This document shows positions 1-52,315 of a stretch of DNA of 52,315 bases, piece by piece. The stretch comes from Anaerolineae bacterium (GTDB lineage: Bacteria > Chloroflexota > Anaerolineae > Aggregatilineales > Phototrophicaceae). Numbering within the stretch: position 1 is the first letter of the stretch; each line of letters opens with the position of its first letter. Below the pieces are notes generated by a model that searched no databases, was not told the origin of the DNA, and worked only from the letters and a program-made list of their open reading frames with translations. The translations under genes were made by a program, and so were the position numbers. The stretch lies in the NCBI GenBank assembly GCA_030950085.1, contig JAUZRW010000128.1, forward strand, positions 1 to 52,315. Reading direction: 5' to 3'.

Positions 1-33
1 TTAGAAATCAACTAATTTTGTTATAGGTATTTT

Positions 34-2307
34 ATGCAAATTGCATGTATTGGTGGCGGACCCGGTGGTCTATATGCTGCCCTTCTCCTCAAAAAATCAC
101 ACCCCAACTGGCAAATTGACGTGTATGAACGCAATGCACGCGGCAGCACCTATGGCTGGGGCATCGTCTTCTCTGACCAAACGATGGATAACCTCGCCGA
201 AAATGACCGTGCAAGCCACGATGCCATCATCAACAGTTTTTATCATTGGGATGATATTGATGTGCATTATAAAGGGCGCATAATTCGGTCATCGGGACAC
301 GGCTTTAGTGGTCTGGGTCGGATGAAAATGTTAGAAATTCTACAAAGTCGCTGTGAAGAACTCGGCGTTAACCTGCATTTTGAAGTTGAAATCACGGATG
401 ATTCACAACTCGCTGATGCGGATTGTATCATCGCTGCTGATGGCGCAAACAGTCGGACTCGGACTAAATATACTGAATTTTTCCAACCGACGATTACGAT
501 ACGGGATTGTAAATATATCTGGCTTGGAACATATCACACCTTTGATGCTTTTACATTTGCTTTCAAAGAGACACAATCGGGTTGGTGGCAAATGCACGCC
601 TACCGTTTCAGTGATGAGATGAGTACCGTCATTGTCGAGACTCCGCAAGAAAATTGGCTTGCAGCCGGACTAGATAAACTATCAGCAAGCGAGTCGATTA
701 AGTGGTGTGAAGACTTGTTTGGAGAATATCTCGGCGGAAAAAACCTCATCAGTAATGCCTCGCACCTAAAAAGCCCATGGCTGAACTTCCGCCATATTAT
801 CAACCCAACATGGGTACATAATAATATTGTGTTGCTAGGAGATGCTGCTCATACCGCGCATTTTTCGATTGGCTCTGGTACGAAATTGGCATTAGAAGAT
901 GCAATTACCCTGAATCGCTGCATCAATGACTATGATGATTTATCCGAAGCACTCGCCGCCTATGATGAAATTCGCCGATTAGAAGCCATTCGTATAGAAA
1001 GTGCCGCCCGCAACAGCACAGAATGGTTTGAGCATGTTGAGCGTTACACCAAATTTGAAGCCGAGCAATTCGCCTATAGCTTACTAACACGCAGTCAACG
1101 AGTCTCGCATGAAAATTTGCGACTGCGTGATAAAGATTACCTCGAAGGCTACGAAACATGGTTAGCAGAAAAAATCGGCATCCAGAAAAAACCTATTCCA
1201 CCGATGTTGATGCCCTTCACAGTACGCGATATCACCCTTAAAAATCGCGTTGTAGTCTCTCCGATGGCAATGTATTCTGCTACAGATGGTACAGTCGGCG
1301 ATTTTCATTTTGTGCATTTTGGCAGTCGCGCACACGGCGGCGCAGGACTGATTTTCACTGAAATGACCTGTCCCACGCCCGATGCGCGAATTACACCGGG
1401 TTGTGCGGGCTTATATAAAGAAGAACATATCCACGGCTGGAAACGAATCGTTGATTATGTGCATCAACATAGTGGCGCGAAAATGGCATTACAACTCGGT
1501 CATGCCGGCGCGAAGGGGTCTACTCAGTTGGGATGGGAAGCAATAGACGAACCGTTACCCGATGGCAATTGGTCGCTTATTTCGGCTTCGGCAATTCCAT
1601 ATGGCGCACAGAATCAAGTACCGCGTGCCATGACTCGTGATGATATGGATAGAGTCAAAGCAGATTTTGTACAAGCAACAAAATGGGGCATTGCGGCAGG
1701 GTTCGATTGGCTAGAATTACACTGCGCTCATGGCTATCTGCTCAGTAGTTTTATTTCTCCCCTAACCAACAAACGCGATGATGAATACGGTGGGAGTCTC
1801 GAAAATCGCTGCCGCTATCCGCTTGAAGTTTTCAAGGCAATGCGCGAAGTCTGGTCACAACATTTACCGATGTCAGTTCGTATTTCAGCACATGATTGGG
1901 CTGAAGGTGGCATTACTGATGATGATGCCGTTGAGATTGCGCGGCTGTTCAAAGCAGCAGGTGTCGATGTCATGGACGTATCATCCGGACAAACTACCCG
2001 TATGGCACAACCGCGTTATGGGCGTATGTATCAAACCCCATTTGCAGACCGTATTCGCAATGAAGTCGGTATCGCAACAATGGCAGTTGGCAACATTTAC
2101 GAAGCTGACCATGTGAATAGCATTATTGCATCAGGACGGGCTGATTTGTGCGCGATTGCACGGGCGCATCTTGGTAATCCCTATTGGACACTACACGCCG
2201 CCGCCAAGATTGGCTATACCGACATTGATTGGGCTGACCAATATCTCACAGGCAAACAGCAGTTAGAGCGCATCTACGAGCGCAAGGGGCAAATGTTGGA
2301 ATTGTAA
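34..2307 (+). CDS. Bifunctional 2-aminobenzoyl-CoA monooxygenase/reductase (or salicylyl-CoA 5-hydroxylase/oxidoreductase)
   Basis: The 757-residue protein is a fusion. Residues 1 to about 385 form an FAD aromatic hydroxylase with the dinucleotide motif GGGPGG (7-12), an ADG motif near 135 and the second FAD-binding motif GDAAH (269-273). Residues about 392-757 form an Old Yellow Enzyme-type FMN reductase, with the family stretch [11 protein letters not shown] followed by [14 protein letters not shown]. This fusion and size match the 2-aminobenzoyl-CoA monooxygenase/reductase known from Azoarcus evansii, which hydroxylates and then reduces the ring of anthraniloyl-CoA. Databases often name the same fusion salicylyl-CoA 5-hydroxylase/oxidoreductase. 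The downstream ligase, beta-oxidation enzymes and RidA protein favour anthranilate. The choice between amino and hydroxy substrate is inference. The gene starts 33 bases into the window, so its promoter and any earlier operon genes are not visible. Confidence 0.86.
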
Positions 2308-2322
2308 AACCCCACCCCAAAA

Positions 2323-2348
2323 TCCCCTCCCCGAATTCAAGGAGGGGA
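2323..2348. other. Stem-loop between monooxygenase and marR genes
   Basis: A perfect 8-bp inverted repeat (TCCCCTCC at 2323-2330, GGAGGGGA at 2341-2348) with a 10-base loop lies just after the monooxygenase stop codon. No T-run follows, so it is more likely an mRNA-stabilising or attenuating hairpin than a full terminator. Confidence 0.5.
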
Positions 2349-2349
2349 C

Positions 2350-2380
2350 TTGAACAGAGTAATAGGCAGTTTTTGAACAG
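2350..2380. promoter_or_regulatory. Direct repeats upstream of marR, possible operator
   Basis: The octamer TTGAACAG occurs at 2350-2357 and again at 2373-2380, a 23-base step (about two helical turns), right before the regulator start at 2386. Direct repeats on one helix face may be a regulator-binding site. Known MarR sites are usually palindromic, so this is a weak suggestion. Confidence 0.25.
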
Positions 2381-2385
2381 GCATT

Positions 2386-2850
2386 ATGGCAGATAAAAGC
2401 ACAACAAACTCATCAACACGAACATCCTTGCTCCTTTGGTTGCGGATGCTGACTTGCACACGCATGATTGAAAATCAAATTCGGAGACAGTTGCGCGAAT
2501 CCTTTGAGACCACCCTACCCCGTTTTGATGTCATGGCACAACTGGAGCGCAATCGAGACGGTTTACGCATGGGTGAGATTTCAAAGTTACTGCTAGTGAC
2601 AAGTGGCAATATCACTGGCATTATCGACCAATTAGTAAAAGAAAATCTGGTTGAACGCTCACCTGACCCCCATGACCGTCGCGCCTATCAAGTGAAGTTG
2701 ACCGAGAAAGGCATTGCTGCATTTGATGAAATGGCGATACTGCATCGCGGCTGGATTGCCGATTTGAATGCAGGGTTATCTGATGAAGAACAAAAGATTT
2801 TACATGGGTTGTTGGAAAAATTAAACGAATCGTTGCAGGAAAAAATATGA
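2386..2850 (+). CDS. MarR-family transcriptional regulator
   Basis: The 154-residue protein has a MarR winged helix at about 40-120: a helix pair around [10 protein letters not shown], the recognition region [21 protein letters not shown], and the wing with [16 protein letters not shown]. MarR proteins of this type commonly repress aromatic-acid catabolic genes and are released by the aromatic acid or its CoA thioester. Placement inside the CoA-dependent aromatic operon and the 4-base ATGA overlap with the next gene argue for local control of this pathway. The ligand is inferred and cannot be read from the sequence. Confidence 0.88.
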
Positions 2851-3686
2851 CCACAGACTTATTACCGAAAAAATCATTTGCCGATTATCAGGCACAACAC
2901 TTTTTATGGACAGTATCCGACTCCGACAAGGTAGCGACGATTACGCTCAATCGACCTGAGAAGAAGAATCCACTCACGTTTCAATCGTATGCCGAACTGC
3001 GAGATTTGTTTCGTGACTTGCAATATGCCAGCGATATCAAAGTTGTTGTACTCACAGGCAAAGACGGTAATTTCTGTTCGGGTGGTGATGTCCATGAAAT
3101 TATCGCACCCCTTACGGAAATGTCGATGCCCGAATTACTCAACTTCACGCGCATGACGGGCGATTTAGTCAAGGCAATGCGTCACTGTCCACAACCGATT
3201 ATTGCCGCGATAGATGGTATCTGCGTTGGTGCAGGGGCGATTTTAGCGATGGCTTCGGATATGCGTTACGGCACACCGGATAGTAAAGTCGCCTTTCTTT
3301 TCACACGAGTTGGATTAGCCGGTTGCGATATGGGCGCGTGTTCGATTTTGCCACGCATCATCGGGCAAGGTCGCGCATCGGAGCTGCTCTATACCGGACG
3401 AACCATGCGTACTGACGAAGGGCTTTTATGGGGTTTCTTCAATAGCATTTTTAGTCCTGATGAAGTCTTAGAAGAATCGCTCAAGATAGCAGAGAGATTG
3501 GCATCGGGTCCCACTTTCGCGCATGGCATCACCAAGAAAATGCTGCATCAAGAATGGTCAATGAGCATTGATGAAGCAATTGAGGCTGAGGCACAAGCAC
3601 AGGCGATTTGTATGCAAACGAATGATTTCCGCCGCGCATATGAGGCATTCGTGAAGAAAGAACGCCCCATTTTTGAGGGGGATTAA
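2847..3686 (+). CDS. Enoyl-CoA hydratase/isomerase (crotonase family)
   Basis: The 279-residue crotonase-fold protein shows the oxyanion-hole stretch [12 protein letters not shown] (about 73-84), the second loop [17 protein letters not shown] and the helix [17 protein letters not shown]. It would hydrate or isomerise a ring-derived enoyl-CoA, or act in ring opening, during degradation of the product of the monooxygenase/reductase. The start overlaps the marR stop as ATGA, and the stop shares one base with the acyl-CoA dehydrogenase start, so translation is coupled. The exact step is inference, because family members include hydratases, isomerases and C-C hydrolases. Confidence 0.83.
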
Positions 3687-4831
3687 TGGACACTAATTTA
3701 CCATTTTTTTACGATGAACACCGCGAACTGGCTGCTAATCTGGAGCAATGGTGCGCGGACAATTTGCATGATAACGACCATAGCGACGATGTAGATACGG
3801 CATGTCGCCATCTGGTGAAGTTGCTCGGTGACAATGGTTGGCTCGAATACTGTGTTCCGAGTGCCTATGGCGGCGCAATGGAAAAAGTCGATTCACGAGC
3901 GTTGTGTATCTTGCGTGAGACACTTGCTTATTATAACGGATTAGCCGATTTTAGCTTTGCCATGCAGGGTTTAGGTAGCGGCGCAATTTCACTTTTCGGC
4001 ACGGAAGAACAGAAACAGCACATTCTTCCCAAAGTAGCAAAAGGCGACATGATTGCCGCTTTCGCACTCTCTGAACCCGATGCAGGCTCAGATGTTGCTG
4101 CCATGAAAATGACCGCGACTCGTGATGGCGATTCTTATGTGTTGAATGGTCAGAAAACATGGATTTCTAACGGCGGCATTGCCGATTATTACACGGTCTT
4201 TGCTCGTAGTGAGGCAGAAACAGGGTCACGCGGTATTTCGGCATTTATCGTCCCAGCAGATAGTGTCGGTTTGTCGATTGCTGAACGAATCGAAGTCATT
4301 GCACCCCATCCATTAGCGACTTTGCAATTTACCGATTGTCGTATTCCGTCATCTGCCCTACTCGGAGAAGCAGGGCGCGGTATGAAAGTGGCACTGGCAA
4401 CGCTCGATATTTTCCGTGCATCGGTGGCGGCTGCTGCGATAGGATTTGCGCGGCGTGCGCTGGATGAGGCATTGAATCGGGCAAAATCGCGCCAAATGTT
4501 CGGGCAAGCACTGGCAGATTTTCAGATGACACAAGCTAAACTCGCAGAGATGGCAACTGCAATCGACGCATCACAGCTATTGACCTATCGGGCGGCATGG
4601 TTGCGCGATGTACGCGGTGAACGCACGACGAAAAAAGTGGCTATGGCGAAAATGTTTGCCACTGAATCAGCACAGCAAGTCATAGATAGTGCCGTGCAAA
4701 TTTTCGGCGGATTAGGGGTCAAGCGCGGTGTGATTGTCGAACGGCTCTATCGTGAGATTCGGGCATTGCGAATCTATGAAGGCGCAACCGAAGTTCAGAA
4801 ATTGATTATTGCCCGTGCGATATTAAGCTAA
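3686..4831 (+). CDS. Acyl-CoA dehydrogenase
   Basis: The 381-residue protein has the usual length and motifs of the family: the FAD/substrate signature [14 protein letters not shown] (about 132-145), [12 protein letters not shown], and the C-terminal catalytic-base region [20 protein letters not shown], where the Glu of YEGATE is the expected base. The start ATG overlaps the stop of the hydratase by one base and is preceded by AGGGGG. It probably oxidises the alicyclic or ring-opened acyl-CoA of the pathway and passes electrons to ETF. No ETF genes are in the window. Confidence 0.87.
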
Positions 4832-4916
4832 ACAAAATCACTGTCGGGGCATATGGCAATACGCCCAACAATACCAAGAGAGTTTATGATTTGATAGATT
4901 TCAGGGAGACTCAGAC

Positions 4917-6539
4917 ATGACATATACAGCCCATATTGATACGTTTGCCCGTGACAATTTACCACCCCAAGACCAATGGGCAGATTTAATTTTTGATTTA
5001 CCTGAATTGCAATATCCCGACAAGCTAAATTGTGCTGTTGAATTACTCGATAAGGCGATTGATAACGGTTGGGGTGACAGAGTCGCTATCTTAGGCAACG
5101 GCATCCAATGGACATATAGCGAATTACTAGAAAAAGTCAATCAAGCGGCAAATGTTCTCACCGAAGATTTGGGGCTAGTTTCCGGTAATCGCGTGCTGCT
5201 ACGAGGAGCGAATCATCCTATGCTGGCAGTGACATGGTTCGCTGTGATTAAAGCAGGCATGATTGCTGTGACGACTATGCCCTTACTGCGTGCGAAAGAG
5301 CTAGGAGAAATTATCGACAAGGCACAAGTCCAAGTGGTCTTGTGTGATAGTCGCTTTGCGGATGAAATGCAGAAAACCGAATCAGACTATCTCAAGCAAA
5401 CGCTGTATTATTTTACAGATGCCGCAGATGGTTTTGAATCGCACATGGCAACAAAATCCACTGATTTTGCGGCTGTTGATACCGCCCTTGACGATACTTG
5501 TCTGATAGCTTTCACATCCGGTACAACAGGCATACCCAAAGCAACCATGCACTTTCACCGCGACGTGATGGCAATCTGCGACACATTCCCTAAATCTGTT
5601 GTAAAAATACAGGCAGACGATATTTGCATCGGCTCTCCCCCACTAGGATTTACCTTCGGCTTAGGCGGCATTTTACTATTTCCAATGCGTGTCGGCGGAA
5701 CGTCAATTCTAATTGAGAAATATAGCCCTGAAAGTTACCTCCAAACCATTGCTGATTTCAAAGCGACAATTTCTTGGACTGCCCCCTTCTTCTATCGCAA
5801 GATGGCAGACATCGCCGCAAATTATGATTTGTCATCACTGCGAAAGACCATTTCAGCAGGTGAGGCGCTTCCGGCAGCAACACGCAAAATCTGGAAAGAG
5901 GCGACAGGCATTGAGATGATTGATGGCATTGGCGCAACTGAACTTTTACATATCTTCATATCACACACCGAAGACGAGGCAAAACCGAATGCAACGGGGA
6001 AACCTGTGCCGGGTTATCAAGCAAAAGTTATTGATGAAAACGGCAATGAAGCCCCCGTCGGAACAGTCGGACGACTCGCTGCTAAGGGACCCACAGGATG
6101 CCGCTATCTCGCCGATGACCGTCAAACAGTCTATGTCCAAGATGGCTGGAATATCACAGGTGATTCGTATTTGGTCGATGAAGAGGGTTATTTTGTCTAT
6201 CAAGCGCGAAGTGATGACATGATTATTACGACGGGCTACAATGTGGCGGGGCCAGAGGTTGAAGGCGCTTTGTTGAAGCATGATTCTATCGCAGAATGTG
6301 CTGTTGTCGGTGCGCCAGATGAAGAACGCGGCACGATTCTCAAGGCATATATTGTATTGCGTGAGGGTTTCAAGGGCAGCGATGAATTGGTGAAAGAATT
6401 ACAAGATTTTGTCAAAAACGACATTGCACCGTATAAATATCCGCGTGCGATTGAATTTATCTCTGCTTTGCCGCGCACACAAACAGGCAAAGTACAACGC
6501 TATGTCTTGCGTCAACAAGCATGGCAAGAAACAAAGTAG
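4917..6539 (+). CDS. Benzoate/2-aminobenzoate-CoA ligase
   Basis: The 540-residue adenylate-forming enzyme carries the AMP-binding P-loop AFTSGTTGIPKATMHFHRD (about 199-217), the motif GIGATELLHIFIS, which resembles benzoate-CoA ligases, and a C-terminal catalytic lysine motif TQTGKVQR. It would activate the aromatic acid to its CoA thioester with ATP, the first step of the pathway. The RBS AGGGAG precedes the ATG. An 85-base gap separates it from the acyl-CoA dehydrogenase gene on the same strand. Substrate choice between benzoate, anthranilate and salicylate is inferred from the neighbouring fused monooxygenase and RidA genes. Confidence 0.84.
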   Translation: MTYTAHIDTFARDNLPPQDQWADLIFDLPELQYPDKLNCAVELLDKAIDNGWGDRVAILGNGIQWTYSELLEKVNQAANVLTEDLGLVSGNRVLLRGANHPMLAVTWFAVIKAGMIAVTTMPLLRAKELGEIIDKAQVQVVLCDSRFADEMQKTESDYLKQTLYYFTDAADGFESHMATKSTDFAAVDTALDDTCLIAFTSGTTGIPKATMHFHRDVMAICDTFPKSVVKIQADDICIGSPPLGFTFGLGGILLFPMRVGGTSILIEKYSPESYLQTIADFKATISWTAPFFYRKMADIAANYDLSSLRKTISAGEALPAATRKIWKEATGIEMIDGIGATELLHIFISHTEDEAKPNATGKPVPGYQAKVIDENGNEAPVGTVGRLAAKGPTGCRYLADDRQTVYVQDGWNITGDSYLVDEEGYFVYQARSDDMIITTGYNVAGPEVEGALLKHDSIAECAVVGAPDEERGTILKAYIVLREGFKGSDELVKELQDFVKNDIAPYKYPRAIEFISALPRTQTGKVQRYVLRQQAWQETK

Positions 6540-6680
6540 CCCTGACAAATAGCATGAATACTGTTCCTAATAGCACGATTTATAGGGACACACTTGTTGC
6601 ATCCAAAATGAAGCTAAATAACCTGAGTTTTGGATAAGCACAGAAAATGTGTTTTTTCGGCAAATTATGGATTTTCGGGC

Positions 6681-6708
6681 GTAAGGGCGCAATACATTGC
6701 GCCCCTAC
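6681..6708. repeat. GTA(A/G)GGGCGCA-type palindrome, copy 1
   Basis: The 28-base element has GGGCGCAAT at 6685-6693 and its exact complement ATTGCGCCC at 6696-6704, flanked by GTA and CTAC. Another 28-base version with the same ends lies at 18759-18786. Such short palindromes are a dispersed intergenic repeat. Confidence 0.6.
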
Positions 6709-6759
6709 AACGGACTATGACCTTTTATGTCCCTCATTTTCGATGAAATCCTTAAACAA

Positions 6760-6893
6760 GTAACTGTTCACCTATCCATTGAACTTGGGCTGTCGCGGAC
6801 GTGAAAAATCGCGTCCCTACGGTTCAAAAATCATTATTCGTAGGGACAGCTTCTGCCTGTCCGAAGGAATCTCACGGATAGCTGAATAGATAC
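6760..6893. mobile_element. 134-bp MITE with terminal inverted repeats and 8-bp target duplication
   Basis: The left end GTAACTGTTCACCTATCC (6760-6777) and the complement of the right end, GTATCTATTCAGCTATCC (from 6893 inward), match at 15 of 18 positions. The element is flanked by a perfect 8-bp duplication TTAAACAA (6752-6759 and 6894-6901). Ends starting GTAA and 8-bp duplications are features of the IS66 family. The interior has no ORF, only two stem-loops (arms 6797-6801/6812-6816 and 6843-6848/6857-6862). The right end is almost identical to the terminal repeat beside the transposase fragment at 52177, so it is probably a non-autonomous derivative of that element. It explains most of the 405-base gap between the ligase and ridA genes. 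Confidence 0.82.
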
Positions 6894-6944
6894 TTAAACA
6901 AAATTCACATTAAATAAATACGATTATTTGGGAGTATAGTCATC

Positions 6945-7415
6945 ATGCAAATTCTACAGCCACCCGATTGGGCAAAACCACGCGGTTACTCCAATGGCAT
7001 TGTCGCCAGTGGACGGATTGTATTCATGGCGGGGCAAATCGGTTGGAATAGTCGTCAAGAATTTGTGACAGAAGATTTTGTGGAGCAAACACGCCAAACC
7101 CTTGAAAATATTTTGGCGATTTTAGAAGAAGCAGGTGGCGAAGCACAGCATATTACACGCATGGTCTGGTACGTCGTCGATAAGCAAGAATACCTCAGTT
7201 GTGGTAAAAAACTCGGCGTGGTCTATCGTGACTTAATGGGCAAGCACTACCCTGTCATGACAGCCGTACAGGTCACAGCCCTCATGGAAGATAAGGCACG
7301 AGTAGAAATCGAAGCCGTCGCAGTAATCCCATTAGAACGCGGCACCCGTGAAAAATTTGAAGCCGCCCTTGCCCAAGTTGCTGATATCGAGCCAGAAGAG
7401 CATGACAAACTGTAG
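6945..7415 (+). CDS. RidA/YjgF family enamine/imine deaminase
   Basis: The 156-residue protein has the RidA trimer fold signatures: an N-terminal YSNGIVASGRIVFMAGQIGW, a central TRQTLENILAILEEAGG, and PVMTAVQVTALMEDKARVEIEAVAVIP near the end. RidA proteins hydrolyse reactive enamines or imines to ketones plus ammonia. In an anthranilate-CoA pathway the reduced product keeps its ring amino group as an enamine, so a dedicated deaminase makes sense here. This assignment of role is inference. The start at 6945 is preceded by GGGAG at a spacing of about 10. The gene was separated from the ligase by the MITE insertion. Confidence 0.83.
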   Translation: MQILQPPDWAKPRGYSNGIVASGRIVFMAGQIGWNSRQEFVTEDFVEQTRQTLENILAILEEAGGEAQHITRMVWYVVDKQEYLSCGKKLGVVYRDLMGKHYPVMTAVQVTALMEDKARVEIEAVAVIPLERGTREKFEAALAQVADIEPEEHDKL

Positions 7416-7416
7416 C

Positions 7417-7700
7417 CGCCACCTAAATTCTCTACATCTGTTTGTTATGCAAATATCCAGACTGGAATAATTTATGATTCGCAACGGCTTGACCCACTGG
7501 TAAATGCACCTATGGTTGTAACAGTCGGTGCGCTCGAAAGCAGTGAGTTTCATCGCCAAAGTCATCTCATAAAAGCTGCGCCCAACTGGGAAAATATCGC
7601 TACCGAAGCCCTCATACTTGAGGATTATCATCATTTCAATATCCTAGAGTCATTCATGGATATGAATCATGCGATGTGGAAGCCATTATTGCAGGGATGA
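7417..7700 (+). pseudogene. Remnant of a kynurenine formamidase-like alpha/beta hydrolase (C-terminal part)
   Basis: A frame open from about 7416 to the stop at 7698-7700 encodes about 94 residues with no plausible start near its left end. Its C-terminal part reads MVVTVGALESSEFHRQS, then EDYHHFNILESFMD. These match the closing section of bacterial arylformamidase/kynurenine formamidase-type hydrolases: the strand with G-x-x-ES-x-EF and the catalytic-His loop HHFNIL. The N-terminal two thirds, including the nucleophile Ser motif, are absent. The neighbouring pathway starts from anthranilate, the product of kynurenine cleavage, so the relic fits functionally. The recognition is from memory of the family. 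Confidence 0.6.
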
Positions 7701-7702
7701 TA

Positions 7703-10156
7703 TCAGACTCCATGACGGTAGCGCCGCAAAATGTCATCGCTTGTCTGTACAGTTGTCACCTGATGACCCCGTAATGGCAACAAACGCTCGTGCAAGGCAT
7801 CAATAATCCACGCTTTTTGTGGGAAAAAATCGCTTTCCATCTCTGCCGGAGGGGTAATCCAATTTCGCGCCCCTACAACTACGGGGGGACCGTCCAGATA
7901 ATAAAATGCCAGTTGTGCGATATTCGATGCTAAGGTATGCAAGAATGAACCACGCTCACAAGCATCGGATGTGAGTAGCACACGCCCTGTTTTCTTCACT
8001 GATTCGATAATTGGTATCAAGTTCAGTGGATTAATAAAGCGTGCATCAATCACCTCAGTAGACAAGCCATATTGATGCTCTAATCCATCGGCAACTTCTA
8101 GTGCGCGATAGAGAGTCGAACCCAGCGTAACGATAGTCAAATCCTTACCGCTACGATGACAGTACGGCTCACCTTCTTCAATTTCATAATACTCAGTCGG
8201 CACGCCCGACGCGAATAGAGTCTCAGTTTCGCTATATAAACGTTGACTCTCGAAGAAAATAACGGGGTCACTGCCACGTAATGCTAGGTTGAGCATCCCT
8301 TTTGCGTCATACGGTGTCGCAGGGAAGTAAGCCTTCAAGCCGGGGATATGGGCAATCATTGACGACCAATCTTGTGAGTGCTGTGCGCCATATTTCATAC
8401 CAATTGACACGCGCAAAACCAATGGCATCGTTAAATAGCCAGCACTCATCGCTTGCCATTTCGCCATTTGATTGAAAATTTCATCGCCTGCCCGTCCCAT
8501 AAAATCGTTATACATCAATTCTGCAACGACACGCCCACCACTCATGGCATAACCAACGGCTGTTCCTGCAATTGCCGCTTCACTGATAGGGCTATTGAAC
8601 AATCGGTGATACGGTATCGCTTCTGTCAAACCACGATACACCCCAAATGCCCCACCCCAATCACGATTTTCTTCCCCATATGCAACCATCGTCGCGTCAT
8701 GATAAAAACGATGAATCATCCCCTCAAATAGAGCTTCAGCATAGGTCAATGATTTCAGTTTTGGCAAGCGATTGCCTGATTCGTCCAAGCCAAAACGGTT
8801 CTTTTGCCGTGTGATGCTCAAGCGCGTTTTTTCAATCGGCAGCAATACATCAGGTGCGCGTTCGTCCATGCGCTCAATCACCTGATTGGAAAACATCACA
8901 CCGTCCAAAAATGTACTATTCACATGAGGAGAAACATCTAAAGAAGCCGATGCGGGTAAAACACGAATCAACTTCGAGACAATTTCGCTTTTATAAGCCT
9001 CTAATTGTGCTTGCTTCGCATGACCATTTTCTATCAAATAAGTACCAAAACCGACGATAGCATCTTGTTCGCGCCATAAGTCTATCTCATTTCGTTCACG
9101 ATAAGCGGAGGCATCGGATGGTGAATGTCCACTATAACGATACGTTATTGTATCCAGCAAAATGGGTCCTGCGCCTTTTTCGAGTATCTCTTTTTTGCGA
9201 CGAATAGCATCGGCAACCGCCAAAGGATTATAGCCATCGACTCGTTCCGTGTGCATCGCGTCAGGATTGACACCTAAGCCAACCCGTGCCAGCACACCAA
9301 AACCCATCGTCTCGCCCATCGGCTGACCGCCCATACCATAGAAATTATTCATAAAATTGAATATCAAAGGCAAACCGCCGCCATGTTCACCCCAAAGATT
9401 GCGATATTGATCCATAGCGGCAAACATCATACTTTCCCATACGGGACCACAGCCCATTGAGGCATCCCCGATATTGGCAATGACAATTCCTGCTTTTTTA
9501 TTCACGCGCTTATAGAGTGCTGAACCCGTTGCTATCGGCGCAGACCCACCGACTATCGCATTATTCGGCATGATGCCAAATGGAGCAAAAAAGGCGTGCA
9601 TTGAGCCACCCATGCCACGATTAAAACCCTTCGCACGACCAAAAATCTCGGATAATGTGCCATAGAGTGTGAAGTTTATAGCAAGGTCTTTGACATTCGT
9701 TTCAGGTGTTAGTTCTTGAACGACTTCGAGAGTCTCGCCATTCATGTAGGTTTCCATGATGTGCATGAGTGTCTCATCGTCCAATTTTGCGATGGCACTC
9801 AGGCTTTTGGCAATAATTTCACCATGACTACGATGCGACCCAAAGATTAAATCATCCACAGTCAGATGATAGGCTTGTCCAACAGCCGCCGCCTCTTGCC
9901 CGATAGACAGGTGTGCCGGTCCCCGATGCACATAGTCGATACCTTGATAATTGCCTTCGCGCTTGATACGGTCAAGCATGGTCTCGAACTCACGGATAAA
10001 GACCATATCACGGTACATACGCAGCAGCGCCTCTCTGCCATAATACGCCGCCTCTGCTTCCGCATCCGATTGATAAGCATTAAGCGGTATATCTTGACTC
10101 TGCAATGTGTCTGTTCGGCGCATCTCTGTTGGGTTAATAGTGATAGATTTGGGCAT
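7703..10156 (-). CDS. Fused alpha-beta 2-oxoacid dehydrogenase E1 component (TPP-dependent)
   Basis: The 817-residue protein joins E1-alpha (about 1-430) and E1-beta (about 465-817). The alpha half has [32 protein letters not shown] and the TPP motif beginning GDASMG with NFMNN about 30 residues later. The beta half has [19 protein letters not shown] and the C-terminal domain region DARFINPLN. Such E1 enzymes decarboxylate 2-oxoisovalerate, pyruvate or acetoin and load the acyl group on an E2 lipoyl domain. No E2 or E3 gene is in the window. The start at 10156 has AGGTGG four bases upstream. The gene follows rbsD on the same strand after a 203-base gap with a hairpin, so it probably has its own promoter. 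The substrate is unknown. Confidence 0.85.
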
Positions 10157-10221
10157 GAAACCACCTATACGATATGTTTTATCGTGTTCGTTGTTGTAAA
10201 GTTAAATTTCGTGGAGTATCT

Positions 10222-10310
10222 CTTGTTTAACAATGTAGTTTTTGTGAATCTATAGACTTGCTCTCACTTTACCATTTTATGCAAGAGCGATGAAAGCCCG
10301 AAAGAGGCTA
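10222..10310. repeat. Two-block dispersed module, copy 1 (upstream of the E1 gene)
   Basis: Block one is the near-palindrome CTTGTTTAACAA at 10222-10233. Block two starts exactly 40 bases later with TCTCACTTT and ends in CCCGAAAGAGGCT. The same two blocks, with the same 40-base step, occur at 51889-51979. The bases between the blocks are not conserved. Read on the minus strand, block two contains a short GC stem followed by TTT, so it can act as a weak terminator for rbsD. Block one lies 66 bases upstream of the E1 start codon and could be an operator. Confidence 0.55.
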
Positions 10311-10359
10311 TTTCGGCTTGTGCAAGGCTTGGGACAAGAACAGGAAACGTGCTTGCCCA

Positions 10360-10776
10360 TCATGTCGGCTTAACCACGCCAATAATCAACAAAATGTTGG
10401 CATAGATGCGTTGTTCCCCTGATGCAATAACCAGCGCAACATCATCGCCCTTGCACAAATCATAAAACGGAAAGCGCTTATGAGATTGCAATTCTATATC
10501 GGGCAACATCGCAGCAAACTCTTGATGGATAGGCACAGCGCCATTATCTGCGACCATGACATGGGCAGCTTCAATGGGAATTGCCGTCAACAATGGTTTC
10601 AGTATATCCGTCACGCTCAAAAGACCGGGGGCAAGATTCAAATAAACGCGCTCTGCTGCCGGATTCGCACGGCTAATAAATGGATAATTTCCATCGGCAA
10701 TCAAAATGCCGCTACCATGTCCAGCACTGCCAAGTACCTTCAAAATACTAGGATGAATCAAATCACCTCTTAACAT
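10360..10776 (-). CDS. RbsD/FucU family sugar mutarotase (pyranase)
   Basis: The protein of about 138 residues begins MLRGDLIHPSIL and has the family core LGSAGHGSGILIADGNYP, whose His is the expected catalytic residue, and a C-terminal RIYANILLIIGVV. RbsD and FucU interconvert ring forms of D-ribose or L-fucose after uptake. I chose the ATG at 10776 because AAAGGG lies 5 bases upstream; a GTG six bases earlier (10782) is possible. The gene is last in the ABC-transporter run, 15-21 bases after the permease stop, which points to one operon. The sugar cannot be told from the sequence. Confidence 0.84.
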   Translation of the reverse strand: MLRGDLIHPSILKVLGSAGHGSGILIADGNYPFISRANPAAERVYLNLAPGLLSVTDILKPLLTAIPIEAAHVMVADNGAVPIHQEFAAMLPDIELQSHKRFPFYDLCKGDDVALVIASGEQRIYANILLIIGVVKPT

Positions 10777-10797
10777 CAACACCCTTTCTAAATAGAG

Positions 10798-11679
10798 CTA
10801 GCCTTTGACAGCGCCCATTGTCAAACCGCGAACAATAAAGCGTTGTACCATCAAGGACAAAATTACTGGTAAGGTGACAGCAATCACCATCCGCGTCGTC
10901 ACAAAGTTAAACATAATCCCACGCACAGAATCAGACCCAGCAACCAACATCGGGTACGGTTTCCAATCACGATTTGCCAATACACTTGCAAACAAAAATT
11001 CATTCCAAGAAAAAGCAAAGCAAATCAATGTTGACGCAACCAAAGCCGGTGTTGATAACGGTAATGCAATCCGCCAGAACACGGTGAATTCATTTGCGCC
11101 ATCAACTAAGGCAGATTCACGCAATTCTGCGGGAAACTCTGCAAAATGGTCACGCATAATTAACACCGCAAAGGGCAAGGTGAATGTCGCATTGACAATA
11201 ATCATACCGGGTAATGTATCTAGCAATTTGAGTTCTTTGAAGAGTAGCACAAATGGGATAACCGTTGCGACAGGTGGCAAAAAGCGTTGCGATAAAAACC
11301 ACGAGACAAGATTCTTATTACCGACACCGTATTTGAAGCGTGCCAGCCCATAGCCAGAAAGTGTCCCTAATATTGTGGCAACCAATGTTGCACCCAAGGC
11401 AATCAACGCGCTATTTCTCAGTGCCTTGAATGTGGCATCGCCGCCACCGCCGCCAAATTCTTGCTGCCAATTGAGCAGTGTGGGTTCGTATTGTACCCAA
11501 GGAATAACCGTCCCATCAGTCGAGTCAATTTGCTTTTTGAATGACGTTGTTATCGCAAACAAGAAAGGCCAAAGTGCCATAAACGTCGCAACCAAAGCAA
11601 GGAAAATGATAAACGTCTGTCCACTTTTAACTTGACTTCGCTGACTAGGCGCTTCAGAAACTTGACTTATCGTAGCCAT
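10798..11679 (-). CDS. Carbohydrate ABC transporter permease (MalG type)
   Basis: The 293-residue protein has six predicted hydrophobic segments and the cytoplasmic EAA loop ESALVDGANEFTVFWRIALP (about 186-205), which docks with the ATPase subunit. The C-terminal ending GLTMGAVKG is typical of MalG-like permeases. It forms a heterodimer with the permease encoded 20 bases upstream. No ATP-binding subunit gene is present in the operon, so a shared MsiK/MalK-type ATPase encoded elsewhere must energise it. This arrangement is common in Chloroflexota and Actinobacteria. A good RBS (AGGGAAAGG) precedes the start. Confidence 0.92.
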   Translation of the reverse strand: MATISQVSEAPSQRSQVKSGQTFIIFLALVATFMALWPFLFAITTSFKKQIDSTDGTVIPWVQYEPTLLNWQQEFGGGGGDATFKALRNSALIALGATLVATILGTLSGYGLARFKYGVGNKNLVSWFLSQRFLPPVATVIPFVLLFKELKLLDTLPGMIIVNATFTLPFAVLIMRDHFAEFPAELRESALVDGANEFTVFWRIALPLSTPALVASTLICFAFSWNEFLFASVLANRDWKPYPMLVAGSDSVRGIMFNFVTTRMVIAVTLPVILSLMVQRFIVRGLTMGAVKG

Positions 11680-11699
11680 GATTAATTTGCCTTTCCCTC

Positions 11700-12578
11700 T
11701 TACTCAAACCGCGCACTGACACGCGAGAAATAAAACGCTGAGATAATGATTGCGACAATGACCATCAAATAAGCTAATGCAGAGGCTTCGCCCAGTTGAA
11801 AACTGCCTACTAAGCCTTTTTCATAGGTGTAATAACTGTAAGTTTGTGTCACTTGACCGGGTCCGCCGCGTGTCAAACTAAAAGGAATATCAATCGCTTT
11901 GAAAGTCTCAACTAATCGTAGCAGTGCGACTGTCCCAAGTGCCGGAGCAATAAGTGGGAAGGTGATATGGCGAAACAAAAGCCAATTGGATTTCGTATCT
12001 AACCGTGCTGATTCAAAAAGGTCTTCAGGGATACCTTGCATAGCCGCCAGCACAACAATAAAAACGAAGGGAGTCCATTGCCACACATCCGTGAATAAAA
12101 CAGCGAACCGTGCGCCCCAAGGAGAAATAAACCAATTGACTCGTGGCAAGCCTAATCCTTGTAAAATGTTGTTCACGGGTCCCGATGTCTCATTGAAGAT
12201 GACCACCCCCAAAAAGCCCAAGGCAATTGGCGCGGCAAATAATGGCATCGTGATAATAGCTCGCATCTGCTTCACAAATGGAATATCATGGTTGAATATC
12301 CACGCGATAAACGTACCCGCCAGTAAGGTCATCGACGTACTACCCACCGCGAGAAACGCCGTGAAACCCGCCGTACTGAGCGCCTTATCATCGCCACCGT
12401 CGCCGTCTAACCCCAAAATTTCCGAATAATTATCAAAACCGATGAACTCTGCCTCACGCCCAAGACGAAAATCTGTTAGACCCAAGTAAAATGAGTATCC
12501 AAGCGGAAATAAGGTGAATAAGAGTATCCATATGACACCCGGCATTAAAAAGGCGTATTTGGCTCTGTTGTTTCGCAT
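11700..12578 (-). CDS. Carbohydrate ABC transporter permease (MalF type)
   Basis: The 292-residue inner-membrane protein starts with a short basic segment and a first membrane helix (about 9-31). Its EAA loop reads ESARLDTKSNWLLFRHITFP (about 190-209). Near the C-terminus, LTRGGPGQVTQTYSYYTYEKG is the strongly conserved MalF-type periplasmic-loop sequence. It pairs with the following permease and receives sugar from the binding protein encoded 143 bases upstream. AGGA precedes the ATG. Confidence 0.92.
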   Translation of the reverse strand: MRNNRAKYAFLMPGVIWILLFTLFPLGYSFYLGLTDFRLGREAEFIGFDNYSEILGLDGDGGDDKALSTAGFTAFLAVGSTSMTLLAGTFIAWIFNHDIPFVKQMRAIITMPLFAAPIALGFLGVVIFNETSGPVNNILQGLGLPRVNWFISPWGARFAVLFTDVWQWTPFVFIVVLAAMQGIPEDLFESARLDTKSNWLLFRHITFPLIAPALGTVALLRLVETFKAIDIPFSLTRGGPGQVTQTYSYYTYEKGLVGSFQLGEASALAYLMVIVAIIISAFYFSRVSARFE

Positions 12579-12631
12579 TTAGATTTCCTATAAAAAGAAT
12601 TTTAACTAGGGAGTATTCTTAAGTTTATGTA

Positions 12632-12657
12632 GAGAGGCGATACCTGTACCGCCTCTC
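12632..12657. other. Stem-loop between binding-protein and permease genes
   Basis: GAGAGGCG (12632-12639) and CGCCTCTC (12650-12657) are a perfect 8-bp inverted repeat with a 10-base loop, in the 143-base gap after the solute-binding-protein stop. Hairpins here are known in sugar ABC operons to stabilise the abundant binding-protein mRNA and lower permease expression. That role is inferred. Confidence 0.55.
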
Positions 12658-12721
12658 ACAATTTCACAAAGCAATTCCTGAATACTTAGCACCCACCAAG
12701 TATCCAGAAATACTCTCCGAA

Positions 12722-14389
12722 CTACGGATTATAACCAATTGAAGCCTGATAGATTGCGAGTTGGCTATCGACATCCAAATCATCTGTAATCTCAGCCCAA
12801 TCTGCTGCTGTTGCATCAAGAGCCTCCTGTGCGGTACTTTGACCTGTCATAGCCTCAGACAGACGAATATCCAGTGTTTCCTGAATATATTCTAACGTAC
12901 CGGGAATCCGCAGATAGGTCAGGTATGTTGTCTTATCGTAGACATTAGCACCATAAGAATTGATATAGCGTTCCATGTCGCCTGCGTCAAAACCAACAGC
13001 CGTGTAATCTTCCGACGTTGCATTACCACGCGGGCTATAAAGCTGATAGGTGCAGCAGGGGTCAATACCTTGCCAACCCGTAGTCGCGTTGTAGAAGTTA
13101 ATGGAAGGATTAGCGAGCAGTGCCATGAAGAAATAGGTCAATTCGGGTTCTTCAGTGAAGGTTGACATAGTAGGATGCCATGAACCACCTGTCGTATTAC
13201 CGACACAGTTCGGATTCTCAGTGTCAACAACAAATTCGCCAATTTCGCGGTCATACCATTCTGATGAACACGGAATCACTGACGCGCCTAAGTTACCTTT
13301 GATTGAAGAACGATTGACATCTTGTGAGAGTGAACCGACATCGCCCCATGAGAAGGTTGCAATCGCATTACCACCCAAGAAGTTATCCCAAGCATCGCCT
13401 AGTTGCCAACCGAATTGGGCTTCTTGCCCAGTTGCGGCTAGTTCTTGCAAGAATTCTAGCGCCCGTACATGACCCGGTTCATTGATAAGTGGGGTCATAT
13501 CGTCGGGGTCAAACCAGAAAACATTGTCATATTTGCTAACAGCCGTTGGGTCATCACCATCAGATGGTGTCACCGCGAAAGAAGCAGCTAATGTCGCATA
13601 ATGGAAGTGACCTTGACCACCGGCAGCGAGATGCAAGCTGATACCGTCATCAGGGTCGCCGTCGCCATTCCAGTCTTTGCCATTGAAGAAGTCTGTAACA
13701 GCCAATAATTCTTGCCATGTGGTAGGCGGATTAGGCATGGGCGAACCGACTTCTTCTTCATAAGCCGCTTGCCAGTCAGGGTCGTTTAAGATGTCATAGC
13801 GATAGTAGAAAAGTTGGGCATCACCGTCCATCTGTGTCCCGTAAGTCTGACCATCCCATTCCAGCAATGCACGAAAAGCAGGTGCGGTATCATCAGGTGA
13901 CCATTGTGGGAAACGCTCATCACCAATCCACTGGTCAATAGGTTGAATCCAGCCATTGCTGACCCAATCACCATATTGCCATGCCGCACCGATAAAGGCA
14001 TCATATGTATATTGCTCTGTCAAGAAGTCGGCAGGAATAGTCGTCCCCAGTTGATTATAGGGAATCTCGACAATTTCCATCTCAGCACCAGTAGCAGCTT
14101 CAAAAGCATTGCGCCAGAAGTAAATCGTACCGGAAATACCGCCACGCGAACCCTGACCGAGTACACCAAAGGTCATCGTCTTACCCTCACCCAACGCACG
14201 TCCATCTGGGATATTAGCATTCATCAGGGCTTGGAAGGCAAGTTCTTGTTCTTGTTCGTTTGCTGCAACATCGGGAATCGGGAATAATTCATCAGCCGTT
14301 TTGCCGAAAAAGGTGTCCTGTGCCGTGACACTCAATGTTCCAAGCATCAGAAGCGAGGCGAGAAGTACAAAAATAATGAGTCGTTTCAT
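12722..14389 (-). CDS. Extracellular sugar-binding protein of ABC transporter (family 1)
   Basis: The 555-residue protein has an N-terminal signal peptide (MKRLIIFVLLASLLMLGTLS, cleavage likely after TAQ near 24) without a lipobox cysteine. The mature part has the two-lobed extracellular solute-binding features, including MEIVEIPYNQLG, LEWDGQTYGTQMDGDAQLFYY and NPPTTWQELLAVTDFF. It is longer than the usual 400-450 residues, and several Asp/Gly-rich loops may be insertions. The start has AAGGAG at good spacing. A palindrome at 14443-14457 and a -10-like TATAAT just upstream suggest a promoter of its own. It binds the sugar taken up by the two downstream permeases; the sugar is unknown. Confidence 0.88.
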   Translation of the reverse strand: MKRLIIFVLLASLLMLGTLSVTAQDTFFGKTADELFPIPDVAANEQEQELAFQALMNANIPDGRALGEGKTMTFGVLGQGSRGGISGTIYFWRNAFEAATGAEMEIVEIPYNQLGTTIPADFLTEQYTYDAFIGAAWQYGDWVSNGWIQPIDQWIGDERFPQWSPDDTAPAFRALLEWDGQTYGTQMDGDAQLFYYRYDILNDPDWQAAYEEEVGSPMPNPPTTWQELLAVTDFFNGKDWNGDGDPDDGISLHLAAGGQGHFHYATLAASFAVTPSDGDDPTAVSKYDNVFWFDPDDMTPLINEPGHVRALEFLQELAATGQEAQFGWQLGDAWDNFLGGNAIATFSWGDVGSLSQDVNRSSIKGNLGASVIPCSSEWYDREIGEFVVDTENPNCVGNTTGGSWHPTMSTFTEEPELTYFFMALLANPSINFYNATTGWQGIDPCCTYQLYSPRGNATSEDYTAVGFDAGDMERYINSYGANVYDKTTYLTYLRIPGTLEYIQETLDIRLSEAMTGQSTAQEALDATAADWAEITDDLDVDSQLAIYQASIGYNP

Positions 14390-14442
14390 CTTAATGTTTC
14401 TCCTTGTGAATTGATTATATTTATAGAACTACTAATTCGTGG

Positions 14443-14457
14443 ATAAGATGGTCTTAT
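14443..14457. promoter_or_regulatory. Palindrome upstream of the binding-protein gene
   Basis: ATAAGA-TGG-TCTTAT is a perfect 6-bp inverted repeat with a 3-base centre, between the LLM gene stop and the binding-protein start (14389). On the minus strand a TATAAT-like -10 follows it. It could be a regulator site or a short hairpin ending the LLM transcript. Confidence 0.35.
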
Positions 14458-14462
14458 AGTGT

Positions 14463-15377
14463 TCACCTCCTTGATTGAAAATTGGGTAATATGTCCTCAA
14501 AAACCAGCCGAGCAATGTCGGGTTGTGGCAATCCTAATATTTCAACCATGAAATACGAGACACCAAAATCGACAAATTCGTTCAGTTGGTCAATGACTTC
14601 TTGAACCGAACCAACAATGGCATTCGCTTTTGTCCTTTTGCCATTGCTGAGAGCTTCTGCCTCAGCAGTCGTATTATGAACAGCCATGCGCCCAAACCAT
14701 GAGAGTTGGATACCATCGGGGTCGCGCCCAATCGTTTCGCAGTGTTGCTTCAAGATATTTGCTCGTTCGCGGTAGCGCGTTAATGGCGTATCTGGCATAT
14801 TCCACATATCAGCAAAACGTGCCGCCAGCATCATTGTTTTCGTGCCACCACCACCGACGAGAATCGGTATCATCGGATTAGGTTTGGGTTCGCAATAAGC
14901 CTCTTTGATGCTGTAATGCTGACCTGCATAAGACACTTTACCCGACTCTTTCCATAATCTGGTCATGATTTCTAACGTATCTTCAAGTTGCGCTACCCGA
15001 ATACTTGGGCGCGGATAAGGATAACCATAGGCATGATATTCATCTTCTTTCCAACCAGCCCCGATACCCATAATGAATCGCCCCTGCGTCAGTGATTGCA
15101 ATGTTGCCGCCATTTTCGCCAATAATGCCGGATTTCTGTAACTTTGACCTAGCACAATTGGGGCTATTTTGAACTGCGGATACTGTGTTGCCAAATATGT
15201 CACAACCGTCCATGCCTCATAGGTCGGCTTATCTGCCCAAAAGAAATGGTCTGTCATCCATAGACTCTCAAAATGTCCATCTAGCAATGGAACGACTGTA
15301 TCCAAGTCTGCTTGCCATTGATTGATATGCCCTTTTTGGGGTCCTGCTGGAACTACGAGACCAAATGAGACAGACAT
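14463..15377 (-). CDS. LLM-class flavin/F420-dependent oxidoreductase
   Basis: The protein of about 304 residues is a luciferase-like monooxygenase (LLM) TIM barrel. It shows FESLWMTDHF, the strand-helix LTQGRFIMGIGAGWKEDEYHAYGY typical of F420-type members, and IPILVGGGGTKTMMLAARFADMWN. I chose the ATG at 15377, with AGAGGGA about 6 bases upstream. A longer reading to 15419 would overlap lacI and lacks this RBS. The gene sits between the repressor and the sugar-binding protein, so it may oxidise the imported sugar or a derivative, but the substrate and the cofactor (F420 or FMNH2) cannot be decided here. Confidence 0.8.
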   Translation of the reverse strand: MSVSFGLVVPAGPQKGHINQWQADLDTVVPLLDGHFESLWMTDHFFWADKPTYEAWTVVTYLATQYPQFKIAPIVLGQSYRNPALLAKMAATLQSLTQGRFIMGIGAGWKEDEYHAYGYPYPRPSIRVAQLEDTLEIMTRLWKESGKVSYAGQHYSIKEAYCEPKPNPMIPILVGGGGTKTMMLAARFADMWNMPDTPLTRYRERANILKQHCETIGRDPDGIQLSWFGRMAVHNTTAEAEALSNGKRTKANAIVGSVQEVIDQLNEFVDFGVSYFMVEILGLPQPDIARLVFEDILPNFQSRR

Positions 15378-15390
15378 TAAATTCCCTCTC

Positions 15391-16398
15391 TTACGATGGT
15401 AAACAACCACAGGACTCACGAATGATGAGTGACGTGGTTAAAAAGATAGATTGGTATGCCATTTTCGGGTTTTTGATACGCTGATAAAGCGTCACAAATG
15501 CTTGTTTGCCCAATTCGTATGTCGGTTGCGAGACCACTGTTAAAGGTGTATACAATTCGGTTGCCCAAGGCATATCATCAAAACCGATGAGCGCGATATC
15601 TTGTGGTATACGGATATTGCTCATTCGTAAAGCACGCATCGCGCCGAGTGTCAACAAGTTATTCGCTGTAAACAACGCATCAGGGGGTGATTCTTGCGCC
15701 ATCAGCCGCTTAGTCGCTTCGTGCGAACTGTCGATTGTATAACCACAGACTTCAACAAGGCTTGAGTCATATTCCACACCATTTGAACGAAGTGCTTTTT
15801 GATAGCCCTGCAAGCGTTCGTATCCTGTTTCAACCTCAGGATAGATAATACCAATCCGACGATATTTATGTTCCAACAAGTGATTTACAGCATGAAAAGC
15901 GCCATTGATATTATCGACTTTCACTCTATCAAAGGACTCATAAGTTAGGCTGCGGTCAATTAAAACAATCGGGATACCGTCAGCTTGTACTTCACGTAAT
16001 ATATCATGATTGTCGTCGTGTGTTGGGACGACAATCAACCCTGAGACGCGCTCGGCTTGCATCACTTGTAGATAATTCTGAATCTTGCTCGAAGCCTCAT
16101 CCGTATTGCACAGAACAAGGTTGACATGCTGTTTATAAGCCTCATCTTCAATTCCGCGAATCACAGAGCCGAAAAAGGGGTTACGAATATCGGAAATGAG
16201 TAAACCGACAACATCTTCGGTCTGTTTCCGTAAACGTCTCGCGGCTCGGTTTGGGTGATAATCGAGGGTACGCACTGCTACCATAACTCGTGCAGCTAAT
16301 TCTGCATCGACAGAGGAATTATTATTGAGGACACGCGAAACAGTCGAACGTGATACATTCGCGTATTGTGCTACATCTTGTATGGTCACTTTACGCAT
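15391..16398 (-). CDS. LacI-family transcriptional repressor
   Basis: The protein of about 335 residues starts MRKVTIQDVAQYANVSRSTV, a textbook LacI helix-turn-helix, followed by the hinge region YHPNRAARRLRK. It continues into a periplasmic-binding-protein-like effector domain with GLLISDIRNPFFGSVIRGIE and the C-terminal GFDDMPWA motif. The ATG at 16398 is preferred over an upstream TTG at 16416. A LacI-type palindrome at 16430-16447 sits just downstream of a consensus promoter facing this gene, so it very likely represses itself and probably the sugar operon it heads. Confidence 0.93.
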   Translation of the reverse strand: MRKVTIQDVAQYANVSRSTVSRVLNNNSSVDAELAARVMVAVRTLDYHPNRAARRLRKQTEDVVGLLISDIRNPFFGSVIRGIEDEAYKQHVNLVLCNTDEASSKIQNYLQVMQAERVSGLIVVPTHDDNHDILREVQADGIPIVLIDRSLTYESFDRVKVDNINGAFHAVNHLLEHKYRRIGIIYPEVETGYERLQGYQKALRSNGVEYDSSLVEVCGYTIDSSHEATKRLMAQESPPDALFTANNLLTLGAMRALRMSNIRIPQDIALIGFDDMPWATELYTPLTVVSQPTYELGKQAFVTLYQRIKNPKMAYQSIFLTTSLIIRESCGCLPS

Positions 16399-16429
16399 CT
16401 TAAAGGTATATAACAATCAATATTTTTAC

Positions 16430-16483
16430 TGAGAAATCGTTTTCTCATACCAAAAGAATACAATAAAATAACAATTGTGTCAA
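16430..16483 (-). promoter_or_regulatory. lacI promoter with LacI-type operator
   Basis: On the minus strand a -35 TTGACA (16478-16483) and a -10 TATTCT (16455-16460) are separated by exactly 17 bases. Directly downstream, 16430-16447 reads TGAGAAATCGTTTTCTCA, an imperfect palindrome centred on CG, as expected for a LacI-family site. It would overlap the start of transcription, so bound repressor would block the promoter. Confidence 0.75.
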
Positions 16484-16563
16484 TATATCCAACAAAACGG
16501 CATTCTTTAAGGTAGATAAATTAATGACAAATCAAAGGCTATTTAAGACTTCTATCGTGTCAG

Positions 16564-17478
16564 CTATTCAGTACGAGTCCGCATCAATGTTTCGACCTGT
16601 GTTTTATCTGGAATACCTTGTCTGCCGCCAGCATGTGTAGCACTGAGAGCCGCCGCAGCCGATGCAAATTTAATGCGCCTATCGACATCCCAGCCACAAT
16701 GTAATGCCGCCGCATAAGCCCCATGAAAAACATCACCACAACCGGTTGTATCAACAACTTTCACCTTGAAAGCCGATTGATGCTTGATACCTTCACCACC
16801 AACATAATACCAACAACCGTCTGCCCCACTTGTCAATACGACAATATGACGCTGTTCATGCCATAACAATTTTGCCGCTTCTAATGGGTCATTGACTCCT
16901 GTGGCGCGATACGCATAGTGTTCAGGGACAATGAGATGGTCAATTTCGGTAGCCTGTGCCAATGAAGAACTTCGTTCAAAATCAGCGATAACAGGGATGC
17001 CGAATTGTTGTGCGATGCCTGCAATCTGAGTGATATCTCCGTTGACAGTATCATCAATCATCAAAATACCTGTAGCACGAATCGTTGCCTCATCGGGCAA
17101 ATCATCGCGAGTCAGCCTGCGCGAGTCTTGATTGTACAAGATTGTTCGAGAATGATGTTGGCTATCGACGATAATATAGGCATGAATAGGAAATGTGTCG
17201 GGGAGTACGGTAACGGGTGTCGTATCAACCCCTTCACGACGTAAATCTGCTGTAATCCACTTTGATTCATCATCATGCCCTAAAACGCCAGCAAATGCCG
17301 CTCGCAAACCAAGTCGATGTGCCGCGACTAACGCCGTTGCCACCAAGCCGCCGCCATGCCGTTCGACTCGCTCGACCTTCATTTTTGTATCTTCTTTGGG
17401 ATAATCCGCAACGAAGAGCAAATCATCAATTGCCGCCGCACCGATACCCAATACATCCCATTTTTTATCCACTGGCAC
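16564..17478 (-). CDS. PfkB/ribokinase-family carbohydrate kinase
   Basis: The 304-residue sugar kinase has the N-terminal PfkB pattern (GIGAAAIDDLLFVADYP), the region ERHGGGLVATALVAAHRLGL, and the C-terminal signature DTTGCGDVFHGAYAAAL, whose GCGD forms the anion hole and catalytic Asp. The start is GTG; a second GTG at 17472 has better RBS spacing (AGGTG). It lies beside the ABC sugar operon and opposite the epimerase gene, so it probably phosphorylates the imported sugar or its isomer before cleavage by the aldolase at 18991. The substrate is not readable. Confidence 0.88.
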   Translation of the reverse strand: MPVDKKWDVLGIGAAAIDDLLFVADYPKEDTKMKVERVERHGGGLVATALVAAHRLGLRAAFAGVLGHDDESKWITADLRREGVDTTPVTVLPDTFPIHAYIIVDSQHHSRTILYNQDSRRLTRDDLPDEATIRATGILMIDDTVNGDITQIAGIAQQFGIPVIADFERSSSLAQATEIDHLIVPEHYAYRATGVNDPLEAAKLLWHEQRHIVVLTSGADGCWYYVGGEGIKHQSAFKVKVVDTTGCGDVFHGAYAAALHCGWDVDRRIKFASAAAALSATHAGGRQGIPDKTQVETLMRTRTE

Positions 17479-17669
17479 ACCTATTTTTTAACCATCATGA
17501 ACATCTATATTATCCAAAATTCAGCTTATGACCACTCATTTATAGCACCATGAAAATAGTCAGGGGATTGTTTTGATGCTGATTTTCTGGCAGGATGGCT
17601 CAATAAGCGATAATAGATGTAGAAAAAATAGCAATAATCGGTGAGTTTATGGCAAAGAAGGCATAAACA

Positions 17670-18725
17670 ATGGCAAAAGATTGGTTGAATCACGACCTCA
17701 TCAACAAACATAGTCTCGATATGCGGCAGTTCATCGACTTCCGCGAATCAACACTGCCCAATGGGATGCGAATCATTGATGCTTACAATAGTAGCGGTCT
17801 CACATTCACAATTTTGCCCGATAGAGGCATGGATATCTGGACAGCGCATTATAACGGAATGCCTCTGACATGGATTAGTTCGGGGTCGCCGCATCCGCCG
17901 GATTATGGTCAAAGTTGGTTGAGTCTGTTTAATGGTGGCTTACTGACAACTTGTGGTCTTACCCATGTTGGCGCACCCGAAGACGGACGTGATATTCATG
18001 GGAATTACACACGCCAACGGGCGACGGCTGTTTCATCAGACATGAAAAACCAAGTGATGCGCTTAAAAAGCACACTGCATCAATCACGTTTATTTGGTGA
18101 ACAATTTGAAGTTACGCGCACCTATACCCTCAATCTTGGCAAAACAGCGATTCATGTTTCCGATGAAATCACTAATATTGGCGATGAACCGACTCCCTTT
18201 ATGTTGCTCTATCATTGTAATGTGGGCTATCCTCTCGTGCGCGAAGGAACAGAATTGCTTGTTGCGAGTGATATCTATCCACGAGATGACGATGCCCTAT
18301 CAGGTGTAGAAACATGGCAAACCTATGAAGGCGCTTCGGTTGGCTATCCCGAACAAGTCTTTTTTCATCATGCAAAACAAGATAATACACATACAGCACA
18401 AGCGGCTTTGTTCAATGAAGATATCGGATTAAAGTTCGCTTGGAAAACCGATACTTTACCGTATCTAACCCAGTGGAAAAACACACGGCAAGGGATTTAC
18501 GTTTGTGGGATTGAACCCGGTAATTGCATCCCAGAAGGTCAAAATGCCGCCCGTGAGTCAGGGCGATTGGTGATGCTACAACCGAACGAAACACAAAGTT
18601 TTGACCTGACAATAGAAGTTTTAGATGGTGCGGAAGCGATTCAACAATGTCGCGCCGCTATTGAACGCTTACAAACAGACGGTACGCCTGTCGCAGATTG
18701 CAACCTCGCAGGTTATGAACATTAA
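17670..18725 (+). CDS. DUF4432 family aldose 1-epimerase-like protein
   Basis: The 351-residue protein has DUF4432/galactose-mutarotase-like features: GLTFTILPDRGMDIW (about 44-58), SLFNGGLLTTCGLTHVGAPEDG and DEPTPFMLLYHCNVGYPL. The family is a beta-sandwich thought to act as sugar mutarotases or epimerases. The RBS AAGAAGG is 9 bases before the ATG. It is divergent from the PfkB kinase with a 191-base shared upstream region and is followed on the same strand by the aldolase gene, so the three probably belong to one sugar route. Confidence 0.82.
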   Translation: MAKDWLNHDLINKHSLDMRQFIDFRESTLPNGMRIIDAYNSSGLTFTILPDRGMDIWTAHYNGMPLTWISSGSPHPPDYGQSWLSLFNGGLLTTCGLTHVGAPEDGRDIHGNYTRQRATAVSSDMKNQVMRLKSTLHQSRLFGEQFEVTRTYTLNLGKTAIHVSDEITNIGDEPTPFMLLYHCNVGYPLVREGTELLVASDIYPRDDDALSGVETWQTYEGASVGYPEQVFFHHAKQDNTHTAQAALFNEDIGLKFAWKTDTLPYLTQWKNTRQGIYVCGIEPGNCIPEGQNAARESGRLVMLQPNETQSFDLTIEVLDGAEAIQQCRAAIERLQTDGTPVADCNLAGYEH

Positions 18726-18758
18726 ATGTGGAGTCCCAAAAGTTTTTAGAATTCTGTC

Positions 18759-18786
18759 GTAAGGGCAGAACGCGCTATGCCCCTAC
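18759..18786. repeat. GTAAGGGC-type palindrome, copy 2
   Basis: This 28-base element begins GTAAGGGCA and ends TGCCCCTAC, the same length and ends as the element at 6681-6708, with a different centre. It is in the 265-base gap between the epimerase and aldolase genes. The same gap also holds a stretch rich in CGCAA/TTGCG words (18860-18955) that I could not resolve into a defined repeat. Confidence 0.5.
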
Positions 18787-18990
18787 AAAACCGAGATTTT
18801 ATTGCCAATTACTTTCCAGATTCTATAAAAGTAACATCTGATAAAAACTTAGAGAAAAGATGAACCGCAACGCGCAAAAAACGCAAAGAATCCTATTCAA
18901 ATGACACTCTGCGTCTCTGATTCTCCGTTTCTCTGTGTTACGCTTTTTTTGCCATTGGTATACGACAAATAGGAGTAAATTAAAAACGCT

Positions 18991-19959
18991 ATGACGATTG
19001 AAATCACAGCCGGACGCTATCGTGGTTTGAAAATGACAAGTTTAGGTGAGGCTGATATTTTCGGCATTTTGGCTTTTGACCAACGCGGCAGTTACCGTCG
19101 CATGATGCCCGATAACACATCTTATCAACAATTGGTACAAGTCAAAGTTGAGATTATCAGTGAATTAGCTAAAGATGCCAGTGCTGTTCTGACCGACCCT
19201 ATTTATGGTCTCTCCCCTGCTATGCACATGAACGGCAAAGCGGGCTTGCTCATGGCGCTCGAGAAAAGCGGTTACAGTGGCGATTCGACCTATCGCAAAG
19301 TAGAATTTATCGACTCGTGGACACCCGAAAAAATTCGTAAAATGGGCGCAAGTGCGGCGAAACTGCTTGTCTATTATAACCCACAGGCAGAGACACTCGC
19401 TGATGAATTAGATGAGATGATACGGCAAGTCGTTCGTGATTGTCATGCGTGGGATTTGCCCCTTTTCCTAGAACCCTTGTCGTATAGCCTTGATGCCAAT
19501 ATCCCCAAAAACAGCCCCGAATTTGCACAACAACGCGCTGATATTGTTGTCGAAACAGCGCGTCGCCTCAGCCAAACGGGGATTGATATCCTCAAAATGG
19601 AATTTCCAGTCGATTTGCAATTTAACCAAGACCATGACGAATGGCGCAAACAATGTGAACGCCTCAGTGCGGCATCAAGTATTCCGTGGGTGCTGCTGAG
19701 TGCCGGTGTCGATTTTGAAGAATTTGAACCCCAAGTCCTCATTGCCTGCGAAAGTGGCGCGAGTGGTTTCCTTGCTGGGCGTGCTATCTGGAAAGAGGGC
19801 GCAGCCATGCCAACTGACGAGCGTCAAGCCTTCTTAACGGGTACAGCAACAGACCGTTTACGCAAACTCATCAGAATCGCCCAAGAAAAAGCACGCCCTT
19901 GGACAGATTTTTACAATATGCAGCCGTCAACTGAAAATTGGTACGCAACCTACGGCTAA
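18991..19959 (+). CDS. Class I aldolase of the LacD/YihT family (tagatose-bisphosphate or related)
   Basis: The 322-residue protein has FGILAFDQRGSYRRMMP near the N-terminus, GIDILKMEFPVD with the expected Schiff-base Lys (about 205), and IPWVLLSAGVD with GASGFLAGRAIW for phosphate or sulfonate binding. This matches tagatose-1,6-bisphosphate aldolase (LacD) and the related sulfofructose-phosphate aldolase YihT. It would split a ketose phosphate into dihydroxyacetone phosphate and an aldehyde. It follows the DUF4432 gene and pairs with the PfkB kinase. The AGGAG is about 14 bases before the ATG, longer than usual. Confidence 0.83.
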   Translation: MTIEITAGRYRGLKMTSLGEADIFGILAFDQRGSYRRMMPDNTSYQQLVQVKVEIISELAKDASAVLTDPIYGLSPAMHMNGKAGLLMALEKSGYSGDSTYRKVEFIDSWTPEKIRKMGASAAKLLVYYNPQAETLADELDEMIRQVVRDCHAWDLPLFLEPLSYSLDANIPKNSPEFAQQRADIVVETARRLSQTGIDILKMEFPVDLQFNQDHDEWRKQCERLSAASSIPWVLLSAGVDFEEFEPQVLIACESGASGFLAGRAIWKEGAAMPTDERQAFLTGTATDRLRKLIRIAQEKARPWTDFYNMQPSTENWYATYG

Positions 19960-20005
19960 GAAAAAGGTTGCATACTTTCATCCATTTAACCATTTATGAC
20001 ACTGA

Positions 20006-20098
20006 TTATGAATTCTCAGATTTACAGGGATAGCTACCAATAGAAGCGCAAAGCTCTCTAATTTTGCGACGTAATTCAGCCGAGATATAACGGGTCAT
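20006..20098 (-). pseudogene. Truncated HNH endonuclease remnant
   Basis: A 30-codon minus-strand frame begins MTRYISAELRRKIREL and then runs into an unrelated tail and a stop at 20006. The opening matches the start of small HNH endonucleases, in which a CEYC zinc-type motif and the HNH core would follow; both are gone. Its ATG overlaps the stop of the upstream 83-residue gene as ATGA, the usual coupling of this two-gene cassette, so the pair was once complete. Confidence 0.6.
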
Positions 20099-20346
20099 GA
20101 CGCACTCAGATTTTGCTTTGCTTTCGCCTGTAAGTGACTCATGAAGCGATTCATACGCAGAAATTCATCTAACTCAGATTGTTCATCTATGCTCAACCTA
20201 CCCTGCCGATTTTTCTCCAACAAGTCGCTCATCCGCGCTTGTAATTTTTCTGATGGATGATAGGTAACAATCTCACGGGTAGAAGGCGATGATGCTAAGA
20301 AGGTAATCAGTTCATCAAATGCGACATTAGGGGTTGGAATAGTCAT
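20095..20346 (-). CDS. Small antitoxin-like protein upstream of an HNH nuclease relic
   Basis: The 83-residue acidic-helical protein has the pattern SPSTREIVTYHPSEKLQARM, then DLLEKNRQGRLSIDEQSELDEF, then a basic C-terminus. It resembles a family common in Cyanobacteria and Chloroflexota that is usually encoded just ahead of a small HNH endonuclease. No function is proven for the family as far as I know. The GAGGAG RBS is 8 bases before the ATG. Its partner here is reduced to 30 codons, which makes this gene an orphan. Confidence 0.65.
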   Translation of the reverse strand: MTIPTPNVAFDELITFLASSPSTREIVTYHPSEKLQARMSDLLEKNRQGRLSIDEQSELDEFLRMNRFMSHLQAKAKQNLSAS

Positions 20347-20495
20347 AGAGAATTCTCCTCATTTGTTCTAAAACTATTGTATAGGAAATTGCCCTATGCG
20401 GATAATACCTTTCGCAAAAGTCGATTTCCCACTACCCGATGCCCTATCAGCACCACGAGGGTAATTTCTCACCACCCTTCATATGATGTTTGATG

Positions 20496-21773
20496 CTAAC
20501 TCCACAAACGGTCATGCGAGCGTTCATCATTCCATTGTGATGTCTCGTCAAAGTAACCGCCAGAGCGTGTACTGTCCATGCGTTCGCGGATAGCGGCTTC
20601 GTTAATATCACCAAAACCGAGTCCCGGCAATTCCGGCACAGGCGCATAACCATCTTGAATCATTGGTTTGGTTGAAGCATCCAGTAAATCATCCCACCAT
20701 GGCAAATCTACCGAATGATTTTCCAGCACATAGAAATTTTCAGTAGCAGCCGCACAATGAATATTCGCAAGGAAGGAAATCGGCGAACCAGCAAAGTGCA
20801 TCGCCATTGCAACCCCGTGTTCTTGCGCCAAATCACCAATTTTCTTGGTTTCCATGATACCGCCCGAAGTCGCAAGGTCAGGATGAATCACCGCTACGCC
20901 CTGTGCTTCGAGTAATGGCTTGAAACCTTCTTTCAGATAAATATCCTCGCCTGTGCAAATAGGGGTCATCACGGATTGCGAGAGGCGCACGTACTGGTCA
21001 GTGAATTGCCACGGTATCATATCCTCATACCACGCCAGCATAAACGGGTCGAGCGCACGCCCTAGCCGAATACACGTTCCAACCGTAATATGCCCGAAGT
21101 GGTCAACTGCAAGCGGCACTTCATAACCAATCACATCGCGTACTTGCCGTACATAATCTACCAGAAATTCAATACCCAGTGGCGACACTTGAATCCCTGT
21201 GAAGGGGTGCATGACATTTTGTGTCTCCAACATTTCTGGGATAGCAGTCAACGCGCCGCGAACATCTTTTAGGAGACCAATGCCAATATCCATTTTGAGA
21301 AATTGAAAACCTTCTTCCATACGCTTCTTTAGCCGTTCGCCCATTTGCGTACCATCTGGCACAGAATCCGTATCACAATAGCACAAAACTTTATCTCGGA
21401 ACTTGCCACCAACCAATTGATACGCCGGAACACCGTAAGCCTTCCCTGCCAAGTCGAAGAGTGCCATCTCAATCCCACAAACACCCCCACCTTGCCGTGC
21501 GTGGTGTCCGAATTGTTTTATCTTGCGGAAAATTTTGTCGATATTACAAGGATTTTCACCGAGAATACGACTCTTGAGCATCAGGGCATACGTCGGACTA
21601 GCCCAATCGCGCACTTCGCCATAGCCACTAATACCCTGATTGGTATCGAGCCGAATCAGCGTAACATCCATCGGCAAGCCTTTGAGATTGCAAATCCGCA
21701 TATCAGTAATCTTGAGTTCTGACGGGCGAGAATTGGTATTGACGTTTGCTTCTAATGACGCATTATCAGTCAT
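20496..21773 (-). CDS. Enolase-superfamily (mandelate racemase/muconate lactonizing type) dehydratase
   Basis: The 425-residue protein has an N-terminal capping domain (GISGYGEVRDWASPTYA) and a barrel with the superfamily acid/base and metal residues: the Lys of FQFLKMDIG, Asp in VDHFGH, Glu in WYEDMIPW, Glu in TGEDIY, and the His of MAMHFAGSP. Members dehydrate acid sugars such as galactonate, fuconate or talarate. The first about 20 residues look like a non-conserved extension, so a later start is possible. It is 6 bases after the RraA-like gene on the same strand, clearly one operon. The acid sugar is unknown. Confidence 0.85.
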   Translation of the reverse strand: MTDNASLEANVNTNSRPSELKITDMRICNLKGLPMDVTLIRLDTNQGISGYGEVRDWASPTYALMLKSRILGENPCNIDKIFRKIKQFGHHARQGGGVCGIEMALFDLAGKAYGVPAYQLVGGKFRDKVLCYCDTDSVPDGTQMGERLKKRMEEGFQFLKMDIGIGLLKDVRGALTAIPEMLETQNVMHPFTGIQVSPLGIEFLVDYVRQVRDVIGYEVPLAVDHFGHITVGTCIRLGRALDPFMLAWYEDMIPWQFTDQYVRLSQSVMTPICTGEDIYLKEGFKPLLEAQGVAVIHPDLATSGGIMETKKIGDLAQEHGVAMAMHFAGSPISFLANIHCAAATENFYVLENHSVDLPWWDDLLDASTKPMIQDGYAPVPELPGLGFGDINEAAIRERMDSTRSGGYFDETSQWNDERSHDRLWS

Positions 21774-21779
21774 GGTAAG

Positions 21780-22598
21780 TTAATCCTCTTTTGCACTTCG
21801 CCATTGTTGATAAGCCGCTTCAATGTGTTCCTCCCAGTTAGGAACGTCGATTTCGCCGGGCGTATATTTGCCCTGATTGAGCATCGCCTTACCCCATTCA
21901 TCGCGTGATTGAATATCCTCGCCTGTTTCGACCACTTCCTGAACAAGATGCGGCGGAATAAAAATAACCCCTGTTGGTGTGCCAAGTACAATATCGCCGG
22001 GTAGCACCGTGACACTGCCAATACGAATCGGCATATTAATCCCTGCTAGTGTGACATCGGCAATCGCTGATGGGTCTACGCCACGACAGAAAAAAGCGGC
22101 TTGAGGCAATTCACGCAAGCCTTGATAATCGCGGATACCACAATCCATGACTGCGCCGCGTTTCGTGCGCGATTGAATCGACGTACCGAGATTGTCACCA
22201 ATAAATGTGCCATCTTTGACCTTGCCAAACATATCGACAATCAGAACATCGCCTTCAACTAATGTATCAATCACCCATGAATTTTGACCGCCAATACGCC
22301 CATCACGGATGCCCTGTTCTTGCACCAAATCATGGAAATCGGGGCGATGTGGTAACATCATTGCCGTGACACAACGCCCAACGAGAATCTTGTCGGGATG
22401 TGTCTGAATCCAGTTGCCCTCAAATTGATGATGATAACCGTGTTTACGCAGCGTTCCCCATGCTTCTTCAGTGGTGAACTTTTCCATGCGTTGCAACAAA
22501 TCATCCGGCACTCGTGGACGACCATCTTCAAAGCGTTCAAATGGATTCAAGCGCGTGATTTCACGAAGAATTTCTTTCGGTGTCACAATATTCATCAA
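21780..22598 (-). CDS. RraA-like / HMG-CHA aldolase family protein
   Basis: The 272-residue protein has the RraA/HMG aldolase core (about 80-235): VEGDVLIVDMFGKVKDG, GDNLGTSIQSRTKRGAVMDC followed by GIRD, where the Arg-Asp pair binds pyruvate and metal in aldolases, and PGDIVLGTPTGVIFIPP. An N-terminal segment of about 80 residues precedes it. In operons with acid-sugar dehydratases, this family may cleave or decarboxylate the 2-keto product. Many members are misnamed demethylmenaquinone methyltransferase. The role here is inferred from the adjoining dehydratase and transporter. Confidence 0.78.
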   Translation of the reverse strand: MMNIVTPKEILREITRLNPFERFEDGRPRVPDDLLQRMEKFTTEEAWGTLRKHGYHHQFEGNWIQTHPDKILVGRCVTAMMLPHRPDFHDLVQEQGIRDGRIGGQNSWVIDTLVEGDVLIVDMFGKVKDGTFIGDNLGTSIQSRTKRGAVMDCGIRDYQGLRELPQAAFFCRGVDPSAIADVTLAGINMPIRIGSVTVLPGDIVLGTPTGVIFIPPHLVQEVVETGEDIQSRDEWGKAMLNQGKYTPGEIDVPNWEEHIEAAYQQWRSAKED

Positions 22599-22661
22599 AC
22601 TTGTCCTTTATAGGCTCAATTAAAGTGTGAATCATACAGTTGAGGCTAATATTCTGCTACT

Positions 22662-23915
22662 TTAAGATGGTACTGGTGATGTCACGATATTGTCTTCAAC
22701 TTTCTTCTTTTGCTTGGATGGAAGTAGCGAAAATACCACAAGTCCGATTAATCCCATCGCAGCCCAAAATATAAACGGCACATTGAGTCCATAAACAGCC
22801 AGACTATTGCCTAATGGCGGCGAGAATGTCCCGCCAAAATTGCGTATCACGCCAGAAAAACCAAGTGCTGTCCCAATATAAGCAACCCCAACCCCTTCAA
22901 CTTCCATAATTGTGGTCATCTGAATTGCCATTAAAGCATCGAATGTTACCCCTGCAATCATGACAGCTACCCAAACTAAGTTGCCCTCAACAACCGATAG
23001 CAAGCCCACACCGAGCGTTATCATCAATGCGGCTAACATCAAGAAACCGCGTCGGATTTGCATTTTGTCAGATAATACAGCAATCGGGATAGCCGCTAAT
23101 AAACTCACAAAATAGAAAGTTGCCAGAGCATTATCCGCACGGACTGTTTCCCAACCGATATCGCGCAAGTATGTTGGCAGATAGCCCGTTGCACCCACGA
23201 CGCAAGCCCGAATACCCATCCCGCCCAAGCCAATCAGCCATATTTTTCGCAGACGCATCACATGGGGTAAACCTTGCCGCAGAGGAACATAACTTTTACG
23301 AGTAGCGTCTGAGTCTTCATCGCGTGGATGCAGCATATACCACAATAACCCGATGATAACTGCCAATATGCCATAGAAAAAAAATACCTGTCGCCAACTC
23401 CCTAGCAACGGTGATAATATACTTGCACTCACCAGCGCACCTAGCGACAAGCCAGCCGCGAAGCCTGCCGAAATAACGCCACTTGCCATCCCTAATTGTG
23501 CAGGTCGAAACCACTCGCCCGCAATTTTGAATACATTGACCGCAATCGCTGGTTGAACCAGACCCAACAGGAATGAGGTCATCATGAAGGTGATAAAATT
23601 AGCAGAGAAACCACGCAATGCACCGGCAACTCCTGTCAGTAAGCAAAGCATAATCAGTGTCCGCCGTGCGCCGAATCTATCCCCAACTGTGCCACCAACT
23701 AGCCCGATAAACATGCCTGTGATAGAGCTAACTGCCCATATCCACCCCACTTGTACCAAACTGAGATTCAATTCTGCTGAAATCTCTGGGAAGAGAACAG
23801 GCAGTGACATATTGGGCATGGCTAAGACCAATGTGGGAGTCAATGCCGCGAGTGCCAACATCAGCCAGCGATAATTAGAATCATATTTTTCTTCTGCCGA
23901 AAAAGTTCGCAGCAT
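22662..23915 (-). CDS. MFS transporter, probably acid-sugar or organic-acid uptake
   Basis: The protein of about 417 residues has 12 predicted membrane helices. The loop between helices 2 and 3 reads GGTVGDRFGARRTLIML, the MFS signature, and a similar loop, VLSDKMQIRRGFLML, marks the second half. I prefer the Met at 23915 (MLRTFSAEEKYDSNYRW), because the 29 residues of a longer reading to 24002 look unlike a membrane-protein start. It heads the MFS, RraA-like, dehydratase run on the minus strand, 63 bases before the next gene, so it probably imports the substrate of that pathway. Confidence 0.85.
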   Translation of the reverse strand: MLRTFSAEEKYDSNYRWLMLALAALTPTLVLAMPNMSLPVLFPEISAELNLSLVQVGWIWAVSSITGMFIGLVGGTVGDRFGARRTLIMLCLLTGVAGALRGFSANFITFMMTSFLLGLVQPAIAVNVFKIAGEWFRPAQLGMASGVISAGFAAGLSLGALVSASILSPLLGSWRQVFFFYGILAVIIGLLWYMLHPRDEDSDATRKSYVPLRQGLPHVMRLRKIWLIGLGGMGIRACVVGATGYLPTYLRDIGWETVRADNALATFYFVSLLAAIPIAVLSDKMQIRRGFLMLAALMITLGVGLLSVVEGNLVWVAVMIAGVTFDALMAIQMTTIMEVEGVGVAYIGTALGFSGVIRNFGGTFSPPLGNSLAVYGLNVPFIFWAAMGLIGLVVFSLLPSKQKKKVEDNIVTSPVPS

Positions 23916-24024
23916 AGTGACGCTTTCTAATGAAAAGGAACGGTGAATGTATCGTGAAGAGAGTAACACAGAATAGGCAAAATCCGCGCCTAACCAATCC
24001 ATGCCACGTTATCTATAGAAATAC

Positions 24025-24049
24025 AAAAAACCGAGAATGGCTCTCAGTT
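24025..24049 (-). terminator. Rho-independent terminator after the AAA ATPase gene
   Basis: On the minus strand AACTGAGA and TCTCGGTT (7 of 8 pairs, 5-base loop) are followed by a run of six T counting the stem end. It lies about 55 bases after the AAA gene stop and before the MFS start, separating the two units. Confidence 0.65.
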
Positions 24050-24101
24050 TTAAGGTCTTTTTTATATTGAAAAACGATTTATTCCTTTGAGCCACTACGC
24101 C

Positions 24102-25427
24102 TTATTTCGCTCCGCCCTCTTCGCAATCTATGGCAGATTCTTCATCAGTTTCGTCTTCTGGCTTGCGTTGGGTGATAATAAATTCATCTCGCGCTTCGAT
24201 TTGTGCCTGCAAACGCTCAAACGAACTTTGCAAGACATCTAAAGTCAGTGTATCAGCATCCAAATCAACCAACTGTGTCAGGGCGAAAACAGCTACTTCG
24301 CGGATAAACGCGCCCGGATAACCGACCAATTTAGGTGCAAGTTCAACATGTTCAGGCAGCCACAAATCCCCTAGATAATGCTTCAACATCCGTTCTGCGA
24401 GTTCGGCATTTTTAATCGGTGGGATGATGTAAATACGGTCAAGCCGCCCCGGACGCTTAAGAACCCGTTCATCAATCGATTCGGGGTAATTCGTCGTTGC
24501 AATCAGCAATGTCCCCTGCTTATTGGCAAACGATTCCGACCCATCCAGCACATTCAGAATCAAGGCTTTTTCGTGTGCATTAAGATAAGCATCCAATTCT
24601 TCTAGCAGAATCAAGGCAGGTTTTTGTGAATGAGCAGCCGTATGGAGTGCTTGCTGAATTTTCCAAAATTGTGCGCCGTTGGCATCAGCACTCGATACAT
24701 AAATAGCTTGATAGCCTTTATCAATCGCCCATTTCGCCAGTGCATTACAGAGCATCGTTTTGCCAGTACCCGGCACACCTGCCAACAAAATCTTACGGAA
24801 TGGGTTGATATTCAATCGCTGATAAATAGCGACCCCTCGTGTATAGAAATTCTCCACTTCTTTGAGAATTGTCTGCTTGAGATCGTCTTCAAGGATAATT
24901 TCATCCCATGTCACACGCGGCTCAAAATTTCGTTGATTCCCCCCGATAACCATCACACTCTGTTCAGGATAGGCAAGGCGGCGGCAAGTCGTCAAGAAAT
25001 CTGCCCATACAGACAAAAATTCTTGTGGCACACAAGCCATACACACCTGATGCCAACCATCGCTAAAATACACAGATAACACCAACACCTCGACAACATC
25101 CACTGTTCCGAGTGTAAAACGGTAAATATAGCTGCCTGTTGTCTCGTCAATTTTACCCTGATGGTCATGCTGCATTACGAACGGCAAAATCGCATGACCA
25201 GTCGGCTTGCGACCTGCAAAACGATATCCTGCCTTGAGTACCACCGATTGCGTGAATAATTCAAGGTTTTTGGGATTAAGACACACCTTGTCTGTACCCA
25301 CCATCACCCAATCGGTCTCAGGGTTTTGTGGTATCCAATTTTTTTCAACCCAGTTTGCCATGATTTCATGCCGCAAACTGGCAAAAATCGGTTCGTCGTT
25401 ATCATAGGAATGATGATAGTACGGCAT
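24102..25427 (-). CDS. AAA-family ATPase
   Basis: The 441-residue protein has an unknown N-terminal domain (about 1-165) and a classical AAA module (about 170-400): Walker A GVPGTGKT (217-224), Walker B LILLEELDA (272-280), sensor 1 IATTNYPESID, and the arginine-finger region RPGRLDR. Walker B has Glu-Glu where Asp-Glu is usual. The C-terminal tail is Asp/Glu-rich. GAGGTG precedes the ATG. It stands alone, with its own terminator, and no substrate or partner gene is adjacent. Its biological role is unknown. Confidence 0.85.
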   Translation of the reverse strand: MPYYHHSYDNDEPIFASLRHEIMANWVEKNWIPQNPETDWVMVGTDKVCLNPKNLELFTQSVVLKAGYRFAGRKPTGHAILPFVMQHDHQGKIDETTGSYIYRFTLGTVDVVEVLVLSVYFSDGWHQVCMACVPQEFLSVWADFLTTCRRLAYPEQSVMVIGGNQRNFEPRVTWDEIILEDDLKQTILKEVENFYTRGVAIYQRLNINPFRKILLAGVPGTGKTMLCNALAKWAIDKGYQAIYVSSADANGAQFWKIQQALHTAAHSQKPALILLEELDAYLNAHEKALILNVLDGSESFANKQGTLLIATTNYPESIDERVLKRPGRLDRIYIIPPIKNAELAERMLKHYLGDLWLPEHVELAPKLVGYPGAFIREVAVFALTQLVDLDADTLTLDVLQSSFERLQAQIEARDEFIITQRKPEDETDEESAIDCEEGGAK

Positions 25428-25842
25428 GATAGCACCTCATTAACTTACGATGACAGTTATCACTTTTTATTATATCTCAAAAGGTCATAATAGACCTAAT
25501 AATAGAAAACTTGTTCCTCTATTTTTAGAATAATACAGATTTGGGAATCACGCCAATCAATTATAGATAGCATTTGAGGTCAATTTTCCGACAAATTCAT
25601 ACAGCTGTATTGTGACACTATGCTAATTGTAACAAGATTAAAACTTTGTCAAAATGAGGAATTTGTACTAAGAAGCGTTGTAGAAAAGTGATAGTCGCCT
25701 AGCATAAGCTACTGTATCACACCCCATCACAAGATTCAGCCCCTCAAAATTGGGGGTATGAAAGAATTCTGACACATTCTTTCATTATATTACAAGTACC
25801 CTACCGAGCTGTTAGAGCCAACAACTTCAACGAGGTGTAACA
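25428..25842. other. 415-base intergenic region with a 9-bp inverted repeat
   Basis: No ORF of note lies between the divergent AAA and DUF427 genes. The clearest structure is TGAAAGAAT (25759-25767) and ATTCTTTCA (25776-25784), a perfect inverted repeat with an 8-base spacer about 60 bases before the DUF427 start. It may be an operator or a leader hairpin. The rest is AT-rich and probably holds promoters for both genes. Confidence 0.45.
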
Positions 25843-26196
25843 ATGGCGTATATTATTCGTGCCAATAACGAAGAAAGAACAGTTTTAGCCTTATCAAATG
25901 AAAGCAATCACTATATCGTTGTCGAAAGTGGCAATTGGTATTTTCATCCTGAACAAATCAATATGGAATATCTTGTTAAGACGGATAAAACATGGACTTG
26001 CCCTCATCGCGGTATCGGCTACTGGTATAACCTCGAAGCACCCGGAATCAGCATCCATAATGTGGCATGGTCTTATCCCAATGCCAGTAATGGCTACACC
26101 AATATCAAGGGGCTTATAGGTTTTTGGGGACGCGATACAGCCGCTTCAATTGCTGAAGTAATCAACACGTCCTCAGAAAACACTGCACAAGCATAG
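25843..26196 (+). CDS. DUF427 domain protein
   Basis: The 117-residue protein matches the DUF427 pattern: ESGNWYFHPEQINMEYL, then TWTCPHRGIGYWYNL with the conserved CPxKG-like CPHRG turn, then VAWSYPNASNGYTNIKGLIGFWG. DUF427 proteins are small beta-rich folds with no agreed function. AGGTG precedes the ATG by about 7 bases. It is a single gene ending at a hairpin shared with the convergent ALDH gene. Confidence 0.78.
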   Translation: MAYIIRANNEERTVLALSNESNHYIVVESGNWYFHPEQINMEYLVKTDKTWTCPHRGIGYWYNLEAPGISIHNVAWSYPNASNGYTNIKGLIGFWGRDTAASIAEVINTSSENTAQA

Positions 26197-26263
26197 TTCA
26201 ACGCCGTGCAATTCATGACCATCATGGCAACACAAATGCCCTTCATTGGGCGCGGATAGTCAT

Positions 26264-26288
26264 TCGGGAGACTGTTATTATCTCCCGA
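26264..26288. terminator. Hairpin between convergent genes
   Basis: TCGGGAGA (26264-26271) and TCTCCCGA (26281-26288) form a perfect 8-bp stem with a 9-base loop in the gap between the DUF427 stop and the ALDH16 stop. There is no long T-run on either side, so it may be a weak or factor-assisted bidirectional terminator. Confidence 0.5.
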
Positions 26289-26302
26289 CAATCTATCTAA
26301 TA

Positions 26303-28741
26303 TTACGTTACCCCTGTTGGCACCCAGATATTTTTCACTTGAATCGACTCGTGCAAAAAATCATGCCCTGCGCCTTGTGTCTCATCAGACCAATCGCGTG
26401 CTGTGCCATAATTAACCCATGTACGTTTCATGTTCGATGAGGACAAGTATTCGACAAAGTAACTGCCCTCTGCTGTGCCGAAGTACCACATGGCATCGAC
26501 ATCATCATGCTCAACCAGCGTTTTTGTTAGATGGTCACGCTTGCCTGTCACAATATTGATAACGCCAGCAGGTAAATCTGATGTTTCCAATATCTGGTAA
26601 AAGTCGGTTGCACTGAGGGGGTATTTCTCTGATGGAATGACAATTACAGTGTTGCCGCGTGCAATTGCTGGCGCAAGTAAGGAGATAAATGCCAATAACG
26701 GCGCTTCGTCGGGGCAAGCAATTCCAATTACACCGAGATAATCATGATAGGCGACGACAATCCCACGCAGAGTCGTTTCTTGCACTGTGCCACCGAATTT
26801 ATCCGACCATGCCGCATAGGTGAATAAACGCTCTACCGACTGTTGCACCTCTGCTTCCGCATCTTTTTTCTTGCAACCCGTCATATCGACCAGTCGTTGT
26901 GCAAATTCATCGGCACGAATAGCGAGATTTTCCGCGATATAATACAAAATTTGAGCGCGATTATGCGGGCTACGGTCTGCCCAACCGCGTGCTTTGTGTG
27001 CGGCTTCAACAGCATTGCGAATATCTTTGCGATTGCCATCCCCGACTTGCCCGATTTCACGTCCATCAGGACTCAGAATCGGCAAATTATAATTGCCATC
27101 AGGACGGGCTTGCTTACCGCCAATATAGAGTTTCGAGGTTCTATCAAGCGGTGGCAGAGAACCATTCGCAACACTGCTTTTTGTAGATGGACGCGGCGGC
27201 GTATGTTTTGACCATGCCTTAACATCAGGTTCGCCATTTTCGCCCCAATCTAATGTCGGTTTAGGACGTTTTTTCCATATCGGACGGACATATTCGTACA
27301 AGCCCTCTTTACCACCTTCGCGCCCGAAACCACTTTCACGATAGCCACCGAAGCCACTCGCTGCATCAAATAGATTCGTGCTGTTAATCCAAACACTCCC
27401 TGCTTTGACTTTATGTGCCACTTCCAAAGCAGTATTGATATTCTCGCTCCAAATACTAGCCGCGAGTCCGTAGCGTGTATTATTCGCCAATTGAATCGCC
27501 TCTGCCGGCGTGCGGAATGTCATTGCCACCAGTACGGGACCAAAAATTTCTTCTTGTACCACAGTCGAAGACGGTGAAACATTCGTTAGCAGCGTCGGTG
27601 GATAAAAACAACCATTTTCAGGCATCGGAATATCAGGTTGATAAATCGCCGCGCCTTCATTGACACCAGCTTTCACCCACTTATCAATCGTCGCATACTG
27701 CACAGGGTCAACCACTGCGCCCATATCAATACTCTTATCGAGCGAATCGCCGACTCGTAATTGTCCCATACGTCGCCGCAAATTAGCTAAGAAATCATCG
27801 GCAATATTTTCTTGCACCAGCAAACGCGAACCAGCACAGCATACCTCCCCCTGATTGAACCAAATTGCATCCACTAAGCCTTCGATTGCACCATCGGGGT
27901 CGGCATCTTCAAAGACGATATACGGTGATTTACCGCCAAGTTCCAACGACAATTTTTTACCTGTACCAGCCGTCACACGCCGAATGATTGCTCCCACAGG
28001 GGTTGAGCCTGTAAACGCAATTTTGTCGATATCAGGATGGCTTGTGATAGATGCCCCTGCTTCATCACCGCCTGTCACTACATTGACCACGCCAGCAGGT
28101 AAGCCACTTTCTTGCAAAATTTGGGCGAAGAGAATCGCTGTGAGAGGTGTAGAGGGTGCGAGTTTGATGACAACAGTATTGCCCATCGCTAGTGCCGGAG
28201 CAATTTTCCACGCCAACATCAACAAAGGGAAATTCCACGGGATGACCTGCCCTACCACACCAAGCGGTTGATAGCCTGCCATTTCAGTCGCCATCAATTG
28301 CGCCCACCCTGCATGATGATAAAAATGCCGTGCCACCAATGGAATATCAATATCGCGTGATTCACGAATCGGCTTGCCATTGTCTAGTGATTCCAGCACC
28401 GAGAATAAGCGACCATGCTTTTGAATGTTTCGTGCAATGGCATACAAATAACGAGCGCGTTGATGCCCTGTAGTGGCACTCCATGTTTTGAAGGCTTTAC
28501 GAGCCGCTTTCACAGCTTTATCAATATCGGCTGAATTCGCATTGGCAACATCCGCCAATTTTGCCCCACTTGCAGGCGCAGTCACTTCAATATATGTTGC
28601 ATCGGTGGGTGCTTGCCATTGATTATTGATGAACAAGTCAAACTTGCGTCCATGGTCATCAAGCCATGCCTGTGCTGCTGCTGCCGATTCAGGTGCTGGG
28701 CTATAATCCATCGTTTTGAAAATCTCTGCTATAGAAGGCAT
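26303..28741 (-). CDS. ALDH16-type two-domain aldehyde dehydrogenase
   Basis: The 812-residue protein has two aldehyde-dehydrogenase units. The first (about 30-500) is complete, with LELGGK (Glu 267) and GEVCCAGSR (catalytic Cys 301). The second (about 535-812) has the fold (FGGTVQETTLRGIVVAYHD, LPAGVINIVTGKRDHL) but lacks both the ELGGK Glu and the active-site Cys. This architecture and length are those of the ALDH16 family, whose second domain is non-catalytic. It is 12 bases after the methyltransferase gene and shares the strand with deoC, so it probably oxidises acetaldehyde or another product of deoxyribose breakdown. Confidence 0.87.
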   Translation of the reverse strand: MPSIAEIFKTMDYSPAPESAAAAQAWLDDHGRKFDLFINNQWQAPTDATYIEVTAPASGAKLADVANANSADIDKAVKAARKAFKTWSATTGHQRARYLYAIARNIQKHGRLFSVLESLDNGKPIRESRDIDIPLVARHFYHHAGWAQLMATEMAGYQPLGVVGQVIPWNFPLLMLAWKIAPALAMGNTVVIKLAPSTPLTAILFAQILQESGLPAGVVNVVTGGDEAGASITSHPDIDKIAFTGSTPVGAIIRRVTAGTGKKLSLELGGKSPYIVFEDADPDGAIEGLVDAIWFNQGEVCCAGSRLLVQENIADDFLANLRRRMGQLRVGDSLDKSIDMGAVVDPVQYATIDKWVKAGVNEGAAIYQPDIPMPENGCFYPPTLLTNVSPSSTVVQEEIFGPVLVAMTFRTPAEAIQLANNTRYGLAASIWSENINTALEVAHKVKAGSVWINSTNLFDAASGFGGYRESGFGREGGKEGLYEYVRPIWKKRPKPTLDWGENGEPDVKAWSKHTPPRPSTKSSVANGSLPPLDRTSKLYIGGKQARPDGNYNLPILSPDGREIGQVGDGNRKDIRNAVEAAHKARGWADRSPHNRAQILYYIAENLAIRADEFAQRLVDMTGCKKKDAEAEVQQSVERLFTYAAWSDKFGGTVQETTLRGIVVAYHDYLGVIGIACPDEAPLLAFISLLAPAIARGNTVIVIPSEKYPLSATDFYQILETSDLPAGVINIVTGKRDHLTKTLVEHDDVDAMWYFGTAEGSYFVEYLSSSNMKRTWVNYGTARDWSDETQGAGHDFLHESIQVKNIWVPTGVT

Positions 28742-28753
28742 TATGTACTCTTT

Positions 28754-30154
28754 TCACTCAAATAACGTTTCAAAATTGCTAACAGTTTGCGAGAACTCAT
28801 CCAATGACAAAAATCGCGGTGGAAACTCATCAAACAGTGGCTGCCCACCGAATGACCTCTTGATATGTTCAAAATAGGTGTTGTCCATCTCAGTCAAGAA
28901 GAAATGGCGCTTAAGCTCATAAGCAACTTTTCCTAGTGTGCCACTGCCACCGAAAGGGTCAAAAACCAAATCACCCACAAGCGAATAATACTTAATAACC
29001 CGATTGCACAATTCATTAGGGAAAACTGCGCTGTGTATTTTATTAAACGTAGGGTCTATTTGCCATAAATTCGATGTTTCGTAACCATCACCCACCTTGC
29101 TTTGCTCAATTGTCTCAAAGGCATATTGTTTGATATTCCAGTCAATCAACTTTTCTGACTTTTTGCGATAAACCATCAAATACTCTGTCACAGGATTCGG
29201 CTTATAAGCGATAGGTTTGCGATGTTGCAGAAAACCAGCATTGCGATTCTTGACACTGGTTTCCGGTTTTGCCCACACAATATCATCAATAAATTCCCAA
29301 TCAATGCTTGTTAACCGTGCATGAAGGTCAAACGGAATCGGATAGCGTTTGCTGGCATAGGCGCGGCTAAAGCGTGGCACAATCACTGGCGATGTATTGA
29401 CAATCAAAAAACGTCCCTCTTTTGTCACACGATGAACTTCTGTGAAAACATCGGTCAAAAAGTCGAGATAGGCTTCGTAACTGACATAAATAGAGTAGTC
29501 ACGCGCATTGTAATAAGGGGGCGACGTAAAAGTCAGGTGAATAGAGTCTGCAGGTACTACTTGCAAAGTATCACGAACATCACCATGAACAACGGTATTT
29601 TTCATGGAATCAGGCGACATAGGATGCGGGTATTTTATTTCAGATTTTTTGCCGTTTAGCGATAATTCGCGTGTAATGACCTCTTGAATCATCTCATTCG
29701 GATGATTTTGCAATTGCTGGAGTTCCGCCTCAATTTTGGAAGTATGCTTAAAAACGAGTAAGCCCCGAATCGCTTGTAACGTAATTTTCGGGTCAGAATC
29801 GATCAGGCTTTCAAGTAAGACAGGAATAGTTTTTCTATCACGCATTCTCCCTAAAGAAGAAATCGCTTCTCGCCGTACCATCGAATCATCATCATTTTGT
29901 GCAACCTCTGATAGCACATCAAGATATTGTGTATCTTGAATTTTACCGAGATTTTTTACCGCCCATAAGCGAATATCATCATGAGAATGCACAAGAAATG
30001 GAAGCAAAATATCCCCATCGAAACTATCTGGTAATTTACCCAAATTTTCAAGGATAAATTGAATAGTACGATTGTCTTTTGACTGCTTTAGTTCGGCATA
30101 CAAATCGTCTAATTTATCTTCTTTGAGTTGCTTGATTTCTTGTTTTGTGAGCAT
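28754..30154 (-). CDS. HEAT-repeat fused beta-class DNA methyltransferase
   Basis: The 466-residue protein joins about four HEAT-like repeats (residues about 18-165; for example SMVRREAISSLGRMRDRKTI and HDDIRLWAVKNLGKI) to an N4-cytosine/N6-adenine methyltransferase. Motif IV is TSPPYYN (210-216) and precedes the AdoMet motif I DPFGGSGT (399-406), the beta-class order. VFPNELC before motif I is typical of such enzymes. No restriction endonuclease gene is nearby, so it is an orphan methylase. It sits between deoC and the ALDH16 gene with gaps of 21 and 12 bases. The HEAT part may bind protein or DNA. Confidence 0.86.
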   Translation of the reverse strand: MLTKQEIKQLKEDKLDDLYAELKQSKDNRTIQFILENLGKLPDSFDGDILLPFLVHSHDDIRLWAVKNLGKIQDTQYLDVLSEVAQNDDDSMVRREAISSLGRMRDRKTIPVLLESLIDSDPKITLQAIRGLLVFKHTSKIEAELQQLQNHPNEMIQEVITRELSLNGKKSEIKYPHPMSPDSMKNTVVHGDVRDTLQVVPADSIHLTFTSPPYYNARDYSIYVSYEAYLDFLTDVFTEVHRVTKEGRFLIVNTSPVIVPRFSRAYASKRYPIPFDLHARLTSIDWEFIDDIVWAKPETSVKNRNAGFLQHRKPIAYKPNPVTEYLMVYRKKSEKLIDWNIKQYAFETIEQSKVGDGYETSNLWQIDPTFNKIHSAVFPNELCNRVIKYYSLVGDLVFDPFGGSGTLGKVAYELKRHFFLTEMDNTYFEHIKRSFGGQPLFDEFPPRFLSLDEFSQTVSNFETLFE

Positions 30155-30175
30155 AAGATTCCAGGGGTATGTCGC

Positions 30176-31138
30176 TCAACTTATCGGCATGTGATGTTTC
30201 GCAGCATAGCGTCCCGTGACATGGTGCGATAGCTGCCGTTCAATATCAGTCAATAAGCTACTCGCGCCAAAACGGAATAAATGCGGTTCTAGCCACTCAT
30301 TACCCAACTCTTCTTTCATGAGGATTTGCCAAGTCAGAGCATCTTTCGCTGTCCGAATACCGCCCGCAGGCTTGAACCCAATTTTGAAATCCGTCATGGC
30401 TTGATATTCGCGGATAGTCCGCGTCATCGTCAAGCCAACTTCTAGCGTCGCATTGACAGGTTCTTTCCCTGTAGATGTCTTGATAAAATCTGCCCCTGCC
30501 ATCATACAAATCTTACTCGCCTTCGCAACATTCCATAGGGGACCCAGTTCACCCGTTGCAAGGATAGTCTTCATATGGGCTTCACCACAAGCGGCACGCA
30601 TTTCACAGACCTCACGATACAGCGCCTCCCAATTGCCTTGTAATACATGCTCACGACTAATCACAATATCTATTTCTTGTGCGCCGAGTGCCACCGATGC
30701 CTTAATTTCTTGAATCCGTTGCGTAAAAGGACTGAGTCCAGCAGGAAAACCTGTTGAAACAGCCGCAACGGGTATCTTTGTGCCTTTCAAGACAGCTAAT
30801 GCGTCAGGAATACGCTCGTGATAAACACAGACTGCCCCTGTCGTGATACCTAAGTTTTCTGCGCCGAGAGCCTCTAAAATATCTTGTCGCACCGGTTGAC
30901 GGGCTTTTGCCGCTAAACGCCGAACCTTACCGGGCGTATCATCTCCGGCAAGGGTTGTAAGGTCAATACAGGTAATCGCTTTGAGCAACCATGCGGCTTG
31001 CCATTCCTTCTTAATCGAGCGTCGTTTGCCAAGTGTTACCGCACGGCGTTGAGTCGCACTCGGATTCACAGTGGTATTTTCGACCCAGCCGAGATTGAGT
31101 GGTATCCCTGTATTGCGTGCTATGCTGTGGTTTTCCAT
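30176..31138 (-). CDS. deoC: Deoxyribose-phosphate aldolase, long form
   Basis: The 320-residue enzyme splits 2-deoxyribose-5-phosphate to acetaldehyde and glyceraldehyde-3-phosphate. The Schiff-base Lys is in DFIKTSTGKE (K220) and the second active-site Lys in GFKPAGGIR (K256). It is about 60-70 residues longer at the N-terminus than the E. coli enzyme and ends YAAKHHMPIS. The extension SIKKEWQAAWLLKAITCIDL and this ending closely recall the long eukaryotic DERA (about 318 residues). That comparison is from memory. It is the first gene of the deoC, methyltransferase, ALDH16 run. Confidence 0.93.
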   Translation of the reverse strand: MENHSIARNTGIPLNLGWVENTTVNPSATQRRAVTLGKRRSIKKEWQAAWLLKAITCIDLTTLAGDDTPGKVRRLAAKARQPVRQDILEALGAENLGITTGAVCVYHERIPDALAVLKGTKIPVAAVSTGFPAGLSPFTQRIQEIKASVALGAQEIDIVISREHVLQGNWEALYREVCEMRAACGEAHMKTILATGELGPLWNVAKASKICMMAGADFIKTSTGKEPVNATLEVGLTMTRTIREYQAMTDFKIGFKPAGGIRTAKDALTWQILMKEELGNEWLEPHLFRFGASSLLTDIERQLSHHVTGRYAAKHHMPIS

Positions 31139-31353
31139 AATAATAGTCTTTCTATTCTGTCTGATGCAGCAATCGAGTTATTCGCTATTATAGCCGACCA
31201 CTGTACCCAATCCAACTGTCTCAAACAAATGAAGCAAAACCATGATTAATTGAGAAAAATTTACAAAATCTATACACTTTTTTTTGAGAATTGGTATTAT
31301 CATAAAAGGAGTAAGTCTTTATTGGCACTTTGCAATCATATGGAGTATGTGAC

Positions 31354-31515
31354 ATGCTGTATCGTCCCCAAAATGAAGAAGGTCAGGGTCTAGTCGAATA
31401 TGCCCTCATCCTCGTGTTGGTAGCTGTCGTCGTGATTGTCGTACTAGCCGTTCTCGGTCCCACAATTGGTAACATCTTCTCTAACGTTATCAATGGTCTG
31501 AGCAATGGTGGCTAA
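31354..31515 (+). CDS. Flp/Fap-type pilin
   Basis: The 53-residue prepilin reads MLYRPQNEEG, then QGLVEYALILVLVAVVVIVV. The Flp prepilin-peptidase pattern, Gly followed by a mature N-terminus with Glu and Tyr at positions 5 and 6, is present, followed by one hydrophobic helix and a short C-terminus. I chose the ATG at 31354 because GGAG lies about 10 bases upstream; a TTG at 31330 would extend it by 8 residues. No tad secretion or prepilin-peptidase genes are in the window. A strong terminator follows directly. Confidence 0.85.
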   Translation: MLYRPQNEEGQGLVEYALILVLVAVVVIVVLAVLGPTIGNIFSNVINGLSNGG

Positions 31516-31538
31516 TCATTAGCGAATAGCAAAATAAA

Positions 31539-31567
31539 AACCCGTTTCAACCTGAGACGGGTTTTTT
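31539..31567. terminator. Bidirectional rho-independent terminator
   Basis: AACCCGTTTC and GAGACGGGTT (9 of 10 pairs, 5-base loop) are followed by TTTT on the + strand (six T in all) and preceded by AAAATAAAA, giving a T-rich tail on the minus strand too. It ends the pilin transcript and can end that of the convergent glycosidase-like gene. Confidence 0.88.
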
Positions 31568-31589
31568 GATTCACCCTAATTGATATAGA

Positions 31590-33419
31590 TTATGATGGGC
31601 GTGTTTCTCCAGCGTACACGAGGACAATCTGACCACGCGAGACACCGCGCTCTCCCAGATTTGTAAGCAATGATTCTGATACATCAGCCTCAATCACGAT
31701 TTTGTCACTGATGATTCGCGCCAATACTCGCACGCTAACCCCACTATCACCCACGACATTGATAGCATAGGTTTTGTGCATATCATCGGATAAGGGTAAC
31801 AATGCTTGTCCAGCAACATCGCCATCCCCCGCAAATTTTTTCACCTCTTCACTAAGAATAGCAGCCAATTCATCGGCGCTTAACAGTGCTGGTGGTGGTG
31901 TTTCGCCAGTTGTTTTTCCATCATCAAGCGTAGAGCTTGATTTTGTGGAATCTGCCCCTTCAATCGCAGCAGGTGTTTCTGATTCCTCATGCACCTTCAT
32001 ATACCACGCAGCAACCCACGCTCGTTGTCCAAATGGTGTTTCTACATAAATCCAATTCTTGAGATTATCAAATGTTTTATCTCCATCACCGAGACGAACC
32101 TTCTCAAATGCAATAGACGGTGACTCTAGGGGTGAAATTTTGTCTCCCTTTTTAACTTCTCCAGCCAGCGTGAGTTCTCTCATATTACCACTCCGCAGAT
32201 TCATGAATCCGCCACCTTTACGCCGAATAGTAAGCGGCGATTCTGCGGCAACTTCCATCAGCCATGCCGCAACCCACGCTTGCCCGTCACCCACAGGATT
32301 TTTAACGCATATCCACTGCTCTGTTGAGTCATCAGCCATTTTTGCCTTTGCTAATGCAGGTGGGTCAAGCACTGTCATGATTGTGCCATCTTCGGCTCTA
32401 CCAACTTTTTCAAATTGGGAATAATCTGCCTGACGAACATTGAGTGTTGTCGTGGGTGTCAAAATATAGGGCGATTGTTCTACCTTTTGGCTACGAATAG
32501 TATTCACAAACGCATGGTATTGTGGCTTTTGTTTACCCTCTAAATCGACCATGCCGCCATTTTCCATGATGTCGCCCCATGCAAACCAAATCACAGCCTT
32601 GACCCAACTACTATGATTGCGCTGCATGTAGTTAATGACATTTTCAATATAACGAGCAATCGCCTTATTTTGGGCATCATTCCAACGGAAATTATCATCA
32701 TGATTGACAATGCCAATTTCAGTAATCCATACAGGGATATTAGGAATTCCCCTCTTGAATATTTTTAAGGATTCTTCTAATGAGCCAAAAACACCGCCGG
32801 GATGTTCTGCATCTGTTGGTTTTTTGTTACCCACATATTGACCATAAAAATGGATAGCGATACCATCAACAGGTAAGCGTTTACTAGGGATAGCCTTCCG
32901 CACATCCTGAACGTATTGAACCGCTTCTCCTGCCCCTTTTGCCAAACCTGCCATGACAACCGGCGCATTGACATCTTCTGCCTTGATTGCCTTACTAACA
33001 GTATTGAGAATCAGCGCATAATTTTGAGGATTCATCGGGATAGATGACCCTGAGAGGTCGGGTTCATTCCAAACTTGATAAGCAACCGACTTTCCTTTGA
33101 AGTGTTTGGCGATTTTCCCGACAACCACGCCAAAATTTTCCGCATACACATCCCATCCCCCACTATCCCAAGGTCCATTACCCCAAAAAGTATCTTGGAT
33201 GAGAACAAATAGCGAACCAATACCCTGTTCAGCGTATTTTTTAACAATTGCATCATAATATGCGAAGGACTTGGTCTCATCCATATTGAAATGCCGACTG
33301 TGGAAAAAGACCATCCGCGCCCACTTTGCGCCACCTAAGTCTGCAATGTTTGTGGGTTCGCCGTGCCGTGTACCCGGAAGTACCGCAACATTCATACCAA
33401 AATCAATTGGAACAGCCAT
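31590..33419 (-). CDS. Glycosidase-like TIM barrel with two SH3 domains and an XisI-like C-terminus
   Basis: Of 609 residues, about 1-320 form a GH-A clan-like barrel with the acid/base Glu in VWNEPD (E119) and the nucleophile Glu in WITEIG (E234). Two bacterial SH3-like repeats follow (about 335-490), each ending in a WVAAW-x-M motif. Residues about 515-609 (IISDKIVIEADVSESLLTNL, then GVSRGQIVLVY) resemble XisI proteins. No signal peptide is visible (start MAVPIDFGMNV), although the family and SH3 repeats are usually extracytoplasmic. AGGAG precedes the ATG. The glycan substrate and true location are unknown; the XisI likeness is the least certain part. Confidence 0.7.
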   Translation of the reverse strand: MAVPIDFGMNVAVLPGTRHGEPTNIADLGGAKWARMVFFHSRHFNMDETKSFAYYDAIVKKYAEQGIGSLFVLIQDTFWGNGPWDSGGWDVYAENFGVVVGKIAKHFKGKSVAYQVWNEPDLSGSSIPMNPQNYALILNTVSKAIKAEDVNAPVVMAGLAKGAGEAVQYVQDVRKAIPSKRLPVDGIAIHFYGQYVGNKKPTDAEHPGGVFGSLEESLKIFKRGIPNIPVWITEIGIVNHDDNFRWNDAQNKAIARYIENVINYMQRNHSSWVKAVIWFAWGDIMENGGMVDLEGKQKPQYHAFVNTIRSQKVEQSPYILTPTTTLNVRQADYSQFEKVGRAEDGTIMTVLDPPALAKAKMADDSTEQWICVKNPVGDGQAWVAAWLMEVAAESPLTIRRKGGGFMNLRSGNMRELTLAGEVKKGDKISPLESPSIAFEKVRLGDGDKTFDNLKNWIYVETPFGQRAWVAAWYMKVHEESETPAAIEGADSTKSSSTLDDGKTTGETPPPALLSADELAAILSEEVKKFAGDGDVAGQALLPLSDDMHKTYAINVVGDSGVSVRVLARIISDKIVIEADVSESLLTNLGERGVSRGQIVLVYAGETRPS

Positions 33420-33551
33420 AAAATAACTCCTTGCTCGAATAAATTATTTCTTCAACACAAGCATAGTGTAATATTCTATTATACGCTACAAGCATTGAGG
33501 TTTTCTGGGATAGTGATGATATTTCAAAAATGCTATGTTGATATAAGCAAA

Positions 33552-33575
33552 GTGGACAGCCCACAAACTGTCCAC
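33552..33575. terminator. Hairpin after the P5C dehydrogenase gene
   Basis: GTGGACAG (33552-33559) and CTGTCCAC (33568-33575) form a perfect 8-bp stem with an 8-base loop, about 75 bases after the minus-strand stop at 33648. The minus-strand tail is only moderately T-rich (TTTGCTTAT). Confidence 0.45.
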
Positions 33576-33647
33576 AAATAGAATATTTCGATAAGATGAT
33601 TGTGATTCTTGCACCTATCCAATCACTTGTCGCCATCAAACGGACTA

Positions 33648-35216
33648 TCAATCAACAATAGTATGGCTTTGCTCACGCATATATTGTTGCAAATAGTAAT
33701 AGCTACCAGCCGCCTTACCAGAGCCTGTACTCCCCTTCCAACCCCCAAAAGCCTGATAACCGGGCCACGCCCCTGTTGTGGCACCCGACTCTCGATTGAC
33801 ATAAACGACACCCGCTTCAATATGCGACAAGAACCAGTCAATCTCGGCTTTATCTTCACTATAGAAACCTGCCGTCAAACCCAAGTCAATATGATTAGCT
33901 TTTTTCATCGCCTCATCTATGTCGTCGTAGCCACCAAGTACCACAATCGGCGCGAACATCTCTTCTGTCCATAAGGCATGGTTGTCGGGCAAATTATCAA
34001 CCACTGTCGGCGCGACATAATAGCCATCCCCTATTTCGAGTGTTGTGCCACCTGTCAGCACATCCCCTTGGTCTGCAAGTTCCCTAGCATAGCGTCGATA
34101 GGCACGATAAGCTGTACCGTTAATAATCGGTCCCATAAAGGTCTCGCGTTCGGTGGGGTCGCCAACTTTAATTTTTTCAGTTATATCAACCAATATCTGC
34201 GTAAAAACCTCTTTAACCTCATTATCGACATAAACCCGTGAACAAGCCGAACATTTTTGCCCAGTGAGTCCAAATGCAGAACGCATCACACCATAAGCCG
34301 CTTTTTCAAGATTAGCATTTTTAGTGATAATAACAGGATTCTTACCACCCATTTCTGCAATGACAGGGCGCATATAACCTGTTTGTGTACTGAACTTCCG
34401 CAATATCGACATGCCGACATCATAACTCCCTGTAAATGTGATGCCATCAATATCGTTATTAGCGACCAATGCCTTACCGGGTTCATCACCGCCTGTCACC
34501 ATGTTATACACGCCGGGCGGAAGACCAGCATCATGGAAACATTGAGCCAGCAAAACAGCCGTTAATGGCGCATCATCGGCAGGTTTATGAACGACAGTAT
34601 TGCCGGCAATCAATGCAGCACCGGCGGGTCCTCCTGAGAGCGCACACGGGAAATTAAAGGGCGAAATCACACCCCATACGCCATATGGCTTGAGAACACT
34701 CCGATTATGATGTTTCTCGGTTTCACTCGCTAATTGCTTGATAAAACCGTCGTTTTCTTCCATCGCTTGGATGCAATAGCGTATCAAATCAGCCGTTTCT
34801 TCAACTTCGCCTATCGCTTCAAGCCGATTTTTGCCCACTTCTAAGCTGACAACCGCCGCCATCTGAAATAGTCGCTCGCTTATCAAATCAGCGACACGCC
34901 GTAAATACGATAGACGCTCAAGCCACGGGGTATCGCGCCATGTTGGGTAAGCCGCCTTTGCAGCAGCAACAGCATCGTCAACATCCTGCCTCGAACCATG
35001 TGAAAAATGCCCAATAACCAGATTCGTATCAATGGGGGAATATTTGGCAAAGGTTTTCTCGCCGTCTCGCCATTCGCCATTAATATACATCGGATACGTA
35101 CCGCCCAAATTAGCACGAGCAGTTGTTACATCTTCTTCATAATAATCATGCAGCAACGGGTCCGGGCTGCCGAGACTAGAATAAGTTACTTTGATATGCT
35201 TACGGTCTGTTGTCAT
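33648..35216 (-). CDS. 1-pyrroline-5-carboxylate (glutamate semialdehyde) dehydrogenase
   Basis: The 522-residue aldehyde dehydrogenase has the catalytic Glu in AEMGGKNPVII and the Cys in TGQKCSACSR, the form typical of P5C dehydrogenases, and lacks the proline dehydrogenase domain of PutA. The N-terminal TYPMYINGEWRDG and VWGVISPFNFP also fit the group. It oxidises glutamate semialdehyde to glutamate with NAD. GGAGAGG precedes the ATG. Proximity to imidazolonepropionase (two genes away) suggests a loose grouping of amino-acid to glutamate functions. Confidence 0.83.
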   Translation of the reverse strand: MTTDRKHIKVTYSSLGSPDPLLHDYYEEDVTTARANLGGTYPMYINGEWRDGEKTFAKYSPIDTNLVIGHFSHGSRQDVDDAVAAAKAAYPTWRDTPWLERLSYLRRVADLISERLFQMAAVVSLEVGKNRLEAIGEVEETADLIRYCIQAMEENDGFIKQLASETEKHHNRSVLKPYGVWGVISPFNFPCALSGGPAGAALIAGNTVVHKPADDAPLTAVLLAQCFHDAGLPPGVYNMVTGGDEPGKALVANNDIDGITFTGSYDVGMSILRKFSTQTGYMRPVIAEMGGKNPVIITKNANLEKAAYGVMRSAFGLTGQKCSACSRVYVDNEVKEVFTQILVDITEKIKVGDPTERETFMGPIINGTAYRAYRRYARELADQGDVLTGGTTLEIGDGYYVAPTVVDNLPDNHALWTEEMFAPIVVLGGYDDIDEAMKKANHIDLGLTAGFYSEDKAEIDWFLSHIEAGVVYVNRESGATTGAWPGYQAFGGWKGSTGSGKAAGSYYYLQQYMREQSHTIVD

Positions 35217-35364
35217 AGAAAAACCTCTCCAAACAATGATTTCTAGGCAGAAAATAGTGATGTATCGTTATTATAGTCCACAACATCCCTTTGACTCTAG
35301 TTTACCCGAATTGGCAATTTATGGCGATTTTTCTCCGATAAATGGTTTATTCCTAATCTAAAAT

Positions 35365-37275
35365 CTAATCACCCCGAACTGCTGCACGTCCACTCCCAAA
35401 TTCGCGTAGAATCTCTGTACAGACTGCTTGTAAGTCCAGATGTTTGCCATGTTCCCATATGATATCAAAAGCCTCAGCACCTATTTCTGCTTTCAAGTCA
35501 CGGCGCAGTCCCGTCAAAAATGACCATTGTTCAAGCCATGCCGGAGAACTCGCTTTGTGATTGAAGGCTAATCCCATGTATTCAATTGCCGTTTCAACTT
35601 CGACATCATGGGCGCGGACAACAGCCGCTAATGGGAGGCAAAGGGTTAAGAAAGCTGGGGTTTGGAGGGTCTCACCAACTTGTAATGCCGCTAAGACATG
35701 TTCTTGTACCGCATGGTAATCTTCTGCTCCACAAGCCGCTATCGAGAGACCGAGATGGGTAAAGACAGTTGAGATTGGCTCTTTCATCTTGCGATCTTGA
35801 AATAGAATACGACGACTCGCCTCACATAATTGCTTACATTGCTCATAATCGCCTTCTACCCCACTCAAAACACCGAGCAATGCCATTCCAAACGCTTCTT
35901 CAATGATGCTAACATCTCTATCATCATGCACAAGAAACCCCTTGCCAATTTTCCTAACTTTGCCAAAATCGCCTCTGACTAGCGACGACCACATAGAAAT
36001 CATCGTGCTGCGCGTACTCAGTGCCTCGGTTTCAACCGATTCCAAGCGCCGTTCTGCATATTGTCGTAGCAAATCATGGAAGCGATAAAGACCATCAGAA
36101 TTTTGATAAAGCAGTGATTTATCAATTAAGTCCGCTAAGTTTTGCGGTGTTGCACCAGCTACCTGTTGTGCGGCAGCATAACCGAATCCGCCACGAAACA
36201 TCGACAAACGCTGTAGCATACGCTTCTCCATATCCGTGAGAAGTTTCCACGAGTAATCAAACACAGCGCGAATACTACGATGTCGTTTGTCAATCGTGCG
36301 GTCACGGTGCGTAAGGAAGTCGATGTTTTGTCTAATTTCATGTGCAATATCTTCGCATCGTAAAGATTTTAACCAAGCCGTCGCTATCTCAATCGCAAGC
36401 GGCATACCATCAACAAGACGACAAATCTCAATCACACAATCTAAATTATCTTCCAATGAGAAATCGTCCCGAACCCGTTGCGCTCTGTCCGCAAATAATT
36501 GTATTGCCGTAGACTGCTCAACATTGTCTTTAGCATGATTGGGCAAACTGACTCCTTTTAATTGACGCGAATATTCCTCGCTCAAATTCAAGGTGATACG
36601 AGATGTCACCAAGAATTTAACACCTCGCGTTTCATTCAAAATCTGCTTAAGTTGATACGCACCTTCCGTTAAATGCTCAAAGCTATCAAGAATCAAAAGC
36701 ACATTTTTTTCTTTAAGAAAAGTAATGAGACGTTCTCGGTGTTCTCTATCCACTCGTAGATTCATCGCTTTAGCTATCAGTGGGTAGATATTATCAACCG
36801 AAGTGGCTGCGGACAAAGGCATGAAGAACACACCATCTGTAAATTGATGCAACTCAAGACGGGCAACTTCGATACAAAGGCGTGTTTTGCCAATGCCGCC
36901 GGGTCCCGCAACGGTAATGAGACGCTTACCCTCATCGCGTAATATTGCACCAATGGCAGCAACTTCTTTGTCACGTCCCACAAACGAAAGGGCATAATCC
37001 GGCAAATTATGGCGTGGTGTAGTATTTTCTTTCCTAGACGTTGCATCCCCATCATCAAACAAACGGAGGTTATTTGCCCGTATGACAGCTTGCGTGCGAC
37101 TGTGGACACCAAGTTTGCTATAGATTTGTTTAGCATACCAGCGCACAGTCCCGATAGTGATGACTAACTCTTTTGCTATGCTAGGATTGTTTTTCCCCAC
37201 AGTCATGCGCCGCAAAACATCATTTTCGCGCTCTGTTAAAGGTTCTATTAGTGGAGGTTCGTTGTGATTTATCAT
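35365..37275 (-). CDS. LuxR-type HTH fused N-terminally to an NB-ARC/STAND ATPase
   Basis: The 636-residue regulator has a LuxR HTH at its N-terminus (about 11-70; LTERENDVLRRM and TIGTVRWYAKQIYSKLGV), then an NB-ARC ATPase with Walker A GPGGIGKT (124-131) and Walker B VLLILDSFEHL, then winged-helix and helical segments to the end. The usual LAL regulators carry the HTH at the C-terminus; this reversed layout is frequent in Chloroflexota. The C-terminal sensor part (about 430-636) is short, with TPR-like helices. It may control the flanking P5C dehydrogenase or hutI genes, both on the same strand, but this is only positional inference. Confidence 0.86.
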   Translation of the reverse strand: MINHNEPPLIEPLTERENDVLRRMTVGKNNPSIAKELVITIGTVRWYAKQIYSKLGVHSRTQAVIRANNLRLFDDGDATSRKENTTPRHNLPDYALSFVGRDKEVAAIGAILRDEGKRLITVAGPGGIGKTRLCIEVARLELHQFTDGVFFMPLSAATSVDNIYPLIAKAMNLRVDREHRERLITFLKEKNVLLILDSFEHLTEGAYQLKQILNETRGVKFLVTSRITLNLSEEYSRQLKGVSLPNHAKDNVEQSTAIQLFADRAQRVRDDFSLEDNLDCVIEICRLVDGMPLAIEIATAWLKSLRCEDIAHEIRQNIDFLTHRDRTIDKRHRSIRAVFDYSWKLLTDMEKRMLQRLSMFRGGFGYAAAQQVAGATPQNLADLIDKSLLYQNSDGLYRFHDLLRQYAERRLESVETEALSTRSTMISMWSSLVRGDFGKVRKIGKGFLVHDDRDVSIIEEAFGMALLGVLSGVEGDYEQCKQLCEASRRILFQDRKMKEPISTVFTHLGLSIAACGAEDYHAVQEHVLAALQVGETLQTPAFLTLCLPLAAVVRAHDVEVETAIEYMGLAFNHKASSPAWLEQWSFLTGLRRDLKAEIGAEAFDIIWEHGKHLDLQAVCTEILREFGSGRAAVRGD

Positions 37276-37361
37276 TATGAATTTCTCGTTTTAACTAACT
37301 TATTATTTTATGTGCGAATCCCCCATTTATCCCATATCAACTATCATAGTCTATCAACTGC

Positions 37362-38633
37362 TTAGACAATTTGCTTGCCATCCTTAAAAATTGCTTGTAC
37401 TAAATTTATTCCGAATTGATAAGCAATATCTCGATAATCACCTGTATCCATTATGAGCAAGTCCGCACGCTTCCCAATTTCAATCGACCCCACCTGCCCT
37501 GCTAACCGAAGGGCGTGTGCGGCATTAATTGTACTGGCATTCAAAGTCTCGGCTGGCAACAACTTCTGGTAACGACAAGCAATCGCCATCACCATCGGCA
37601 TAGAATAACATGGAGCTGAACCGGGATTCGCATCTGTGGTTAGAGCCAATGCCACATTCGCATCAATCATCTGCCGTGCTGGTGCAAAATGACAACTTCC
37701 CAGATTGAAATTGACCGCCGGAATGACAACCGCCACACTATCACTTTGCCCTAGTAATACAATTTCTTCATCCGATGTATGGTCAAGATGGTCAATTGAT
37801 GTGGCACCCATTTCAGATGATAAGCGTGCGCCGCCCAAATTAACAAACTCATCAACATGAGCTTTCAGTTCAAGACCATATTGCCGCCCTGCATCAAAAA
37901 TCTTTCGGGTTGCTTCAATATCAAATGCTCCCTCTTCGCAAAAAATATCTATAAAAAATGGGATCCCGTCACGCTTGAAGGTAGAGTTCTGATACCATTC
38001 CGCCGCCATTGGAAGCATTTCAGTCACGATAAGTTCCACATAATCCAATAGCTGCCCCCGATATTCCGGTGGGATAGCATGTGCTGCCAAAAACGTTGGG
38101 ACAATATCAATCCTATGTTCCTGATGAAGCCTTTCAATAGCCTGCAACATTCGCATCTCGGTTTCAGTATCGAGACCGTAACCTGTTTTAATTTCAACAG
38201 TTGTTGTGCCATGTTTCAACATGATATCGAGGCGTTTTAGTGCAGATTCGACTAATTCATCAACAGATGCCGCACGGGTGGCATGTACCGTACTGAGGAT
38301 ACCGCCCCCTGCTTTGAGAATATCTAAGTACGCTGTTCCCTGAATACGTTGTTCAAATTCATCAAGGCGCTTCCCAGCATAGACAAGATGGGTATGCGGG
38401 TCAACAAAACTAGGGCAAACAACTTTTCCAGACACATCAATTGTATGGTCAGATTCATAATTTGCTATAAGGGCATCTGTCGTATCAACAGCGACAATAC
38501 GCCCATCTTGTACGGCAACTGCCCCATCTACAATTAAACCCACATCACGCATTGCTGTACCACGCTTTGGAACAGAACTAGCACAGGTTACAAGCTGCGC
38601 TGCATGGACAATCAATAATTCAACTTGCTGCAT
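37362..38633 (-). CDS. hutI: Imidazolonepropionase
   Basis: The 423-residue amidohydrolase has the metal site PSFVDPHTHLVYAGKRLDEF, the HutI stretch AYLDILKAGGGILSTVHATR, DIVPTFLAAHAIP, the later His of LKAHVDEF, and the Asp in LTTDANPGS. It opens 4-imidazolone-5-propionate to N-formimino-glutamate in histidine degradation. No hutH, hutU or hutG gene is in the window, so the pathway is scattered or lies elsewhere. It is divergent from the LRR gene with a 128-base spacer. Confidence 0.92.
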   Translation of the reverse strand: MQQVELLIVHAAQLVTCASSVPKRGTAMRDVGLIVDGAVAVQDGRIVAVDTTDALIANYESDHTIDVSGKVVCPSFVDPHTHLVYAGKRLDEFEQRIQGTAYLDILKAGGGILSTVHATRAASVDELVESALKRLDIMLKHGTTTVEIKTGYGLDTETEMRMLQAIERLHQEHRIDIVPTFLAAHAIPPEYRGQLLDYVELIVTEMLPMAAEWYQNSTFKRDGIPFFIDIFCEEGAFDIEATRKIFDAGRQYGLELKAHVDEFVNLGGARLSSEMGATSIDHLDHTSDEEIVLLGQSDSVAVVIPAVNFNLGSCHFAPARQMIDANVALALTTDANPGSAPCYSMPMVMAIACRYQKLLPAETLNASTINAAHALRLAGQVGSIEIGKRADLLIMDTGDYRDIAYQFGINLVQAIFKDGKQIV

Positions 38634-38761
38634 ATCAATAACCTTTGGATAAACTTACATTTGTCCGAGATATCATAGCCATTTTATCTGCCTATCAAAC
38701 GCATTATCGGCTATTATACAGAGAGACCCTTTGATAGATATAGTCAGCTAAACAATATAAA

Positions 38762-39733
38762 ATGATAAATTCTAACGACCAAGCAGCATTGAATAACATC
38801 TCAAAAGATATCCCTACTGGTATCACATCTATGTCGCATATTTTCGAGCAAAAAATCGGCTATGTACTAGAGGATGATAGTCTAACTGCCCTATCGCTTG
38901 CTGACTGTGGATTGACCTATATACCGGACTCCTTGCGAGAACTTCGCCGAAGTTTGCAAAAGTTAAATGTTGGCGAAAATCAAATAGCGTCATTTGATAG
39001 TATCAGTGAATTGAACCTCTTATCGGAGTTGTACATTCACAGTAATCACTTGACGCATCTACCCGACAACATCAACATCCCTACACTGCGTATCCTCGAT
39101 ATAGCCGATAATCGCTTGACCACACTACCGCAAGCAATTGACTCCCACTTTATCAATCTGGAAATTCTATATGTCAGTTACAACCAACTAGCATCTATGC
39201 CAGATACCATAGGCAATTTAGCACATCTGCAATATCTGAATGTGACCAACAACCAACTTATGACATTGCCACATACCATTGGCAACCTTGATAACCTCAT
39301 CGAATTACGACTATATCATAATCAATTGACTGCCCTACCCGCTACCATAGGCAATTTATCGAATCTACGTGAATTGCACCTTATGGATAACAAAATCGCA
39401 TCGTTACCACAGACTATCGGCAAGTTAAAAAATTTACGCAAACTGCGCCTCATGGACTGCCAACTCAGCACTGTGCCGGAAAGCATTAGCACTATGCAAA
39501 AACTTCAAGCATTGGATTTACGAAATAATCAACTCACTGTCTTGCCAGAAAGCATCGGCAATCTGAGTCAACTGACCGAACTTGATTTACGCGGTAATCG
39601 GCTTGTCTCCCTCCCTGTGAGTATTGGCGCGTTGCCCAATCTGCAAAAACTCGATTTACGCTGGAATCCGCTACAAATTTCATCACAATGGCTTGACCCA
39701 TTAGTCGAGCGCGATTGTCTGATTTATTATTAG
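38762..39733 (+). CDS. Leucine-rich-repeat protein
   Basis: The 323-residue protein has about ten repeats of 23 residues with the pattern LxxLxxLxLxxNxLxxLPxxIGxL, for example HLQYLNVTNNQLMTLPHTIG. The N-terminal about 60 residues are a cap, and a C-terminal cap ends at ERDCLIYY. The type is the plant/Roco-like bacterial LRR, which binds other proteins. There is no signal peptide, so it is probably cytosolic, and no clear RBS precedes the ATG. The ATPase gene begins 3 bases after its stop, so the two are almost surely co-translated. Confidence 0.85.
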   Translation: MINSNDQAALNNISKDIPTGITSMSHIFEQKIGYVLEDDSLTALSLADCGLTYIPDSLRELRRSLQKLNVGENQIASFDSISELNLLSELYIHSNHLTHLPDNINIPTLRILDIADNRLTTLPQAIDSHFINLEILYVSYNQLASMPDTIGNLAHLQYLNVTNNQLMTLPHTIGNLDNLIELRLYHNQLTALPATIGNLSNLRELHLMDNKIASLPQTIGKLKNLRKLRLMDCQLSTVPESISTMQKLQALDLRNNQLTVLPESIGNLSQLTELDLRGNRLVSLPVSIGALPNLQKLDLRWNPLQISSQWLDPLVERDCLIYY

Positions 39734-39736
39734 CCT

Positions 39737-40420
39737 ATGAACAGCTATGACCACTACTTCCCATTTACAAAGTTAGGCTTATCGTCAAACCCATTTCGCA
39801 CGCTGACCGATGAAGAATGGGCGGATATCGCTGTGATACCAGCACCTATCGAAGCATCCTTCAATGCCGGAGACAATTTACTGCTATTAGGTCAACAGGG
39901 GCGCGGTAAAAGTACGATACTGCGCCATCTCATCCGGCGACTAGCGTGGCATGGCAAACAAACAGCCTATGAGCGGCTGCCTTCTTTTGCATCGTATTAT
40001 CAAACAACTATTCGAGACTTGGATGCTTTTGCACTCGATGAGGCACAACGCCTTGTTCCGTGGCAATGGTTTTCCATTTTGCAACAAGTTCATAGGGGAA
40101 TGCGTTTGATTGTCGGCAGTCATCGCAATGATAAGTGGCTCTTTCAATTAGCCAGAATACCTATCACAGTCTTTCATATGGAAACACTATCGAATCGTCA
40201 ACATTTAGAGCGCGTCCTACAATGTCGAATCGAGTATTTCTCAATCGCCGATAATGCAATGATTCACTTTGACTCAACAGCAATTGATTATCTATGGCAA
40301 CAATATGGGGATAATCTACGCGCTATAGAAGATTGTCTTTATCATGTATTCCAACAACTCAACCAGCCGACCACAATCACAGCGAATCACTTACTTACCT
40401 ATACCGCCAAAAATATCTAA
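39737..40420 (+). CDS. Small P-loop ATPase (TniB/ExeA-like AAA)
   Basis: The 227-residue protein has Walker A GQQGRGKST (about 53-61), a Walker B at LDAFALDEAQ (about 95-104), and a sensor-like RLIVGSHRN. Its opening PFTKLGLSSNPFRTLTDEE recalls the FGLxxxPF start of ExeA/TniB-type ATPases. No membrane or DNA-binding segment is visible. It lies 3 bases after the LRR gene with no SD of its own, so translation is coupled. A joint role for the pair, such as an LRR sensor with an ATP switch, is inference. Confidence 0.75.
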   Translation: MNSYDHYFPFTKLGLSSNPFRTLTDEEWADIAVIPAPIEASFNAGDNLLLLGQQGRGKSTILRHLIRRLAWHGKQTAYERLPSFASYYQTTIRDLDAFALDEAQRLVPWQWFSILQQVHRGMRLIVGSHRNDKWLFQLARIPITVFHMETLSNRQHLERVLQCRIEYFSIADNAMIHFDSTAIDYLWQQYGDNLRAIEDCLYHVFQQLNQPTTITANHLLTYTAKNI

Positions 40421-40461
40421 TGTGAGCCTCGTTTGTCTCATATAGCAGTCAAAATACACAA

Positions 40462-40535
40462 TAGCTAGTCAGCGTGTCAGCAATTTAGCTAATGCTTGCA
40501 CACAAACAATCGAAGCTGATTAGCTGAAATGCTGA
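40462..40535. repeat. Octamer-phased TCAGC repeat pair (inverted)
   Basis: The left arm, 40462-40492, has TAGC/TCAGC words at 8-base steps (TCAGCGTG, TCAGCAAT, TTAGCTAA). The right arm, 40512-40535, carries the same type inverted (complement TCAGCATT, TCAGCTAA, TCAGCTTC). The arms can form an imperfect hairpin. The left arm matches 49173-49203 at 26 of 31 positions. It is in the 171-base gap between the convergent ATPase and arrestin-like genes. Confidence 0.55.
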
Positions 40536-40591
40536 GTTGCTTGAGGCTGTATGTAACAGTGAGTTGATCGTATTTATGTGCGTAATATCAG

Positions 40592-40990
40592 TTAATCAGT
40601 CGGCTCTAACACAAATGGCAAGGCTTCATTGATATCTTTTGCCATTGCGATATCCACCTTGGCATGAATCTCCCAGACAACACGAATCAGTGTGCCAGCA
40701 TAACTCCATGGCTCAGGGGGCAGGGTAACGTCAAAATGATGTATCACAGGAGAATCAGGGTAAATCTCTGTAATTGGCAATTTATCTTCATAGATAGTCA
40801 TGCTGTTGCGGTCTCCACGCCCTTCGGTATGCCATCCAACAGTAATCACAACTGCGCGGCACTTCACGATAGAATTCGGTTGAATCTCAACAACGCCGGA
40901 TATTGTATCGTTGGGATTAAAAACGTGTGTCTGTCCTAGCCCTTTCAGACGGATACTAATAACAGATTCAGAACGCTTATCTTTCATCAT
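40592..40990 (-). CDS. Arrestin-like beta-sandwich protein (short)
   Basis: The 132-residue protein begins SVISIRLKGLGQTHVFNPND, with TISGVVEIQP, later HHFDVTLPPEPWSYAGTLIR and VVWEIHAKVDI. The pattern of a build-up (SGVVxIxP) and a SYxGxxIxxxWxIxAxxD strand is typical of arrestin-N/Spo0M-like sandwiches. No membrane segment is present. The start overlaps the stop of the upstream membrane gene by 4 bases. No function is recognised; such proteins are usually protein-binding scaffolds. Confidence 0.6.
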   Translation of the reverse strand: MMKDKRSESVISIRLKGLGQTHVFNPNDTISGVVEIQPNSIVKCRAVVITVGWHTEGRGDRNSMTIYEDKLPITEIYPDSPVIHHFDVTLPPEPWSYAGTLIRVVWEIHAKVDIAMAKDINEALPFVLEPTD

Positions 40991-41628
40991 CTATCTGCCT
41001 TAAAATCTAAAGCGAATTCTTCATAATAATCTGGAAACGCCGGAATATTCACTTTAACCACCACTAACCACTGCAAACGATTATTCGAATAATTGATGTT
41101 GTGCATGGCATTTTGTGGAATACGAAATTGGGTTTGTAACCAAATTTGTTCGCCGCTATTCTTTTGTTCACCCTCAAAGACCATTTCATCAATGACTTCG
41201 TTATGGGTCTTGGTATAGGTGCTTGTCCCTTGCCGATACTTCACCCACTCATGCAATACAAGCTGAATCGTTGCATCGCGTATCGCCACACGCCCTTTAA
41301 CAGGTTGTATAAATTCACATCTTAACTCTTCGCCGCGATAAATACGGTCATTATTCACTCGTAACTCCGCCTGCCCTAGTCGTGTATTTACCAGTGCTTG
41401 CCAGCCAAAATTGATGAGGATTGGAATGGCAATCGTCCCGACAGCTGTTAAGCCAAAAAGCAAAAATACAGATGCACCACCATCAGAACGCAAAAATCCA
41501 AAGAAGAACACCAAAGGCCACATAACCATTATCAAGCCAATGCTCAATATCATTGCCGGCGAACGCTTTGAACCACGCCGCAAATTAAAAAGATTACCTA
41601 TAGGACGATAGGGTTGAAGCTGATACAT
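40987..41628 (-). CDS. Membrane-anchored arrestin-like domain protein
   Basis: The 213-residue protein has two membrane helices (about 26-46 and 54-75) after a short basic cytosolic start, then a C-terminal beta-rich domain with LRVNNDRIYRGEELRCEFIQ, RDATIQLVLHEWVKY and a closing WLVVVKVNIPAFPDYYEEF. That domain follows the same arrestin-like layout as the next gene. The 4-base overlap suggests a two-component complex at the inner face of the membrane. This is inference; I know no studied homologue. Confidence 0.6.
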   Translation of the reverse strand: MYQLQPYRPIGNLFNLRRGSKRSPAMILSIGLIMVMWPLVFFFGFLRSDGGASVFLLFGLTAVGTIAIPILINFGWQALVNTRLGQAELRVNNDRIYRGEELRCEFIQPVKGRVAIRDATIQLVLHEWVKYRQGTSTYTKTHNEVIDEMVFEGEQKNSGEQIWLQTQFRIPQNAMHNINYSNNRLQWLVVVKVNIPAFPDYYEEFALDFKADR

Positions 41629-41730
41629 AATAATGACTACCTTACACTTTTAACGAACTCTTTTGATAATATACAAAAGTCGCATTTATGCAACTCATTT
41701 ATTGATTTTCTGCTGTATTTCGCAATCATG

Positions 41731-41763
41731 AAAAAGTCTCGGCTATGAGTTAGAGGCTTTTTT
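41731..41763. terminator. Orphan terminator-like hairpin
   Basis: AAAAAGTCTC and GAGGCTTTTT pair at 10 positions (one G-T pair) and end in six T on the + strand and five T on the minus strand. No gene on either strand ends right before it, so the transcript it ends is unknown; the nearest + gene stops at 40420. Confidence 0.55.
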
Positions 41764-41780
41764 GGATTCAGTCGCGCCGC

Positions 41781-41907
41781 AGAGGGGTCAGAATCGACTG
41801 TAGATAAAGTGGATATTAAATAAACTGCTTTTAAGTGTGGAGTGTGAGTGAGACGAGTCGATTATAGAATAACTCAAGCGGTATCGGAGGTTGATTCTGA
41901 CCCCCTA
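41781..41907. repeat. GGGGTCAGAATC inverted-repeat element (MITE/REP-like)
   Basis: The ends share the 12-base core GGGGTCAGAATC in inverted orientation: + strand at 41784-41798, complement at 41890-41904. Outer bases match partly. The 127-base element has no ORF. No clear target duplication is visible, so it could be a REP-type element mobilised by a Y1 transposase, or a MITE. Confidence 0.55.
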
Positions 41908-42157
41908 CCACACAAACACGCCACCAAAACAAAAAAATTGAATTATCTACATGCCTAGTGACTATACGAAGTATTTATCCTCAATTGACATACTCTATAC
42001 CATCGCCAAATGTAAGTCTCTGACATGGCACATCGTCCAAATGTCGAATGGTATCACAAAATAGGTCTCTTACCATTACTTTAGGAAAATTCGCAAACTT
42101 GTGCCATGTGTGATAAATACCAGATACTCTATTCCAATTCATCAGGAAGGCGATTCG

Positions 42158-43846
42158 ATGACCCAAACTATTGACACACAACTTGGACAATATGATGCTG
42201 CCCTGCGTCAAACACTAACCGACATGCAAGAATCTAATATCATGCAACGTATATGGGAGCATGATTATACTGTTTGGGTTGAAGATGACCCCACTGAAAT
42301 TACTAATCGTCTCGGATGGTTGAGAATTATGGATGCCATGCTGCAAGATGCCGAGCGTATCAACCGTCTCAAACAAGCCATTCAAGCCGACGGCTATACT
42401 CATGTTTTACTGTTGGGGATGGGCGGTAGCAGTCTCGCACCAGAAGTTTTCAGCCTGACCTTCCACGATGCCAAAAACCGTCTCTGGCTTGAAGTCCTCG
42501 ATAGTACCCATCCCGATACTGTCTTAGCCTATAACAAGCAAGTCGATATCAGCAAAACCTTATTTATCGTCGCTACTAAATCCGGTGGGACTGCCGAAAC
42601 CCTCTCAGCATTCAAGTTTTTCTACAATCGCGCCCTGAAAGAACTCGGCAGCAAGGAAGCCGCAGGTCAACACTTTGTCGCCATCACCGACCCCAACAGT
42701 AAATTAGTGGACATCGCGCAACAGTTTCAATTCCGCGAAACCTTCCTCAATGACCCCAATATCGGCGGACGCTATAGCGTTCTCAGTTACTTCGGGCTTG
42801 TTCCGGCGGCATTAGCAGGAGTAGATATTACTCGCCTACTGCAAAGCGCATCCGACGCAACTGAGCATAGCCACAGCATCAATAACGATAATCACGCCGC
42901 GTTAATCGGGGCAGCAATGGGCGAACTTGCCAAAGTCGGGCGTGATAAAATTACCTTCATTCTGTCACCAGCCATCAATAATTTTGGCGATTGGGTAGAA
43001 CAACTCATTGCCGAAAGTACAGGCAAAGACGGAAAAGGCATCCTCCCTGTTGTGGGCGAAACAGTCGGTTCACCCGATGATTACGGCGATGACCGATTTT
43101 TTGTTTATATACGCCTGAGTGACGATGATACCTATACACGGCAAGTCAATTCACTACAAGCTGCCGGACACCCCGTTATCACAATCACACTAGAAGACCG
43201 CTATGAATTCGGTGGACAATTCTTCTTGTGGGAGATGGCAACAGCAATCGCAGGTCATCTCATGGGGATTCATCCCTTTAATCAGCCCAATGTCGAAGCC
43301 GCAAAAAATTCGGCGCGTGCTAAAATTCAAGCATATCAAGAAACGGGCAAACTCGAACAACTTAAACCCGTCCTAGAAGCTGATGGTATTCAAGTCATTG
43401 GCGATATCCAAGCCGACTCTCCTACGGCTGCACTGAAAGTCTTCCTCAACAAAGCCGAAACAGGCGCATATATTTCTATTCATGCCTATGTTGAGCCAAC
43501 AGAAGAAACCACGAAAGCATTGCAAGCGTTCCAGACAAAATTACGAGATACTAGCAAACTCGCAACCACTATCGGTTATGCGCCTCGCTTTCTACATAGC
43601 ACAGGTCAACTCCATAAAGGCGACGCAGGGAAGGGTTTATTCATTCAGTTTACGGCAGACAAGCCACAAGATGTTGATATTCCCGATGAGGCTGGCAAAG
43701 ACGAATCCGCCATGACCTTCGGCACATTGATTGATGCCCAAGCACTCGGCGATAGACAGGCTTTACTCGATACCAACCGTCATGTCATTCGCTTTCATCT
43801 CAGCGATACATTATCTGGCATCCAATCACTATCACAGTCGCTCTAA
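42158..43846 (+). CDS. pgi: Glucose-6-phosphate isomerase (transaldolase-fusion type, stand-alone)
   Basis: The protein of about 562 residues has GMGGSSLAPEVF, the SIS motif SGGTAETLSAFKFF, NIGGRYSVLSYFGLVPAALAG, GDWVEQLIAESTGKDGKG and HLMGIHPFNQPNVEAAK. These are hallmarks of the isomerase half of bifunctional transaldolase/phosphoglucose isomerases; the transaldolase half is not fused here. It interconverts glucose-6-phosphate and fructose-6-phosphate. I chose the ATG at 42158 for its strong RBS AGGAAGG; a Met at 42101 lacks one. The gnd relic downstream suggests a former pentose-phosphate cluster. Confidence 0.84.
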   Translation: MTQTIDTQLGQYDAALRQTLTDMQESNIMQRIWEHDYTVWVEDDPTEITNRLGWLRIMDAMLQDAERINRLKQAIQADGYTHVLLLGMGGSSLAPEVFSLTFHDAKNRLWLEVLDSTHPDTVLAYNKQVDISKTLFIVATKSGGTAETLSAFKFFYNRALKELGSKEAAGQHFVAITDPNSKLVDIAQQFQFRETFLNDPNIGGRYSVLSYFGLVPAALAGVDITRLLQSASDATEHSHSINNDNHAALIGAAMGELAKVGRDKITFILSPAINNFGDWVEQLIAESTGKDGKGILPVVGETVGSPDDYGDDRFFVYIRLSDDDTYTRQVNSLQAAGHPVITITLEDRYEFGGQFFLWEMATAIAGHLMGIHPFNQPNVEAAKNSARAKIQAYQETGKLEQLKPVLEADGIQVIGDIQADSPTAALKVFLNKAETGAYISIHAYVEPTEETTKALQAFQTKLRDTSKLATTIGYAPRFLHSTGQLHKGDAGKGLFIQFTADKPQDVDIPDEAGKDESAMTFGTLIDAQALGDRQALLDTNRHVIRFHLSDTLSGIQSLSQSL

Positions 43847-43903
43847 CACAAACTGTCTCTTGCCCGATTAACACATAGGCGTTACTCATTTCAACATAAA
43901 ACT

Positions 43904-43928
43904 GTAGAGGCGACAGCGTGCTGCGCCC
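43904..43928. repeat. Decayed GTAG-GGCG-type palindrome, copy 3
   Basis: GTAGAGGCGACAGC and GCTGCGCCC form a stem with one bulge around GT. It resembles the elements at 6681 and 18759 but has lost the closing CTAC. It lies between pgi and the gnd relic. Confidence 0.35.
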
Positions 43929-43994
43929 GAAAATAACAGTCAACTGTATAAGCCCTATACATATTGAACAACTCCATCCAAATAAGGAGAAAAA

Positions 43995-44125
43995 ATGAGT
44001 AATCTCATGTCCAAAGGCGATATTATCATTGATGGTGGCAATAGCAATTATAAAGACCCCATGCTGCTAACGAACTCATCAGGCAAAATGGTTTCAAATG
44101 GTATCTAAGCTGCATCCACGAATAA
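43995..44125 (+). pseudogene. gnd: 6-phosphogluconate dehydrogenase relic
   Basis: From an ATG with a good RBS (AAGGAG) the frame reads MSNLMSKGDIIIDGGNSNYK, then D; the core is the GDxxIDGGNSNYKD signature of 6-phosphogluconate dehydrogenase. At about 44063 the frame must shift to continue as AANELIRQNGFKWY, exactly the expected next part, and it then ends in unrelated codons and a stop at 44125. About 80 N-terminal residues (the NADP-binding start) and all of the catalytic domain after this point are missing. So the gene has an internal deletion, a frameshift and a 3-prime loss. It follows pgi, the order expected in a pentose-phosphate cluster. Confidence 0.85.
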
Positions 44126-44138
44126 TTCATAAGCGTTC

Positions 44139-44170
44139 TGTAACGGACAACATCCATACTGTCCGTTACA
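44139..44170. terminator. 11-bp hairpin between convergent pgi/gnd-relic and kinase genes
   Basis: TGTAACGGACA (44139-44149) and TGTCCGTTACA (44160-44170) are a perfect 11-bp inverted repeat with a 10-base loop, 5 bases after the kinase stop (minus strand). It lacks a T-run, so it is a likely but not classical terminator. Confidence 0.5.
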
Positions 44171-44174
44171 TCCC

Positions 44175-47100
44175 CTATTCAGAAGAACACGTATCATTGA
44201 CCCCATCGGTCTGAATATACTGCGCCCATTCGCGGTTTGTTAGATTACGATTGCTCACCCCACAGGCGATTTGAATCCAATTATCAATGTTCAAATCCCA
44301 GCGAATTACATTGCCATCGTACCCTGTCGAGAACAAGGTCTCATCATCAACAAATTGAACCCCTGTCACCCGTTGCTGATGCCCAATCAAGGGTTCGCCA
44401 AGCGAACGCGCCGACTCCAAATCCCAGAGTCGCACTGTCGCATCGCCGCTAGAAGAGGCGAGATAACGGTTATTCGGGCTAATGGCGAGACCTGTAATAA
44501 AGCTATCATGTCCAATTAAACGCCGTTGTAGGGGGTTACCTGCGAGAAAGTCCCAAATAATAATCGTAGCATCACGCCCACCAGAGATTAATTGTGTGTT
44601 GCTTGGATCAAATAGAAGCGCATCCACACTATCCTCATGCCCAATCAATTCAGCAACAGAAGTGTCTGTCCCCAAATCCCACACACGCACAATAGTATCA
44701 CGTCCACCAGCCGCCAAATACTGTCCACCATTGCTGACGACCATGCTTGTAATGCCTACGTCTGACCCCGCTAACGGTGTGCCAACCCTACTGAAATCAC
44801 TCATATCCCAACGCAAGATAACGCCTGCATTATCGGCTGAAATGAGTTGTGAACTATCGGGCGTGAATACCAAAACTGAAATTAATGCCTCATGCCCCAC
44901 CAATTCAGCCATTAAGTCGCTATTTTCCACATCATAAACTAAGATTCGCCCACTATTACCTGTCATCGCCAATAACATTCCATTGGGGCTGAGAGACGCA
45001 TCGCCAAGTGTATTGCCCTGTGCTCTTTGTGCGAATACCGCCCGATTTGTTGCTGCATCCCACACTTGAATCGTACCGCCTTGGTCATAAACCATGAAGC
45101 GCTGTCTATCAGCACTTGCATCTAACACTTCAGAAGAAACACTGGTTTCAATTTCTAATTGACCGGGATTTTGAGGCAGGCTAATTTGCCACAATGAAAT
45201 ATCATTATCAACTGAGCCAGTCACCAATTGTAATGCCGTGGGATTAAACGCAACACTCCGCACTTGATTACTATGCCCTTCCAGTGCGCCGACTAAAACA
45301 CCTTCCCGTGTCCATAATTTTGCAGTGTTATCATGACTCGCCGTGACAATAAACTGACCATCAGCACTAAAAGCAACATCGCGCACCCAATCGGTATGAC
45401 GTGTCGGAACGAACCCTAACAAGCTCTGCTCTTCAACATTCCAATACGCTAAATTCATATCTGCCCCACTGCTAATGAGCAAATCGCCTGTTGGACTAAA
45501 ATCCAATGCCATCACCCAATTAGCATGTCCACTCAATTCGCCAATGTTTTCACCCGTTGCAGCACCCCACAGACGGATAAGATTATCATCACCACCCGAT
45601 GCAATGATTGACCCATCGGGGCTATATGTCACATCATAGATAATCCCCGCATGGGCATCATCAATCGTAAAGACTGTCTCTCCTGATACTACATTCCACA
45701 CGATAATCGCACTATTAGCGTCTATCTCACTATTACCGACATCATTCACATTATTCGCCACACTCACCACCAAAAAACGTCCATCTGGGCTAAATTCTAA
45801 TGTCCAAGCAATCAATCCGTAGTTAATGACTCGCAATTCCTCACCATCAGCAACCGACCATATCCTGACAGTACCATCCACACTACCGGAGGCTAACAAA
45901 CTCCCATCAGAGCTAAATGCGACCCGATTAATCGGCAACGTATGTCCAATCAACGGGTCACCGATGGCTTGCCGCGTCTCAACATCCCACAAGCGAATCG
46001 TATTATCCGCCCCCGCAGAAGCTATCATTGTCCCATCAGGGCTATAGGCAACTGAGTAAACCGCGTCACTATGACCATGCAAGTAAGAAAGCAAGAAAGG
46101 CTTTTGGATACCTGTCAACAAACTGTCGATAGCTTCATAAGTTTGGTCAGTATTCACCGCTTCGATACTAATTAACAACGCCAAATCCGTGTCATTGATA
46201 TTTGCAATCGCATTAGCCGCCAAAGCCCGTGATTGTGATTGTCGTGCTTGCTCATTAGCAATCTGTTCATTGGCAATCGCCGTTGCCCCAGCCGCTTCTG
46301 CAAGATGACGCTGCTCCGCCTCTTGAATCTGACCAATAACAGCGATAATCGCCATGATACCAGCCACAACTGCCAATGCAGCCAGCAAAATCATTCTATT
46401 ACGCCTATTACGGTCATCTTGTATTTTTAATGCTTGACTCGCCTCAAGATAATCGCGCTCTTCCTGAGTCAATACCAATGTATTGCTATAAAGCAGTGAT
46501 TCCAATTCGCCTAGTCGTATTCCCTTTGCCAAATAATCTTTTTTACGCTGACTCGCTATCCACTCATCCACAGACCGATTCAGTTGTTGCCGCCGTTGCA
46601 AGTCTGCCCGATTCTGTTGAATCCAAACTTGGAACTTACCCCATTTTTCAATCAATGCTTCATGGGCAATATCAACGGTTGGAGCGCGAGTTACAGGGTC
46701 ATTATCCAGCGTAAACAGGCGATGACTACCAAATGTATTAATCACATAATCAGCAGATTCGCGGTCTGCAATGCCCGAAACCAAGTCCGACCATAAGATA
46801 CGACGACGAGTTGCACGCGCATCGTCAGCCAATGCTACCAATCGCATGAACAACTGCCGCGCAATCAATTGTTGTTCTTCTAGCAAATCATCATAAATAG
46901 CATCCGCACTTTGCGCCAAAGACCCCGAAATACCCCCTATTTCATCATAAAGACCATAATGAAGCGTATTTTCTTTCGCATTCTCATACATCTGTGTCAG
47001 CGCATATTGCACAAGCGGCAAAGCCCCCGGTTGATTGCGAACTTCCTCCAACATCGCACTCACAAGATTATCGGCAATCAGTCCATGATTATCTTCAATA

Positions 47101-49067
47101 GGTCGCCTTATTGCCGCTTCCAAATCCTTTTCGGACAAGGACACTATCATTTCTGTATTTTCGCGTAAGAGTTCGCCAAATTCGGGATAATTGAGTGGGC
47201 GGTCAAGGTAATCTGCTCGCAGAGTCAAAATTAAGCGCAAGCGTCGTTGACCATGAGGGGCTACCAGCGCATAATACAAAGCAGCAAGAAACTGTTGCCG
47301 GACTTCTTCACTATCACTAAGCGTAAAGACTTCTTCAAATTGGTCAATGAACAAAACCAGTTCAGCATCTTCTTCTGGCAAAAGCAGTGATAATAAGTTA
47401 TGCAGCCCATCTACACGGTCACGTAATTGTTGTCCCCAATTTTTTGGCGCATTAACCGCAACTTGCAACAAAGCCTCACTCAGCGATTGAAACGGGTCAT
47501 TGCCCGGAATCATAGTCGTAATATACCATTCTTCCGAACCCGGCATCTGCCCACCCCGCATAGCCGGAATGATACCCGCCCTCACAAGGCTCGACTTCCC
47601 ACTTCCACTGGGACCAACCAGTGCAAGGAAGCGTTTGTCCTCATCGCGGAAAGCCTCTACAAGTCGCGCAACAAGAGTTTCGCGCCCATAGAAGTTGCCA
47701 GCATCTTCTTCCTCAAAGGCACTTAAGCCTTTATAGGGATTAGACCGTTTGTTGGTCAGCAGTGCTTGTGTCCCCATAGTGACAAATACGTTGCCCATCG
47801 CGTATAAGTCATGCAGGGACATTGCAGCTTCGCCGATACCAGAACTTCCAGCATCAACACCGCCTAAACCGTCTATTTCATATTCATCGACGGGCGCATG
47901 ACTCAGTTCAGCTGTGCCGTAATTTTCGCCTTGTACAGCACTTAAATCTTCTGTGCCGTAATTTTTATCCTGCGAATCGCTTAATTCATCTGTATCATTA
48001 TTTTTATCCTGCGAATCACTTAACTCATCCGTACCATATTCATCGAATGCCACACCGGATAAATCCGCAGTCGCTAAGTCGATGTCACTAGAGCTAATTT
48101 CAGTTGTACCAAGATAACTCGTGGATAGGTTGGATGTACCCACAGCATCTCTATCCATTTTTCCCGTGCTGAGGTCAGACTCGCCGCTTGATAGCTGTTG
48201 GCGGTGCGATATCATACGGAACTGCGGTGGCACATCAGACATATCACCAGCCACCTGCTGAAAAGCAAGTGCCAAATCAAGAACATCATCATAACGAGCA
48301 GCCGGTTTTTTCGCGGTAGCCTGCCAAATAATCGTATCAATTTCTGGCGGCAAATCTGGGCGCGATAATTTTAGCGAGGGAACAGGATTGCGTACCTGCA
48401 TTCTGACAATTTCTTGCGTAGAAGCCCCACTAAATGGACGGGCATTCGCCAAGAGTTCATAAAGCATAATACCGAGACTATAGATATCAGACTGTGGCGA
48501 TACTTTCTTCTCAATCAATTGTTCAGGCGCGACATATTCCGGCGACCCATACGACATATTCTCGCTCGAAACGATATCGTCCTCATCATCCAAATTTACG
48601 GCAATGCCAAAATCCGTTAAGTAAGCATTGCCCTGTTCATCCAATAAGATATTCTCAGGCTTAATATCACGGTGAATAATGCCGCGTTCATGAGCTAAGG
48701 CAAGTGCTGAGGCAATCTGGTTAAGAAACTTCACAATCATCGCCGGAGCGAAACGTTCTTGTCGCATCTGGTCACGAAGACTACCACCCTGTAACCAGCG
48801 CATAATAAGATAAGCACCATCCGGTTCACGCCAATAATCATACAAGGGTACAATATGGGGATGTTCCAAGCGTGCAATAATACGCGCTTCAGTTTCAAAA
48901 CGCCGAATGAACTGCGGCTGGTTAGCATACTTCTCGCGGATGACTTTAACGGCGACTTCGCGTAATATCACATCCTGACGGGCTTGGTAAACTGTACCAA
49001 AACCACCCGACCCCACAGCCTGTCCTAATTCATATGCCCGTATTCGCTTCCCCTCAAATTCGCTCAT
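44175..49067 (-). CDS. Ser/Thr kinase - T-x-x-L linker - nSTAND ATPase - membrane helix - 14 WD40 repeats
   Basis: The 1630-residue protein has a Hanks kinase at about 10-270 (VGSGGFGTVY, Lys 41, HRDIKPEN at 132-139, DFG at 152-154, SPEYVAPEQ). The linker 290-400 holds seven T-x-x-[L/I]-S motifs (T311, 321, 333, 346, 359, 372, 385), the last four exactly 13 residues apart. Then comes a nSTAND-type ATPase with Walker A GPSGSGKSS (485-493) and Walker B LVLFIDQFEE (570-579), one membrane helix near 895-915, and about 14 WD40 repeats (about 990-1610), enough for two seven-bladed propellers. The kinase and ATPase are expected inside the cell and the propellers outside. It lies after the FHA gene on the same strand. 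Its substrates are unknown. Confidence 0.9.
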   Translation of the reverse strand: MSEFEGKRIRAYELGQAVGSGGFGTVYQARQDVILREVAVKVIREKYANQPQFIRRFETEARIIARLEHPHIVPLYDYWREPDGAYLIMRWLQGGSLRDQMRQERFAPAMIVKFLNQIASALALAHERGIIHRDIKPENILLDEQGNAYLTDFGIAVNLDDEDDIVSSENMSYGSPEYVAPEQLIEKKVSPQSDIYSLGIMLYELLANARPFSGASTQEIVRMQVRNPVPSLKLSRPDLPPEIDTIIWQATAKKPAARYDDVLDLALAFQQVAGDMSDVPPQFRMISHRQQLSSGESDLSTGKMDRDAVGTSNLSTSYLGTTEISSSDIDLATADLSGVAFDEYGTDELSDSQDKNNDTDELSDSQDKNYGTEDLSAVQGENYGTAELSHAPVDEYEIDGLGGVDAGSSGIGEAAMSLHDLYAMGNVFVTMGTQALLTNKRSNPYKGLSAFEEEDAGNFYGRETLVARLVEAFRDEDKRFLALVGPSGSGKSSLVRAGIIPAMRGGQMPGSEEWYITTMIPGNDPFQSLSEALLQVAVNAPKNWGQQLRDRVDGLHNLLSLLLPEEDAELVLFIDQFEEVFTLSDSEEVRQQFLAALYYALVAPHGQRRLRLILTLRADYLDRPLNYPEFGELLRENTEMIVSLSEKDLEAAIRRPIEDNHGLIADNLVSAMLEEVRNQPGALPLVQYALTQMYENAKENTLHYGLYDEIGGISGSLAQSADAIYDDLLEEQQLIARQLFMRLVALADDARATRRRILWSDLVSGIADRESADYVINTFGSHRLFTLDNDPVTRAPTVDIAHEALIEKWGKFQVWIQQNRADLQRRQQLNRSVDEWIASQRKKDYLAKGIRLGELESLLYSNTLVLTQEERDYLEASQALKIQDDRNRRNRMILLAALAVVAGIMAIIAVIGQIQEAEQRHLAEAAGATAIANEQIANEQARQSQSRALAANAIANINDTDLALLISIEAVNTDQTYEAIDSLLTGIQKPFLLSYLHGHSDAVYSVAYSPDGTMIASAGADNTIRLWDVETRQAIGDPLIGHTLPINRVAFSSDGSLLASGSVDGTVRIWSVADGEELRVINYGLIAWTLEFSPDGRFLVVSVANNVNDVGNSEIDANSAIIVWNVVSGETVFTIDDAHAGIIYDVTYSPDGSIIASGGDDNLIRLWGAATGENIGELSGHANWVMALDFSPTGDLLISSGADMNLAYWNVEEQSLLGFVPTRHTDWVRDVAFSADGQFIVTASHDNTAKLWTREGVLVGALEGHSNQVRSVAFNPTALQLVTGSVDNDISLWQISLPQNPGQLEIETSVSSEVLDASADRQRFMVYDQGGTIQVWDAATNRAVFAQRAQGNTLGDASLSPNGMLLAMTGNSGRILVYDVENSDLMAELVGHEALISVLVFTPDSSQLISADNAGVILRWDMSDFSRVGTPLAGSDVGITSMVVSNGGQYLAAGGRDTIVRVWDLGTDTSVAELIGHEDSVDALLFDPSNTQLISGGRDATIIIWDFLAGNPLQRRLIGHDSFITGLAISPNNRYLASSSGDATVRLWDLESARSLGEPLIGHQQRVTGVQFVDDETLFSTGYDGNVIRWDLNIDNWIQIACGVSNRNLTNREWAQYIQTDGVNDTCSSE

Positions 49068-49172
49068 AACACTGCATCACCTGTTGTTTGTTATCAGACC
49101 ATATTCGCTCATATTACACAGAAATCGTAAAATGTGATGCTATTCATGATATTGAGACTTAAATTGGCATTG

Positions 49173-49203
49173 TAGCTATTCAGCTTGTCAGCACTTCAGC
49201 TTA
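49173..49203. repeat. Octamer-phased TCAGC repeat, second locus
   Basis: TAGCTAT is followed by TCAGCTTG, TCAGCACT and TCAGCTTA at 8-base steps. It matches 40462-40492 at 26 of 31 positions. It lies in the 223-base gap between the FHA and kinase genes. Confidence 0.5.
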
Positions 49204-49290
49204 TTATAGTTCAATATACCCTTGCTAAACTGCTTTACTCAACATGGCATTGCAAAATAGATATCTGCTTTCATCTTTGCGTAACGTTAG

Positions 49291-50298
49291 CTATTCACTC
49301 GGCACAATATCCAACAAATTTGTCATCAGACTATCCAAATGTGGCGCTAATTGTTGCACATAATCTTTCCGTTGCTCACCTAAGAATTTAATGACCAATT
49401 CTTGCAAGGCATATTCGGCAACCTGTTCTGCCATCGAATCATACTTATCAGCAAGAGCTATTTCCATTGCACTTTCCATTTCATCAGACAACGAAACTGC
49501 TTCGCCACCATCCAATACCTTGATAAAGTCTGGCATCTTAACCATCAAGAAGTTCATAACATCCGTACCGCCTTTAACATCCAACAGAATAGCCCCTTCC
49601 ATCGGTTCAGTACGAATCCGTATCACACTAAATCCCTCAGCTTCTTGTTGTTGTGCTTCGCGGATAATATAATAAATTCGTTCGACATTTTTCAGCAATT
49701 CAGCAAGCTCTTCTAATACAGAAGCTGCAAATCCACCTTGCGCCTGTACTAAAATCGTGTTTGATTGCGTCGTCAAGCGAACAGTATAATGGCTATCGGT
49801 AATAGTACCAACGAGGCGCTGCGAACTGCTACTCGCACCACGTTGCGGCATGGTAATATGGATAAGCAATGCCAACTGCCCTAAGCGAATTTGGTCGCCT
49901 GTTTCTACCGGATGCGGTTGATACGGCACAAGTTTAGAGTTGTTAACCCATGTCCCATTTGCACTGCCCATATCTTTCAAGTGATAACGATTATTCTGAA
50001 AATTGATTTCGGCATGGAGGCGCGAAACACCCAACTGTGCGCCGCGTTCTTCAGTTAAATCAATCGTCGGGTTAATTTTCCGCTTGGGGTCGCGCCGTCC
50101 CATCGTAATCGACGATTCGCGTGAAATTAGCGGTTCAGACCGACTCGGCAAATAGAATGAAATAACACGCAGTTCGTTCGTCACCGCCGCCGAATCATCT
50201 AATTGCATTGAGTCCGGCATCATCTGAGTGGGCAATACCTCTTCAATTATTGTTTCGTCGTCATACTTTTGTTCTTCATTTGGATTCTGGTCTGTCAT
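49291..50298 (-). CDS. FHA-domain protein
   Basis: The 335-residue cytosolic protein has an acidic N-terminal tail with Thr 16 and Thr 24, then an FHA domain (about 57-148) with all key residues: MGRR (66-69), SRLH (92-95), and SANGTWVN (112-119). FHA domains bind phosphothreonine peptides, often of the type pT-x-x-[D/I/L]. The C-terminal half (150-335) is helical with no recognised family. It is encoded 223 bases ahead of the kinase gene on the same strand. The kinase linker carries seven fitting T-x-x-[L/I] motifs, so the two proteins probably interact. Confidence 0.88.
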   Translation of the reverse strand: MTDQNPNEEQKYDDETIIEEVLPTQMMPDSMQLDDSAAVTNELRVISFYLPSRSEPLISRESSITMGRRDPKRKINPTIDLTEERGAQLGVSRLHAEINFQNNRYHLKDMGSANGTWVNNSKLVPYQPHPVETGDQIRLGQLALLIHITMPQRGASSSSQRLVGTITDSHYTVRLTTQSNTILVQAQGGFAASVLEELAELLKNVERIYYIIREAQQQEAEGFSVIRIRTEPMEGAILLDVKGGTDVMNFLMVKMPDFIKVLDGGEAVSLSDEMESAMEIALADKYDSMAEQVAEYALQELVIKFLGEQRKDYVQQLAPHLDSLMTNLLDIVPSE

Positions 50299-50395
50299 AA
50301 CACTCTCTTTTCATAAGTGATGATGCTTGATTATAGTACTACAATAGATTCTCCACCCCACCCTGTTATTTTATCAAGCGACACGCTATTGTTTC

Positions 50396-50425
50396 AACAA
50401 AAGAGGAAAGACACCGATACTTTCC
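50396..50425 (-). terminator. Terminator after the secreted SH3 gene
   Basis: On the minus strand GGAAAG and CTTTCC form a 6-bp stem (9-base loop) followed by the T-rich tail TCTTTTGTT. It lies about 110 bases after the SH3 gene stop and before the FHA start, so the FHA gene may have its own promoter. Confidence 0.45.
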
Positions 50426-50535
50426 CCAATAAACATTACCATATATTCGAGAATTATACTCTATAGGCGACCACCATTTCCACGCCCATTGGTGTAACGG
50501 AACTTTGAGTTTTTATCCCGTTGCTATTTCCTCTA

Positions 50536-51774
50536 TCAATCCCCCTCATCTCCGTCACCACCTTCACCGCTACCTTCGCCGCCACTTCCACGGCTACCTA
50601 CACCGCCACTTTCACCGCTACCTTCAGGGCTATAAATATCCAACACATAAAATAGAGTTTCAGTAGGGATGTCGGGGGCTAGTCTTACTTCAGGAACATT
50701 AAAACCAGCAAAGACAATGGGTAGCGTGGGGTCACGGACAATCGGCAACAACGCCACTGATGCCATTTCTTCGGTATCAAATGTAGTCGGTACAGAGGGT
50801 GTACCAATAGGTCTCATATCATTCGACATGAGAATAGTCGTAGCTGTCCCCGAAATCACATAGTAACTTGTACCATTTGCCTCAACCACGCCTGTTCCAT
50901 CAATCATGCTGACAATCATGCCATCACCCGCATTGGCTGTGATAAATGCCGTTGCCCCGTTCGAGCTACCAATCAACTCGATACTCACCTCATTGATGAG
51001 TAAATTCACTCGTGCATTGCCGGCTGGCGTTTGGATAATAAGACCATCAGCTATCATATTCTCACAAGATGGGCTACTACCGCTCGTATAATAGAAGGCT
51101 TGCATCGTACCATAATAAGGTGTTACAGCATCTTGAACACTCAATATGTCAAATGTTTCATCCTCATTGACAGGCATAAGCAATTCTGCCAAAACCCAAC
51201 CTACAGCATCACTATCCGGGACACGCACGCGCAACCAAGACGTATCTTCTAAACGTCCTACCGCTTCCAGAATCGTTTCTGATGCGGCAGAATCCAATAT
51301 CACCGCATTCGATGAAGGCGTGTTACGAATATTCACACCGTAGCGCTCAACCTGAACCTCCATGATTGTCGTTAGCGCAATAGCACTCTCAATAGTGACA
51401 TCACCAAACAATAACAATGTGACATCTTGTGTCCCATTATTGATTGATGCTAATAGACGCATTTGTGCGATACCCCACACCTCAGTGCCGGGGTCAAATG
51501 CACTCAAAAATAGTGACCGTACAAAATTGAGCGAGGTCAAATCGCCGGGTGTCGTGAACGAAAAATCAGGTGCAGAATCTTGAGCGACAATATTGACATT
51601 ATAGTTCCCATAGCAAATTTCGTCGCGCCCAATGTTTTCGCATGTTTGCTCAACAATGGTGATAACCTGTGTTGCATCTAACTCACATGCACCCTCTTGT
51701 GCCTGTGCTATAAAAACCGCACCTAGTAACAAGAGTCCCATGAGAAAGACCAATATCAAAAATTGTTTCTTCAT
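50536..51774 (-). CDS. Secreted SH3-domain protein with Gly/Glu-rich tail
   Basis: The 412-residue protein has a signal peptide (MKKQFLILVFLMGLLLLGAV, cleavage likely after AQA near 25) and four Cys in the first 60 mature residues. A bacterial SH3-like domain is at about 147-215 (YGVNIRNTPSSNAVIL, then WLRVRVPDSDAVGWVLAELL), followed by a beta-rich region (about 245-320) that could be FecR-like. The last 30 residues are almost only Gly, Ser, Glu and Asp. It would sit in the envelope. The same strand carries FHA and kinase genes next, so it may be the outside partner of the signalling group; this is inference. Confidence 0.75.
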   Translation of the reverse strand: MKKQFLILVFLMGLLLLGAVFIAQAQEGACELDATQVITIVEQTCENIGRDEICYGNYNVNIVAQDSAPDFSFTTPGDLTSLNFVRSLFLSAFDPGTEVWGIAQMRLLASINNGTQDVTLLLFGDVTIESAIALTTIMEVQVERYGVNIRNTPSSNAVILDSAASETILEAVGRLEDTSWLRVRVPDSDAVGWVLAELLMPVNEDETFDILSVQDAVTPYYGTMQAFYYTSGSSPSCENMIADGLIIQTPAGNARVNLLINEVSIELIGSSNGATAFITANAGDGMIVSMIDGTGVVEANGTSYYVISGTATTILMSNDMRPIGTPSVPTTFDTEEMASVALLPIVRDPTLPIVFAGFNVPEVRLAPDIPTETLFYVLDIYSPEGSGESGGVGSRGSGGEGSGEGGDGDEGD

Positions 51775-52180
51775 CTATCTTGCCCTCACATCCAATTGAA
51801 TGTCTAGCTATTGCATATTATACAATGCTTTACACGAACAGTCGGCTACTTAATGATAGAAAGCCGTTACAATAGGACAAACAGGCTACTTGTTTAACAA
51901 ACTATCTGCGATAACACCTTAACATCGGTCTCACTTTGCAATTTTGTGTGAGGCGCAGTAAAACCCCGAAAGGGGCTTATCCAACGACAAAACCTTTATT
52001 CATTAATAGCGTGATGACAGGCTTATCATGACTTGAACACTCCAAAAACAGCTTTTAACCTGCATACCAATTCTGCAAAGCCCTCAAGCATATCAAGAAA
52101 AATTATTGAGAGCATGAAACTACAGACCTGTTAAAGCCCCTAAAAATCCTTATTGACATTTAAGAAAATTTTGTGCGTAT
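51775..52180. other. 406-base intergenic region
   Basis: No gene is seen. It holds a -10-like TATAAT on the minus strand (51817-51822) about 45 bases before the SH3 gene start, the second copy of the two-block module (51889-51979), and the outer flank of the IS element at 52177. Confidence 0.45.
51889..51979. repeat. Two-block dispersed module, copy 2 (upstream of the SH3 gene)
   Basis: CTTGTTTAACAA at 51889-51900 and, exactly 40 bases on, TCTCACTTT at 51929, ending in CCCCGAAAGGGGCTT. It matches the module at 10222-10310 in both blocks and in spacing. On the minus strand CCCC-TTTC-GGGG-TTTT is a compact hairpin with a T-tail. Both copies lie in the upstream region of a minus-strand gene. 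Confidence 0.55.
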
Positions 52181-52199
52181 CTATTCAGCTATCCATGAG
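52177..52199. repeat. Terminal inverted repeat of the IS element at the window edge
   Basis: GTATCTATTCAGCTATCC, then ATGAG, matches the right end of the MITE at 6871-6893 at 22 of 23 positions (opposite orientation). The transposase stop codon lies inside it. The other end of the IS is outside the window. Confidence 0.65.
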
Positions 52200-52315
52200 A
52201 AATCAGGCTGTGGTGCAAAAATCATCTTGAGTGTTTCAAAGATAGACTGCCCCTGACGGCGAGCCGTTTCAAGGATGGAGATGAGGTTGGCGTAAAGTTC
52301 AGCGCCCCAATCCGA
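52181..52315 (-). CDS. Transposase C-terminus, IS66-like (partial, cut by window end)
   Basis: The last 44 codons of a minus-strand gene are present. They read SDWGAELYANLISILETARR, then QGQSIFETLKMIF, ending FSWIAE. The helix pattern, with ETARRQGQ and a leucine/phenylalanine-rich end, resembles IS66-family transposase C-termini, but 44 residues are little to go on. Support comes from the GTAT-ending terminal repeat and the 8-bp duplication of its presumed MITE, both IS66-like. The element is probably intact beyond the window. Confidence 0.55.
   Translation of the reverse strand, partial: SDWGAELYANLISILETARRQGQSIFETLKMIFAPQPDFSWIAE

Follow-up and report, generated by a model that had tools for sequence, protein, structure and literature searches.

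The 134-bp element that lies in front of a RidA-family gene in the window, the whole stretch of 52,315 nucleotides that was analysed (contig C33 of a 5.09-Mb draft genome consisting of 266 contigs, completeness 97.03), is very probably a non-autonomous derivative of IS66-B, a resident high-copy insertion sequence of the IS66 family, that is moved in trans, carries a REP pair as enclosed cargo and has landed in the right end of a second repeat, R2, a preferred target of IS66-type elements. The derivation from IS66-B is based on its IS66-B-like ends, the 8-bp target duplication, the many relatives of the element and its position in a copy of R2 that is otherwise uninterrupted.

The segment 6752-6901 reads TTAAACAA-GTAACTGTTCACCTATCC...GGATAGCTGAATAGATAC-TTAAACAA. 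The first-pass annotation had reported here a 134-bp element with inverted ends agreeing at 15 of 18 positions and with an exact 8-bp duplication, and this description is confirmed at 6760-6893 (plus strand), where the element is now assigned to subfamily A of an IS66-type MITE. Its left terminal inverted repeat GTAACTGTTCACCTATCC covers 6760-6777 (plus strand), its right terminal inverted repeat GTATCTATTCAGCTATCC covers 6876-6893 (minus strand), and the two copies of the target duplication TTAAACAA, represented by a single copy at empty sites, occupy 6752-6759 and 6894-6901. The element lacks coding capacity, with no ORF of at least 80 amino acids in the ORF list overlapping it, and its fold as single-stranded DNA beats 200 of 200 shuffles (z -2.92). 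The RidA-family gene (PF01042; 6945-7415, plus strand) is situated 51 bp downstream and a gene for an AMP-binding CoA ligase (4917-6539) on the other side; judging from its gene set, we take the surrounding cluster to encode an aminobenzoate-type CoA pathway. For the first-pass suggestion that the element may alter expression of ridA there is no support: a scan of 6500-7000 finds no promoter or terminator signal above shuffle level. Rfam gives no match across the window, and a distant-mode comparison of 6700-6950 with a plasmid collection gives no match either. As to its kind the element is ordinary, and its anatomy is unusually clear.

At E <= 1, 54 places in the same genome match the 134-bp element. 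The end pattern GTAWCWRTTCASCTATCC, with at most one mismatch, occurs 150 times in this genome versus 0 times for the reversed control, a count that takes in the ends of full-size IS66-B besides those of MITEs. Among 42 head/tail rows obtained from fetched stretches of the genome, a few of which are cross-pairs between adjacent elements, the duplication is 8/8 in 10 rows and 7/8 in another 5, so that the further copies with 8-bp duplications of their own, which the first-pass annotation had proposed as a check, are present in many places. Recent insertion, as had been read from the perfect duplication, is not borne out, since the closest other copy of the window MITE in the genome is only 92% identical and 8 bp are too short for dating. 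Complete elements of 110-160 bp number 38; the interior type of the window copy, with two hairpins, is found in 14 and a second type with one REP in another 14, a third type without a GTAG REP accounts for 8, and 2 stand alone. Members of a MITE subfamily C (L014:2482-2626, L079, L164, L185, and L192) contain CCACAGAG.../...CTTTGCGTC repeats instead of REPs, and the cargo therefore varies among MITE subfamilies.

Grouping of 182 distinct ends by their inward sequence reveals, apart from the MITEs, two large groups. In the first, which has 25 members (left ends), a leader and then a reading frame come next on the inner side; the second consists of 20 ends that each come after the end of the frame (right ends). 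GTATCTATTCAGCTATCC is the end of this full-size element, IS66-B, in 24 of the 25 left and 19 of the 20 right ends. The right end of the MITE is identical to both IS66-B ends at 18/18 positions and to the left IS66-B end at 25/26 over 26 bases, and the MITE left end agrees with IS66-B at 15/18, 3-4 of the 18 positions being different. Left and right flanks of IS66-B on different contigs have an exact 8-mer in common in 8 pairs (controls 0/300, 0/190, and 0/500). The IS66-B reading frame stops inside the terminal repeat GTATCTATTCAGCTATCC, and its C-terminal piece of 65 residues, measured on the copy at L083, matches NF033517 (IS66 transposase) at positions 331-384 of 387 with an E value of 1.4e-14, which is a partial match only. 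PF03050 remains below its cut-off on the same fragment (0.013; 15.4 vs 23.1 bits) and hits only two other loci in the genome, both of them partial. Because IS66-B copies break contigs, the interior is missing from the fetched parts of the assembly and the complete transposase gene is unread. The window itself ends in such a copy (L042): its last 139 bases (52177-52315, minus strand) are an IS66-B right end with the C-terminal transposase frame, cut by the contig end, and the terminal repeat at 52177-52194 is identical to the right repeat of the MITE.

Early end counts mix MITE ends and IS66-B ends, and the 15 pairs derived from these mixed ends include spurious rows, i.e., GAATAGAT twice, ATGAAATC, GATGAAAT, and one duplicate. 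In an early reading it was MITE copies that break contigs and there was no partner with exact ends; this reading was overturned, as the tails at contig edges belong to full-size IS66-B. Many of the places where the assembly breaks into contigs are explained by the ends of IS66-B and of a second resident element, IS66-A.

IS66-A (ends GTAACTGCTCAGG) is the more abundant of the two, with 75 exact end matches (43 left and 32 right ends; control 0) and, between contigs, 17 shared duplications of 8 bp (controls 2/903, 0/496, and 2/1376), and one might suppose that it is IS66-A that moves the MITE. Its duplications are AT-rich as those of the MITE are (GC 0.26 and 0.30), and the sites it targets obtain high scores under the preference of the MITE, which 0/5000 shuffles reach. 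MITE sites give p 0.20 when scored on the target preference of IS66-B and p 0.07 on that of IS66-A; the duplication GATGAAAT, which pairs a MITE with an IS66-B copy, was left out of this test, and the effect is weaker without it. The target duplications give no tie between the MITE and IS66-B. However, the terminal sequences of IS66-A agree with the MITE ends at just 10-11/18 positions versus 14-18/18 for IS66-B, and a role of IS66-A as the mover is unlikely.

The window MITE sits in the right end of R2 (6619-6912, plus strand), a second mobile-like repeat with 44 matches across the genome, which measures about 150 bp without the MITE and has imperfect inverted ends TAACCTGAG.../...CACATTA and a palindrome GTAAGGGCGCAATACATTGCGCCCCTAC at 6681-6708. 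At L036:970-1117, L253, L257, and other loci, R2 displays inverted ends TAACGCGAATC.../TAACGTGAATT... and the palindrome GGGCGCAATGC. An informal reading also shows putative duplications of 5 bp, ATCAT in L253 and L257 among them. Examination of 30 of the 44 matches identifies 19 R2 copies that are uninterrupted over their full length and 8 that have an IS66-type end at their right terminus, belonging to 4 MITEs (the one in the window included), 2 IS66-B, 1 IS66-A, and 1 element cut off by the contig edge. R2 is recognized in the outer 20 bp (at least 15/20) at 23/180 insert ends versus 3/180 random 20-mers from the window, and the 15 strongest R2-flanked ends (at least 17/20) fall on R2 positions 118-142 with one exception at position 93. 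As the inserts are found at differing R2 positions and in both orientations, they are mostly separate events. By chance, about 0.03 insertions into R2 are expected according to our estimate (some 140 insertions of IS66 type, with roughly 1 kb of target in 5.09 Mb), and the R2 terminus is an apparent hot spot for IS66 insertion.

When the flanks of the window MITE are joined (152 bp), 11 of 11 R2 copies drawn from the 19 uninterrupted ones align over the junction and are ungapped there. The best empty site, in L257, is identical at 146 of the 152 joined positions and contains TTAAACAA once, and in the empty R2 sites generally TTAAACAA, or a sequence close to it, is present in one copy. Related empty sites, which the first-pass annotation would have looked for in related strains, are thus found in paralogous R2 copies of the own genome, and neither of the two outcomes that it had named as refuting is seen.

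The two stem-loops that had been noticed inside the element are real, with GTAGGGAC occurring at 6813-6820 (minus strand) and 6840-6847 (plus strand) and being absent from the rest of the window. They are GTAG-tagged REPs that form an inverted, facing pair: hairpin 1 (6797-6820, minus strand) has its tag (CTAC) on the right side and hairpin 2 (6840-6862, plus strand) has its tag towards hairpin 1. GTAG-tagged REPs, inverted REP pairs and a GTAG-REP superfamily are treated in PMC3733652. In an alignment of 17 copies with 16 stem pairs, 95.1% of 264 cells are paired, and pairing falls to 26.6-41.8% if the partners are slid by 1-3 columns. Double changes affect 7 stem pairs and 21 cells (shuffle mean 5.5; 0/500 shuffles reach 21). 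This co-variation means that hairpins are kept or replaced as hairpins, and it does not indicate who benefits. One could consider the element more than a plain parasite, retained because it regulates ridA at the RNA or DNA level through hairpins in the transcript, given that it precedes ridA by 51 bp in a cluster of genes with the same direction and that hairpins are maintained with compensatory changes in many copies. However, MITE copies are scattered over the genome in unrelated places, REP turnover or palindrome correction can also yield co-variation, and the scan for promoters and terminators gave nothing above shuffle level, all of which makes such a function very unlikely.

Of 31 REP matches to the window sequence that were examined, from 30 loci fetched out of 56 genome matches, 26 adjoin a MITE end. 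The first-pass suggestion that the element spreads these palindromes therefore holds as an association, with 5 of the 31 REPs having no such end; one of these five, at L133, resembles a decayed MITE. A GTAGGG/CCCTAC tag is located within 30 bp of 6/45 IS66-B ends (window background 0.8%), unlike the situation near MITE ends (2/134), a difference that counts against the derivation from IS66-B, and IS66-B seems to insert in or near GTAG REPs, for example with its right ends at L055, L194, and L369. That the REP pair should be the basic unit, with a RAYT-type tyrosine transposase as its mover and the flanking inverted repeats being secondary, is hardly credible: although the MITE interior is a textbook GTAG REP pair (PMC3733652) and REP pairs without MITE ends occur (e.g., L115, L129, and L136), the exact 8-bp duplications lie outside the terminal repeats and neither they nor the empty sites coincide with the REP pair, which largely refutes this reading for the 134-bp element, one MITE subfamily (8/38 complete elements) has no GTAG REP, and the sole Y1_Tnp match in the genome, a 684-residue open frame, is a long protein that lacks the layout of a transposase. 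No RAYT gene was found in the draft genome, and such a fragmented assembly could be missing a multi-copy RAYT.

For IS66 loci elsewhere in the phylum, a candidate element with an exact 8-bp duplication and similar ends is obtained at 10 of 30 loci, and 7 of these candidates, with a size of 1.5-1.7 kb, have GTAACTA[CT]TCAG at both ends, as in GTAACTATTCAGGTCATC. Among 100 other genomes, 5 match the 134-bp element at E <= 0.001, mostly by the hairpin alone; G022 and G054 contain elements with like ends and different interiors. A PF03050 IS66 transposase was detected in none of the five genomes G022, G054, G038, G050, and G101, a result that initially spoke against IS66. Across the phylum, end matches, 1-3 per genome, occur in 18 of the 399 other genomes, and as the reversed-pattern control has matches in 9 genomes, most of the 18 are near background. 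One of the 18, genome G221 from the same class, possesses a related element (L201, from 1501 onward) that terminates in GTAACTACTCAGCTATCC and GTAACTGCTCATGA and shows the exact duplication AAAAAATC; an IS66 transposase was not found in the G221 genome. In a wider collection of genome contigs the end pattern occurs in two stretches, one from Nitrospira, which is without a second end and looks like a chance match, and one from KSB1. The latter (L109:4629-4788) is a 160-bp element that is flanked on both sides by ATTTATTT as an exact duplication; one of its ends equals the right end of the MITE, and inside it has repeats of the type TCATTCTGA.../...TCAGAATGA.

Identification of the element as a MITE, correct in the first-pass annotation, is strengthened by the copies, the duplications, the empty sites and a partner that has identical ends and bears a transposase. 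The IS66 partner, the nesting in R2 and the REP nature of the hairpins had all been overlooked. Most likely the element is selfish and non-autonomous, derived from IS66, and has taken up a REP pair between its ends. Judging from the common ends, the IS66-B transposase would bind them in trans and move the MITE. A REP pair would have been captured between two IS66-B-type ends and then copied along with them, and the AT-rich right end of R2 may serve as a favoured landing place for IS66-type elements. With the REP pair enclosed and copied in this way, MITE transposition is probably the main route by which REP pairs spread in this genome. A broader and somewhat doubtful proposal is that in this lineage, in which no RAYT gene was found, GTAG REPs hitch-hike in MITEs moved by IS66, exchanging tyrosine-type for IS66-type spread, and that targeting of the R2 terminus builds nested clusters. 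If this is true, a dispersed hairpin family switches from single-strand tyrosine transposition to DDE (IS66) transposition, which offers a possible and testable route for the spread of REP hairpins without RAYT. GTAG REPs, a MITE and the IS66 insertion sequence to which it belongs, usually treated apart, are joined here within a single genome, whose sequence shows the source and the derivative together with the cargo, the target and the empty site. The R2 terminus provides a defined hot spot for work on IS66 target choice, and for the assembly itself the finding accounts for many contig breaks.

As a rule, IS66 family ends begin with GTAA. The left end of the MITE starts with GTAAC and its right end as well as both IS66-B ends with GTATC, so that one MITE end departs from GTAA. 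The ends listed for ISPa75 in PMC12888890 are GTAAGCG... and GTAACCG..., and for ISDge4 (IS66/ISBst12) PMC12898284 gives the ends GTGACTACTCAGCA/GTAACTGCTCAGCA together with a direct repeat of 8 bp. As in this ISBst12 group of the IS66 family, there are GTAACT..TCAG-type ends and an 8-bp target duplication, and the right-end frame of the full-size partner matches an IS66 transposase; unlike IS66/ISBst12 elements, the 134-bp element is gene-less. With the GTAG REPs of PMC3733652, which are reported in that paper from Chloroflexi as well, the hairpins share an 8-bp stem with the tag at its foot and the inverted pairing; unlike the REPs described there, they occur in a genome in which no RAYT gene was found and mostly inside an IS66-type MITE. 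An IS66-derived MITE was not found in the literature searched, which comprised openly available text and neither subscription papers nor ISfinder. Bacterial MITEs such as Nezha, RUP, NEMIS, and ERIC (PMC3733652) or MITEPsy1 (PMC3189936) resemble the element in their size of 100-300 bp, terminal inverted repeats, non-coding nature, target duplication, foldable interior, and parent IS with matching ends. In contrast to those MITEs, the element here has IS66 as its parent, its interior consists of a REP pair or, in other subfamilies, of different dispersed repeats that have been swapped, and it is nested in a second mobile-like repeat.

Follow-up and report, generated by a model that had tools for sequence, protein, structure and literature searches.

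Candidate FHA-docking threonines multiplied in the linker of an Anaerolineae kinase-nSTAND1-WD40 protein

Results

A putative membrane-spanning kinase is encoded with an FHA protein and a secreted SH3_3 protein

The window, by which we mean the whole stretch of 52,315 nucleotides analyzed, contains a triplet of genes on the minus strand, as are all features given below. The first gene (50536..51774) encodes a secreted SH3_3 protein, identified by its Pfam match, a Sec-type N-terminus with a hydrophobic segment at residues 5-23, and synteny. It is followed by the gene for a 335-aa FHA protein (49291..50298) and by an ORF for a protein of 1630 aa (44175..49067) composed of a kinase, a linker, an nSTAND1 domain, a predicted transmembrane segment and WD40 repeats.

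The Ser/Thr kinase domain occupies residues 12-270 (48258..49034; PF00069, E 2e-55), the Pfam Pkinase match itself spanning residues 12-235. Hanks-type motifs are present (GSGGFGTV at 19, AVK at 39, HRDIKPEN at 132 and DFG at 152), and with its Gly loop, VAIK-type Lys, HRD and DFG the ORF has the sequence features expected of an active Hanks-type Ser/Thr kinase. The nSTAND1 NTPase domain covers residues 444-843 (46539..47738; PF20703, E 2.3e-110) and the WD40 repeats residues 994-1610 (44238..46088; PF00400). As Pfam places all three in one chain, the protein is an nSTAND1-WD40 kinase. Such proteins are abundant in this group: when the family was searched with the kinase-STAND region, 83 of 98 genomes gave strong matches, and nearly all of those fetched include a kinase.

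Between the STAND and WD40 regions we observed a hydrophobic segment, residues 893-911 (46335..46391; Kyte-Doolittle 19-residue mean of 3.09), that was absent from the initial annotation. This predicted transmembrane segment is preceded by RNRRNR and would place the WD40 propeller outside the cytoplasm. An extracytoplasmic sensor side, paired with the secreted SH3_3 protein, is thus the more likely arrangement, and the initial proposal of a WD40/STAND sensor linked to a cytosolic partner probably needs to be corrected in part as to where the sensor lies.

The FHA protein, recognized initially as the product of the next gene upstream, consists of a disordered N-terminal tail, an FHA domain (Pfam E 3e-16) and a C-terminal alpha/beta domain in the AlphaFold2 model, and its best Foldseek matches are the FHA domains of Rv0020c/FhaA, OdhI and GarA. 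The FHA domain (residues 65-140, 49879..50106) has the pThr-pocket residues of the GR, SRxH and NG motifs (G67 R68, S92 R93, H95, N114 G115), which are invariant in 17 FHA partners, and is predicted to bind phospho-peptides; in the pocket loop, A113 stands where S-[ST]-N-G normally has Ser/Thr. Searching the genome contigs with the FHA protein returned only three generic FHA matches and zero orthologues, and its C-terminal half as sole query had no match in the order.

We also noted a tail motif in the FHA protein that had previously been overlooked, T24-QMMPD (50212..50229). It matches the consensus T-x-x-[V/I/L/M]-[P/A/S/G]-[D/E/P] of the FHA partners, which was present at 38 of 50 partner loci in a set that includes repeats of the same loci.

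The linker contains seven T-x-x-[L/I]-S motifs, partly within a tandem repeat

The linker separates the kinase from the STAND domain, as described initially. Residues 278-440 (47748..48236) are predicted to be disordered (AlphaFold2 pLDDT below 50), and the segment is acidic, with 32 D/E against 7 K/R over residues 273-440. Translation confirmed that seven T-x-x-[L/I]-S motifs are arrayed here, beginning at T311, T321, T333, T346, T359, T372 and T385. Their spacing is 10, 12 and then four times 13 residues, in agreement with the regular second half first reported, although the array runs over 47901..48137, one codon further than the 47904 given then. Across 100,000 composition-preserving shuffles of the linker, the motif occurred 0.18 times on average and never more than 4 times, and in the 32 remaining main ORFs of the window it was not seen more than once in any 80-residue stretch.

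The 13-residue spacing arises because this part of the linker is encoded by a 39-bp tandem repeat (47939..48038; Tandem Repeats Finder, 2.6 copies, 80% matches, score 137). Four of the seven motifs derive from it, and the seven sites are therefore not seven independent events. Degenerate copies lacking the Thr flank the array at residues 296-300 (ESDLS) and 398-402 (IDGLG). One could view the linker as an acidic, flexible spacer lengthened through tandem duplication of the 39-bp unit, with T-x-x-L-S incidental and any docking confined to a single Thr, T433, at the ancestral position described below. The repeat itself, the acidic composition and the predicted disorder are what such a spacer would have, and the linker as a query matched only itself in the 98 family genomes. 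Against this, T, L/I and S are retained across units whose other residues have diverged, with serine encoded by both TCN and AGY codons, and the first motifs fall outside the 13-residue register. Differences in the T, L/I and S codons were mostly synonymous (pS 0.79, pN 0.21; 0.63 and 0.57 for neighboring codons), pN being biased downwards because these columns were chosen for being conserved. We regard a purely passive repeat as an unlikely explanation, if one to be taken seriously.

Outside the array, the initial annotation had overlooked a further T-x-x-L, T433-QALL (47757..47771), located 10 residues before NPYKGL at the position of the single site in FHA-linked relatives.

A single linker site accompanies an adjacent FHA gene in related kinases

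The order secreted SH3_3 protein, FHA protein and kinase-nSTAND1-WD40 protein recurs in seven other genomes of the order, belonging to three families, and the expectation that an FHA gene would lie beside orthologous kinases was borne out in these operons. The seven-motif array is known from one genome and was absent from all seven orthologous operons, where the compared linker stretch is 52-93 residues long versus 184 here, as would also suit a passive spacer. What had been predicted to persist, a Thr with a hydrophobic residue at +3 in an otherwise drifting linker, was found instead in FHA-linked kinases as a lone T-x-x-[L/I/F] site that precedes nSTAND1, at 10-12 residues from NPYKGL; the linker outside this site drifts among FHA-linked kinases. 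The residues at +1 and +2 are hydrophobic in relatives, and position +4, Ser in the array, is acidic or amide in most of them.

This site was present in 17 of 20 FHA-associated kinases but in only 5 of 47 without an FHA neighbor (Fisher p 7e-9), a position picked after inspection of the data; among FHA-adjacent kinases left out of the rule finding, 4 of 5 fitted. The association was retained when kinases were clustered at 70% identity (5/8 versus 1/34, p 4e-4), the FHA-linked kinases forming few clades, so that few independent origins stand behind these counts. The FHA-less control included downstream DNA for 40 further kinases, and a convergent SH3_3-FHA pair lies immediately downstream of each of two motif-bearing kinases (L148 and L196). 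Ser in place of Thr showed no association (1/20 versus 3/47). That the same spacing of Thr to hydrophobic residue specifically marks FHA-linked kinases speaks against its being incidental in the array.

Several kinases depart from the rule. In L050 and L126 the sites occupy other places of the linker. L174 lacks a site despite an FHA gene no more than a few kb away. In L151, L160 and L156 the site is present with no FHA gene nearby, which, together with the 25 places in the source genome that match the FHA query (24 besides the FHA gene of the operon), would fit a scheme in which the linker threonines are phosphorylated without being read by the adjacent FHA protein, either tuning the coupling of kinase to STAND by charge or being read by other FHA proteins. 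The strong co-occurrence of the site with an adjacent FHA gene makes this improbable; moreover, the best-studied exceptions, in G031 and G033, come from genomes that retain full-length FHA homologues at other loci (L278 and L275), and the G032 kinase, which shares their linker end (ILNIAAVAQK), directly follows an FHA gene.

We also considered the T-x-x-[L/I/F] segment as a strand that forms part of the STAND module structure, packed on nSTAND1 and kept by descent in some kinase clades without phospho-reading. Its fixed distance of 10-12 residues to NPYKGL and the hydrophobic +1 and +2 residues are what a strand would show, and in some kinases that lack FHA this place is taken by S-I-V-I-P or S-I-H-I-P. 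This candidate was rejected, since residues 278-440 including T433 are unstructured in the AlphaFold2 model; FHA-linked kinases also use Thr, with the Ser version in just one of the 20, and the array is far from the STAND domain. We consider phospho-independent conservation of this kind very improbable.

Several such motifs also occur in two other FHA-linked kinases. The FHA-linked kinase of G050 (L126) has five T-x-x-[LIF] in its linker (shuffle p 0.008), and that of G054 (L050) has three, a number not significant by the same measure (p 0.08).

Discussion

A proposed docking module resembling PknG and GarA

The distribution of the single site suggests that the array is an expanded version of one conserved, putative FHA-docking site. 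On balance we find it fairly probable that the neighboring FHA protein docks on the linker threonines, in a PknG/GarA-like module whose single ancestral site has been multiplied here. Docking on the linker, as first proposed, is favored by the co-occurrence of site and FHA gene, the conserved pocket and the predicted disorder, but not by the array as such, which is partly a 39-bp duplication and has no counterpart in the seven orthologous operons. The graded or cooperative link and the self-docking in cis of the initial proposal are conjectural, and the initial interpretation as a whole is partly supported.

The proposed docking would begin with activation of the cytosolic kinase, which nSTAND1 and a single membrane segment would join to the outward WD40 propeller, and with phosphorylation of the linker threonines. 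The FHA domain would then bind pT-x-x-[L/I/F] and bring the FHA protein to the kinase, a step to which the co-occurrence of site and FHA gene lends support. By analogy with GarA/OdhI, the N-terminal T-x-x-[V/I/L/M] tail of the docked protein may itself become phosphorylated and then fill the FHA pocket of the same protein, thereby releasing or switching it. The 39-bp tandem duplication and older repeats would have raised the number of sites in this genome to seven, plus T433, and more sites may give higher local FHA occupancy.

More tentatively, and with considerable doubt, the model can be extended to a family of receptor-type kinases in the order that recruit the operon FHA protein through linker pThr. 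Tandem duplication would change the number of sites over evolution (a single site in most members, five in G050 and seven plus one here), and this number would determine how strong or how cooperative the response is to an extracytoplasmic WD40/SH3_3 signal. A site that predicts an adjacent FHA gene, a conserved triplet and a GarA-type tail would together form a direct connection, open to testing, between an outward-facing sensor and a cytosolic FHA protein, and the seven-fold array would provide a natural series for relating docking-site number to response strength.

Comparison with known systems

Our literature searches found no paper treating WD40/FHA/PkwA-type kinases together and little on the partners of nSTAND1-WD40 kinases. 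The closest parallel is M. tuberculosis PknG, in which Thr23, 32, 63 and 64 of a disordered segment are autophosphorylated and anchor the FHA domain of GarA; the N-terminal T-x-x-hydrophobic tail of GarA/OdhI (ETTSVF) is phosphorylated after docking on PknG (PMC8546545). Recorded FHA motifs include pTxx[I/L/V] (PMC8786283). Judged by sequence, both elements recur here, namely several Thr (the seven motifs) in a kinase segment predicted to be disordered and an FHA partner with a T-x-x-hydrophobic tail (T24-QMMPD). The sites of PknG, however, are N-terminal, whereas those described here form a near-regular repeat array between kinase and nSTAND1, and rubredoxin and TPR in PknG contrast with an nSTAND1-WD40 sensor and a transmembrane segment. 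No TPR domain C-terminal to the kinase was found among the 25 best Pfam matches, nSTAND1 and WD40 appearing instead, and the kinase is not a PknG, though it would work like PknG/GarA if the docking model holds. Unlike GarA/OdhI, the FHA partner carries an additional domain at its C-terminus and shares its operon with a secreted SH3_3 protein.

In PknQ-MupFHA of M. ulcerans, the FHA protein binds its partner kinase and serves as its substrate, as we propose here, but docking there involves two activation-loop residues, phospho-Ser170 and phospho-Thr174, rather than a linker array. The FHA domain of Bdellovibrio DgcB recognizes pT-x-x-V of its own N-terminal tail, with the +3 Val in a pocket (PMC6733907). 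The tails of the FHA proteins described here resemble those of GarA, OdhI and DgcB that bind their own FHA domain, although in DgcB the output domain is a GGDEF domain and the ligand is the tail, not a kinase linker. Rv1747 likewise combines FHA domains, of which it has two, with a disordered linker, and its condensation (phase separation) is increased upon phosphorylation by PknF (PMC9312465); there, FHA domains and linker belong to one ABC transporter, whereas in the present system the kinase carries the array and its partner contains just one FHA domain.

Linker motifs and the receptor-type kinase

The 1630-aa protein encoded at 44175-49067 (-) has Pkinase, nSTAND1 and WD40 domains (Pfam), and all its kinase catalytic motifs are intact in the sequence. 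A hydrophobic segment (893-911), with RNRRNR just before it, lies between the STAND and WD40 parts. We oriented this segment by the positive-inside rule, which would place the WD40 part outside the cytoplasm. In the AlphaFold2 model, built on an 18-sequence alignment, pLDDT is <50 over residues 278-440, the entire linker between the kinase domain and nSTAND1, including T433, a T-x-x-L 10 residues before the NPYKGL mark at the start of nSTAND1.

Translation confirmed the seven linker T-x-x-[L/I]-S motifs reported in the initial annotation (residues 311, 321, 333, 346, 359, 372 and 385), and the Pfam FHA domain in 49291-50298 bore out the FHA gene directly upstream. Shuffled linkers had a mean of 0.18 motifs and never exceeded 4 (100,000 trials), and no other main ORF of the window had more than one per 80-residue stretch. 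The second half of the array is a 39-bp tandem repeat (47939-48038), and four of the seven motifs are thus copies of one unit. Change at the T, L/I and S codons is mostly synonymous (pS 0.79, pN 0.21; serine codons are TCC plus AGC/AGT), whereas neighbouring codons lack such bias (pS 0.63, pN 0.57), a contrast that is only suggestive because the columns were picked for being conserved.

Conservation of the gene triplet

The gene before the FHA gene encodes an SH3_3 protein (Pfam) with a Sec-type N-terminus; its Gly/Ser/Glu-rich C-terminus is encoded by a 24-bp/12-bp tandem repeat (50558-50626). Searches with the FHA protein and then the SH3_3 protein recovered the SH3_3-FHA-kinase triplet in seven further genomes (G054, G116, G117, G121, G122, G124 and G125); counting the window, these represent three families within a single order. 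The FHA gene beside orthologous kinases was thus as anticipated, but the array was absent from all seven of these operons, and the window linker as query had no match elsewhere in 98 family genomes. Because the array was seen in one genome, a passive repeat instead of a docking array, although unlikely, keeps an appreciable share of the probability. Linker sites in the relatives are DASTIVLQG (G116/G117), LGTMVFE (G121/G122/G124/G125) and, in G054, several T-x-x-I including TRMID. Multiple T-x-x-[LIF] occur in two other FHA-linked kinases, with five in G050 (shuffle p 0.008) and three in G054 (p 0.08, not significant).

A linker site co-occurs with the FHA gene

We gathered 99 distinct linkers, from kinase to NPYKGL. 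In a first tally, T-x-x-[LIF][DENQS] was present in 17/17 kinases with an upstream FHA gene versus 20/57 without. As the FHA gene may lie elsewhere than upstream, downstream DNA was added for 40 FHA-less kinases and for six others carrying the motif, in full or in weaker form. Of these six, L148 and L196 had a convergent SH3_3-FHA pair directly downstream. L174, which lacks the site and has an FHA gene further downstream, was counted as FHA-associated. T-x-x-[LIF] 10-12 residues before NPYKGL was then found in 17/20 FHA-associated kinases versus 5/47 others (p 7e-9) and, after clustering at 70% kinase identity, in 5/8 versus 1/34 (p 4e-4). Ser in place of Thr at this position gave no signal (1/20 versus 3/47). 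FHA-linked members fall in two main groups of the kinase tree, so the association is partly explained by descent.

Since the 10-12 residue window was set after inspecting the same data, a hold-out set was obtained by searching anew with a different FHA protein. Four of five new complete linkers fitted (L257 TIIIE, L258 TVMLE, L264 TFLID, L273 TPILN; p about 0.002 against the 5/47 background); L283 did not. In two of the exceptions that bear the motif, L151 and L160, the linker ends in ILNIAAVAQK, as it does in L273, where the kinase gene follows an FHA gene. Full-length FHA homologues are retained elsewhere in the genomes of L151 and L160 (G033 and G031).

The FHA protein and a candidate docking module

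In the model of the FHA protein, a disordered tail (residues 1-41, pLDDT mostly <50) precedes a confidently predicted FHA domain, which is followed by an alpha/beta part at the C-terminus. This last part (residues about 170-335; 49291-49791) has no Pfam match and is present in most FHA partners, those of G116, G117 and L126 being without it. The nearest solved folds are the FHA domains of Rv0020c, OdhI and GarA, and pocket residues G67, R68, S92, R93, H95, N114 and G115 are invariant among the partners. A T-x-x-[V/I/L/M]-[P/A/S/G]-[D/E/P] tail motif (TVPVPD, TTRVPD, TVMIPD, TRKLSE; T24-QMMPD in the window) follows a zinc-ribbon-like or disordered N-terminus and precedes the FHA domain in 38/50 partner loci, some of them represented more than once in the set. 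These T-x-x-hydrophobic tails match those of GarA/OdhI (PMC8546545) and DgcB (PMC6733907), which bind their own FHA domain with a hydrophobic residue at +3; two FHA motifs are on record, pTxx[I/L/V] being one of them (PMC8786283).

Supported by the observed motif, operon, co-occurrence, pocket and tail conservation and predicted disorder, a PknG/GarA-like docking module on a STAND-WD40 receptor-type kinase appears the most economical account of the sequences. The kinase would autophosphorylate, the FHA protein would bind and its tail would be phosphorylated; a single ancestral docking site may have multiplied in the window genome, and output, if any, may be graded. The likeness is in the proposed working: the window kinase is not PknG, and carries nSTAND1 and WD40 in place of PknG's TPR (Pfam).

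Other arrangements in related loci

Some family kinases carry a LuxR-type helix-turn-helix-like segment (LTQREHEIL...GTVKWHVNQIYGKLGVRSR) in the kinase-STAND linker (loci L023, L030, L033, L036, L038, L041, L133, L135, L137, L146, L158, L162, L164, L177, L181 and L184), which suggests kinase-HTH-nSTAND1-WD40 fusions. At L208:6873-12367 and L210:1-4266, an SH3_3-FHA pair is convergent with a kinase-nSTAND1-WD40 gene and overlaps its 3' end. Near the G054 triplet, the opposite strand carries three more SH3_3 paralogues in succession (L050:15228-19778). At L094, L095, L096, L097 and L102, SH3_3 paralogues adjoin genes that match WD40, a pattern that would fit a general partnership between the two kinds of protein.
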